64,000 bases of DNA from Polytrichum commune (Eukaryota; Streptophyta; Polytrichopsida; Polytrichales; Polytrichaceae): NCBI GenBank assembly GCA_950295325.1, contig OX485807.1, positions 15,405,001 to 15,469,000 on the forward strand, in the 5' to 3' direction. Positions 1-64,000 of this stretch are shown here, piece after piece. Position numbers and translations under genes: made by a program. Within the stretch, counting starts at the first letter, position 1. Each line of letters starts with the position of its first letter. The notes beneath the pieces were generated by a model, which was not told where the DNA came from, searched no databases, and saw only the letters and a program-made list of their open reading frames with translations.

Positions 1-884
1 TAAATCTTCATAGAATCAAGGTATTCAATCAAATTGAAAAAGTGCCATTGAAGAATATATAGGGTCACTTCCGACAAGATTAATTGAATATGAAAGTATG
101 TAGTAGCTAACTCACAAAACCCATCGTGAGCCCATCCTGCATCTAACCCAATAGATTACATCCAACTACAAAGAAACATCCATGATATACCATCCAATAA
201 TGCTCATCCCTAGTGTGGGGCCCTAATATATATATATATATATAAATTCCCCACCCTATTGAACCCTATGGTGTGTTAGTTTAAAACTTCTTCAACTTTA
301 TTAATTTGTAAACATGTTAATTTATTTATACTATGGGGTTCAATATAAAACTTTAGTTTTGTCACAAGTACATGCTTTATAATTTGTGGCTTGCAACTTT
401 AAAGTGGACCTTATATTTCTTCTCACGTAGTTTATGAACATACAAGAATGACCCCCTGGGCAATCCTATACATTTGAGAGACCCAATCTGCAACCTCCAT
501 GTACAAAAAAATATATTAGAATAACATACTTCAAATGCTTCTACTAATTGAGTCACATACAAAGAGTTTTGAAATTAACTCATTCTTTCAAGTGCTATTT
601 CTAAATTGTTTGAATACCTTAATGTTGTTGAAGACTTGGGTTCAAGTGCATGATACGGATGCCTTTGGATGCAAACACACTCTTACTATACCAATCATCA
701 TGTCACTTATGAATGTATTTTATTGGCTCTGTCTATAGGACAGAGGCTATGCATCAACTTCTTCATTTCAAGAGCAAATTTCCTAACCACTTTGCGTTCA
801 CACTTGGACGTTACTTGTTCTTGTTATTTTTGGTCCACTTTATTTAATGTGGATGTTAACTATAATTATATATGCATATGTGTG

Positions 885-950
<66 letters not shown>

Positions 951-2625
951 GAACTATAATTGCTCCCTAAAATGTATTGAAAGAAATCTAGTTAACTATA
1001 GTTATTTCGGCAGTTCTTGATTATTTATTCTAAAAATTTCGGGTGATATCAAAATCCTTGACCTGCATTTGAGAAGAAGGTGCACAAAATCTAAGAAAGG
1101 TTTGGTATAGTAAATAGCCATGGACTGGCATGAGCAAAGTGGACAACTATAATTGTAGTCTTTCATAGTAAAGGACAGAGCCTCACGGTTCTACCGTTTT
1201 CTTGTTTTTATCCTTGACATTTTTAATGGTATGGTATGATATAAATGCCAACCCCTTGACGCAACAAGCATGAATGAGGAGCCTTTCCGCTCACCGGCTA
1301 CAACCACCCATTGGGGGTGTCCTTGACATCAAACAACATACCAAATAAAATATCACACCATAATGCACAAATACGATATTACAACTTGGTGAGGCTTGTA
1401 GGATCTGTGTATGAGGTAGAGGATGCTAAAACCAACACCTATATATAAACGTCTCCCAATCACCAGCACTCTACTATCTTGAACCGTTCCCCATTGATAA
1501 GGAGTGTCAGGGTCCACGGAGCGACCGATGTAGGTTCCATAAGTGACACCATTGCATACCAGCCTGCATATAGGGTAGGTAGGGGGGTTCACTCTCTCTC
1601 AGGTCAGCCTAAGGTGGGTTTAGAGTGGCTTGTCAATGCCTATTCTAGCCATTCTATTCACGGGGTGTTGGAGGACGGGGGGGGGGGGGCAAATCAAGCC
1701 CACATGGAAGTGCCCATGTTGGATTTTGATCTCTAGCTTGGGTCTAGTACTCAACTATGTTGTGTTGGTTCTAGGCAACAAAGACAGGGGTCCTTGTCAT
1801 GTGCAATATTATCATACGCAGAACCTAAGTAATATGGATTGGTTTAAGGAAGCTAGTGGTTTTGACTTTGAATATTCATCAAATATTAGAATAAGAATAA
1901 TTTTGGTCTTTGTATCTAGGTTTAACCCAAAGGCTTTTTATATTTTACATGTATACATACACCACATAGCAAGATGTATGTGCAATTGGCTTAAAGTGTT
2001 GGTTTAAGCACCTTCTACCTTACATGTTGTACATGTACATTGAGCCCCTTGGTTCTTTGATTCTAAACCCCTAAATTCCTAAGAAGCCAATTATAGTGAT
2101 TGCATGCGTTTTTCAAATATAAATTTTTCAAGGTGACTTCAAATTTTCTTAGTATGGTTTTCTTGCACTTTGAACTAGTAATTTTCTACACCATCTAGAG
2201 CAATCCAATCAAAATTGTATGTAAACAACTCTTAGATATGGACCTTGAAGTCGTTGGAACCCATAGATTTCTCTTTGTTAGGAAAAAACAAAGTATGCGA
2301 CATTATTATTTCTTTTTTAAGTTAATTATGCTCGTCATTAAGACCAAACATATAAAACATCAAGTGATTTTGATACATCTTGGAATTTTCATTATTTCTT
2401 GAAGGAGATGTTATTTCCAAAGCCAAAGATCCTTATTTTGATTGTATGAAGTGGTCTAAAATTAACTATCAAAAAAATTCTCTTGCATGCCAATTGCAAA
2501 TAAGGTCTCCAATTCAAGTTTTAAGACTACATCTTTGATTTGGGCTAGAACCCCAAAGCTTGTAAGGGATCGGGGATGTGTTTATATATGGGATATGTGA
2601 TGATTTCAAACAAACTCCCAACAAG
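1..2625. other. gene-free stretch with simple repeats
   Basis: I find no open frame with recognisable protein features on either strand. A (TA)n tract lies at 227-244 and a G run of about 11 at 1678-1688. The remainder is AT-rich unique-looking sequence. Confidence 0.5.
883..947. repeat. (TA)n/(TG)n compound microsatellite
   Basis: A short TA stretch runs into about 25 TG dinucleotides. The short open frame across it is only a translation of the repeat (Cys-Val) and is not a gene. Confidence 0.95.
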
Positions 2626-2946
2626 TACACTAAATAGGATATTTGGTGTTTGATACACTAAATACAAATGCATACATTGAATATCAATAACCCTATGAAA
2701 ATAAGTAAGATTAAATGTAAACTCAAACACTAAATATCAACTATGGTAATACATGGAAGTTACAAGTTTGAATTTATATTGGTAAGGATATAAAACGATG
2801 GATTTTATAAGGTAGATGGCAGTAAGGAAGGTAGCTACACATTTATGTCTAACACTAATTATCAAGAAATTAAAAATTAGTGTTGAGCAGTGTAGGATGG
2901 TAACAACACTAAAGATCATCAAACACCAAATATCCTATTTAGTGTA
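2626..2946. mobile_element. Pal-A MITE
   Basis: The element begins TACACTAAATAGG and ends CCTATTTAGTGTA. Each end continues into a nearby mirror copy, so each terminus is itself nearly palindromic. The core shares landmarks with the copies at 29310 and 29784: TAAACTC, TATGGTAATA, GAATTTA, a block reading ATTAGTGTTGAGCAG and GGTAACAACA. It has no coding capacity. I see no convincing target-site duplication. Confidence 0.8.
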
Positions 2947-5900
2947 GTGGACAAGTTTTTTTTTGTGGTCTACGACATTGAATCCATGTATTAGCACCAA
3001 CTATGCAACGACGTGATTCGATATGTGACAAGGTGGCTAGATATACATGGATGATTTGAGTCTAGTCTCTCTCTCTCTTCAAATAATGCACATATGGTGA
3101 ATGAAATAACTTCGTATAGAATTGTTAGCTCATCTTACAACTTAGTAAGCTTAAACCCCTATGTATAACATTGTAAGATCCTTAATTGACCACTCGGGTC
3201 TTTAAGGATTAAGGGTTAACTATCATGTGGGATTGATATATAAGTGAATGCATGGTTCCAATAGAATCAATATCAATAATGACATCACTCAAACGTACCC
3301 ATGGGTATCAAAATTGTAACACCATCAAATTATTGATATTTGGTCATTATCTCAAGATGAATTTTTTTTTGTAAATACATGAGTTGTTACTTGAGTGAAT
3401 ACCGTTTTAGACCCATTTGATAGTAAGGTGGAGGGTGCTAACTCCAACCCCTTCCAAAAAAGTGTTCCTATGCATGCCTCTTAACCCCGTAACTAAAGCA
3501 CCTTAAATTGGCAGGATGTCTATGATGCAAAGTGGGAGTAAATCTGGGTGAAAAAAGTGGGACTGTTCCGACAAAACCTGAGGTTGGGTCTAAATGAAAA
3601 TTGGATTTGGACAAGCCTCAGGACGTAGCTAAGGGTGGGTTATTTATATGTGATTTTCTAGAACTAAGATTCAGTTTGCAAATGATATAAGGAATCATGT
3701 GGAAGTAGTTGGCACGGAAGGTGGGAATGATTTTGAAAGAAAACGAGGTTGGTTATAGGCAAATGCAAACCTAAAATCGCTTGTCATTCCTTTCGTAAAA
3801 ACACAATTGAACACTTTAGATTTTACAACGTTGCAATTATTGTCGCTCACTAAGTGATTTTCCATCCGGATTGACTCACCAAAATGTTCGGATGAAGAAT
3901 ACACCAAAAGTGGACGAACTTCAAAACAAAGTTGGCATGACAACACTCGTGAAATCATGCATCATAACAAGTGCCATTAGAAAAGTTACCACAAGGTACA
4001 TAAGAACACCCTATATAGGACACCCAATACAATACAACATATAGTGTGGGTACGGCTCCCGACTCCCGACTCCTTGCCATGTGGAGGCCTTTTACTATTT
4101 ATTGTTGTTGTTGCAGGCCCCAGGGTGTGGTGTAAGGTTGACTTGGAGGGCCAAAGGGATCAATGAGGGACCTGGTACCAATATACCCACTTCATAAAAT
4201 CATTCATGAATCTCATATATATATATATATATATAATTAATTAATTTTTGTACAAGAAGCATGTACATAAATTGGTTTATATTATATATTATTTTACATA
4301 TTTTATAATGTAATATTGTATGTATGCTCAACAAACCCAAATTCTGTCATGTGCTGGCAGTGTGTTTCCCTTACAAAAGTTTGTGCCTAAGTTTAGTACA
4401 CTCCGAGTCAACGAACGAGGAGACCAACTACTAAAGTACTTACGGATGCGTTTATAATAGAACAATTTATGGAATATGCCTACCTCATATGTATGAATAA
4501 AAGGGGAACCGAAAGCTCACAATATGTAACCGGCTTGGCCGGGGTTGGCATCGAAACATGAGGATTTGGACCGATTATATATGTATATATGCTCCAAAAA
4601 TCTTCCCGGACACGTGCTCCAAGTGCAAGGAAGGATTTTAACAACCCTAGCTAGCTAGCACATGATGAGCTAACTAGCTAGCTAGGCCCACCCCGAAAGC
4701 CCAATCAATTCAACAAGGGCGTGACATTCAATAATTAATGTGAGCTTTGAACTAGGTTACTAGGTTGTGTGGGCTTTCATTATGTGCTTATAATGTGGAC
4801 ATGGCTTTGATTGCTCCGTCGGCCTTGGCGCAATGCAATTGACGTGGCACCCCTTTATTGTCACCGTAATTGTATTGTGATCCATTTCATTTCCCTTTGT
4901 TTCAATCCTCTCAAATGGGTGCACAACGTCATTCAACTGCATGCTTGTGTTCCATTCTATGTTTGGCATGGGCTTCCATTATCTTATCTTCATGGGAAGA
5001 AACTTAGGAAATAGGAAGAAATTGACACCAATATGAATAATGAACAGTGATGGGAATATTCATAATGTCGGTGTTTTCAATGATAGTTAATTCATGAATA
5101 ATAACAGGGAATATTCTTTATGTGAACAATGTTTCCTATGCATAGTGTTGGGAATATAACTCCACCAAAATTTCTAACTTCAACCTAAAGGTATGAATAA
5201 TAAATGTATATTCCCAATTTGTTCGAGGGCCCATGGAATATAACTGCACATATTCTAGGGTCATGAAATCGGCCCACATGGTTGAATGAAGCATAGTGTG
5301 CTTTGTGAATGCCGCCATTAACCCTTAAAGGCCAAGGTGGGCGGGTGGTAGTTTGTCCCACCAAATACCACAACGCACTTGCACTGTAATCTTCTGATTT
5401 GGGACACGTGGACAATTGAACATTTGTGTGAAAGACAAAAGAAAAGAAAGAGGACTCTCCATTTTGCCACTCAACGTGGATTTTGTTGTTGTTTTTTTTT
5501 GGGGGAGGGGGAGGGGGGGTTGGAGTTGGTGTAAATCTATATGTAATCCCGAAACGGAAATAAGAAAATTAGAGGGTCCCCGACGACTATTACCTCCTTT
5601 TGAAGGTGAACACCTTGCACTGGCACAAACAAGCTGAACGTCATTTATCTCCCCCCCCCCCCCCCTCTGCCCAAAAGGGCAAGCCCCTAGGTTTCCACAT
5701 GGTTGGTTGAAAATATATGGTTCACCCAGATACCCCCCCCCCTACTATGATTGTGTGGGATCATAGGTGGCAGGGTGCACCAAAAATCAAGTGCTAGAAT
5801 GGCCACCCATCCGAAGACTGTTCCAGTCCTAGGTGAATTAACCTCGGAGTTCCCATGGAATTTGGGTTTAAGGCCTTACATTTAAGTAGCCCCGTTTGTG

Positions 5901-7179
5901 TGAACATTGATAACTTGAGAAAGCTTTTATAAGTACAATCAAATCCATCATATGGTCATGAGCAGTTTGCTCGGACCCTCGACTCTAGTTTGGATGGTTT
6001 TGTGACTATTTCAACTACTCCTTTTGTTCATGTTCAAGTTTGTTATGTTCTACCATGTGGATAATTTGGGATTCAACAAAGTTAGTTGTTTTTGGATAAA
6101 TTCAAATATGGGAGTGTGCTCTCAACTGGTGTACAATGGAACCAATCCACGAACCAAAACTTGACATTTGTCACCTCCGCGGTTGAAGGGCAACATATCA
6201 TGTACATGGTTTTTTTGTTGATCCCAATTGATCTGAAAATTTGCATGACACTCAAACGCAACATATCCTAAACATCTACCGTTGAAATTCATAGTGAGAC
6301 ATGTGTTGGTGGGTGTAAATCCACGTGGAAGGTGCACATTTGTGGCACCGCTGCCTCAAATTGCAAAGCTTCCCAAAAAATCACAAAACAATGGTTTCAA
6401 GATTTGTGAACTCATTTGAGTAGGAATATTGCCCCGCTTTTTGATAAGGGTAACATTTTGTCATTTGGAGATGATTTGAGTGAAGGGTCGATCAAAAAAC
6501 CAACCCCAATTTAAGTTCTAAGATGCTACCCCTCAAGACCACTATTGACACTCCTATTATAACCTCCTACACAATAGAACTTCAACGTTTGCAATTTGTA
6601 CTGTGAATAGTCACCTCTAACTTGCAAACATCTACACAATTGGATTTGTCCAAAAGACTTTAGATTTTCAACTACGTTTGCTGAAATTGAGGCATAAGAA
6701 AATCATACTGACATGGGTGGTGAATGCACTAAAAATTATTTACAACCTATAATTTGTAGCTTGGCAAATAAGTCTTCACTCCGAGCAATGTTTCATACAC
6801 AATGATGTTGCTAATCACTGTGGGAAATATGACATATTAGTGTGGGTTACCATTTGAAATGATGGGTTGCCATAACTTCTCATATTTTGAGAATACCATT
6901 GCTTCCCAAGCAACTTTATTCCTATTCCTTGATGTGCATACAATTGTTCCTATGTTAACCGGATTTAACACGATTCTCTTAAAAAGAGCTTTTAGTTATG
7001 CGTAACTACAAATTTTAACCCACATTAATAAAGTACGTCGGTGTAACTCTCTTCCCACAAGATGATGATTGTATGATCTACAAAGATGGTATAATCTACA
7101 TTCATTCATAAATTTCATAACCCTCTAGTGGTAGGAACCCTATGTGAAGACCTCCCAATTCCGCCAATGGTTATGGTGT
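2947..7179. other. gene-free stretch
   Basis: No recognisable gene. It contains a (TA)n tract near 4218-4236, a CTAGCTAG-rich palindromic patch at 4650-4684, a C run of about 15 at 5651-5665 and a C run of 9 near 5735. The short frames here lack any domain signature. Confidence 0.45.
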
Positions 7180-7723
7180 AGAGCATCCCCACTAGAGTTG
7201 GTATGGGGCGTGCTAATGCCATCACATGTACTTGGGTGGCAGTACCAGCATAAAGTGAGCTCCATCGTGCCCCCCCCCCCCCCCTTGATTTAGAACCAAC
7301 TCATGTGTAGTGAAACCTTCTCCCAACACAAACAACATATAACGACACATGTTACTTTAAGATTAAATACTTTGATATCCTCATTTATCTCGTGTCATAT
7401 AACAGGTGCCGTTGTCTTATTGGTTGCTCCACAATTATGGCAGGATATATCCAAGACTTTGACTTTATAACATTACTCAATAGGTGAGTAGTGTTCAGCT
7501 GCCCTGACCTCACATTCAATCCGAAACAATGGGATTCCGACATCTAGAGTCTTTATTCCCGAATCAACTGTTGGACCATGAACACAACTCATCGGCTGAG
7601 TGATGGTATGTCATGTTGAGCGACCCCGCCTAAGGTGGTGAGCTTCCCATTTTTTAAAAACTATATATATATATATATATACACACTTTATTTGGCATTA
7701 GGGTGCTCTAGTGGGGATGCTCT
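7180..7723. mobile_element. TIR element with GAGCATCCCCAC ends
   Basis: The first 18 bases (AGAGCATCCCCACTAGAG) are repeated exactly in reverse complement at 7706-7723. A 544-bp body with no open frame separates them. It holds a C run of about 15 near 7270 and a (TA)n tract near 7664-7682. Ends of the type GAGCATC are common in plant MITEs. The superfamily is not decided because no clear target duplication is visible. Confidence 0.7.
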
Positions 7724-9299
7724 TATCCGCATTGAAAGTGCACCATAATCCCACGACTTGAAATTCACTCAAAGCCAATGAGAGCGGGTGAGGGTGGCGA
7801 ATGGCCACTACCAACATGCCATGTGTCCCTCCTATTGTGCTGAGGTGGCAAGAAACGGACCCGTCATGGCGGTGCCGGCCATTGGCCACCGTTGCACGTG
7901 GAAAATTCGATCCCACCCATTGTGATGAAAAAGCACAAGAAGCACCTCACTCCCCCCTTTTACTACAAACCTCACAAGGGAGGAGGAAGAAGAAGAAGAA
8001 GAAGAAGAAGAAAATAAAGCATCAATAAATCATGTTAAAGCAATGAGCCCGCCTTGTTGGAGTGATGCCCCGTGACAAAAGCCTAGTAGCTTAGCTTTAT
8101 CGAGTACTAGTGTGGTTTGACCTTGGCCCGGGAACGGTGACCGGGTCGCGATTACGTCCCTTTCATGGCCTCCTTTGACAAAGAAATTTTGACACTCGCC
8201 CAAGTCAATTAGCTAAGGCTCTCCACCAAAATATCCACGACTTTCCCGGACCCAAGATGGACAAGTTTAGGGTAAGGTGTGTGAGTGTCATCAAACGGGC
8301 ACCGAATGGAAGAAGGTGGTTAGAATTTGTCCAACATGTAGCACGTCCCCTCTTCCTTTGAGAATGCGAATCTAGGCGCTTTGTTCATTGAGGGCCGTTT
8401 CATATATAAGGTGTTTGTTTTAAGCTCGTGTACCTCAATTGCACATGTGAGTGACCCTTGTTGCCCAATGGCGACCTTGCTAGTCAATGGGAATTATATA
8501 AAGAGTGATGAAGCTCCAATCTCCTCTCTTCACATCATCCAACACTATGTGTTTATTGGGTGGCAACGCTTGTAAGGTTTTACATTGGGTCTTTGCGCGG
8601 TCACTTATATTATTTGTTAAAGACCCAAGTGACCAAAAGAAGGCCATTCATTTTTTTGTTTTATGTTAAAGTTTTCAAAAACCTCTTAACTCGCGCTAGT
8701 TGCTTTTTCATTTTTTTTCCTTCTAAAGATTGCCGCTCAAGTTTTCTTTATACAAATTGAAGGTTATTTCCGCACCTAAGCATGTGATAAGATGGTTTTA
8801 TATTCGATAGTTTGTGTGATGAAGATCCAACTTTCTCTCTTCATCATCCACAACACTGGTTTTGTAGTGGCCACTTTTCTAACGTTTGTGGGCGTTTATG
8901 TGGTTCCAAGTGACCAAAATGAGGTTAATTAGTTTATTTTTAAAAGTTTGAGAACTCATGATTGTCATATATAAATACACACACACACACAATCGTTTCA
9001 TTTCAATTTGTTTTGGAGGGAGTCTCCGTCTTCCTTCTCACATATAACAACAAGTTATACGCACCCCCACCCAACCTTCCCATACATCCTAACGCAGATT
9101 TTTTGCCTCCCAAAGCATATATATATATATATATGGATGGGTTAGTCATCAAATATGTAGCATCCACCACGGTATTGTATGGAGTATATTCAACTATCCT
9201 TAATACCGCCATAAGTTGATGACACATTCTACCGGGGTAGATGTCATGGCCATTCACACAACCATCTCCACCATACACCCTCACCTTCTCACATACATC
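7724..9299. other. gene-free stretch with a direct duplication
   Basis: A (GAA)n tract lies at 7983-8011. A diverged direct duplication pairs about 8505-8700 with 8808-8965; both contain the series GATGAAG, CTCTCTTCA, ATCATCCA, AAGTGACCAAAA and a TTAAAGTTTT-like end. I recognise no gene. Confidence 0.5.
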
Positions 9300-9319
9300 T
9301 TCACAAGCAACCTCAGTAC

Positions 9320-9990
9320 TTTCTACTTAGAGTAGAGGCATTCATAACTGATCATTTAAGAGATTTTTATGTCAAATATGGAGAAGTATAAGGCGGTGCA
9401 AATTTTTTCCATGTAGGAAGACAAAAATCAGGAGGACTGTAATTTTTTTGGTCGTTTTATTCCTTAATTTTAAAATTACTGTGAATCATTGAAGCCAAAA
9501 GTTGGCATGAGCACATTACATGCAAACCTTTGTAATGTCGCCCTTGGTAATGTCACTCCCTCTTTTATAACGTGAAACCCTAGGGAATGGACATGCTCAG
9601 TTTAAAATTATCTCCTTGTTGTCACATTTCCCTCACATATATTATAGGTTTTGACATTAAAATAATCCACCAAAGATTTCAAACCACACACTTGCACGCA
9701 TCATGTTGTCATTGTTGTCATTATTGTCGTTATTGCAATGTTGACTTTGTATTATTCCATAATGTCACACATTACACTAATTTTCTATCATCACACATTT
9801 ATTTTAACACTACAAATGTCCTTAATATCACGTGTACTTTGGTTGTCAAATGCATGATATTAAAGTGTACCAATGTCTAGAGTTTGCCAAAACCGCTCAT
9901 TTTGAGACAAATTCCTCCTCACTTTAGCACTTAAACCGGGAACATGTGTCATGGCACTATCGATTCCCTAGTCATACCATAACTAAAGTT
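9320..9990 (+). repeat. dispersed repeat, plus-strand copy
   Basis: This segment matches 24840-25200 in reverse complement. Shared blocks include GCCAAAAGTTGGC, TATACTTCTCC (or its complement), CCGCTCATT and ACATGTGTCATGGCACTAT. The plus copy carries about 330 extra bases (roughly 9520-9880) that the other copy lacks. Those extra bases contain repeated AATGTCAC-like motifs and may be an inserted element. Confidence 0.65.
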
Positions 9991-10754
9991 GGAGACTTAG
10001 GGTGAGTTTCCAGGTAGGTTGCTCGCCGACCAATTTCTAGGTTGACTAAGGTCAAACCTACCCAAATGTACAGGGAGTCTAGTGGGGTGGGGTTTGTATG
10101 TGCCAACTAGCTACTCTCATCTTCTCAAATCCAGGCCCACCTACTAACCTCCTCCTCCTCCTCCAGAAACCGATCTTCAATCCAACACTTGGAGGTTTAA
10201 GAATCTTTAGATGGCACTCAGAAGTCTAGTGGCCCATGTCCACAACCCTCCACACATTCTACCAGATCACCATAATGTGGTTGGATGGTGGCTTGTGCTT
10301 AACTACATGCGAAAGCCTCCAACCCATTATTATCTAGAATCTAGTGGGTGAGTATGAGCCCAAAATGGTTGCTCATATTTGTTTTATGTTTAGAATTTAC
10401 TTAGAATTGCATTTGAAGTCGTTATTGAAACAACTAAAAGTATTAAAAAGAGTGAGGCTTGGTGTGGAGTTATGTTTTAGGCCTTAGGCTTATTTTGTGT
10501 GGTTAATTAGAAGCTTAGTGGCATTAGGGAGTGTTTTGGTTAAGTGAGTGGTGTTTGATGAAGCAAGGGGAAGAGCCTTGGGTTTAAGTGTTTGAATTGG
10601 GACCTATCTTGTTGGTTTAGGGGGTGAGGGTTTAGTGGATAAGATGAGGTCCTACTAAGTAGGAGAGAGGTGAGGGTTTAAGCCCTCTTGGTGTTTTGGT
10701 GGTTCTCTCTCTTTTTGGTGTGGAGCGAGGGAGGAGCTCAAGGAGCTCAAGGTG
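9991..10754. other. gene-free stretch before the minisatellite
   Basis: No gene is recognised. From about 10440 the sequence becomes G-rich on the plus strand, with many GTG, GAGG and TTTGG words, unlike the flanks. Confidence 0.4.
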
Positions 10755-11110
10755 GGCTACTGATTCGAGCAAGCTTGAAGTTGTTGCTGGCCGAGGCCTG
10801 AGTGAAGGTTGGCTACTGATTTGAGCAAGCTTGAAGCTGTTGTTGGCCGAGGCCTGAGGGGAATTTTGGCTATTGATTCGAGCAAGCTTGAAGCTGCTGC
10901 TGGCCGAGGCCTGAGGGGAATTTGGGCTACTGATTCGAGCAAGCTTGAAGCTGCTGCTGGCCGAGGCCTGAGGGGAATTTGGGCTATTGATTCGAGCAAG
11001 CTTGAAGTTGTTGCTGGCCGAGGCCTGAGTGAAGGTTGGCTACTGATTCGAGCAAGCTTGAAGCTGCTGGGCCGAGGCCTAAGTGAAGGTTTGAGCTACT
11101 GATTTTGAGC
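10755..11110. repeat. 57-bp minisatellite, about six copies
   Basis: Units start with GGCTAYTGATTCGAGCAAGC at 10755, 10811, 10868, 10925, 10982 and 11038, and a partial unit starts near 11091. The period is 56 or 57 bp. Each unit contains GGCCGAGGCC. Since 57 is divisible by three, long frames stay open on both strands (Ser-Lys-Leu-Glu-Ala repeats on plus, Arg-Pro-Ala-Ala repeats on minus). The symmetry and lack of flanking coding signal argue that neither is a gene. Confidence 0.95.
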
Positions 11111-13793
11111 CGGTTATGGAACCGGATATGGGACCGGTCGTGAGCTCGACCGGGTATGGGAAAGGGCCAAGGGCATTAGGGGTATTTGGCTTCACATAAA
11201 TTAGAGGGTGGACTAGGGGGATGAGCTTTTGGTAGTGAGTTGAGGGTTGGGGTGTAAATTAGTGTAGGGAGAAGGAGATAAATAGAGAAGAGCATTTTTC
11301 AATGCTTGTACCCTTATTATGGAATAAATTGGTGTGCAAGAGTTGATGGGGAATGAAATGGATTTTTACGAAGTTGGTAAGAGGGAGTTATGTGAACATG
11401 AATGTGATCCCCATTCCCTCACCCGGACTAGGACGCTTAAGGGTGGGTGGTTTGGCCTCACAGTGAGTGGCCTACATGGAAACTAACCTTAGATACCGTG
11501 AAACGTGAAACCTTATTTTAATCACTCACAAATTTTTTTACCAAAATCAGTCCCAACCTTATCAAAAAGTATGGCACCATGTAGATCCTCTGGGTCCTAA
11601 TTGAGAATAGGCAACTCTACTCTATTCATAAACTATCATAATTTTCTATCGCCTCATCAACATCATCCAAATCACTACCTCCGTGCAACAATTCTCCAAC
11701 ACATCACCCTACACCTATACCCAATCCATGTTATTAAACTCCAATCTCACATTGGTACTTAAAGGAATGAAAAACCCACAAATTGGCTAGTGTGAATCAC
11801 ACTTCCCCAAGCACACATTTGCGGAGACCCCGTCCATATCCTCCCACCATCTCCACACATCCTCCATAGCAAAAGTTTCCACACAAAGCTTGGCCATGAC
11901 CTCAACACTTTCCTCCCAATCCTAAGGTAGATGAGGGCTAATTCGGTTAGGTTCTTCAATTGGACATCTATTTTTGGTTCCTAATCAACGGTACAATTGC
12001 TTTAATTCAATGGGTGAGTAATACATGGTGATTTAGCCGCTGCCTTGATGATATTTGGGTTAGTCACCTTCACAAAAGTCAATACACACCCACCATCCTC
12101 CATAATTAGGAGTGCTATCCCCCGAGCTCTTACATGTTTTGAATTTGTGCTTGAAGTGGGAGAATCAAGAGGTGGCATGTGGTTGTGACTCTTGTGAGGT
12201 GCCGACCAACTTGTATTGTGGGTATTCTATTATGAAAAAACAATTCGGCAACACTTTATCTGGCATGTGATCACTTTAGAGGCACAATGTAGCCAATATT
12301 GGCATTGAACTTTGGTATTCATTGGCAAATGACCCATGTAGAATTTGCTAATGATGTTGTCCACTTACACAACATTGAATGATAAAAGGATTCCCCCCTA
12401 TAACACCACATTGGGAAGTAGAGGGTCTGTGATTCCGGGGACTAGATTGACACCTTCCTCAACTCCAATCTCAAAAATTTCAATTCTTTGGTTGTGAATT
12501 TCAATTGCTAACATGCTCAAGCTTCTAATGCTCGAAGCCATTGGTTGGATGATTCCATAGAGCTGGAGGTGCCTCATCTACCTTACATAAAATTGCCTCA
12601 CCCACGAAATTATCCCTAAACAACCCTCAATCTACAATAGGACATCCAATGAACTCCTTGACCACTCCCTTTCCAACTCCTTTTGGACCCAAAAACCCCT
12701 CTATTGCACCAAACCAAATTGCACAACCTTTCAAATTCCACAATGGACAATACCAACATGGGCAACTACTCAAAATACATATTTTGGCCAAAAAACAAAT
12801 CCCTCCATATTTGCGGCCATGGATCCCATAACGTAAATAGTTGACCACATCTACTCACATCATGTCATCACCCCATCATCAAAGGCTTCCGTCTAGACAT
12901 ACATAATTGCGCCTTATAGTACATCAAGGAAATGTTTCTAACACATCACCAAACCACTTGGAATGCACAATGAACAACAATTCCACTCCATCCGAACACA
13001 TAGTCCCACAATGGAGCCTATCCCACAAATGTCCATGGCTCCTTACCCTATGTGGATGCCTCTACAAACTATATCTTGACATCGTGTTAATCATACCATT
13101 CCCACTTATTAACAACCATACAACCAACCCTACCAAAAGATCTCTCTCTGATACATCGAACACACTTATTGTCATGACAAATATAGAGAATTGGTCCAAT
13201 AAAACCTCCACTCAAGAAAATTATGGAATTTATATAAGTTCCTCCACTCATCATCTTAACCTCTAAAGGCTGAGGCAAATGTTTTTGTTTGGACAGTCAC
13301 CTCTGCCCGACAATACCAACGTACACATTTATGTTATAATCTTCTAATTTTGGATGCGTGGACAAGATGCTCTTCATATTTATGTTGGCTCCATCAAGAT
13401 CCAATGTTTGTATCTATTTATCTTGAAGAGTACGTGATCTAATGTTTTGTAACCAACAAGTTGTGTTGCAAGGTCTATGATCTTCCTTGTTTATGAAAAT
13501 TTGAATTATAATATGAAGAAAATAATTACTATAAGCCCAATTGAAAGGATCTATCCAATCGTTCAAAGAGAATGGAGAATCTTCTATTTGACCTCCTCTA
13601 AGTTTTGCGTCTCTTGAAACTCCAATTCATGAAACTTGAAATGACAAACTCCGTGATCCATAATTGTTGACAAGACAAGACCATTCTTAATCCAATCCAA
13701 AGGAGAAATTATACATGAAGCTAAAATTGTACACATAAGATGATCATATTTCGTACATCAAATTTGATTGGGGCACATCTATGGAGAAAGTAA
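11111..13793. other. gene-free stretch, possibly holding decayed coding sequence
   Basis: No family is recognised. On the minus strand between about 12400 and 12850, frames keep a protein-like composition across several stops (for example VVKEFIGCPIVD and VGEAILCKVDEAP). This could be a decayed transposon or retroposed gene, but nothing in it is diagnostic. Confidence 0.3.
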
Positions 13794-13964
13794 ATCATTG
13801 CATACGAGCGTACTTCTCATCCATCCAACATAAAAACTTGACCCCTTACTCCTAGGTTTGTGGCCAATTCATCTTAAATGACTTGGACTAGACTAATTCA
13901 AGGTCTTTATAATAGATTCGGGTGACAAATTAATTGTAAAATAGGGAAACATCCAAACTACATA

Positions 13965-15321
13965 CATTGACTCTCAAAACTGAGTCAGTGACTCACTGCA
14001 TCAATTTTTACACACAATGCCAAGCAAATACAAACAAGAATGTACAAACTTTTACTTATGTAAGTTAATAGTCATAGTTTAGTATATTATTTCCAAAGCC
14101 TCGTGTCTATTGCAAAAGTACACATGGAGAAACAACAATTTGAAGAGAATTATATACATTGAATCAATTTTGTAAACTACATCTACCCTCCTTTGGAAGT
14201 TAAAAGACCTTGGATATTATTGGGCATGTTGTGATAGAACTTGTGGCATTGCTCAGGAGTGATGGATGGAAAGAAGCTTGCACACAATCCCACAATTGAA
14301 GCGTTCATTTGTTTGGTGTTGGATACTTACTTAACTTCGGTCTCATAAGTGCCCACACATGCACAATTGGAATTAGGTCAAGTGATTGAGGAGGCCAAGT
14401 AAACACATCAAATTTTTGCATTGACAACCCTTGCTTGACTAATTTTGCAATATGTTTAGGATCATTATCATGCTGAAACATGACACAAAAAGGATTGGAA
14501 CGGTACCATTCAATTGTCTTCATGACCTCATCTTGCAGAATGTCAAGATACAAAGCTTGTGTCATCCAGCCCTTTACCTTGCACATGCCACCCATGCCAC
14601 CCATGCCACGCGAAGTCATACAACCCCACACAAAAATTGCACCACCTCATGTGTGATTCACATGATGAGCTTGTAATTGAGATTCTCCATCTCTAACCCA
14701 ACACCAAGAGCGACCATCATAGTGAAATCAATTGATCTTAGTCTCATCAATAATAATCACCCTATACCAATCATGGATAGTCCAATCTTGATGATGTTGA
14801 GCAAATTCCAACTTGCAACACAAATTCTTGGTCTCGACCAACAACTTCTTCAGCTTCTTTGATGACCCAAGACATGCTTCATGAAGTGCACGCCTCACTG
14901 TGTTGGTGCTCACTCAAAGCATTCCTCACGTCTACAACATTATCTAGTCCACCAACTATGATGGTTTTCACACACATTCGTTGTTGAGCAAGAGTGATGC
15001 TTCTTGGGCACCATCCTCTTGAAAGGCTCCACATGAGGAACACACTTTCTATGATTCCTATAACATGTAGATTAAGAGATACCCAACATTTTTGACACTT
15101 CACATGTGCTATGCCCATTATGCAAGACGACTGTAGCATTCAACCTCTCGTCCTCTTGTAATGCTCTCATGGGCAAAAAAAACCTTCGCAACTATAAGTG
15201 AAAATCTCCTCAGAGACCACACTACTAACCAAAATCGAGAGGAAGAACCCTAGGCGACTTTGTGAACTTTTTCTTGCAATTGCAAGTGAGTGATGAAAAC
15301 CATTCCCAGACTGAGTCAATG
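13965..15321 (-). mobile_element. Tc1-like transposon, decayed
   Basis: The element is about 1357 bp. It starts CATTGACTC next to TA and ends GAGTCAATG next to GA, so the expected TA duplication is present on one side and mutated on the other. Inner bases of the ends match loosely (GACTCAC near the left, its complement near the right). It encloses the transposase relic on the minus strand. Size, ends and gene agree with Tc1 elements. The exact boundaries are inferred. Confidence 0.6.
14183..15170 (-). pseudogene. Tc1-type (DD34E) transposase pseudogene
   Basis: Tc1 transposases cut and paste DNA at TA. Reading the minus strand from the ATG at 15170, the first helix-turn-helix appears in pieces (EDERLNA, STCEVSKMLGIS, then a stop). 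Next come VRRALHEACLGS and VIIIDETKIN, which hold the first catalytic Asp, then WGCMTS, then FQHDNDPKH with the second Asp. The motif after it, normally NPIEHVW, reads IPIVHVW. Exactly 34 residues lie between the second Asp and this Val, so the catalytic Glu is replaced. The C-terminal ITPEQCHKFYHNMP and SKGG are readable after a frame change near 14305. At least three frame breaks and several stops make it inactive. The full span, about 329 codons, is near the normal length. No alternative family fits the spacing and motifs as well. Confidence 0.9.
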
Positions 15322-15570
15322 GACCTAAGCTCATTTGAAATACAATTTCTCTCTTGTTACCACAACATTCCAGTTGAAATTTGGAAGGACGATAGCCAAC
15401 TTGGTTGCACATGTGACCCCACTTACGATATGACAAAAACATCAATATTCTTCCAGATACGGTTTCTCATAACTTGTTGATTTTGCAGAATGGCTGAGTT
15501 TGGAGAGTGAGTGTAGAACTCTCGAGGCTTTTATGTTGGATGAATGAGAGGTATGCTCGTATGTGATAAT

Positions 15571-15990
15571 TCCCCTCTCTCTCTCACACACACATCTCAG
15601 CCCTAAAGTTGACCTCAATACCATCTAATAATTTGTATTGACCAATTATACGATGACATGTGGCAGTTCGCACCTAACCTGACCCACACTTAATAGCCTC
15701 GTACCTTCAAATTAATACCACCCACTCGTCAAAACCCTTTCACTTGCAAAATAATGTTAACAAAATGATGAAGTCAATGGAGTGTCAACATGTGCCAATT
15801 GATGGTGCGTTGACTCCATGAATTATTTGGGCTTGCCTTCTTTATTGTTGCACATGGAATGATTGGCTACCATAAATAACGGCCCCCTCTTCTTCTTGTT
15901 TCATTGCAATGTCCGACTCCAACCGGGTTACATGTTGTGATTTTCCGGTTTTTCTTTATTAGATTTGAGGTAAATTCCATAGATTCCTCT
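15571..15990. other. flank repeated elsewhere
   Basis: No gene. The segment from about 15950 resembles 39840-39960: both hold GATTCCTCTAAAA-like or ATTCCTCTAAAA words, followed by CTTGAACTTCAA and CTCAAACTCAAC. It is therefore part of an older dispersed repeat into which a Pal-A element inserted. Confidence 0.45.
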
Positions 15991-16705
15991 AAAACGATGG
16001 GTTGATCTCCTTGACGTCTTGAACTTCAATGGTTATTTCTCAAACTCAACTAGTTCAACAACACTATAAAGGATATTTAGTGTTTGATATACTAAATACA
16101 CACGCATGCACTAAGTGTCAATAGCCCTATGAAAGTAAGTAGCATCAAATGTAAACTTGAACACTAAATATCAACTATGGTTATATGTGGAAGTTACAAG
16201 TTTTTAGAATTTAGTGTTAGTAAGGATATGAAAACAATGGGTAATTTCCTTGATGTCTTGAACTTCAACGGTTATTTCTCAAATTCAACTAGTTCAACAA
16301 CACTAAAAAGGATATTTAGTGTTTGATACAGTAAATACACACGCATGCACTAAATGTCAATAGCCCTAAGAAAGTAAGTAGCATTAAATGTAAACTCGAA
16401 CACTAAATATCAACAATGGTAATATGTGGAAGTTCCACGTTTTTTGGAATTTAGTGTTAGTAAGGATATGAAAACGATGGGTAATTTCCTTGATGTCTTG
16501 AACCTCAAAGGTTATTTCTCAAACTCAACTAGTTCAACAACACTAGAAAGGATATTTAGTGTTTGATATACTAAATACACACGCCTGCACTAAATATCAA
16601 TAGCCCTATGAAAGTAAGTAGCATCAAATGTAAACTCAAACACTAAATATCAACTCTGGTAATATGTGGAAGTTACACGTTTGAATTTAGTGTTAGTAAG
16701 GACAT
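15991..16705. repeat. three tandem 240-bp units made of MITE plus flank
   Basis: AAAACRATGG recurs at 15991, 16231 and 16471, exactly 240 bp apart. Each unit has about 70 bp of flanking sequence (CTTGAACTTCAA, CTCAACTAGTTCAACAAC) followed by the left half of a Pal-A MITE. The first two units differ at only a few per cent of positions. Confidence 0.9.
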
Positions 16706-16943
16706 GAAAAGAAAAATGCCATCGACTTCGGCAGATGAGAGATCAACGAGCAGGAAGCAGGGGCGCCATCCCTAAAATCCCAAGTCCAGTGAAATCCATG
16801 CTTCACAAGAAGGGGGGTGGTAGTAGGGAAGGTATGCAACACATTTATGTTTAACACTAATTGCCAAGGAATTGAAAATTAGTGTTGAGCAGGGTAGGGT
16901 GGTAACAACATCAAGTATAATCAAACACTTAGTATCATATTTA
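16058..16943. mobile_element. Pal-A MITE expanded by tandem duplication
   Basis: The left end begins ACACTATAAAGG and the right end is CATATTTAGTGTAGT at about 16929-16943. Between them the left half is present three times. The copy includes a central block at about 16714-16830 also present in the Pal-A copy at 45382. That block begins ATGCCATCGACTTCGGC and here carries a frame break. Confidence 0.8.
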
Positions 16944-18839
16944 GTGTAGTTGTCGGTTCTCCCCGTGTATTCATTGTATGTTTAGAGTTAGAACCAATTT
17001 TGGAATGGTAAGTTGTATAGGTGTATACACAGTAATAGGCACCAACCATGATATCAAAGAACCTACCCGCAGGTATTAAAACTGTAATACTAATCATATA
17101 TCAATACTATGTGGTGGGTGTGTCAAGGTGAGGGGATGCTTGTATACCTAAATTAGTGTTGTTTTGGTTAACACCATTTCAAATTACATTGCTATTAAGA
17201 TGAATTTACCTTGGGTATGAACTTTGAACCGTCATAGTGTACGATACCCATTCCATGGAATCCCATGTTGCACATGGTGTTCTATTCATTCATATTTTTT
17301 TGCCATTGTTGACTTCGAGTGTATTTTGGCACTTGTATTCATCCATATTTATTGCAAAAATTTGGATAGAGATCACTTGTGGGTAAAATAAAAATAACCT
17401 TGTATTTGTATTTTGAAATTTGAGATCACCATCTTGCAAAATTTTGCCACGAAAATCATTAATTGCATGGGGAGCCTGCTTAAGGCGTTTCATTGGCCAA
17501 AATTTAAATTCTACTTTGAAGATAATCATAATTGTTTATGAGCTCAATTTATCCAATAAAACTCTTGGAGCCATATTTCTATTTTACTTCACAAATTGTT
17601 ATTTAGTGATTTTTTTTTATTGTATTTGTAAGCTATGTATGTCTAAGATTTCAACTACACTATATTACAAGTTTTGTTCCATGTTTCAACACTATAGCTA
17701 AAGTTGGCCTTATTGTTGGGATATTCTTATACATAAACTACATACTTTGTGAAAGTTTTTTTGATTTGAGGCTTTGATTTAATTTCTATGATCAATGTGT
17801 CATTTTGTGTCATACGTTTGTCAAGCCTCAATCCAAATTCCTCTCAACCACTTAAAGGCCAACTCTATTATCGTGTGGTCAAACTTCATTGATTATTGTT
17901 CTAGTCAATAAATCCATCCTCAAATGCTTAAGCTTATTAGAACCAATTTGAAATTGATATGAGTTGATGCACATGTAGTTAGGAATGAGTATTTGGAAAT
18001 CACAAATAAAATCCAAAACATGATGAATTGTCTTTCACTTCAAGTGCAATTTTGACCCAAAAAATAAGAAAAAGCATACAAGTGAAATCCATGGCTGCAA
18101 GCCCACACTCATCAAGGAGATTTGATTGGAAAATGTGTTTGTGATAGTGCGTCATGACCTTGTTTTAGCTACACTTATTAGCTTCCACATGGCTCCAAGC
18201 ATTGTAAATTGGACCAAAAAATTGCTCTAATATGTGAAATCTTCAAATTTTCAAAACCTACCATTTCAAGTGATGCTTAAAAGAAAATGGCTAAATATGG
18301 TTATGGATGTAACTTTCATGACCTTAAAACTATTTTGAACTTTGAATTATCTTTTAGATTCCTTGCATTCATTATTAAATGGAGGATGTCATCAAAAAGA
18401 TTGTTTTGTAGAGAATTATCAATTTAGTGTATTTTTAATCATGCTTTAAACAACATTCAGACAATTACTTGTTCAATATCACTTGCTTGCACAACCTTCC
18501 ACACTATGTATAAATTTTTATGAAGTTACTTTCTTAAAATATTTGAAAATAATGACTAAAAGTTAATATACAGTTTTGAACCCCTTTCACTTAAACCTAT
18601 GCATGGATCAAGAGTCCTCCGGTTTTTACTGCGATTGCAACCGCATGCATCGGATAATCGACTTTGAATTAAAATTTGAAAAGTTTAAATGCCATTAGTT
18701 GGACCCAAGTGAACATGAATAACCCTACAATGTGGAAAAAACAACCCCATAGTTGGGCATATGAGAAGCCAAAAATAAACAAATCCAACAATTTTGGATT
18801 AAGGTAGATGGATTCTCAATGGTTACATTTTCCCACTAG
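16944..18839. other. gene-free AT-rich stretch
   Basis: No gene or element end is recognised. Short frames show no domain. Confidence 0.4.
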
Positions 18840-19160
18840 CTCACTTGCTCCCAATGGCTATGAAACATGCGATTAGTACGAGACTGTTAACAAATCCAAT
18901 TCAAGACTGTAGCCACTTTCCTCATAATTTCCAGAGCTTATACGAACATCATACTCATTATCAAAGTGAACATTCCCCTGCTCATTAAATGGTCATATAG
19001 GTCCTCCCAGTTTATGTTGACCGTTGAATCTAGAACGGTTCTCATGTATTGAACATGCAGTTCACAAACCTTTCCTTTGGTGTATCCGTTCTTGGATCCA
19101 CACCTAACCAAATACCACTCAAATATGGGTATCCAATTATGACTTTTGAACCATTAGACC
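18840..19160 (-). repeat. H-repeat copy, minus orientation
   Basis: It shares an ordered set of words with 60640-60935: a TTAGCA- or TTAACA-type start, CCTCATAATTT, TTATCAAAGTGAA, AAATGGTCATATAGG, GATCCACACCTAACCA, and TACCACTCAAATATRGGT. It encodes no protein I recognise. Confidence 0.75.
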
Positions 19161-19416
19161 CCCCTTTGCGAGCTTCCCACATGCCAACTTCATGATCTCA
19201 CAAATGCCGCCGGCTCAAGCCTATAAAAAACACATATAGAACAACTTCAAGAAAAACTTTGGGGGAAAAAAAAAATGAGGAGAATATATAATAGTTGAAG
19301 GTTTGTTTTCTTTTTGCCGTGAGTCAACGACATCAACATCACACACGAACGAAGGAAGAGGCGAGAGAGTTGACATCATGGGCTACATGGGAAGTCGTGT
19401 GTATAGTAACACTTCA

Positions 19417-20098
19417 CCGTTTATGGTATTTAGTGTCACTTACTATTTGGAGTCACACATCGCTATATAAGACTTTATTATTGCTAACGTAAGTGTTTAA
19501 CTAAGTAAAGATGCTAATATTATTTTATAGTGTCTAAACAACCAATTTGATCTTTGTTGGGTTAAAAACATAGATCTATAACAACAAAAAATTACAGCAC
19601 TACGTAAGTCCAAAAAATAAGTGACATTGAATATCATAAATGGTGTACACTAAATGTTCCATTTAGCATCACTTGCTATTATGAGCTACGCAATTTTATA
19701 CATTTTTACTACTAATGTATTATTTTACCAAATAAAAATGTGAATGTTCTTTAATGTCCAAACAACCAACTTGACCTTTGTTGGTAAAAACCCATATATA
19801 CAACAATAGTTATATCATTGTGTAATTCCAAACAGTAACTGATACTAAATAAAATATTATCTACTACTACTACTACTACACCGTTTATGGCATTTAATGT
19901 CACTTACTATTCAAAGTTACATTGTGCTATAACTCTTTACTATAGAGCTGAATTTTTTTACCAACGAGGGTCAAATTGGTTGTTTGGACATTATAGAACA
20001 TCAACATTTTCACTTGGTGAAATTTACACTAACAATAATATGTTATAGCCATGTGGAACTCCAAATAGTAGGTGACACTGAATACCATAAACAATGCC
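19417..20098. mobile_element. three Pal-B MITEs in tandem
   Basis: Copies run at about 19417-19646, 19647-19860 and 19879-20098. Each begins with ATTTAGTGTCACTTACTATT or a near version and ends AAATAGTARGTGACACTRAAT. Each has the central words AACCAAYTTGA and TTGGACATTATAG or their complements. The first two abut; a short (CTA)n tract separates the second and third. They differ strongly from each other, so they are old. Confidence 0.8.
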
Positions 20099-21017
20099 CT
20101 AAAGTTTATTGGAAAGAAGAAGAAGAAGAAGAAGAACAACAACAACAACAAAAACAATACGTGAGCAAGTCAAATGGGGTCTATGCATGGGCAAGAAGGA
20201 AGGAAGAAAGAGGGGGGGGGGGTTGGGTGGACCACAATGATGTCATGAAGCCAATGGTGTGTGTGTGTCATAATAGTGTGTGTGTGTGTTGTGGGGGTGG
20301 TAGCTAGAGTACTCATGCATGACATCATTGCATGGACCCAACCCCCCCCCCCGACCAATAGACCGGGGTCCCACCCCACCTAACATTGGTCAAGCCCATG
20401 CGGGACTAATTGAGTCGATCGAGCTCCCAATTGTACTTGTGTGAATAAGTTAGTGGCGGCTCCTAATTCCACCTCAAGTCGTTGTGGTGTTGCTTCTTAA
20501 CACTTACCGAGAGGGTAATAGTAACAACCAACTTCTTATAGGGTTGGGTTGGAGTTGGGGCTGGGGCTGGGGCGAACTAACCTGTACACTGGTTCCTTGG
20601 AGGCAAAGGTTTAGGCATCCAACAAGGAACGAGTGTATGGGTTGGTTCGTCCAAATTGTTGGGTTGTTGGTTTACTCCAAGGTAAGTTTACTGGACCACA
20701 CTGGTTATTCCAAACGGTGCGTGGTACTATTCAGAGTTACACAATGCTTTAATTGTTTGATGAGGTTGTAATATATTACACATAAAAAAAGTCATTTATG
20801 TTATACAATGTCCGAATGACTATTGAACTTTCGTTAGTATGGAATTGAGGTCTTGGGTAAGACATTGTTGCACTTTGTAACTCCGAATAGACACACTCAT
20901 TGGGATAGGGGTCAATTTTATTTATGAATAGCAACATATCGGATCTATAGTAGGAATTAGTGATTTCATCCTCCCCTCTTCATGTTTGTCCTCCCCTTGA
21001 GTAGGTGTTGTGAACAT
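20099..21017. other. gene-free stretch with simple repeats
   Basis: It contains (GAA)n and (CAA)n at 20116-20155, G runs near 20213-20223, GT repeats near 20262-20290 and a C run near 20341-20351. A diverged inverted-end fragment with TACTATTCAGAGTTACACAATGC lies near 20707. I recognise no gene. Confidence 0.5.
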
Positions 21018-22090
21018 TTGCCCAAAAGATAGACATGCCTAATTCGGTCACTTGTTGTGATTGGACACATGTCTTTGAGTGCTATGTGGTTGGGTGTCAT
21101 TCAAGAACGTGAACTAAGAGTACATGTGTTTAGAAGAGATGGGGCTAGTATGTGTTCAGAAATTGTTAACCATTCTACGCTCAATAGTCAACATGATTGC
21201 CAAGGGGACCTATATGGCCATTTAATGAGTAGGTGAATCTTCACTTTGATCACGAATAAAATATTTATGCAGGCTCCAAAAATTATGGGGAAAGTGGTTG
21301 CAGCCTCGATATGGATTTGTTAACTATATCGTATCCTAGGAGAAGTGGACTCATGTGTTTTGTATCCTAGGAGAAGTGGACTAGTATATGAAATAACCAT
21401 TTAAGGCACATGTACCTTACAGTAATCATGTCTTAAAAGGAAATGTTTTGCTCTCCACCTAGTTCACATATGATATGAGACGAACAATTAGTGCAAGATG
21501 GCTCGGGGGGGGGGGGGGGGGGGCAGTGTGTTAGAAAGTTAAGGATATAGGTGCGAACAACCACTATTTTATAGGGGGGTATTACTTTCAATTTTTTTTT
21601 TCACATGCTATCATTATGTAAATTTCTACTTTGGGTTAATAGAAAATTGGCTTGCATTACTTATAATTCCAAATTCCCTATTATTCCATACCCTATAGTA
21701 CTTTAAAGATGTCCAGTGCCATTTTTGATACCCTATATTACTCTTAAGTCCAATTATAAATTTTCGCCCCCATGTTTTTAAAATACCCTATCATTTGTTC
21801 GCACGTATATTGCTACTCCAACCAATGACTACCCCCCCCCCCCCGAGCAAGATGGTTAGCAAATTCAAGTCGTGCATGTAGATATTTCCTCATAATTTTT
21901 GGAGATTGTATGAATATCTTGTTCATGATTGAAGTGTAGACTTTTGTTCCCATTAATTGGTCATATAGCCCCCCCCAATTTGTTGACTATTGAGCCTAGA
22001 ATGGTTAGCAGTTTTGGACCACATAGTCCAATCTCTTTTGAATGCATGTCTTTTTGGTGTAAAACTATGTCACGCAAAATATAGGTGCAT
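21018..22090. repeat. tail-to-tail H-repeat pair, interrupted
   Basis: A plus-oriented H copy (21018-21493) faces a minus copy (21856-22090). Shared words include ACATGCCTAATTC, AACCATTCTA, TCTTCACTTTGATCA, and CTCCAAAAATTATG with their complements in the second arm. The inner junction reads GTGCAAGATGG then TTAGCAAATTCAAG once the inserted element at 21502-21847 is removed, which matches the uninterrupted copy at 60647 (GTGCGAGATGATTAGCA). Confidence 0.8.
21502..21847. mobile_element. CTCG-end element with CAAGATGG duplication
   Basis: The 346-bp insert begins CTCGGGGGG (about 18 G) and ends in about 13 C then GAG. The 8 bp CAAGATGG flanks both sides (21494-21501 and 21848-21855). A second inverted pair, GTGCGAACAA at 21552-21561 and its complement near 21798-21807, lies just inside. 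It has no coding capacity. The core differs from the 57695 copy, so it is a separate subfamily. Confidence 0.85.
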
Positions 22091-24839
22091 GTGTGTGTGT
22101 GTGTGTGTGTGTGTGTTCACTTCAAACCCAAGATGATGATCAGTTGGTGCAAGCAAGCGTAAGAGCACTTTTACACTACAGTGTTCGATGGTTGTAGTTT
22201 GTTGTGATTTTTTCTTTTCTTTTCTTTTCTTTTTCATAGGACCAACATAACATTACTAAGTAGCTAGATGATGGTCTCTTTCTCCAAAAAGGAGGTTGGA
22301 ATTATAAAATATGATAAATTTATAGATGCTTGTAGAAAACTCTAGAGTACATAGCTTGAGTGATCCCCATAACAGGAATGTAAGGTAATTATTTTTGTAT
22401 GATATATGGTCCCTTGGAACGCAACCAAGGAGCTCAGTAATGTTATGAATAAGGAGGGTAAGGTACTTTGATAATAACCACAACCACAACTACTCCATTA
22501 TTTCTTAATATCTACTTGGGTTGCATTGTTTTGGCCGGGTTGGTTGTATTTTGGATTCATTCTACAATTGAATTTTCAATTTGTGCCAAAAAGAAACAAC
22601 AACCACAACTACTCCATATACTACAAGACAAGGTGTAGTGGAGGGTGGTTGTAGTTGACTTTATTTGGTTCTATTTTGTTTGTACATATTATGTGGCACT
22701 GAGAGGTGGAGATAACTTCAAAGACAAAGCATGAAGAGGCAGGTTTGTAGGAGCCAATTTAATCCTACACAAGCCTTTTCACTCGATTCCATAAATTGTG
22801 TGTTTGCACCCCATGGATTGCAATGTTACAACTACACCTTGCATAAAAACATAAAAAATGAACCTAGTTTGTTGTTGAAGGAGGGTTCAAGGGTTATTTA
22901 CACTATGTGCGGTTGTGGTTGTGGTTGTGGTTGTGGTTGTGATAGGGGTAGTGGCAGTGGTTTACTTTATGTGGTTCTATTTCCATGGAGAAGGCATAAC
23001 AAATGCTAACCACCCCCACAATCACTCTTTACCCCATCAACCCCCATGTTGCGTGTGGCATCATTTATTGTGATTTGTGTGACGTTCCAATGTTTTCATA
23101 CTAGACTCGTGTCATACTAAGTCCACGGCGAGTTTGAAATTGGAGGGTTTATGTGAACTAAGATTTTTACCATCATAATATATTTGTGTGTGTATTTATA
23201 AGCAGAAGGATACGATTAGATGATATTTGTACCAATATTTGTAACAAAAATGTATTCTCATGATCACTATAGTTCTTAGTGTGTTGATAAAACCAGTGTG
23301 TCAATAAGTCACACTAATTATCTCAACATACTATAGACAATGAATGGTGTAGTGCTTTGGCAAACCCCCCAGGTCAACCTTGAACATGTCCAAAAATCAC
23401 GTTTGTCGGGTTTACATATGAGTCCAAATTTGGACTCATGGGGATGCATCTCTCATTCATGCCAATTGAAGCTTCCCACCCTCTTCTAGATTATCACATG
23501 TGCCTATGTGGTAATAAGGGCTATTTTAAGGTACAAGTGACGTTTTTGAACAAGGTCATTTTTTTTATTAGCTTCAATGATGAATTCCATGTGGTTTGAC
23601 TCTAGTTCTCAACAAGTTCATAGTCATTGGTTCACCATTAGAAGCATACATTGAGGTGAGTTTCTAGGTGTAAAAAATGGCACCAATCACCAGTTACCGT
23701 AGGAGTGGATGTTCAAACACCAACCGAGGGGAAGGGTGTTTTGGAGAGACGAAAAGTGAAATAGCTAAGCATGAATATAGATCCCAATGTTATGTTTCTA
23801 GAATAAGTAACCCCTCAATCAAGATCAGAAATCCCAAATGATCATGAATTGTATACGAAACATATTCTTACTATTACCCCTTCGGTAGGTGTTAGGAAAC
23901 CAAACCCTTATTCTAAGGTTTCGTCAACCACTATTATTATAATTAACGCCACATTCTCCTTAAGTCACCCTCTAGACTTGGAATGTCACACTACTAATTA
24001 ATCTCACATGTGTGATTTGGCCGGTGGAAAGAACCATTTCACCTTCCATGATGACGTGGTTTCATGGATAAGATTGATAAGCATGATAGAATGTGTTTGA
24101 GAAACCTTAGTAATCCACCTCAACACTAACTTTGACCATATCAACAACATTTGAATAAGGAGGTGAGTGGAAAAAAATGTAAACATGCCCTTAGAATGTC
24201 GTACAAGAAGTTTCGTTGGTACAATATCTAATTTGTTCTATTAGGGCGGGCTACCATTTGACGTTACATGTTACTAGAGTTTTTTTTCTTCTAAAGAACA
24301 TATCATTTTTTTATCTGAATAATGTAGTAGCGATTTCCCATGCACATGAGGCATAGGATATCGCTTGGTAAATGGTTGTATTGTTGATAAAATTTATAGG
24401 AACGTGTAGGTCCATATGGTAACTCACACTAATAGGATAATTTGGGTTGGAGTTAATCTCCATGACTTTTAGCATGCACGAGGCATTATGAACAGTTTTT
24501 GAAGCGCTTCCTTGGCCACTCCTCGAGTACAGTTGATTCAATTTTGTTCTCACTCAATTTTTAAACTTTGGAGTCATTGCATAACATTACTTAGCTGACG
24601 AGATGTGTTCATGGGTCCAATAGTAGATTCAAGAATAAAGACTCCGGATGTTGGAGTCCCATTGCCTCATACTCAGTTTGAAGTCAAGGCAGCGGAACAC
24701 AACTTGTCAATTGAGTATTCTTACGTGCATGAACTCGTATGATGTAATTCAACTAAATCACTACATTGACCACGTGGTGTAATGATCTATCCACATGATA
24801 GATTTTGATACCACATTTAATAGATCTTGTAATCATTCA
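22091..24839. other. gene-free stretch with simple repeats
   Basis: It contains a (GT)n tract at about 22088-22117, a (TTTTC)n patch near 22213-22232 and a GGTTGT repeat at about 22911-22941. No gene is recognised. Confidence 0.45.
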
Positions 24840-25200
24840 TAGTAGAGGTGCCTATTCCCAATCAGGAGTCCATCGACAATCTATAGGGTACCGGAATTTT
24901 GATCAGGTTGGGATTGTATTTCAATCATGCTAGATTCAATAGTGCCATGACACATGTCATGATTTTGTATGCTAAATGTGAGGAGAAATGAGCGGTTATA
25001 GTAGACATTGGTAATATGTTTGGGCCAACTTTTGGCTTCAGACTTTCATAATAATTTCACTGTAAGGAATAAAATTACCAAAAAGTTTGTAGTCGTCCTA
25101 ATTTCTATCTTCCTAGACGAGAAAAATTTACACCGCCTTATACTTCTCCAGGTTTGGCGCATAATCTCATAAGTGATCGGTTATGGGTGTCTCTACTCTA
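24840..25200 (-). repeat. dispersed repeat, minus-strand copy
   Basis: This is the reverse-complement partner of 9320-9990. It lacks about 330 bases present there. At the equivalent point it reads TATTACCAATGTC in reverse complement. Confidence 0.65.
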
Positions 25201-25427
25201 GTGGGTGAGAACAAGTGGTAAGAGAATGTAGGCCATCCATGTGGCGATTTGTTAATGAAAATCCTATTGAAAGGCCCGTGTGTTCAATTTCACAAGACTA
25301 ATTTATGGTTATATGGGAGATATACGAGGCACCAATTTAGGTTGGGTGATCAAAGGAATAGAGTCTCCATCTCTTTAACATGTACCTAAGGTATGTGAGC
25401 CTAAAGTGGACACTTTTCTTAAACAAC

Positions 25428-25752
25428 TACACTAAATAGGTAGATTAGTGTTGGAAACAATAATAGTCGATGAAAATGCTAAATGTAAATTGTCTCTATA
25501 GTGTTAGAACACTAAATGTCAACTCTAACACTATTTGTACCAAGTAGTAAGTTTAAATATTTACATGAGCGCATTTAGTGTTAGATGATATTTTGTAAAT
25601 CTTGGAATGAAGAATTGAAGGAAGAAGAATATGAGAACCTCGTAAAAGGTATAATTTGTTCAAACCCTATTCAAACACTAATTGTAATATCAGTTGAAAA
25701 TTAGTGTTTTAGGTAACTATTGCATCTAACACTAATCTACCTATTTAGTGTA
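25428..25752. mobile_element. Pal-D MITE
   Basis: The ends are TACACTAAATAGGTAG and CTACCTATTTAGTGTA, each followed inward by ATTAGTGTT or its complement. The ends resemble Pal-A, but the 325-bp core shares little with it. No open frame and no clear target duplication. Confidence 0.8.
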
Positions 25753-26443
25753 CCAATGCATGACCCTTCTAGTTTGCATCTTAGAACGAAGAGATGTGTT
25801 GCATATTAACAAGACTATGCAACACGAAGCCTTGCCATATATCACATCTAATATAGATGTCCAATCAAGAAGAGTGGCCACATAAGGCTCAAATATTTTA
25901 TGTACTCTGTCATATACCTCCTTCAACAGCCATTCATCACAAATTTACGAATGATTACCCTTATCAAATGAGAAGTGTGATCTAGGATTGCGGTTTCTAA
26001 TAATGAGTAGAAACAAAAAGATGTGTGTTATGACAACATTGATTTGTATGCTCAAAGTAAATTTAACCACTCTAACCTCAACCATTAACACAATTGGGAG
26101 GTTGCATAAAGAGAAGAACAATATTCACTTTGACATGTTATGACTTCTACATCTTGACTCCGATTATGAAACTTGAAATGACATTCTTTGTGGGTTGCAA
26201 TTGTTGGCCGGAAGAGACTATCTCCAATTTGACCCAACAATCATAATCACACAAGGAGTTGGAAGTGCCGACAACAAGGTCACACAACACGCGTGACCTG
26301 CTAATATACAACGTAAATATTAATATAGGAGATCGTACTTGACTGGTATCAAAACTATTTAAACACAAGTCAAATATTCAAACTTGGTAGGAATTACAAG
26401 ACGAGAGAGATTCTTTGTATATCCGAATTATTATTTGGGGTCA
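25753..26443. other. gene-free stretch
   Basis: I recognise neither gene nor repeat here. Confidence 0.4.
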
Positions 26444-26451
26444 ATACCATC

Positions 26452-26719
26452 CTCAGGGGGTTCACTCCCTCTTATATTTTGCATACACGTGCATTCGGGA
26501 CCTATTTATTGGGGGGCTATTTACCTTTTAGAAAAGATTATAAGGTATGGTATTTTTCAAAATAAAGTGTGATGGTATTTTACATGTTATCCTTTTTCAC
26601 TATTTAAAAACCCCCTATATTATATGTAAGTTTTTTACAAAATTTATCTACAATGAATTTTATTAGACCCTATTTTTTATCACACGTTATTCTACGATTT
26701 TCGCCAGTGAACCCCCGAG
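26452..26719 (-). mobile_element. CTCG MITE with ATACCATC duplication
   Basis: The element runs from CTCAGGGGGTTCACTCCCTC to GTGAACCCCCGAG, 268 bp. A perfect 8-bp duplication ATACCATC lies at 26444-26451 and 26720-26727. The inside matches the copies at 42300 and 57695: TATTTTGCATACACGTGC, GGTAAATAG-like, TACCATCAC-like and ACAACGTGCGA-like words, here in inverted order. The 8-bp duplication fits hAT-like integration. The terminal bases are not a textbook hAT end. Confidence 0.9.
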
Positions 26720-26927
26720 ATACCATCCTGATACCACACTAAAACTAGGATACATTTACATGGTATGAAGGATCTTGGAATGGTGTATAGACCATGGGGC
26801 CTTGAAATGGTATCACAAACACACACAAGAAAACTTCTCAAATACCATTACCACATTGGTATAAAATAATTGTCATAACCCTGTAATATACACCCAGTGA
26901 TATTCAAAGAACATGACACTAGTCCAA

Positions 26928-27135
26928 CACTTCATTAAAATATTTCATTTAGTATCACTTACTATTGAAATTACACAATGCTATAACTGTTTAATATACA
27001 TCTCATTTTTTTTTTGCCAACGAAGGTCAAATTGGTTGTTTGGACATTATAGGACCATAACAATCTTCACTTGGCAATAAATTGCATTGGAAATCGTGAA
27101 GAGATGTATAGCATTGTGTAACTCCAAATCTAGGT
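26928..27135. mobile_element. Pal-B MITE, diverged
   Basis: It has the Pal-B core (AACGAAGGTCAAATTGGTTG, TTGGACATTATAG, ATAGCATTGTGTAACTCCAA), but its outer palindromes are degraded. Confidence 0.7.
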
Positions 27136-28302
27136 GAAAGTTTCCCCGAAGAAAGAGATCGGGTGGGGTTGACTCATCATGTGGCCCGGCAAGACCCAAA
27201 AAAATTTAAAATCAAAATCAAAGTTAAGAGTTTCTCATGTGGCACGTGATGGGAATCACGTCGGGCCAAGTCCATCACGTTAAGTATTGGGCTTGTCGGT
27301 CAAATTGTTCTTTAAAATATCCAAAGACCTTCATTGATTAAAGCCATTTACGAATCACATCCCCCCCCCCCCCCCCCCCCCACCACCACCTTAACTTATG
27401 CTCATGAGTCCACGAAGCTTCCCGGAGCTTGACATTGTAAGCAATCTTAAGGTCGTGTGAATGGTTGAATTTGGGAGTTGAAGTCGAAGTCGAAGTTGAA
27501 GGTTGAAGGTTGAAGTCAAAGTTGAAGTCGAACTCGAAGTCGAACTCGAAGTCGAACTCGAAGTCGAACTCGAAGTCGAACTCGAAGTCGAACTCGAAGT
27601 TGAATTTGCCGCCCTCATTTCATTTAACTTATATATACGTACAACAATAACTTATAACTTGTTTTTTAACATGGTGCGATCGATTTGCTTTTGCTTATAT
27701 ACACCAAGTTGTCTTATCATACTAGAATCGGATTTTTTTTGAGGCGGAGGAAATTCCGGGGGACTTAATTCATAACAGGAAATTAAATGACTGCTTGTGT
27801 GTGTGTGTGTGTGTTGACTCGTGAAAATTAGTGTCCGTGTGTGTTTTTTTTTTGACTTATCATTGAGTGGCCTTCTAGAACTCCAAGACTCACTTTTCTT
27901 GTAACTTCCCCCCCCCCCCCCCCCCCCTTCCTTGCCTTGAACCCCTCAATAAGTTAGTTTATTCATCTCCCAATGTGGTTGTTTGTTTGTTTGTTTGTTT
28001 GTTTGTTGTTGTTGTTGTTGTTCATAGCATTTCTAAGAATCTACACGACAATCTCTTTCTAAAGAAAGAAGTTGCAATTAAAAAATCTCCGAATTTATAG
28101 CCACTTGTCAAAATTTTCACAACACACAACTTGAGTGTTCCCCATAAATGGGAATCCGAAATTAATGGAGAATAATTCTCACATAATACACAGTCACACA
28201 AAATGCAACCAAGGAGCTAAGTAGTTGTTGTTGTTGTTTTACAGAGTGTTTTTTTTTTTTTGGGGGGGGGGGGGGTTGAGGGGTGATTGACATGGGAAAC
28301 AT
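27136..28302. other. gene-free stretch with long C and G runs
   Basis: C runs of about 20 lie at 27361-27380 and about 27909-27927, and a G run of about 14 at 28262-28275. GT, GTTT and GTT microsatellites lie at 27796-27813, 27978-28006 and 28007-28022. No gene is recognised. Confidence 0.5.
27480..27603. repeat. 12-bp minisatellite (GAACTCGAAGTC)n
   Basis: The 12-bp unit GAACTCGAAGTC is repeated about six times from 27529, after irregular GAAGTYGAAG repeats from 27480. The unit length keeps frames open on both strands (Val-Glu-Leu-Glu on plus, Ser-Thr-Ser-Ser on minus). I treat both as artefacts of the repeat. Confidence 0.95.
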
Positions 28303-28521
28303 GGAATTATCGCATACGAACGTACCTCACATCCATCTAACATGAAAACTTGACTCTTTGTAGGGTATTTCATCTCATATGACTTGGACATTTACCTAAT
28401 TTGGGGTCTTTAGAACTGATTCTGGTGTGGAATGAACTAAAAAATATACACCGAGAGGTATGTATTTTTAAATGACTTTTAAGTTGGATTGATGAGAGGT
28501 ATGCTTATATGAGGTAATCCC
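28303..28521. mobile_element. ATTG-family MITE, short complete copy
   Basis: The left end has GAATTATCGCATACGAACGT then CATCTAACATGAAAACTTG. The right end in reverse complement has GGATTACCTCATATAAGC then CAATCCAACTTAAAAG. The 219-bp body has no frame. It gives the uninterrupted form of this family and helps locate the inserts in the 13794 and 35622 copies. Confidence 0.75.
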
Positions 28522-29309
28522 CACTATCCATTGACACATTCTCAATGATACATCTGCAATGATTATGGTATTTAGTGTCACGTACGTAGGATTTGTGGTG
28601 CATCCATAGAAGGAGGGGTCCGGTAACAACTAAACCTTGTATGATTATGGTTAAATTGTCTCAACTAAACCCTACTCCACTCTTTCAAGGTACTCAATGT
28701 CGGTTCCGGGGTGAAATGGACTAACCTTTGAAACTAGGAAATCGTGAGTGACAATGGGTTCCAAACATTTTTCACTTTCAACTCACGTGGTTGTCACAAA
28801 ATTCGGCCCACATTTTGCTAAGAGTCTCACTAAACGGCCTTTGACAACTCTAGAAATGTCACGTCCACTCATTGTCACCAACACTATTTGCCAACACAAG
28901 TAATTTGTTTACATGAATGAATTTTCTTACAAGGAATGATAATCAAGGACTCGAGTAAGGAGTGATCCAATGCACGCGAGAGACCCTCTCCATGTTGATC
29001 ACTAATAGAATACAATTATTTATATAATTATGTTCATAAAATTATACATTTTAGTTTAAGCTTAAAGTTCATATAAAATATTTGTGATCACCATAAAAAC
29101 ATCAATTTTGATCATAGTCAAAACCAAGATATACTTTTTGTATTCCGGAGTTTCACAAAAATATCGAGTTTCATATGATTATTGATTCATTGAAAGTCCC
29201 GGTTCACTTTGATCTTTGTTGTCAAACTAACCAAAAACATTACAGCAATTTGCAAAGTATGTGTATTGGGCGAGTTAATTATGCAATACTTCAAGGGCAT
29301 GTCCGGCAT
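28522..29309. other. gene-free stretch
   Basis: No gene or element ends recognised. Confidence 0.4.
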
Positions 29310-29603
29310 TACACTAAATACAAACGCATACACTAAATAACAATAATCCTATGGAAGTAAGTGACATTAAATGTAAACTCAAGCACTAAATATCAACTAT
29401 GGTAATATGTGGAAGTTACATGATTGAATTTAGTGTTAGTAAGGATACGGAATTTTTTTTAACAATGATAAAAGGAGAATTCCAACATATCTTCTAGCAT
29501 ATCTTCTAACACTAATTGTCAAAAAATTGAAAATTAGTGTTGAGTAGGGTAGGGTGGTAACAACATTAAATATAATGAAACACTTGTTATCTTATTTAGT
29601 GTA
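29310..29603. mobile_element. Pal-A MITE
   Basis: It begins TACACTAAATACAAACGCAT and ends CTTATTTAGTGTA. Its outermost left palindrome is shortened. It lies in opposite orientation to the next copy at 29784, 180 bp away. Confidence 0.8.
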
Positions 29604-29619
29604 GTGAGCTGGATAATTA

Positions 29620-30560
29620 ACATAAGCATGCGCCAAGCACATTTGGCACCATTAGGCTGCAATCTCTTACATTATGGCCCCCACACTTAGATTTATTTTT
29701 GAATCAAGTCATCATTCCCCTCTTATGACCTTTCACCTACATATTCATAGATTCTAAAAATCTAAAAATAAGACCTACTTAACTACACTAAATATGATAT
29801 TTAGTGTTTGATTATATTTAGTGTTGTTACCACCCTATCTTGCTTAACACTAGTTTTCAGTTCTTTGATAATTAGTGTTAGACATAAATGCGCCACCACC
29901 TTCCCTACCACCACCTCCCTTCTCCTTTTATCATTGTTAATTTTTTTGTCATATCTTTACTAACACTAAATTTGTGCATGTAACTTCCACATATTACCAT
30001 AGTTGGTATTTAGTGTTTGGGTTTACATATAATGTTACTTACTTTCATAGGGTTAGTGATATTTAGTGTATGCATTCGTATTTAGTGTATCAAACACTAA
30101 ATATCATATTTAGTGTAGTTGGCGAGTCATGTGCATGCCAAACCCCAAATAAACCCACAAGATGACCAAATCAAGGACATCCACTAGCATGGGTTGATCA
30201 AGGGTTCATGAGAAAATCTCCCTAAAAGACTTTAACCAAATCATGTCATAATAGAACATGGCCAAATAAAGCCCAACTCATAACATGCCTACCTCAATTT
30301 ACTTTACGCCAAGTGTCTTGAGGAAGAGTAACCCCTTTCCTTAAAGTAGATGCTCACACAAGGTGAGATTGCCTTTGGCAAGCCACCTATACCAAAGTTT
30401 TGCTATTTTCTAAGGAGTTTGGTGGAGAGAATCCAATTTGAGGGAAAGAAAAACAAAAAAACAAAAAGAAGAAGAAAAATTGCATCTACTCAAATTTGAG
30501 ATGCATCAATGTGTTGATGATTTAAACAATTTTGTTTCTAATTGTTGAAGAATTATGATT
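29620..30560 (+). repeat. dispersed repeat carrying a MITE
   Basis: It matches 47570-48200 in reverse complement. Matching blocks include TATGACCTTTCAC, GTGCATGCCAAACCCCAAATA, AACCAAATCATGTCAT, GTAGATGCTCACAC, GATTGCCTTTGGCA and GATGCATCAATGTGTT (with small differences). The Pal-A element at 29784-30117 is present here and absent from the partner. Confidence 0.8.
29784..30117. mobile_element. Pal-A MITE, best-preserved ends
   Basis: Both termini are near-perfect 23-bp palindromes (ACACTAAATAT, one centre base, ATATTTAGTGT on the inside), and the two are inverted copies of each other. The partner repeat at about 48010-48030 shows the empty site. No protein is encoded. Confidence 0.9.
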
Positions 30561-30705
30561 TTTTTTGTTGCCGAAAGTAGTTATTAGTCAATAGCCAAAT
30601 TACATAATATTTTTTTCGGGACTTGCCCTTGAAGTAGGGTATAGGGTACTATTAGGCCGGTGGCACCAAACACCATAAACAATGTACAATAGGCACAATT
30701 ACTTA

Positions 30706-31021
30706 CTCCCTCCACAAAGTCCTTTTGTGGAGGGAAATTAATAATCGTATAATGATTGTTTGTGCTCCTAACTTTAGTGAGATTAAGGCCCGCTGATCAT
30801 TGACCGAGTAGTTGTAAGCATGACTCTTAAAATAGAAAACAACAACTACTCCGAAACGCCCCCCTGAAGTTGCCGTGTTGAAAGACTTCTTGATGATGAA
30901 AGTTTGTCGTGAAAATATTTGACTTTGAGCCTCAAATCTTTAGCTGGGCGGATAAACCGAACAATCATTTTGGGACAAAAAAAATCTGGGAGGTAGGACA
31001 ACCATTTTGGGACGGAGGGAG
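30706..31021. mobile_element. Stowaway-type MITE
   Basis: The ends are CTCCCTCC at the left and GGGACGGAGGGAG at the right, each bordered by TA (30704-30705 and 31022-31023). These are the classic plant Stowaway end and duplication, mobilised by mariner-like transposases. CATTTTGGGAC occurs twice near the right end. The left end contains a small local hairpin (CCCTCCACAAA and TTTGTGGAGGG). Confidence 0.85.
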
Positions 31022-31023
31022 TA

Positions 31024-34000
31024 CTTCACATAGCAAAGTACCCAAAACCACACATGATCTTGGATGAACCCATTCATCCAATCTGTGTAACTCTAGAACA
31101 TTTCAAAAAATTGAAGAGCACAATGGACAAACAACACCTGTGTTTTGTTTATCACTATGACATCCCCAGTCCGTTGTAGGATCAACGGATCGATTAGATG
31201 AAAATTTTGAAGAAGTTTTTGAGTTAATCCGTAAACGATCAAGGGGCTCAATATACGGCTGTATTCAACATTTCTACAACCTCATCAAGTCTACGATTCA
31301 AATCTTCTTATAATACTTTTGGGTTTGTGACTCTATTTTATACATGATCTTATGTCAAGAAGAACATAAGAATAGATTCGCATGGGACATTGGTGATCAA
31401 AACACTAAGTGGGTATAACTTATGTGCACCCATGTTGTATGTTTTAACCCATCTCTTCAATTTTGTTAAGGTATTCAACTGATTTGGGAAGAATGTTAGA
31501 CCGTGAAATTAGTTGACTTTATTTGACATTATTTGAAATTAGATCGTTGTTAACATAGTTGACCTTTAAATGGAGGAATCCATAGCTTATTGAATGCTTG
31601 TATTTGTGCATGGATATGCCAAATTGGGCCTCCTAGCTTTGAGACATGAAAACTTGTCATTTCCCGTAAATTACACTTTCCCCCCCCCCCTCCCCTTCTT
31701 CTCTAAAGAGTGCGGACTTCAAAGAGTAGACCACATAATCTTGTAGTAAATGGGTTATAGTCTACACTCTCTAGGTATTATTTTTTGAAGTGTTGTTTTG
31801 CCATAAGTGTTGTTACATTTTTCATCCTCCACTAAAACATACACTAGAGTAAGTGTTATAAGTTACTTTGCTATTAAAAAATCTTGCTCCCCTCTTTGTT
31901 AATTTTCATTCTATAGTTGGTACTTGCACCAAAATCAATGAAATATCATAATTATTTTATATAATTGAGTAAATTTTGATAAAACAATTTTAGGAAGATT
32001 CCATTCAAGGATATTTTTGGAGAAAAAGTTAAAAAAGTAAGAGAGAGAGAGAGATGTTTGAAAGTATTCACAAGAACGGCCAAGTATCTTGTGAAAGAAT
32101 TATTGTTTTTATAATTAAATTACAAGATAGATATACAAATTGTAGAGAATCATCATTCACATGAAAGGGATAAATTATTATTTATGTGGTTCGTTTGAGA
32201 TGTCAGAATCCACCAAGTTACAATAGGTATTTGTGATTGAATAGTTTCAAGTATAGCCATGCATTCATGCTTACTAAACAATCTAGAATATCGTCTATCA
32301 TGATTCCCTCAAAGCATTTTTGCGTCTTTTCAACATGTGGAAAACACCCAACAGGTGACGATGTAGATGCGTCTTTAAAATTGGCACGTGCACAAAAATC
32401 ATAACATTTGTTTTTAACAATAAAATATCAACCAACTATGCAATTCGCATGAAACAACAATGATGAAAACAATGAACGCCGGTTTTTTTGTATTAAACAT
32501 ATTCTACAATAACATTAAGGACACATCACTCCTACGTCAGTTGTGACATGACAACATCATGTCATAACCAACATGACATGAAGATCACATACCACATCAC
32601 GTCCCAATAGTCAACCTTGATCCACACCCACAAAAAAATACATAGAAAAGTCTACCCAAAAAAAAAAGTTCACTAATTACACAAAGGAGTCAACGAAGGC
32701 CACCATGGGAGACCGTTCATATGTGATGTGTGGAATAGCTTTAATTTGTTCTCTCTCTCTCTCTATACTTATATGCCCTAGCATATATGTAGAGCTCTTT
32801 TGATGAGTGTCTTGTGATTGGAACTTTGTACTTGGTTTTAGGTCTCCCACCCCCCCCCCCAAGCTTTTTCACCGCCTTTTTGTTGGTGTTGTGGCGGCTA
32901 TGGGTGAGCCTCTAGATTATTGATGGCCATAGTATTAAGTTACAAGGCTCCTTTTGACGAATATTAATATACGAGGTGGATTATTTTCTTACTACTTTGG
33001 GCGGCCCGTGCTTTGTACGGTTTGTATGTACTATGTCGGACAAAAACTTTCGCCACGAATGATGCCCGAAATGCCTTCGTAAGAGGCTTGCTCGCAAATA
33101 GCAAGCACCGCTTTCCTCCCGCAATAAATTCAAGGCTCATATTTCGGCTTGAAATTTTGTGAAATGACCTTCACAATACGTGCCGACTTTTGACATGATT
33201 ATTGGAAGTGTGTGTGTGTGGGGGGGGGCTTTTGTGGCGTTTAGGTGAGCCCATGCATTGTGGATGAAAGAGATCTAGTAACATGGTTAGTATACAAGTC
33301 TTACGCAATCGCTCCATGTAATGATAGAACAATGCAGACCTATCCTTATGTAAGTTTTGTAATTTTTTAGTACGTAGGACAAGTTTCCAGTGAGGTAGGT
33401 TAGTTGTCTAGGACTCATATGCTTGTAGTGTAAAAATGAGCCCCCTGTCGGTCTGAGGACTGAGTGGTGGAAGACAATGCCTCTAGTTGATATGTAATTA
33501 GTTATTAGAGGAAGGATGGTCATGTATACTCATGTGACGGGGTGGATGGCTTCAACGCATTTTTACAGAAAATCAAGCATCCTAGGAGAACATTGGCCAA
33601 AAACGTAGGGTGCTCTAGGTGTGTGAAAATGATATTACATGTAATATATCATTTGAGATAAGGTCATAAGATTACCTAAGTGATACATATAAAAAAAAAC
33701 TATGGAAATAAGGGGCTAGACATGAATTATGAATCACGTACCTTGCATTTTTAATTATGGAGAATAGATGAATACTTGTTGGATTTCTATGAACAATCGG
33801 GAATGGATAAAATCACTCGGGAGATCATTACCCCCAATGGCTTCTAGATCACCGTATCATCATTCTATATGTTTAGAAATGTTACAACCCAATGAACGAG
33901 GTTTATAGTTTATAATACACTTTGAGAACTTTGGGGAATTGGGATTTGCATATAAGTAATATATGGTACTGCTAAATTTGCACTAAATATCATTCAACAC

Positions 34001-34264
34001 TCTAGAATTACCCATAGGGTGCTAATAGTGGAGGTTCTAGTGGGCTCCACATTTGCCTGAGGGTTTCCAAGGTTCCCATGGTTCTTCCAATAGCGTAATA
34101 ACTATGGGAACGTTCGAAACCCTCATGTGAGCGACGGGTCCACATGAACTAAACAATTATATCGGTTTCTATATCCGACGTTGAAGAAGGCAAGGGGTGC
34201 ATTGGTGGTTAATACAAGGTAGATGGCCCTTTAAATGGCTTGTTTTCTTAATGGGACCCCTACA
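31024..34264. other. gene-free stretch
   Basis: C runs lie near 31680-31690 and 32850-32860, a GA-repeat near 32040-32054, and a GT/G run near 33211-33228. No gene is recognised on either strand. Confidence 0.45.
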
Positions 34265-35621
34265 TTTGATTGGTATGTGGTTTGGCGAGGATCCAAGAGC
34301 AAACATCATAAAGACGCATATTTGAAAAGGATTGGACTACATCTTCAAATATTGATAACTCCTATACACTGAACACTGAACACAATTTGAAGAACCTATG
34401 TATCCAGTTAAGAAATGAGTAAGCATGCACTTCCGATAACCATGACTAAATTAGGGAAGGTGTTGGTTTTGTAGATGTTTCATCGTAGATTTGCTAGTGC
34501 AACAAGACTTTTGTGTGGGTGAATCTTATTGGTAGAAGTTGGAGAACATGAAAAGTGAATCAAATATACCTCACTAGAAGGGACCTATTTGTTGAAATGA
34601 TTGAGGTTTGATTCCCCACACCATGTTGTTCAACCATCAAAGCCGCCAAATATGAATATGCGACTTATATGACAATTTTGATACCCACAGGTAGGTTTTT
34701 TGATACCATCGTTAATGTGGAGTACCATGGCTTCCATGTTTTTTTCCACCTACAGCACCGACCCAACATTTGTAAAGTAGCAACACCTTAAATCACAACA
34801 ACACCTAAAACCAACACCCTCGAAAGCTTGTATAATAAATAAGTACATGCTAATCTTGAGAATATTCACCATGTGAACATTAAGACTTCCTAATGGTTTT
34901 GGGTGCCAACACAATTTTCACGTCAAAAATTTGTAAAACATTTCAATATCAGAAGAAGAAAAAAAACTTGCAGCATTCACAATCTTTTGTTTTCTACATG
35001 AATTACTTAAACTTTTCTGGGCTGATTCATACAACTACCACATGTGTGCCAAATACCTCAACTTCTTGGTTTAAGGTGCTCCTACCTTAGACCCCACGAT
35101 GCTCTTCAAAGTAAGCCTTCAAAGGCTTCTCAATCATACATGTGGGGTTCATTTGGGAGTATGAGTTAGTACTTGTTGTTGCCATCGTGTGAGATGCCGG
35201 CTCGAAGTACAAGTGAGAAAAAGTGGGACTTGGTTTGCGGCTTGTCCTCCTTTTGATGGAATTATTATGTCGGAAGAGCTCTTGAACCTCCCCACTTTAT
35301 GGAAAATTGCACTTGGACTTTGAAGCTTTCTGTGCCAAAACATGTACCCAAAAATTCCACCCTCAAAAGGGACGGGAATGAATTTAAAATCCTTGGATCA
35401 TCACTCTCCGTGTGCGCATCTAGTTTTAATTAGAGCATTTTGTAAGTGTTTGTGGGGCCAATGGGCTCGAGTTCACGTCGGTTTGTTGTTGTTTCATACC
35501 CATAAATTTCAATCTTAGTACATTGACATGCACTTGGGGTCTAAAGATAAAGGTGAGTGTTTGACCCTTAATTGCTTTGGCCTAATTCCATATTGTTGAC
35601 CGTATATGACGGAGAGATGGC
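34265..35621. other. gene-free stretch with a partial H-repeat
   Basis: At 34265-34380 the words TTTGATTGGTATGTGGTTTG, GGATCCAAGAGC and GGATTGGACTACAT match part of an H-repeat in plus orientation. The rest shows no gene. Confidence 0.5.
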
Positions 35622-35649
35622 ATTATTGCATACGAGCATACCTCTCATT

Positions 35650-35672
35650 CCTAAACCCTAAACCCTAAACCA
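35650..35672. repeat. interstitial telomere-type repeat
   Basis: About three CCCTAAA units sit inside the left terminus of the ATTG element, where other copies read only CATCCATCCAACAT. A second short tract (TTTAGGG units) lies at 50745-50764. Confidence 0.85.
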
Positions 35673-36173
35673 ACATAAAAACTTGACCCCATGTAAGTTT
35701 GAGGCCAATTCATCTCAAATGAAGTGGATTGGTTTAATTCAGGGTCTTGTAAAATGAGGGGCGGTTTACACTATGGACCATGAAGTCGTCCCACGTAAGA
35801 GGCCTATTTTGCGTGGGACGACTTCATGGGACGACTTCCATGGTCCGAGTTACTAAAATATTATTTTTCATGGTTCATGGGCCCTTCACTAGGTGTAAAC
35901 CGAATGTGGACCATGAAGAATGACCATGCACCAAAAAGTGGAGGTGCGGATTTTTTTAATACATGCCCAAAAAGGGCAATTTTGAAAAACAATTAAGTTG
36001 GATCATTCCTTGTCTTCTCTTGGGCTTCACTTGTCTTCGCTTCTTGTTAAATGTGTCGAAGATGTGGCTTGCAAATCTTCTCACAACAATTTTTTTTAAA
36101 TAAAATAAAATGAGCAATTTAATTTGTACATGCTCAATGTAATTTACATGTGACATGTACCTTGTGTTGTCAC

Positions 36174-36272
36174 TACACTAAATAGGATATTTAGTGTTTT
36201 ATTATATTTAATGTTGTTACCACCCTACCTTGCTCAACACTAATTTTCAATTCTTTGATAATTAATGTTAGA
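36174..36272. mobile_element. Pal-A fragment
   Basis: It starts TACACTAAATAGGATATTTAGTG and follows Pal-A through TGTTACCACCCTACCTTGCT and TTTGATAATTA, then stops. The right half is missing. Confidence 0.8.
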
Positions 36273-36317
36273 AGATTTCCCATTGCGCTTCTTTTGACTA
36301 CCCTGATCTACAATCAC

Positions 36318-36500
36318 TAAACCACTACAGATTTTTCTTTTTTGTTTAGCAACTGCATTTTGTAAGAATATTGGGGTGTGTAATATACCGTTGGAAAGGT
36401 ATTTTCAAGACCTTTCCAACGGTATATTACACACCCCAAAATTACAAACATTAAATTTGGTAGACCAAAAAAACAAATCTGCACTTGAATTCTTGAGTTC
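36318..36500. mobile_element. CACTA-MITE core with a perfect 30-bp hairpin
   Basis: The segment matches the middle of the CACTA MITEs at 46760 and 55930, but lacks the CACTA ends. Positions 36371-36400 and 36410-36439 are exact inverted copies, separated by a 9-base loop. Confidence 0.8.
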
Positions 36501-36992
36501 TAGATGTTCCGTGTTGTTTGGTGAAACACGTGTGAGCCGGTTTAAGGGGTAGGGCAAGGTAGTGCTGGTATGTCTCATGGGCTATGGTATAATTAAGGCG
36601 CTTAAAAGGTAGATTCATTAAAAATTTATTGAAATGCTATTTCTCTGACATGGGCCCTTGCCTTTTCCTACCAGACCACCTCTCTTGCCTTTCTCAACGC
36701 AAAACCCGTTGGACCATGTCAGTGCATTTATTAGGCCTTAAAAATTATATTTTGGGGACCTCGACCTCCATGGTCCCTCTGCCATTTTTTCCTTAGTGTA
36801 AACCGAAGTTGTCCCGAGAGAACTTCAACAACCAATCAGCTGCCTTGCAGAGCCCTGGTCCAACTTCATGGTCCATAGTGTAAACCGCCCCTCATTCGGA
36901 CGTCGTCAACTAAAAAAGAGTAACCTTTGGGTTGCATGTTATTTAAGGGCTTGAAGGTTGGATGAATGAGAGGTACGCTCGTATGCAATAAT

Positions 36993-38457
36993 TTCATCAC
37001 TCTAAATAAGTAGTGTGTCGAGGCGAGCATTGGCTGAAAATATATTGCACCCTCAAGTTCACCACTCAGTTCCCTCTCAAATGAACCACTCATTTATGAT
37101 AAATTTCTCCCTCCATGGTTTTTTTAATAGCAAGCTACGCTTATCATAAAATTTATTTGCAAGTTTCGTTTATTTCAATAACCAATATGATTTACGATCA
37201 TGTAGAAAAATATCACATGAAATCATATTAACCATGGAAAAAAACTCATAAATTATAAACATCTCACAAATTATGCAATAGATGGGCCAAAACATGGTAA
37301 AGTGAACAAAAGTTGCACCATGTCATTTTAGAGGGGCAAGTAGTCGCATTTCTTAGTTATGTATACCTCAAAACAATGATAGATTACTAATAGGGTGGAT
37401 CATGATGTTTTCATATATAATAATGCAAACTACACGGTTTACATCCATAGAAGTAGGTTCTAAATTTCGTGGAATCTACTTTCATGATTGCCAATTTTTG
37501 GAGAGTGATAGTGAAGTAGACCTTAAGAAAATGTATCTTACTTCAAAATTTGTGGTGCGCTAACATACAATATGATCTTGGCAAATACTTCAATTATACA
37601 CACAAATCATTAACAAGTGCTGAAACGAAGTAGGTTTTAGCTCACATCCACCACTTAGTTCAGGATCTACTTCACACTTATCTCCATAACACTAACGAGT
37701 CACGAAAATTGTACTATACTTGGTTCAAGCCCATTGGAGGGATTCATGATCTCGGAATGACATTTTGCATAGAATTGGGCCAACTTCCCTTACTGTATAT
37801 GAAAAATGCGTCAGGGTTCAAGGGCATACTACTTTACTTGTTCACTTTACCATGCTTTGACCCATATGTACAAGATTATTGCACAAATATACATATTTGT
37901 GCATATTTACATGCAAAATGATGAAATCACGTTGTTAATTTGAATCATTATTCTCAAATTTAGATAAGATGACTTAAAAGAGAAATAGTTATCAAAATAT
38001 AGTAGTTGAATTACTACTAATATCTAACTTGTGTTGAAATCAAGACTTTTTTTTTGGGGGGGGGATGATATCCAAACAATTGTTGTCTCATTGATTCAGC
38101 ATCCAATTGGAATGATCTCCACATATAAGATGTTGTTTGGTTTTACCTTCTTCTAGACTAATAAATTGACAAACGTTACACCCTTCAGACCTCTTACTAT
38201 GGGGTGAAAGTTAGTGTGGGTAGAAAACACTATGTTTGGCCCATTATAGTTTACGTGTGGGTCAAAAACTAGGAAAAGCTTATAAATCGATGAACTATAA
38301 GCTATATAATATAAAACGATAAAATGTTAACAATATATCTATGCTTTTCTTATTCAACCCACATGTTTTTGTGCTAGGTGGACAAAGTGTGTGGAAATAA
38401 AACATTCTCTATAATGTTGGATGAAATCTCTATGCCTTGGAGCCTGCAATCTCCCTA
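36993..38457. other. gene-free AT-rich stretch
   Basis: No gene is recognised. A T/G run lies near 38049-38064. Confidence 0.45.
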
Positions 38458-39539
38458 CAGTCTAACCTTGATAATGTCACACCATCCGTTTCACCAAAAA
38501 GAGTGATATAAACAAGGTGTGACATATTTGATAATGTCACATTTTGAAGATTTGTGCATAATGTGATATTATCAAAAAAATAGGTAGAAAATCAAAATAA
38601 AATTACAATGTAAAAAAGAAAATAACAAATACGAGACTTCAATGTTTTTGAATGTAAAATCTAATTCGAAATTGTGAATAACAACAAGAGCACATCATAA
38701 TGTGTCATTGAGATCAGGTAAAGACCTCTCACTAGAGACAAAAAGAAAGCTTCTAATGTCACATTGTTTTGTTGATGTTAAATGTGCAACACCAATTCTA
38801 ATGAGTTTGTCATGGATTTTTTCCATTCCTAACAACTCCAAAGTGTTGAAAATGTCAGAACCTTGGCTAGCCATAAAATTCAAAACATCTTTAGCATATT
38901 TTTGTGCATCGCTTAGATTCACTACTTTAGACTCATCATCACTGCTATCAACAATCAATGGGTCTACTTCCATGGAATCAAGAACTTGTTCGCCATCTTG
39001 CACTAATTGCACAAACTCCTTAGTAGAATATTCCACCTCAAAATCATCTTCACCTTCCATGTTTATGTACTCCACAGGACAAAGCTTTTCTACAAGCTTG
39101 CCTTCGGCATCCAAACCCATATTCAATGCGGCAATGAGATTGCCCAATTCCAAAGTTGCTTCCTCCATTTTGGACTTCATACGTTCATCAAAATTGTTGA
39201 TATCTGCATTCCACTCTGTAGGCAATATGGCGGACTTTCTCCAACAATTTCTAATGGTTCGATCATCTAATTCATGCCATGCCGCCACACACCACAGCAT
39301 AGGGGCGGCGCATGACCCTTTCGGCTACTACAATTTGTCCATCCAACCATCACATACAATCTATCCATACTTGGTATTATCACATTTACACTACGGATTT
39401 TGGAAAAAAATAGTGACATTACCAAGGGTGATAGGGATAATAACGAGGGAGTTTTACACTATGAAAATCGGTTTCAAACTTTTAGGTGACAATATCAAGG
39501 TGTTCTATTAACAAGGGTGGCATTATCAAGGTTAGACTG
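38458..39539 (-). mobile_element. pogo-like transposon, internally deleted
   Basis: The element starts CAGTCTAACCTTGATAATG at 38458 and ends with the exact reverse complement at 39539. A TA lies on each side (38456-38457 and 39540-39541). Further GATAATGTCAC-like motifs repeat inside both ends. Length is 1082 bp. CAGT ends plus TA duplication are the signature of pogo-like Tc1/mariner elements. The gene inside is only the C-terminal third, so the element is non-autonomous. Confidence 0.92.
38695..39300 (-). pseudogene. pogo/Tigger-like DDE_1 transposase, C-terminal remnant
   Basis: The open frame gives 201 residues. The start WCVAAWHELDDRTIRNCWRK is the conserved stretch that follows the DDE_1 catalytic domain in Tigger, jerky and CENP-B-like transposases (pattern: Ala-Trp, then Thr-Ile, then Asn-Cys-Trp/Phe-Arg-Lys). 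After it comes an acidic, poorly conserved tail (EGEDDFEVEY, DSSDDESK). The DNA-binding CENP-B domains and the Asp-Asp-Asp catalytic core are absent, and the 239 bases left upstream inside the element are too short to hold them. The frame has no internal stop, so the deletion is fairly recent or the tail evolves slowly. A domesticated host gene is unlikely, because the frame lies within the intact transposon ends. Confidence 0.85.
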
Positions 39540-39541
39540 TA

Positions 39542-40800
39542 CTTGGAAGTGGTGTTTCTACTCCTTTCTCCAACACTCCCAATCATGGAGGGGAACAATT
39601 CGAGGTCAAATGGGATTTTGGGCTAACAATAACCTAGAACCCAAAATGAGAAAGAATTTCATCTCCGAAGAGATTTTTGGGCATAATCGGTCAAGATTGG
39701 TGTGTATGCTTGACAAATTTCATTTTGACGTCACCTCGTTTCAGTTTTTAATGTGCCAATTGACATGTGGTTTTTCTCTTCACAAGTCACGCTACATGTC
39801 AAATTCTAAATTGTGCTTGTCAATTGACGTGTATTTTTTCTTTTCTAATTGGGGTTTCTTTATCACTTTGAGGTATTTTCTTGAAATTCCTCTAAAATGA
39901 TCGATAATTTTCCAGAGGCCTTGAACTTCAACCGGTTTTTTTCTTCTCAAACTCAACCGGTTCATCCATAAGTAGCAATTGGTTCTCCCGGTTCATTGAA
40001 CAATTTGAGTCCAAAATGGGTTTTTGGTCATTTTATGTGGCTCATGCGTGGCTTGCTTCATCTTTGCCATTGGCTAGTTGGCCTTCCTATCTCAATGCAC
40101 CAACACTAGGTTCAAGGTGAAAATGTGTTCAATCATATTATAGAGATGTCTAAGTTTTATATATATAAAAAGCATTGACCTCAAAACTAGCATGAGAGAC
40201 CCCGAATTAGTGTGCAATGACCCATTTTAGGTGAATTAACCACAAACCTATGGAAGTCGTGTTTTCATTGGACCCCCTCTACTTCAATGAAGTCGATGGG
40301 GCCCACCTCAAAGAGGTGGGTGTCTAACCCTGGACAAGAAATATGGGCCTAAAATGGACACTTTTGTCAAACAATTATCAATTTAGAATAATTTTGTCAT
40401 TTTTCTCTAATTTTCAAAGATTGTGATGGCTTTCCAATCCATTCCCGTTTCGAGGCTTTCTTTCTTTGTCCAAAACTTGGTCTCCGATCTTGTAACCACT
40501 TGGTTAAGTCGACATGCCCCAATGTGGAACACTCTTAGATTGGTCATGCCAATGCTACAAACGTAATGATGTCAACCGTTTTGTTTGGGACCGTGCTTTC
40601 TAATAGTGAAACTATATAATGAGATATGCATGAGAAGTTGCTTTAGTTATGCACAATTTATGTGGACATCTATACGATAAGTTGATTACAACTTGCATTG
40701 ATTTTACAATGATAGCATGAGCCCACCGGCAAAAGAGGCCCTTGAAAGGGGGGAGAGGCTCTCCATTCATTCATGCTTGCTCCGCAATGGAGCCAACTTT
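39542..40800. other. gene-free stretch with repeat relics
   Basis: The words CAATTGACATGTGGTTTTTC and TGTCAATTGACGTG at 39750-39840 recur in complement at 46220-46400. The segment 39840-39960 resembles 15950-16060. No gene is recognised. Confidence 0.45.
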
Positions 40801-40821
40801 TATCTCTACCTATGTGGCGAC

Positions 40822-41576
40822 CACAAGCCTTGGCTTGGTGGTTAGGGCTCATGGCCCCCAATGAGGAGGTTGTGGGTTCTATTCCCCATGCCGGCGTGGT
40901 GCTCACCACCTTAGTCCACCCAACTATGGTGGGGGGTCCTTGGACTTTGTTGTATGGGTACCTCAAAGCCCTTTGGGGGGAAACCATGTCCGGTATCTTC
41001 AAGGCACTAGTGGCTAGCTAGGAACTTGTATAAGGTAGGGGTGGCTATTTCCGTCCAAATTTCAGATGTGCCTAGTTGGGATGCTGAAACTATTTTTTTA
41101 TAAATTTTGAGCGCTCCGCAAAGTTGGTGCAAGAGCAACTATGAAAAAATCAAAAATTTCCGGCATGTTTATGATTTCCTACAAATTTTTAAAGGAAACC
41201 TTGTAGAGTGACCAACACTCGCACATAGGGTACGTGGTATATCCACTGGGTGGATTTCTAAAACCGACCGCTGGCAGCCAATGAAACGCTAGCAGCGCTG
41301 TGAACGGTCAAAGCACCTTGATAGGTGCTTTTGTAAACCCAGGTAAAAGCACCTTAAAAGATGCTTCCGACATAGGGGTCAACTTTAGGACCCGCACGGA
41401 AATTGCCACCCCTACCTTAGTGTGTCACTATAGTGTCCATCCTCGAAAGGGGAGAGTAGTATTGCCCCAATGTCCCTTTGTCCGGTGGGCATCAGGTCAT
41501 TGACATTACGAACGGACACTTTATTCACGCCGGCCCCTCGCAAAAAGGGGCCGGAGTTTCTATCTATCTATCTATC
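40822..41576 (+). mobile_element. tRNA-derived SINE split by a MITE
   Basis: A 21-bp direct repeat (TATCTCTACC...GTGGCGAC) lies at 40801-40821 and 41577-41597 and marks the target duplication. Just inside the left copy are a Pol III A box (TGGCTTGGTGG, 40831) and B box (GGTTCTATTCC, 40875), each one base off consensus and 44 bp apart. The 3' end is a (TATC)n tail. Removing the 383-bp MITE at 41034-41416 leaves about 370 bp, a normal SINE length. Long variable duplications and simple-repeat tails are typical of LINE-mobilised SINEs. Confidence 0.8.
41034..41416. mobile_element. MITE inside the SINE
   Basis: The ends are GGTAGGGGTGGCTATTTCCG and, in reverse complement, GGTAGGGGTGGCAATTTCCG: 21-bp inverted ends with one mismatch. 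The flanks read TAA at the left and TTA at the right, so a target duplication is not proved. No coding capacity. Confidence 0.8.
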
Positions 41577-41597
41577 TATCTCTACCTATGTGGCGAC

Positions 41598-42299
41598 AAC
41601 ACACAATTTTCAAACCTCGTGACCATCACAATGCATAACATTATTCAGCTACTATCAGCTGTTCCATTCTAATAACTTCGCTACACTGCTTCACCCAAGT
41701 TTTTCAACTTAAATATACCAGGGCATTGCTCTACTGTGCGAATAAACGTAGTATACTTCCAAATAGAATTCGGCTTGTTCCTGGCCCCACCCAACGTGCA
41801 GACTCACCTGAATAATGTTATGTGTTTTTCGTGGTGATACAATCACTTTGTTATTATACAACATCAGGTAATGCACTTAATTGCAGATTGGCAACTCAGA
41901 AAGAAAAAAAAAAACCATCAGTGTTCTTACATTAACATGCGACGTCCGTTCAACGCCTCCTTCCCATGCCTACATGCACAGTGTGGGGGTGGCTTAGTGC
42001 CTATGTTCATAGGTAGACTATAGTAACTGATCATAAGTTGGGTCATAATTACTAGGTTGAAATGCAATATGTGGCAATGTTGTGGAATGTGTGGGACTTG
42101 CTTTTGACTTGATAACTTGTGATGAAAATTGTAAGGGCAAGAATGAGTTAAAAATGAAATCCCAACAACCGTTGATCTAAAGCTTGAGTCAAGTAGAGAC
42201 TTTTATGATGCAAAAATGAACTTAGTTTTTAGGAGGAGAGCAACTCAAGCTCAGTACTACACTTGTTCGTCATGCTACTTGGGGTTACCAATTGGAGTT
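41598..42299. other. gene-free stretch
   Basis: No gene or element recognised. Confidence 0.4.
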
Positions 42300-42547
42300 C
42301 TTGGGGGTTCACTGGCGAAAATTGTAGAACAACGTGCGATAAAAAATAGGGTCCAATATATTCATTGTAGATAAAAAATAATGAAACATGTTTACATATA
42401 AAATACCATCACATATAATATTTTCAGGATTTCTATATGTAAAATACCATCACCTTATAATCTTTTCTACAAGGTAAATAACCCCCCCAATAAATAAATC
42501 CTGAACGCATGTGTATGCAAAATATAAGAGGGAGTGAACCCGCCGAG
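42300..42547 (+). mobile_element. CTCG MITE with TTGGAGTT duplication
   Basis: It runs from CTTGGGGGTTCACTGGCGAA to GGGAGTGAACCCGCCGAG, 248 bp. The perfect 8-bp duplication TTGGAGTT lies at 42292-42299 and 42548-42555. It shares ACAACGTGCGA, AATATATTCATTGTAGATAA, TAAAATACCATCAC and TATGCAAAATATAAGAGGG with the copy at 57695. Confidence 0.9.
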
Positions 42548-42555
42548 TTGGAGTT

Positions 42556-43259
42556 ACCCTTTGTTATGATATTTTAATCGAAATTATCAAATTTTAAAAC
42601 ATGTAAAAACACGTAGCTAGTATGCACATCAAACCATCATCTTTGATGGACCGAATGATAATTTTTTATTTCAATAAAAAAAAATGGTGCTCACACTCTA
42701 TACACATGATCATACATATTCTTCTATGCATTCCAAACTACATTATACGACATCATAAGATGCACATATTCATAGACCATCCAACGAAGCTATTGTCATC
42801 TCCAATACATCAAGTTTTTTCTTAAGCCATCGCTTTGAAACTGCTTACACGAAACTCACAACCTTATACAAAATGTCCAACCGTATGGAATGCGTTCTTC
42901 GATTTTGTGTCAACAATTTTTTTCTTTCTTCACAATGTCTCATTCAAAGCAAGCTCGCAAAATCCTCATTACGTTATAACCAATCTTCGAAAACACATCA
43001 AAACTATATGGTTAATGCTAAGGTATGTGAGTGTGATTTGGTCCATTTCCCATGTCCCCCAACTCTTACCAATTAGATTCCCACAATCAGTCTCCTTTTG
43101 CATTAGCTTATCCACAATGAAACGTCTGCAAAAACCAGATTGAAAATCGGACCGGACCAGACCTCCCTTGGTTTAGTTATGGTTATCAAAAGTGCATGCT
43201 TGTTGATTTCTTAACTGGATACACAAGTCCTCCCAATTATACTCACTGTTGAGTGTACA
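42556..43259. other. gene-free stretch
   Basis: No gene recognised. The frames at 42622-43143 are short and lack motifs. Confidence 0.4.
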
Positions 43260-43980
43260 CACTACTAGGAAAGGGGGTCCATTTGCACACCACAAGGACA
43301 GTAAAATCAACACTTTTTTGCAACCAAGACACATGTCACGAAGGTTGCAGCCACTGTGGACACCATGCCATCCTGGAACAATCCTATTATCTAACACAGA
43401 CGGGATGTCAGAACCATGTCGTGATTTTAGCAAGTAATTAGCAAAGTAGGTATCAGTATATCAAGATGTAATCCAACTTCTTTTAAACACGTGTCTTTAT
43501 GATGTTCGCTCTTTGATTCCCACCGAACCACATACCAATCAAACTTCGGGTCTAATTAAAAAAACGAGCCACTTAATTAATAACCATCTACGTTAGAGGC
43601 CGATCGATCCTCGCACTAGAAGGAAAGAGGGTCCTTTCCCACACAAAAAGAACACTAATCTAACACTTTTAAGTGAGCAGCACACATGTTGTTGTATCTG
43701 CAGCCATATGTCGAAAAGGTGTCATCTTGGAACTGTCCTATTTTTCCCAAATGAGTGTCAGAAATGTGTCGTGGTTTAAGGCCTTTGACTGCGACTGCAA
43801 GTAATTAGCAAAGCAGGTATCAGTATATCAAGATGTAATCCAACTTCTTTTAAACACGTGTCTTCGTGATGTTCGCTCTTTGATTCCCACCGAACCACAT
43901 ACCAATCAAACTTCGGGTCCATTTAAAAAAAACGAGCCACTTAATTAATAGCCATCTACGTTAGAGGCCGATCCATCCTT
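43260..43980 (-). repeat. two tandem units, each with an H-repeat half
   Basis: Unit 1 (43260-43613) starts CACTACTAGGAAAG and unit 2 (43614-43980) starts CACTAGAAGGAAAG. The second halves (about 43435-43613 and 43797-43977) are nearly identical and contain the H-repeat words CTTCTTTTAAACACGTGTCTT and ACCACATACCAATCAAACTT (minus orientation). The first halves align only loosely. The CACTA-like starts suggest a transposon terminus was part of the duplicated unit. Confidence 0.8.
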
Positions 43981-45381
43981 GAGGGCCCGGGCCGCAAAAG
44001 CGGTGCGAAACTTTCCCTAATAATTCCGAGTGGCAATTTTGTCATCAATCTCAAGGAGCATGTGCTTTGACTCTCAATTCTTAGATTCACAAGTCAGCCT
44101 CACAAATGAGGAAGAAGAAGAAGAAGAAGAAGGTCTTGTGCTTTTTGACTCGAGATTTGTGCTTGGTTAAAACTTATACATAGTATACTTAATTATTTGA
44201 ACTAGTAGGCGAGAGTTAGTGTACGTACCCAATAGTCCGCCGCCACGTGTCGTGACCTTTTTAACATGTACGGACTTCGATCCAATTAAACAAAAAAATT
44301 TAATAATTTTTAAAAACGTTCCGAGTCTCGGCTTGAAATTCCAAGATCCCATCTGCATGAAGAATGGACGTTTGTGCATGCAGTCTATAAGCCAACTACG
44401 AGCCTAGTATACTTTTGTAATAAAAAACTAACATGCTCTAATCCTTTATATAGAGTACGACGTTATGTAACTTGTTGCAATGAAGTTGGAAATTGCGACG
44501 AAGTTCTCCTCCATTTCCACGTGTTCCCTACTTTCTACTTTGCACGTACTAACCTTCCCTTTCTCATGCACGGAGCTCTCCTCCATGTAAAATAAATACA
44601 TGTATAAATAATATTATAAGTAAGTAAGCAAGTAAATAAAATAAATATGTGAGGGAAGGTCATAGGCACACCGAACGCATAGTCATAATTAGTGTGTATT
44701 ACCATTTGGATTTACATGTTATTCTAGTTGTTTACTGCGATTAGTATCAAATTCTTGAACTCAAACAAGACAAACAATTACACTAATTGTTCCAATTAGT
44801 GTGTGTTACTATTCGTAGTTACGTAGTGCTATAACTGTTTAACGAGAATGTAATATTATATCCAGCAAAGTCATTCATATTTTTATAATATCCAAACAAC
44901 CTTTTGAACTTTCGTTTGTAACTTCAAATGATAAACCCACACTAATAGGAGTAATCGGTGTACCGTGATGTGAGCATTTTGAGGTTGAGAGTCATAGGGA
45001 GCTTCGTTGAACTTATTCCCATTTGTGTGAAATTACTAAAACTTCATAGTTCCTTCGATCATCCAAACATGAAAGTTGTAAGTTACGTGGTTTTAAGTGC
45101 CACTTCACCAAACTTTGTAAATGTGTGGACAAATTTCGCCGATTGCTTGCCTATCTATATTCAATAAGTTTGTAAACGAAGCTTCCTAATTTGCATCGGA
45201 ATGCGAGCGCGAGTAAATTTATGATATTTTTGGAGTGCATCCAATACAAGTTCGTAGCAATTGCATTGGGCCACCGATAACGTAGATTTTTACACTTGTG
45301 TGGGCCACCTTGGATTTTTAAGCCCTAGATGCCTATAAAGGGCGTTTTTTTTGGGTCCATGGTTCGAATGTCTTCCGGATC
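43981..45381. other. gene-free stretch
   Basis: A (GAA)n tract lies at 44107-44132. Two diverged elements with AATTAGTGTGTRTTACYATT ends lie between about 44685 and 44950. No gene recognised. Confidence 0.45.
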
Positions 45382-45778
45382 TACACTAAATATGATATGT
45401 AGTGTTTGATTATATTTAATGTTATTACCAACCTACCCTACTCACCATTAATTTTCAATTTCTTGACAATTAGTGTTAGAGCTGCTACCTTCCCTATTTC
45501 CACCTCTCTTCCTGTGAAGCATGGATTTCACTGGACTTGCGATTTTAGGGATGGCGCCCACCTTCTTGCTCGTTGATCTCTCATTTGCCGAAGTCGATGA
45601 CATTTCTTTTTCATATCTTACTAACACTAAATTCAAACATATACCTTCCACATATTACCAGAGTTGACATTTAGTGTTTGAGTTTACATTTATTGTTACT
45701 TACTTTCATAGGGTTATTGACGTTTAGTGTATGCATTCACATTTAGTGTATCAAACACTAAACATCCTTTTTCGTGCA
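45382..45778 (-). mobile_element. Pal-A MITE with coding-like core
   Basis: The left end TACACTAAATATGATATGTA is good; the right end (CACTAAACATCCTTTTTCGT) is degraded. The core holds a minus-strand frame of 67 codons (45448-45651) containing MSSTSANERSTSKK and PKIASPVKSMLHRKRGG. The same block at 16714-16830 has a one-base frame change and mostly amino-acid-changing differences. It therefore looks like a captured fragment and not a maintained gene. Confidence 0.75.
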
Positions 45779-45808
45779 ATTTGTACCCAATTTAATTTTT
45801 GAATGTAC

Positions 45809-46029
45809 TACGTCATTTATGATATTAAGTGTCACATACTACTTGAAATCACGCGGTCCTCTAACTTCTTACGATAGATTCCATTACTTATCAACAAAGA
45901 TTGAATAGGTTGCATGGACAATATACAACATAAATGACCTTACTTGGTGGAAACTTACATTCTTAGTAAGAAGTTAGAGCAATGTGTGAACTCCAAATAG
46001 TAAGTAACACTAAATACCGTAATTGGTGT
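45809..46029. mobile_element. Pal-B MITE, diverged
   Basis: GATATTAAGTGTCACATACTAC at the left and CCAAATAGTAAGTAACACTAA at the right are the Pal-B subterminal words. It lies 30 bp from the preceding Pal-A copy. Confidence 0.7.
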
Positions 46030-46759
46030 AGTACATTCAAAAATCATTTTAACCATACGGACTGTTTAATGATGTTGACAATCTCGTTTGCAATGATTCT
46101 CAAGGAGCCCTTGAAAATATTACTTTATAGCAAACCTTAAAAATAACGCTTCACCTCAATGTGTATTTTCGACAAAGTTTTTGCAAGTTTTTGACATTTG
46201 ACATGCAAAAAGTTGCACCCAAAAAATTTGCGTGTCAATTGACACACACAATTCATAATTTGAAACGTCGTGCGACTTGTGAAGAAGAAAAAACCACATG
46301 TCAATTGACACGTTAGAAATGGAGATGACATGTATTATTGGACATGTGAAGTTGAGGTGACATTTTAAAAGAAGAAAATTGTAGATGTCAATTGACATTC
46401 ACTTTTGTTTTTGAAAACGTCATGTGACACTTTGGATTTGAAGTTGAACGTTCAAATGAATTTTGTCAAACATACGGAGCTAGGATTTTGACCTTAGGGG
46501 GGGGGGGGGGGGCTAACCTTAGAATATGGAAATATCCAATGTATATTTTATTTTCAAATTCCAACACGTGGTCGAATTTGATTATTTATTAAGAGATTTG
46601 TACTCATTGAGTTGACATTCCCATAAAAAAACGATAATGTCATTAATATCCAAAGCTTTGGCAATGGTCTATTTGATATAGATGATCATCAGATCAACCA
46701 TCCAATCATTGCCAACAGACATTGCCAATAATAAGCAGATGCCAGAATTTCCTTCTATG
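46030..46759. other. gene-free stretch with TGTCAATTGACA palindromes
   Basis: TGTCAATTGACA or close versions occur at about 46234, 46300 and 46387. Related words occur near 39750-39840. A G run of about 14 lies at 46497-46511. No gene. Confidence 0.5.
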
Positions 46760-47030
46760 CACTTGTAGAAAACATTGCAAAAAAAGAACTGCAATTGTGT
46801 CCCATTGCAGTTCATTTGACCAGCCTATTCTGCAGTCGCTAAACGACTGCAAATTTTATTTGGTTTTACCAACTTTTTTTTTTGGAATATGGGTGCTTGT
46901 AATATACCGTTGGAAAGGTTTTGAAAACATCTTTCCAACGGCGTATTACACACCCCGAAATGTTCAACATTATAGTCGCAAAATGAAAAAGAAAAATATG
47001 TAGTCGTTTTGGCACAATTTTCTACTAGTG
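46760..47030. mobile_element. CACTA MITE with ATG duplication
   Basis: It runs from CACTTGTAGAAAACATTGC to TTTTCTACTAGTG. The 3-bp duplication ATG lies at 46757-46759 and 47031-47033. CACTA ends and a 3-bp duplication define En/Spm-type elements. The middle holds an imperfect form of the hairpin seen at 36371. It is 271 bp with no frame, so it depends on a transposase elsewhere. Confidence 0.9.
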
Positions 47031-47569
47031 ATGTCAGGGGGGGCTGAGCCCCCCCTAGCCCCACCTGTGCATCACCCCTTAGGTCCTTGTAGGAATTTAG
47101 GGGCCAAGAAATTACATCAAAGTGTATCATGTTCTTTGCAACAACTTCAAAATAGGTTTAAAACTTTTGATATTTTATGCTCTATACGGTACTACCATAC
47201 TATTATTCATCATATATATACTTCATACTATATATATATGTAATAATAATATAGGGAGTTTATGTATGCATTGTTTATTCATAGTTATTGTTTGTGGAAT
47301 GCCTTGGTTGTCAACCAGAGTATAGCACATGCGAATATTCCAAATTATATTCCTTTCTTCTTTTGGTTGTGGTATTCAAATGGCTTCAGGTGAAAGGAGC
47401 TTCTAAGAGATATATTCTAAGAAGATTTAAGATTAAATAGATTTGTGTTCATTATGTCCACTACAAGTTTCACGGGTCGTTGCCACTGGTTCTTTGTTGC
47501 TACTACTTTACTTCAAGGGGAAGTTGGGCACAAATTAAAATTATTTGATTGTTGCATGATAATTTTATG
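47031..47569. other. gene-free stretch with a GC hairpin
   Basis: Positions 47037-47056 read GGGGGGGC, a short loop, then GCCCCCCC, a strong local hairpin next to the CACTA element. The rest is AT-rich with no gene. Confidence 0.6.
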
Positions 47570-48200
47570 TTGGTAAACATTTGCCTAATTAACCAACAAT
47601 TAGAAATCAAAGTGTCTAAATCATGAACACATTGATGCATTCCAAATTTAAGCATGCATACATACATACATACACATATATATCATTTCTTTTTTCCTTC
47701 CCCCAAATTAGAGTGTCATTCAACGTTCCTCAAAAAATAGCTAAAGTTTGGTGTAGGTGGCCTGCAAAAGGCAATCTCACTCAGTGTGAGCATCTACTTT
47801 AAGAAATGACCATTTGTTTCTAAAGGTGTGTGGCACAAAGTAAATTGAGGTCGCCATGTTGTGACTTGGCCATGTTGTGTCATGACATGATTTGGTTAAG
47901 TTTTTCTAGAGATGTATGGTTCTCATGAATCCTTCATTTGACCATGTTAGTGGTTGACCTTGATACGGCCATCTTGTGGGTCTTATTTGGGGATTGGCAT
48001 GTGTGTGACTTGCCATCTGGTTAAGCATGGCTAAATCTTGAAACTTTTACGAATCTATATCTATACAAGTGACAGGTCATAAGAGGGGAAAGGTTGCCTA
48101 GTTATGAAATAAATCAATACATGCATGTCAGAGGAGTAATAAATTGCATCCTAATCAAGGTCGGACCTCCTTGGTGCACACTTATATTAACTTCCAACAA
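47570..48200 (-). repeat. dispersed repeat, copy without the MITE
   Basis: This is the reverse-complement partner of 29620-30560. Near 48017-48025 the sequence runs through the place where the Pal-A element sits in the other copy. Confidence 0.8.
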
Positions 48201-49954
48201 CTGGTGGCGGATGTTGCCCTTGAGGTACAGTAGGTAGATTTGAAGTATCCAAATCTATTAGTATTTCAAAATCAGATGCTCAAATGTTTTTCTTGAAGGA
48301 ACAAAGAACCAATGACAATGACACGTGATCCTTGTAGTGTTTGCACACATTCAAAGGCATCCTAAAGTTTGATGGCAACACCTAAAATTGAATAGATTAT
48401 AGAGGTTTACTTTTGCGTGTAGGAAGAAGTATAAGCTTTACGTATTCTTAGTGCCTTGACCCTCTTAACATGCCTTATGGGATTTGTGTGATCTTGCCAC
48501 TAATTTTCTTCCACTAGGTGCTTCTCAAATCTATGAATGTGGTTTTAAAACTTACCATTGTAGTAGACCATAAAACCATCTCATGAAAGTGAAGTAGTGG
48601 TAACACTGAGTGATCCATGTAGTGGTGTATGCACTTCGTGACCATGCGATCTTCTAGGCTTCAAGATGTGTGGCAATGTAAGGGGTTTGCTGAGAAACAT
48701 GTCTCCTATATACATGTTATGGTTGATTCCCCTTTATTAGGTTAGCATTTCCATGTGCTAGTGAAGTTGACTGCAACCAACTAGATTACAAACATTTGAA
48801 CCCCTTTTCCAAATGGAAGTGTGCATTGATTTTTTTGGGGAAAAAAACTAGACTGGGCCGCATGCACGATTGTTAGCAGAAACTTCAAACTTGTAGTTTG
48901 AGGAGGGGGACTTGACTCGAACGTTGTTGTCTCTTTATTCCAGACCCGGAAATTAACTTTTATTCCAACAAAAAAAAACTTGAGTTCTAAGAACTTGTAA
49001 GTGTGGACTTGAGATTTTGTATTTTATACTAAACATTTTGTGGTGGGATGTTCTTTTCATTCAAACCTTGGTTGAAGTTTCTATTATTTTGAAATTTATT
49101 TTTTTATTTCCTAGAATCTTAAATTGTGAGGTTCATTTAATCCTCTTGCTCAACATCCAAAATGGGTAAGTGTGAGGATGGTCAAGTTCCGAATTGCATA
49201 TTGAAAAACAAGGCACATGTATTGTCTCATATGTTGCCCCCCCCCCCTCTTTACCTTCCTAAAATTATTAGGTCAAACATTTTTCTTTTTGCCTTGTGTT
49301 TATCTGTTTATTTTTAATCAACAAGTAGTGATGATAGATAAAGATTCAATTGTAAAACCCTATAATTTATACAAGTGTTGGAGTATTGTCCATGATGTAT
49401 GAGGGAAATGTGATGTTGAGATGAAGCTATACTTGTCTTCTTCTATGTGCAACTCATGCGAAAAAAATACTTCAATCCTCACAATTCTTTTTTGAGGTGG
49501 GAGTTTTCTTGATTCTACCTTCTCTTAGTTGAACACAAATTCTAAAGAAATAACATTCCTTACACAATGAAGCTCCAAGGAGTTAATAATATCATATTTT
49601 GTTCCTTGGACCTCCTACATATATGTCAATGAAGAGCTTGCCTTAGATTTTTTCATATCTTATGTTCATACCTTTATCTTCTCCTTTTTTCTTTTTTAAT
49701 CACAAATTTTATCTTTAAGGTGGGTGCATTATTAATTTCCCAAGGCTTTTTTTTCGTGGACACATTTTCACATAAGTTCACCTTCTATTTAGACTTTGAT
49801 GTCCGAAAACATGCCATGGCCATAGACATTGAAAAATTTGCTCCACCTAAGTGTCACATGAAAAAGTCTTAAAGAAAGAAGACCTTCGGAATAGATCTTC
49901 ATCATAAAGCAAATTTATTCTTAGATAGACACACACATATAGATAGATAGATAG
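48201..49954. other. gene-free stretch
   Basis: A C run lies near 49237-49246 and a (GATA)n tract at 49940-49954. I recognise no gene. Confidence 0.45.
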
Positions 49955-50175
49955 ACACTAAATATGATGTTGAGTGTCACTTATTATTTGGAGTTACACA
50001 TTCCTATATCTTTCTATTGCTAATGTAATGTTTGACCAAGTAAAGACATTAGTGTTCTATAATGTCCAGAAAATCAATTCGACCTTTGTTGGTAGAAAAA
50101 GAGATATACAATAAAAAAATGATAGCAATGCGTAATTCTAAATAGTAAGTGACACTAAAATATCATATTTAGTGT
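49955..50175. mobile_element. Pal-B MITE, complete
   Basis: It runs from ACACTAAATATGATG to CATATTTAGTGT, 221 bp. Inside each end is the Pal-B signature GTGTCACTTATTATTTGGAG or its complement. The core has ACATTAGTGTTCTATAATGTCC and GACCTTTGTTGGTA. It gives the intact reference for this family. Confidence 0.85.
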
Positions 50176-50459
50176 AGCTAGCTAGTCAACTTGCTTGATA
50201 GATAGGCCAACTTCCTAGGGAGCAAGCGTGAATGAGAAGTCTCTTCATCTATGGGCTACTATCATTTTTTGGTGGTAGATTTTCAATAAACTACCTCAAC
50301 TGCATGGTTATGAAATTTGTAATTAGAGTTGGGAATGAAGGACAACTAGTGTTTGTCCAACATAGCAACAATCTGGACAATTATATATATATGAGTGGTG
50401 TGTGGGTAGGTGTGGATGTAAGAACGGACATCTTAAATATGTGTGTTTCAAAAGAGAGT

Positions 50460-50764
50460 GGACGACGTGTTTAATATATGTTAACCATTCTAAGCTCAAT
50501 AGTCAACATAAGTAAAAGGGGAGGGATGGGGGGGGGGGGGGACTATATGACCATTTAATGTCCACGAGAATCTTCACTATGACAACGGATAAGACATGTG
50601 TTTGAGGTCCAAAAATTGTGAGGCAAATGGCTGCATGTGTGAAATGGAATTGGCAATCAATTTACACAAAATCTTGCACCAATTGTGTGTTTCGCATCAT
50701 AAGAAAAAGTGGCCGTAGCTTAAAGTGCCCATAATTTTATGATTATGGGTTTAGGGTTTAGGGT
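50460..50764 (+). repeat. H-repeat copy plus telomere-like units
   Basis: It shares AACCATTCTAAGCTCAATAG, TATATGACCATTTAATG, AGAATCTTCACTATGACAA and GTCCAAAAATTGTGAGG with other H copies. A G run of about 14 at 50529 sits where other copies have 7 to 8 C on the opposite strand or none. TTTAGGG units follow at 50745-50764. Confidence 0.75.
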
Positions 50765-50966
50765 GTTCCAAACAACATGCTTGCGGTAGATCTATGAGTC
50801 AAATATTGGAAGTATTGAATCGATCTTGGCACTAGGAACAACTTGTTCGTTTTTTGGAGCACAAGAATTTGGCATTTGCTTTTGAAAAGCGCTTGGTCCC
50901 TCAACTTTGTGATTGCGAAACAAAATAACAAATTGAAGAGAAGAGATTTGCAAAGGAGCGAATACT

Positions 50967-51298
50967 ACACTAAATTTTGTATTTAGTGTCATTTGGTAGT
51001 TTATGTCACTTGTGGTAACTTCTCCAATAACACTTCCTAGGGATTAGTTTACGGGTACTGTATTATTATCATCCCAACTTCCGGTTAGTTCATCCACCGC
51101 TCCAATTGTTGAAACAAGATTTTGGTATATTCTGCATCCTAATTATGTGACGGAATTTTGTCATGGATGATTGAAATTTGGATGAAAAGTTTACTTTGTA
51201 AGTGACAATGAATGTAACATTATGAATCTAGAATGCTCGAATTGTTTTTACAAGGAATAGAAATAGAAATGGTGATGCTAAATTACAATATTTAGTGT
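50967..51298. mobile_element. Pal-C MITE
   Basis: The ends ACACTAAATTTTGTATTTAG and CAATATTTAGTGT match the Pal type. The core matches 58591-58933 (GTCATGGATGATTGAAATTTGG or close, AAGTGACAATGAATG) and not Pal-A or Pal-B. Confidence 0.75.
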
Positions 51299-51917
51299 AC
51301 AACTACTTCCTGACAAATATGTGGTATATGTAGTTGGAAGTACAAATATTGCCACCCAACATAAAATTCATTCATGACCCTCCTCAAAGGTAATTGAAGT
51401 TGATCCAATTTCTGTAATTACAAGGTCCAACTCCCGAATCATATCAACATTCTTTAGCAGACTTCCAAAAAAAAAATCTATATTTCTCAACCCCACAGAT
51501 CATAACATTATTCAGATCCATAACAATGTTTTGTGGGACTGATAGTATTCCACAGAATATTCCCTGATATTTCTGACAATGTGGAGTTCATGTGAGTTCA
51601 TGTTTTGATGTAGTTCATGTGAGTTTAGCATCGTGGCTGAACTTCACAATTCATGATTGTAAGAAGATAAATATCCCTCATGAAAAAAATGGTCGCTTAC
51701 AAAACCAAAAAAATAGGGTGTAAGAAACAAAATGCGGTGTAAGAAAAAAGTGAACAACAGTCGGGCTCCGAGAAAAAAAAAGAAACTGGGGTGTAGTCAA
51801 AAAAATTGGTTACTTGGGGTATAAGGAAAAAAATGCAGTGTAAGTAAAATAGGGTATTTTAAATGATTCCCCCAAAGAATTATAATTAATGATAGGGTGT
51901 ATTAAAATACAAGCATT
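51299..51917. other. gene-free A-rich stretch
   Basis: Between 51690 and 51860 the word GTGTAAGNAAAAA recurs several times in an A-rich context. No gene. Confidence 0.4.
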
Positions 51918-52036
51918 TACCTTTATTTTGAAAAAGACCACACCTTATAATCTTTTCTGCAAGGTAAGTAGCCCCTCGATAAATAAATCCTGAGCGCACG
52001 TGTGTGCAAAATATAAGAGGGAGTGAACCCCCCGAG
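51918..52036 (+). mobile_element. CTCG MITE, right half only
   Basis: It matches the right half of the 57695 copy from TTTATTTTGAAAAA to GAGTGAACCCCCCGAG. The left half is missing and no duplication is found. Confidence 0.8.
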
Positions 52037-52044
52037 GTACTAGT

Positions 52045-52657
52045 TTTGTCAATGGTGCGATCTACATCTACATTAGACACTAAACCTAAAACTTAGTATT
52101 TGTGAAAACATCACATTCACATGTGACGTTTTCCTTTTCCAAGGCTGACTTAGTTTCTAGAACTGTGGAGTGCACTTGAACTTTGAAAAATCTTATGTAG
52201 TTGGCCAAAGCTACCTCTAAAGACCAATTCCCGTTGGCCTTCCTTGCATTCAAATATCCTTGCATCAATCATGTCCTTGCAAAACGACAAATATGACGTT
52301 TTTTTCACAAATACCATGTTATAGGTGATATGCAATGGGTCCCACTAGACATCGGCTGGAGTGATAATGGTGACCGAATTTGTCACAGTGAACTTCAAGA
52401 TCATTGTACATGTTCACATTCACTGCGGAAATTACGGTTCCTTGCCACGGGTTTGAACTCTATGAATTATATGGACTGGGAGTCTACTATTGTAGTAGAT
52501 AATAAAACCATCCAACAACAAAAGTACCAATGGCAAGGAATTGGCAATACACGAAGTGCTTGCCAAAATTCACCAGTATTGAGCGCTCAAAAACTCCCCA
52601 CAAAACAATTACACAATGTCATATGCGTGCGCACACACACACACACCCTCCAATCAT

Positions 52658-52703
<46 letters not shown>

Positions 52704-55700
52704 GAGCAAAAAGAAAAAAAGAAAAAAATTCATTTGAAATAACCAACCTGAATTAAAGAAATCTTCGCCTCAGAGTGCACATGCACACGCTCGCAGGTCC
52801 TTGCCAGTGTATTTTGATGAGAATTGTAGAAAAAATTAAGAAAAACATATAATTAATTAAAAAAATCTGTGGCTTCTACCTACAAGAATTCATCAACAAT
52901 TGCTTATAATTTCACATTTCTCTTTGCATCACCAATTCACAATTGTGGGCGACAATGATGAGCCGTGAATCTTTGTAACTAGCATGCTAAACATTTGGAC
53001 CTGGTAATGTGTGTGTACAATCACCACCATCGTATTAATCAAAACACTGCTCAAAACTAAACCCTAAATCCCACAATCCAAGACCTTAAAACCAGAACTT
53101 CTGTGCAAGAATGTCACAGATAGATAGATAGACAGACAGACACACACTCACTCATGAAACCTTTTACACACTGATTGAGTTGGAACTGCCAACAATGAGG
53201 AGCGGAGCTGGCTGAATACCCACAACTTCAACTCCCATTTTTAGTTTTTACGTTTAAATTTTCGTGAGCAAGATCGTCTAAAAGCACTGATTCGGTTGTC
53301 AAGGTATGCAAAGGAAAGAAGGCTTTGTTTGAGTGAGATTACTGGGTTTTTTTTACGCCTCCTTTGACCTTGCTCCAGAAGTTGGAGGGAGGAATTTGAG
53401 GAAGAAAGTTGAAGAAAGAATGGAGGAGTTTTTATTTTTGGAGGTGGTGGTGGTGGTGATGAGCTTCAGAATTCATGGAGTGCTGCACTCACTGTTGCCT
53501 GGGGTGGCAACTAGTGCAAAAGAATTTGTAAAAAGATAATCCATCCATATTATCCTTGTACATTCGTACAAAAGAACAATTTTGCAAAACTTGGAATGGA
53601 GTGATGTAGTGCACATTGAGACCGTCCATATTACGTAGTAGTTTTTTGATTTGAGCATATCTATGTATTATAATACATCAGTAATTCGAAAATCATGTGG
53701 ACTTTCTCTTGGATAGGGGGGCTCGTCCATAATCTGGTCTCCATCAGACCTAATTATAATTTAGATAATCTACAAAGATTGGAAGATCGTATAGATTATT
53801 TTGGCTTGTGAGCCCTAACCCTAAGTCATTTCCCGACTTCTCTCGGTGGATGCCCTCCCGCTTCTCTTTTGAAACTCTTGAATCCAAATAATTCGAAACA
53901 TAATCTAGATTATATGTACGATTATGTGTACATAATCTATGCCTTTGTGAAGTTTTTGGACGAGCACCCTGTAATTATTTGTTTGAGTTGCCACCCTGGG
54001 CACTGTTGTTGGCTTCTTTGGCAAGCAAGTGTGAAAGAGTGTGGACCTTGCACCCTTGGGTTCATACCCAGGCCATTCACCTACGATTTATTAGAGCTAT
54101 AGGCAATGGATCATGGGAAGCCATCGCCAGTCAATTACTCATCATAAAATTTAGAAAAAACCCGAGATCAAACATAGGGCACCTTTTAATTCTTTTGAGA
54201 TAATTGTTTAAACATTTTTAGGGAAAAAAAATCTCTAACAAACTATTAGAGTCATGTGTATAAAACATTATGGGTCTGATTATTGCGCATAGTTCAGAAC
54301 TCAAATTCAAAAATATCAATGGGTATGGAAAAAAGAATGGGAGGGAAACCGTACTTATATGTGACAGTTAGTTCCCTATACGAGGGTATAAACGGATGAA
54401 TAGTGTAATGCCCTAGTTTCTTAATGTATAAGTGTTTGTATTGGTTGATTGTGTCTTCTATTAGGAGGTCTATCTTGGACTTTTAGTATGGCTTTCAGGC
54501 GTGGGGAATTTTTTAAACAAACATACCCCTCAATACTATATTCAGTGCACAATTTTTTTTTCTAATTAAGTATACGGTACTATTAAATCAAAAAACAACA
54601 AAAGAAACATTATAACTGAAGGGGTCCCAAAAATACTACTATGCACCAAACTACCCCGCATTTAATCATTCTCTGAATGCAAGTGTATAGATGAAAGCAT
54701 GTGTAGTGACCGACCTTAGAAAGCCATGTGACACATCATGCCACTTGGACAACGATTTCACACATGTGGCATTACAATGTGGCCCACAAGTCAAGAGTTC
54801 AAACTCCAATGATAATCCTCCTAAAGGCAATCTAGGCTACCTTAGGATTTTTAGCAAAAGCCATGTAAAAGAAGATCAAGAGCTTGTCATCAAGTGGCAC
54901 ATGGGATCCTTAATTGAAAGCACGAATCTAACAATACCCATAATGCGTTTAGTGAAACTTAGCTCTCAACTTGAAAGATGCATACTAATTTGGGGCTTTT
55001 ATGATGGATGAATGAGAGGTATCTCATATGCGGTAATTGCCTCTCTTCACTTGAAAGGTCTAATTTAAAGTAGAATCGAGTGAACAAGTGTGAGTAAGAA
55101 GTTGTGTACCAATGAGAATGTCTAACTTAGTTGTTGTAGATCAAGTGTGAATATTTTGTTATTGCACGTAAATTTGGGTAATTCGTTCATCATGGATGAA
55201 GGGGTTTCTAATTAAAACAAATCTCTCATAGGTTGAAGCTTGAATTGTTCCCACTAAACCAATTCCACATTTTTAATACCATTTTCAGAGTTAAATATGC
55301 TAAAAGAAGAAAAAAAATCTTGTATATAGAATCCTTCACTACATTGTTCACCTTCCCAATGGATGAGTTTATCTAGATACCACCTCATCCTAGCCATTCA
55401 CATGTTTAATCACTTTGTTTTGGATCACTTGAACCCATGTGCCTCACAGTGAGGTCTATTGAAGCACAATAAAATTAGATAGCAAATTGCACAAGCAGAA
55501 ACACATACACAAAGGCATATGAACAATGCTTGGAGTGAGATAGTCACCCTCACCCCTTACCTTGCCCTTAATTGCATTTATTTTCCCTTGGTTCATAGAA
55601 TGCATGTGTGATATCTCAACTCCCACATATGGGTTTATTCAAATCTTATTCACTCTTGATCCTCTAATAAATATTATGACTACAAGCAACTTAAGGCTCT

Positions 55701-55929
55701 GCCTTCAACAGTCTCATTTTGCAAGTGGTAAAGGATTTCAATTTCATTATCCTTGTTAATGATTGTTGCCCATTATTCCTAAATACAATAATTTCAAATG
55801 ACATGGTTTTGTACAACTTCAAATTATCATCCACGTATGTCTCATTTCTCCTTTTTACAACATGTTGGTGCAATATGTGGTTTTTCTAGCGTTCTCCAAA
55901 TACCCGTCGCACCCTTGTGAGGTATCTTT
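52045..55929. other. mostly gene-free stretch
   Basis: An (AAC)n tract lies at 52659-52703 and GATA/GACA repeats at 53116-53143. Around 52080-52470 and 53164-53560 the minus strand has splice-like and protein-like pieces (TTCCGCAG near 52425; ARKANGNWSLEVALANYI), but I could not assemble a gene. A right end of an ATTG element (GGATGAATGAGAGGTATC) lies at about 55005-55040. Confidence 0.35.
53164..53238 (-). CDS. possible small first exon, uncertain
   Basis: On the minus strand an ATG in the context AAAATGGGAGTTG opens 24 codons (MGVEVVGIQPAPLLIV...) before TAA. GT dinucleotides just before the stop could serve as a splice donor. The upstream side (53240-53560) is pyrimidine-rich, like a plant leader. 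No following exon could be joined with confidence and no family is recognised, so this may be chance. Confidence 0.15.
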   Translation of the reverse strand: MGVEVVGIQPAPLLIVGSSNSISV

Positions 55930-56219
55930 CACTAGTAGAAAACCATGCCCAAAAAAACCGCAGCCAAAATCAGCTGCGGTTTTTTTGACCAGCCTAATCT
56001 GCAGCCGTTAAATGATTACAAATTTTTCTTTTTCATTTTGTAACTGAATTGTTTTTTGAAAAAATTGGGGCGTGTAATATACTGTTGGAAATATATTTTT
56101 AAGATCTTTCCAACGGTATATTACACGCCCCCAAATTCTTAAACTTTCAGTCGCTACACCAAAAACATAAATCTGCAGTAGTTTAGCGCCTGCAGATCAG
56201 GCATAGTTTTCTACTAGTG
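55930..56219. mobile_element. CACTA MITE with TTT duplication
   Basis: It runs from CACTAGTAGAAAACCATGCC to GGCATAGTTTTCTACTAGTG. The ends are inverted copies, and TTT lies at 55927-55929 and 56220-56222. Subterminal blocks carry CTGCAG and GCTGCGGTTTTTTT motifs. The middle is the palindrome shared with 36371 and 46891. It is 290 bp and non-coding. Confidence 0.92.
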
Positions 56220-57596
56220 TTTGCCCCTCTAAAGGTTTCCCCTCTACATCAACACCTAAATTGGTTCGCATTCTCTCAATAGAATTGTTTTGGGGTGGCG
56301 GTGTTGACAAACACCCTTTGTTTGTTGGTCATCCTTTTGGTTCTTGAAATGCAACTAGGTTAGTTTACACTCGCTCCTTACGCTCCTCAATATCTTCATC
56401 AAGATCAAACAAAGGTAATTTGGAAGATCCAGCCACTCCAATCACCATGGGAGCCTCATTTCTCCCACTTGCACACATTTTCCAAATCACTCCCACTACT
56501 CGTACAATCATCCATGAATGTAACATCTTTCCTACCCCCAAACACGTCCAAATGTGCTCTATCCAATGGCTTATTTGTTGTCCAATCGCATCCCCCCATC
56601 GTTGGGAACTGCCGCCCTAAGTTGTTGTCCCTCAATGCATGTTTCACGAATTGAGGAAGACATGGTACAAGGAATTTTGCTAAAGTTCCATGTCACTCAC
56701 CATGTTTTGAATTGCATGAACACACCATCCATTCAAATGCACAAGCCGATGATTTTCACGCTTAAATGCACCGTCTTTCCTTCATGTTTGTGCCAAATGG
56801 GCCGCATCCTCTTTTACTTTTTGAAGATCCCTCCATTTTGATCCAAGATCTCCAAAAAGTGTGGCCATGTAGGCATCCATGTCATACTTGGGACCTGTGG
56901 AAATGGTAAGCCCCAACTTGCATCCTCTCAACGGCCGAGATTGCTCGGATTGACCTCAAATGAGTTGGGACCGGGGACCCTATGAATCAACCCCAATGTT
57001 GTCATGAGGGTGAGATTATAGGCTTGAATTTGGTTGCCTAGCCGATGTCGGTGTTGGCTGTCAAGGTCAATCAATTATGTCTGTTGCCTGACTTTGGTGT
57101 GAGTGTTCTCAAAAATGTTATGCCCATGCTTTAAAGGGTTAATTATTCAATATTACTTGTGGTCCTATTCCATGTACATAGCATTAGGCATTAGGTTCCC
57201 TTGTGACATAACATTGTTGCATTCATTCATGTGGGCCCTAAGAATAATAATAATAATAATAATACCGTTAGAGTATTGGAATGGTGCCCATCCGGTAGGC
57301 TTGGGCCCCCCTCCTTGTTTACACGGTGCCACCTCAAAAGGGAACTATCCAATTCATCATTTTGCCCGGGACGGGTGCCCCCATTCATTTTCATTTTTCA
57401 ACGCAAATGGGTCGACAAGCCTCATGGGACTCGACCCCCTCACGGAGCCATCAAAGCCGCCACTTTTGGTCAAGAACTATGCAATATATAAGCATGCCGT
57501 TGAATTGTGAGCTTGAAAACAAGCACTTATCTTCACCATTCATCGACCGTTTATGAAACTTCTACACTTTGCATCCTACAATGCCGAGACGCGACT
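56220..57596. other. gene-free stretch
   Basis: An (AAT)n tract lies at 57242-57264. Frames at 56420-56841 are short and lack motifs. No gene is recognised. Confidence 0.4.
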
Positions 57597-58096
57597 ACAC
57601 TAGATATGATGTTTCGTGTCACTTATTACTATTTGGGTTTACACGGTGCTATATCTTCTTACCATTGATGTAATTTTTTTTTACCATAATGTCCCTCGGG
57701 GGGGTCACTGGCGAAAATCGTAGAACAACGTGCGAGAAAAAATAGGGTCTAATATATTCATTGTAGATAAATTTTGTAAAAAACTTACATATAATATAGG
57801 GGGTTTTAAAATAATGAAAAATGATTACATGTAAAATACCATCACATGTAAAATACCATCACACCTTTATTTTGAAAAATACCATACCTTATAATCTTTT
57901 CTGCAAGGTAAATAGCCCCCCAATAAATAGGTCCCGAACGCACGTGTATGCAAAATATAAGAGGGAGTGAACCCCCCGAGTAATGTCCAAACTACCAATT
58001 TCACATTTGTTGGTAAAATATGAGACATATACAATAAACAGATATAGCATTGCGTGATTCCAAATAGTACGTGACACAAAATATCATGTTTAGTGT
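57597..58096. mobile_element. Pal-B MITE interrupted by a CTCG MITE
   Basis: The left part (ACACTAGATATGATG to TAATGTCC) and the right part (TAATGTCC to CATGTTTAGTGT) join into a 206-bp Pal-B element when the insert and one duplication are removed. The rejoined centre is the Pal-B word ATAATGTCCAAAC. Confidence 0.92.
57695..57980 (+). mobile_element. CTCG MITE with TAATGTCC duplication
   Basis: It runs from CTCGGGGGGGTCACTGGCGA to GAGTGAACCCCCCGAG, 286 bp, with TAATGTCC at 57687-57694 and 57981-57988. It is the fullest copy of its family. Because it sits inside a Pal-B element, the CTCG family moved after Pal-B. Confidence 0.95.
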
Positions 58097-58590
58097 AGTA
58101 GCTACATGTTTTTTAAGGTTCTTGCCACTTTACAATCAACGTCCTTTGTAGGCTCACACACATTGTGTCTCCAAGAATGAGATTTATACCTATAACTATG
58201 AGGTGAGCAAATGCGAGCAACTATGGAGCTTGAACTCCGACATGTGCTTGAAGGGGTTATTTACACACAACCACGTTTGTAGCTTTACTTTCTTTGGCTC
58301 TACTTTCATGGGGTTGATAAAAACCACAACCACATCCACTCTCACATATTGCCCAACTACGAATGAGACAAGGTGTAGTTGAGGGTGGTTGAAGTTTACT
58401 TTATTGATTCTATTTTTGTTTTATTAATGGGACATGGGAGGAGAGAACTTCAATTGCGGAGCATCGATGGGAGAGGAATCGTAAGAAAGTTTGGAGGCAA
58501 ATACCCTACAACTCATGAATTGTTTGTCTCCCATTTTGTCTCCCACTCCATAGATTGGATCAATAGGAAAATACTCTTTGACCCGCAACT
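58097..58590. other. gene-free stretch
   Basis: I recognise nothing functional here. Confidence 0.4.
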
Positions 58591-58933
58591 ACACTAAGTA
58601 TGATATTTAATGTCGTATGGAATTTAATGTCAATATGGTAAGTTTTCGGATGACACTTCTTATAAATAAGTGAACAAATATTGTCATGGATGATGGATGA
58701 GTTCACCCATTGGCCAAAACCCTACCTTCTCTTATCAACAACTTGTGATGAAACATATTGTCATGGATGATTGAGATTTGGATGACAAATCACTTGGTAA
58801 GTGACAGTAATTGCAACACTGTAAATCTATAATCCCCCAAACAATGTACAAGGAATGACGAATAATGTTGGTTTAACATTTAGTATTGAGCAAGACAATT
58901 AGAATTGGTGGCACTAAATATCATATTTAGCGT
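58591..58933. mobile_element. Pal-C MITE
   Basis: The ends are ACACTAAGTATGATATTTAA and ATCATATTTAGCGT. GTCATGGATGATTGAGATTTGG and AAGTGACAGTAATTG link the core to the Pal-C copy at 50967. Confidence 0.75.
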
Positions 58934-58954
58934 ACTTACTGCATTTCTCATCTT

Positions 58955-59081
58955 ATGCCAAATTGGTTGTTTGAACATTATAGAACATTACCATCTTTAC
59001 TTGGTTAAAAAAGACATATATTGTAAAAACATATAGCATGTGCTTCCAGATAGTGAGTGGCACTAAATATCATATTAGTGT
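58955..59081. mobile_element. Pal-B fragment, right half
   Basis: CCAAATTGGTTGTTTGAACA through CACTAAATATCATATTAGTGT matches the right part of Pal-B. The left half is missing. Confidence 0.7.
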
Positions 59082-59147
59082 AGTTGTGATTGAAGGTGGG
59101 CCTGAACCACAACCGCGACTGCTCAAAGACAGTAGTTGCAGGGAAAC

Positions 59148-59650
59148 CTTCACAGAATACAAAGATTCACACTTCAGAGTGAAAAAAAGGAAACACTCTA
59201 CCCTGCCATCATGAGATCACAAGCCATACATGAACTAGCTTGCATTTTTTATAAGGTCAATCAAATCTACAGACCCACCTTTGTGAGACAAACTCTTTGA
59301 AAACTGTACAGACATCAGTAGAGCTTTTTGCATCATGTTTGCAAAAAAACAAACAAAGACTGGAGATGATGAACACTCGAGCTCGAATAGTTATATGTAA
59401 ATCCCTCACAGGATCCGAAATTCAAATATGCAGAGTGAAACAAATGAAACACTCTGCCCTGCCATCGCACTTTATCACGAGATCATGAGCCACACATGAG
59501 CTGGCTTGAAATTTATTTACAGTCAATCAAATCTACAGACCCAAACTTTTTGAGCCAAACCTTTTTGAAAACTGCAGAGACATCAGTAACGCTTTTTCCA
59601 GCATTTAAAATATAAAAATATAAAATACTGATGGTGATGAATACTTGAGA
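59148..59650 (-). repeat. tandem duplication of the gene's 3' flank
   Basis: Two units of about 250 bp (59148-59401 and 59402-59650) share TCACAGRAT, ACACTCTRCCCTGCCATC, GAGATCA, GTCAATCAAATCTACAGACC and GACATCAGTA in the same order. The second ends 19 bases short of the stop codon of the neighbouring gene, so the duplicated material is probably its 3' untranslated region. Confidence 0.85.
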
Positions 59651-59668
59651 AATTCGCAATTCAATTCG

Positions 59669-62369
59669 CTACTTTCGTTGCGTCCGGTGGTTGTCAGTGA
59701 CTCGCTCTTGCCTCGAGCTCTCGAAATTCCTCTCTCGTCTTTCGCTATGCCGAAAATTGGCTTCCCTTTCCCTGCTCAGGCTCCTCTGCCTTTTCCTGTC
59801 ACCTCCGACATACCGCACATCCCCCCCATGCCTACTTGGACTCCTAACCTTGTGTCTGTCATCCAATTCCCTCCTGTTTTTAAGTCTCATGTCAAGATCC
59901 AGCCTTGAATCTCTACTACTACTACTACTGTTGTTGCGGATGTCCCTAACCCTACTTGAGTTTTTGAGCTTCTCTCCACCATCCAAACTATGCAAATTTT
60001 GATCTAGCTTCACGTCGTTATCTGTGCTCTTATTCCAATCGTGCTTCTTTCTATCGTCTACATTCCACTGGTTTCCATCAAGTTGAGATCTATTATCTCT
60101 TTGAACACTCGTATGCCGAGATTCTTCTGCAAATTCAAACTGACCCTGCCTTCTTGTTTCAGGAATCCGATCAATACCATCGAGATCATCAGCTCTGGCT
60201 CTGGCTCCCAGGGTATTATCCCTACAATTTTCGTCATGACTTCTGTTCTGGGATTGTCTACAGACCACTAATGACACATGTCCAGCATCACATTTTTCAG
60301 CACTAAGAAGCTTTTCTTCATCTGGCACTAAATTTGGGGTGATTCCCTTAGCCTTAATTCCATCAGGTCGCACCTTACTATTATCTTGATCATTGATTCT
60401 ACCAACTGTAGTTGGCGCTGGGGCAGCAACGTTGGCTCGCATGTTGGGAAACCCTTTTCCCCGTGATTGCTTCAAGCGGGCATTCCTGCGAAAACCAAGT
60501 GTGATCATTAATTTCCGACTAAGCCAGAACAGAACAGAAAATAGCAGAAAAGAAAGGGCACATAAGTATTACGGTGAGTGGGCCATGAACAGACACTTTT
60601 AGCTCTGCACGCACTTCTTGGAAGATATGAAACACATCACAAGTAGTGCGAGATGATTAGCAGATCCAAGTCGTGCCTGTAGTCATTGTCCTCATAGTTC
60701 TTGGAGCTCATGTAGAATATCTTATTCATTTTCAAAGTGATGATTCTTTCTTATTATATGATCATATAGGTCTGCTATTGAGCCTAGAGTGGTCAACGAA
60801 TTTTATGCATGTAGTCCAGTCTCTTTTAAACACATGCCTTTTTAATGTCCATTCTAAGATCCACACCTAACCACACACCACTCAAATATAGGTGTCCGTT
60901 TAATATGAGTAACCAAGTTAGGCCTCCGAACCTTACCGTGTACTTTCTGAAAATCATGTGAAACAGAATATATCACCATAAAACAGGTGATTCTCTATTC
61001 AGACTATGTGCAAGCTTATGATGTCCCTGATGATACCAAGGAGTTCCTGAGACATTTATCTCACCACATAGGATTGCACAAAAGGTAGATGTGCCTAATT
61101 CAATTACTTATCTTCATCAGACACCTATATTTGAGTGGTATGTGGCTAGGTGTGGACCCAAGAATGGATACCAAAAAGACATCATGTGTTTAAAAGAGAT
61201 TGGACTACATGCTCAAAATATGACAACCATTCTAGGACCATATGACCTTTTCATGAGCACAAGAATCTTCACTTTGACAATGAACAAGATAAACATACAA
61301 ACTCCAAAATTATGAGAAAATTGGCTCCAGCCTCAATTTAGATTTGCTAACCATCTCATACTCATCACATGTTTCATATTATAGGAGAAGTAGACTAGTT
61401 AAAAAAAACTACCTTCTAAGACCCATCTATCTTACTAGATCACACACAAAATTGGTCAATTCCTCAGATAAGTTTGTAAGTGGATAGGAGCCTACTCATC
61501 CCGCAGCTCTTTCATCTGTTTATCTTTCCTGGCCAATTCCATCTGCGCTGTCTGTACCCATCATCACCATCCATACATTGTCAATAATATTACTTGAAAG
61601 AAAATGCAACCAGAAACAATTGGGGTTAAATATTATTCCACCAGTGCCCATCCAAGTCCTGTTCTCAAGAGGGAAATATCATGTGAAGCACTTCAACTAG
61701 GGCATTTCTGAGTGAATTTGATGCTGAACATTGATAGAATTGTTAGCTCTGATATATACTGTATCCCGCCTCACAGAAGCACCATTCAAGCACTCTAGAT
61801 GGATTCAGAGCTCATTCTGATCAAACTGAATCGGAATTAAGACCAACATACAAACATGTTACATATCATATGATGATGTTGCTATTTTTGTTGAGTATAG
61901 ATTCAGAAAATAAAAACAATGCCTGCGTTTCACATTCATTTTCTTCAGTCTGCATATGCATAAGATACAGGTGCATCAGAGTAGGCCACAAACCTTGAAC
62001 AAGCAGGAAATATTACGAACCAGCACATCTTTCGATTGTTGCAACGCCTCATTCTGTAATGAGCCCAGACCAACCTTTTTGTCAACATAGTGACAATTGC
62101 AAACCAAACATTTTCCATGAAAGGATCTTTTCCACACATCACATGAACTGCATTAAAAATTAAGAGGGATGGAGCAAGAGATAGGATGCAGGTAAATAAG
62201 GATTTTCATAGAAGATCATCAAGCATATGAATCATTTGCGAAGACATGGGTTAAGTGAGACGTACGTCCTTTCGCAAAGATTCCAACTTGTTTTCAAGCT
62301 CTGCATTCTGCTTTTTCAACTCATCATGTTGCGCATCAGCCTGCAGCACAGCATCACAGTGCTCAGTTT
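59669..62369 (-). CDS. coiled-coil protein with Arg/Asp/Ser-rich tail (partial)
   Basis: Family not recognised. Four minus-strand exons join in frame: 62369-62266, 62053-61994, 61551-61496 and 60485-59669. Their junctions show AG acceptors (GAGCAG, TTACAG, TACAG, TTCGCAG) and GT donors (GTACGT, GTTTGT, GTAGGC). Exons 1 to 3 encode a continuous heptad-rich coil (HDELKKQNAELENKLESL, NEALQQSKDVLV, QMELARKDKQMKELRDE) that runs into NARLKQSRGKGFP. The last exon adds about 270 residues, mostly disordered, with dense R, D, S, N and motifs such as SSSSSRDSRLDLD, RSPSRHGGD and RQRSLSRERE. Such RS-type tails suggest a nuclear or RNA-processing role, but this is inference. The start lies further upstream; a piece MAKQKYVQM near 62495-62521 may belong to it. 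The intron at 60486-61495 holds an H-repeat pair. Confidence 0.65.
60640..61440. repeat. head-to-head H-repeat pair inside an intron
   Basis: The minus copy (60640-60935) and plus copy (61085-61440) are inverted matches over about 290 bp, separated by about 150 bp. Matching words include AGTCCAGTCTCTTTTAAACA with GTGTTTAAAAGAGATTGGAC, and CACTCAAATATAGGTGTC with GACACCTATATTTGAGTG. The intron transcript could fold on itself over this span. Confidence 0.85.
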
Positions 62370-63038
62370 CTGCTCAGATTGATCAGACTGATCACCCCAC
62401 AACTCGGGATTCTATTTGTTATGCCAACCCATTGGATTTTATTGAACTTGCCTCCCACTTGTTAAAAATTCTTTTAGTGAATTCCAACCATCTGAACATA
62501 CTTCTGCTTAGCCATCAGATGTAGGCATCTACTATACTAATATGTATGCAAAAGAGACATCAATTAACACATTACTGTATGAAGACTCTCTTGCGCTTGC
62601 CATTTTTTAATATTTGCATGGGACCTCACTCATTTTGACACAAATAATCATTTTTTTGGAAACTGGTTGGAGCAGTTTAGTTTAAAAAAGCATCTGACTG
62701 ATGCCAGAGCACACAGACATCACAAACCTTTAAATTCACATATCAACACTCATTTCACATTGATTCAATCACATGAAACTACAACATAGAGTCAATGCCT
62801 ACCAAATATAGGATTGCATTTATTTTACCTTTTGTTTTAGTATTTTATTGATGAAAGACCTTAAAGTTTGAAATATGAGTTGAATTAATGTTGAATGAAT
62901 CATTAGGTAAATGTTGAGTTAGAGTTGATCAGAAAATAAAACCGTTGGCAATTTGTTAACCTATTGTTACAATTCTTTGTTAACAGACTGCCAAAGAGTC
63001 CCAGTGAAGTCTAACTACAATCATCGTTATTGATAGTA
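62370..63038. other. probable intron or upstream region
   Basis: On the minus strand, frames near 62495-62521 (MAKQKYVQM) may be a further exon, but its junctions are not secure. I see nothing else definite. Confidence 0.35.
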
Positions 63039-64000
63039 CTGCTCATTCCTTTAAATTCTTCTTAACATTGACAACCATCTTATCACCTCATTGTAGCAAT
63101 GTAAAAGAACCAAGCAATAAGCATTTACCAAAGGGGACAACAACATAAATCTGACAATTATCGACACTAACCAAGTGAAATTCCAAGTAAATGAAGTCCT
63201 GGAGTTCAGTCTTGAGCTCACCAAATTGAACAACCCTAACCTTTCTACCATTGAAGAATAATAGGAGGCGCATTTCTGATGGCTCAGCCATGACAAAGAA
63301 AGAAAACCTTTTTATAGTAGTTCTGTCACTGCTCATTCCTTAGGGTTGATTAACACACATCATCACCTCATTGTAGAAATGCCACAGAATCAAGCAAAAA
63401 GCATTCACCAAAGCATTGGACACCAATAACATAAGAGGAGATGATGATAATCGACATCAACCAAGTGAAATTCCAAGAAAATGAAGCCCTGGAGTTAAGT
63501 CTTGAGGTCACCAAATTGAACCATCCTAACCTATCCACCATTGAATAACAATAGCCGACCCATTCAGATGGTTCACAGAGAAATGCAAAAAACTTTCAAA
63601 AGATGATGACAGAACTGCTCAATCCTTAGCATTGCTAACAAAAACAAATCGAGCAAAAAGCATTCACCAAAGCATTAAAACACCAACAACGTAAGAGGGG
63701 AGGTGATGATCATCAACATTAACCAAGTGAATTCCGAGAAAATGAAGTCGTGGAGTTCAACCTTGAGGTCACCAAATTAAACAAGGCTAACCAACCTACC
63801 ACTGAAGAAGAATAGGGACATATACGCATTCTGAATCCTGATGGTTAACCCATGACAGAGAAAGGAATAAACTTTCATAAGATGATGACAGAACTGCTCA
63901 ATCCTTAGCACCGCTTAAAAAAAATCCAAGCAAAATGCATTCACCAAAGCATTAAACACCAACAACATGAGAGGAGAGATGATCATCATCATAATTAACC
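63039..64000 (-). repeat. tandem array of about 285 bp, four copies, open at the window end
   Basis: CTGCTCAWTCCTT marks unit starts at 63039, 63329, 63615 and 63894 (periods 290, 286, 279). Shared words include AAGCATTYACCAAAG, ACCAAGTGAAATTCC, TGGAGTTMARYCTTGAG and CACCAAATT. The fourth unit runs past the end of the window. Only the first unit has an intact minus-strand frame. Confidence 0.92.
63172..63291 (-). CDS. possible exon in the first tandem unit
   Basis: From an ATG at 63291, 40 codons (MAEPSEMRLLLFFNGRKV, then VQFGELKTELQDFIYLEFHL) run to a possible donor CACTTG/GTTAGT. Other units carry stops or frame breaks in the same stretch. It lies upstream of the coiled-coil gene on the same strand and could be its first exon or a separate relic. 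I recognise no family. Confidence 0.25.

Follow-up and report, generated by a model that had tools for sequence, protein, structure and literature searches.

A dead cut-and-paste transposon of the Tc1 type (DD34E), belonging to an old wave and inserted in a ~228-bp MITE, is with a probability of roughly 95% what lies on the minus strand at positions 13965–15513 of the 64,000-nucleotide stretch of Polytrichum commune DNA analysed here (the window). The family of this copy, which we call family W, has terminal inverted repeats, a TA target-site duplication, an empty site, homology to both helix-turn-helix (HTH) and DDE domains, and a catalytic spacing of 34 residues. Tc1-type elements are a known kind in plants; the unexpected part is their diversity within one genome. 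By analogy with the Tc1 family, the transposase would bind the ~20–24-bp terminal repeats through its HTH domains and the DDE domain would excise the element, which would then reinsert at a TA and duplicate it in a cut-and-paste cycle. The window copy landed in a MITE of its own genome, ~228 bp long without the insertion, and has decayed there since.

The original prediction placed the relic at 14183–15170, an interval that does correspond to the coding remains but falls short of the whole element. The edges common to 20 aligned genomic copies and the window copy delimit 1,549 bp (13965–15513, minus strand), with TA outside both ends (15514–15515 on the 5′ side and 13963–13964 on the 3′ side). 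Copy alignment and an end survey located the 5′ terminal inverted repeat, CACTCACTCTCCAAACTCAG, at 15494–15513 (minus strand) and the 3′ one, which reads inward CATTGACTCTCAAAACTGAG, at 13965–13984 (minus strand). All the motifs named in the prediction are present between them on the minus strand. An N-terminal HTH piece (15072–15191) matched Pfam HTH_23 with an E value of 0.019, under the cut-off; only weak matches were found for this first HTH of the family W transposase. The end of the second HTH (VRRALHEA) and the first catalytic Asp (DETKIN) follow at 14728–14913, where HTH_Tnp_Tc3_2 matched at 3.9e-6 (27.5 bits, below the cut-off of 31.5). The DDE part (14305–14646), with WGCMTS, QHDNDPKH (second Asp) and PIVHVW, matched DDE_3 at 0.009 (16.3 bits, below the cut-off of 28.6). 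Finally, a C-terminal transposase piece in a different frame (SITPEQCHKFYHNMPNNIQ..., 14183–14326) had no Pfam match by itself. Frame changes separate the HTH piece, the linker and the DDE part, and stops occur after DETKIN and after HHVNHT. The predicted distance from the second Asp to the V of PIVHVW was exact, 34 residues, although the third catalytic residue, Glu in an intact triad, reads V here.

We compared the 988-base relic with its own genome (407.8 Mb in 64 contigs, seven of them of 42–78 Mb and totalling 406 Mb) and found at least 43 matches with E ≤ 0.001. Besides the window copy, they correspond to at least 39 family W places spread over all seven large contigs, a copy number that is a lower bound because only 40 of 203 candidates were scored. 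Full-length rows were 77–84% identical to the window relic. Sibling copies retain better domains: L009 scored above the HTH_Tnp_Tc3_2 cut-off (4.6e-8, 33.7 versus 31.5 bits) and L021 above that of DDE_3 (8.3e-10, 39.1 versus 28.6 bits). Given the 3.9e-6 match of the window relic, the siblings above both Pfam cut-offs and the further DNA copies, chance similarity does not explain this relic. Flanks differed in most of the 20 copies aligned to find the element edges. Two of these copies, L009 and L010 (on contigs C1 and C6), have similar 5′ flanks and, for this reason, may share a larger repeat or a duplicated segment.

The termini of family W read CA[C/T]TGACTCTCAAAACTGAG, within terminal repeats of ~20–24 bp. 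In 34 long copies (window included), 21 of which keep both recognisable ends, we found 53 ends; TA lies outside 42 of them and is absent at 11. The third base was C in 25 ends, T in 23, A in four and G in one. Family W does not follow the rule given for Tc1-like ends by Liu & Yang in 2014, 5′-CAGT...ACTG-3′ (PMC4054914), as the third base is C or T in 48 of these 53 ends, and by this rule it would not be a member. Its assignment rests on other characters. TA duplication and terminal inverted repeats, both typical of Tc1-like elements, are present; the HTH_Tnp_Tc3_2 and DDE_3 domains are recognised above cut-off in siblings and under it in the window copy; and the 34-residue spacing of the window copy recurs in eight aligned sibling pieces, six of which have Glu at the third catalytic position and two N or K. 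Among solved structures, the DDE piece of L021 was closest to Sleeping Beauty (PDB 5cr4; 2.4e-26), a laboratory-rebuilt fish Tc1 element, not one from a plant, that likewise has Glu at a spacing of 34, and matched Mos1 much less well (0.0018). Judged by triad, domains and TA, and not by the CAGT ends, family W thus appears to be Tc1-type, as the prediction of a DD34E rather than a DD39D element had it. The idea that a DD39D mariner relic was mistaken for Tc1 draws on PlantMar being a described Tc1/mariner group of flowering plants, sharing with family W the superfamily and the presence in plants, but we reject it as extremely improbable: PlantMar elements have 39 residues and a third catalytic Asp, and were reported in 2020 from angiosperms and a few oomycetes (PMC7325037), whereas family W has 34 residues and Glu in six of eight siblings, and Sleeping Beauty scored far above Mos1 for L021.

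Family W is an old wave, since the pairwise K2P between its copies has a median of 0.221 (range 0.136–0.410). Forty copies entered this calculation, the window copy and 39 others, six of the forty being partial pieces; of their 780 pairs, the 775 with more than 600 shared bases were used. If all copies radiated from one source, the divergence would be about 11% per copy, equivalent to roughly 11 million years at 1% per million years, the rate applied by Liu & Yang 2014 (PMC4054914), which may not be that of this host. No complete transposase frame is open in any of the 40 copies (six partial); L042 has the longest open stretch, of 200 amino acids. Singleton variants were evenly distributed over codon positions (238, 249 and 239), as expected for dead copies. 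Variants shared by at least six copies were rarer at third positions (45, 46 and 22), the reverse of the pattern expected under selection on the protein. Neither distribution shows purifying selection among these copies.

A second inverted repeat lies outside the element (13793–13835 and 15529–15571; 43 nt, 86% complementary). We considered it as the element's own terminal repeat and rejected this option, because the copy alignment ends the element inside it; the repeat forms the arms of a separate MITE split by the insertion (13793–15571), which measures ~228 bp without it. When the two flanks were joined without the element and searched against the genome, at least 40 rows scoring 125 bits or above were found besides the window (73–85% identity; 40 of 3,275 candidates scored), 39 of which cross the junction, the exception being C7:4699813. 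The MITE rows on contig C24 and at C3:889849 appear to be one sequence counted twice. Five MITE places were fetched (L093–L097), and all five are continuous through the junction, with a single TA in four of them and TG in L095. From these uninterrupted MITEs with a single TA across the junction, it follows that the family W element inserted at a TA within a host MITE. The original prediction had situated the element between two ends of a local "ATTG family". It is indeed flanked by the MITE arms, and the ATTG family is probably this same MITE since the end of the latter reads ATTGCATA(C/T)GAG in some copies. The MITE family, with its 43-bp terminal repeats, is abundant, as judged from the 3,275 first-look candidates (40 scored). 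Two other Tc1 copies, L016 and L028, have apparently landed beside or inside ends of MITEs of this family.

Family W is far from alone in this genome. The HTH_Tnp_Tc3_2 profile had at least 150 matches (150 of 337 candidates scored) and DDE_3 at least 149 (150 of 457 candidates scored), counts that include the family W copies; the same profiles matched none and three, respectively, of 14 control genomes. We studied 40 loci of the HTH_Tnp_Tc3_2 list (L051–L070 and L073–L092), 20 taken as listed and 20 picked for long open frames, a choice that favours young copies. They contain seven or eight Tc1-type lineages besides W, depending on L082, whose triad could not be read. Among 32 Tc1-like frames of at least 150 amino acids, the 14 that were readable all have a D..34..E spacing; the other 18, cut short or altered, gave no D-to-E reading. 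The spacing of 34 with Glu was read by eye in L081, of family D2. A complete D-D34E triad was found in six of the eight frames of at least 340 amino acids; in the other two, L059 and L075, Asn replaces the first Asp, and L075 had no D-to-E reading. Open triad-bearing frames reach 405 amino acids.

A tree of 35 rows supported five groups (W 98/100, D1 100/100, D2 100/99, A1 100/98 and A2 100/99) and did not separate the branching of the family C rows from that of L060, L054, Sleeping Beauty and Mos1; L082 is on a long branch. Support is weak along the deep branches of this tree, and its bootstrap did not reach stability; the sole named members, Sleeping Beauty and part of Mos1, both sit on long branches without a definite place. 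Family C rows with a full-length measurement have ~91–95% identity to L063. We located ends in five of nine family C members, CAGTGACTGYCAAAACTGAG in most, and in four of five D1 members, CAGTGACTTCAAGAAATGAG in most; ends were also located in L060. Members of families C and D1 end in CAGT, unlike W, and have TA. A search for ends found none in D2 and only a weak one in A2; in A1 and L082 there are apparent repeats with TA beside them, of different sequence. Families C and D1 are young: the median K2P was 0.037 over 45 pairs from 10 loci in the former and 0.0205 over 10 pairs from 5 loci in the latter. Compared with the 0.221 of family W, they imply that Tc1-type elements were present in this genome at widely different times.

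The presence of a Tc1 element in a plant, presented as a surprise in the original prediction, had already been published. In 2014, Liu & Yang reported Tc1-like sequences from nine angiosperms and, from Physcomitrella, the elements PpTc1 and PpTc2 (PMC4054914). As described there, PpTc1 and PpTc2 resemble family W in having a DD34E transposase, HTH motifs, inverted repeats, a TA duplication and a plant host. Their transposase is of 338 amino acids and the elements of 1,584 and 1,709 bp; they lie ~2.2% from their consensus, whereas family W is broken, with its median pairwise K2P of 0.22, and they differ from it by description in their ends (CAGT versus CA[C/T]T) (PMC4054914). A Physcomitrella element was later reported to have 71% identity over 71% of the sequence to TIR_1 of the fungus Pleurotus, and Physcomitrella was put in the basidiomycete clade (Castanera et al. 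2016, PMC4905642). TIR_1 of Pleurotus ostreatus and Mariner2_PPa of Physcomitrella, of 1.6 kb, constitute this fungus-moss link, and they are like family W in being Tc1-mariner elements with DDE_3 and Tc3-type domains and TA; the repeats of TIR_1, compared by description, are of 214 nt versus ~20–24 nt in W (PMC4905642). Transfer between fungi and mosses was proposed in 2016 and again in 2020, when PpTc1/2 were described as near fungal elements (PMC7466625). Text searches of the literature found no report of family W. Searches of IMG/VR by protein, alignment and pattern yielded no comparator, the two matches having no transposase among their listed open frames, and no comparators were found in prokaryote genomes, plasmids or phages.

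How these elements reached the moss is a matter of more tentative judgement. On a plastid contig of the assembly, rbcL, trnR-CCG and accD follow one another; flowering plants are not known to have this tRNA gene, which points to a non-flowering land plant as host. Among solved structures, the rbcL protein was closest to 9chz, possibly a hornwort enzyme. We give about even odds to the host plant having been colonised repeatedly by Tc1-type elements, considering the eight or nine lineages (W included) in the loci examined, the old dead wave (0.22), the two young families (0.02 and 0.04), the two deep clades and the triad-bearing open frames. For family W in particular, arrival by horizontal transfer, whether from a fungus or another host, as proposed for PpTc1/PpTc2, is a reading to which we assign slightly less than an even chance. 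It agrees with the published trees, which join the Physcomitrella Tc1 elements with fungal ones and in one case with basidiomycete ones (PMC4905642, PMC7466625), and with the coexistence of distant Tc1 families of different ages in one genome, as repeated arrivals would leave. However, several lineages surviving from a long vertical residence would leave a similar picture.

An old bryophyte Tc1 lineage, inherited vertically and diversified within the host lineage, is also conceivable, though we would place it a little further below even odds. The little-described plant lineage suggested in the original prediction was a fair proposal, although the relic is not a lone one, given the several Tc1-type families of the genome. 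Vertical descent would be consistent with the 43–46% identity (longest matches) of L010, a family W piece, to families C, D1 and D2 and to L060 and L054, and with the terminal repeat core CANTGA...TGAG that W, C, D1 and L060 have in common. By contrast, A1 and A2 are just ~25% identical to that family W piece, so that at least two deep lineages would be needed under vertical descent. The Physcomitrella elements were moreover described as nearer to those of fungi than to those of other plants, and no significant hits were reported for PpTc1/2 in Marchantia, Arabidopsis or rice (PMC7466625). As for contamination of the assembly by fungal or animal DNA, its sole support is that Tc1-like elements are typical of those organisms, and it is excluded for practical purposes, as the original prediction had anticipated, by the empty site in a MITE of the same genome together with the spread of the copies over all seven large contigs and the differences between the flanks of most of those aligned.

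Flowering plants have been described mainly with DD39D mariners, and plant Tc1-like elements from one moss and scattered angiosperm fragments. One non-flowering plant with several Tc1-type families of different ages, among them an old wave with a copy inside a host MITE and young families with open frames, makes a good place to ask whether Tc1-type elements came into plants from fungi more than once or were kept by vertical descent. If the families were to interleave with fungal ones, mosses would be a sink that repeatedly takes up DNA transposons of fungi; otherwise, bryophytes would hold an unrecognised native Tc1 radiation.

The window has some other repetitive or transposon-like features. 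An open frame of 209 amino acids with CVAAWHELDDRTIRNCWRKSAILP lies at 38698–39324 (minus strand); it had no Pfam match at 0.01, and we take it to resemble the C-terminal part of pogo/Tigger-type transposases. A tandem repeat with a 57-bp unit in 6.2 copies occupies 10755–11104 and, beside the family W element, a 240-bp unit is repeated three times in tandem at 15962–16713, its copies being 83–93% alike.
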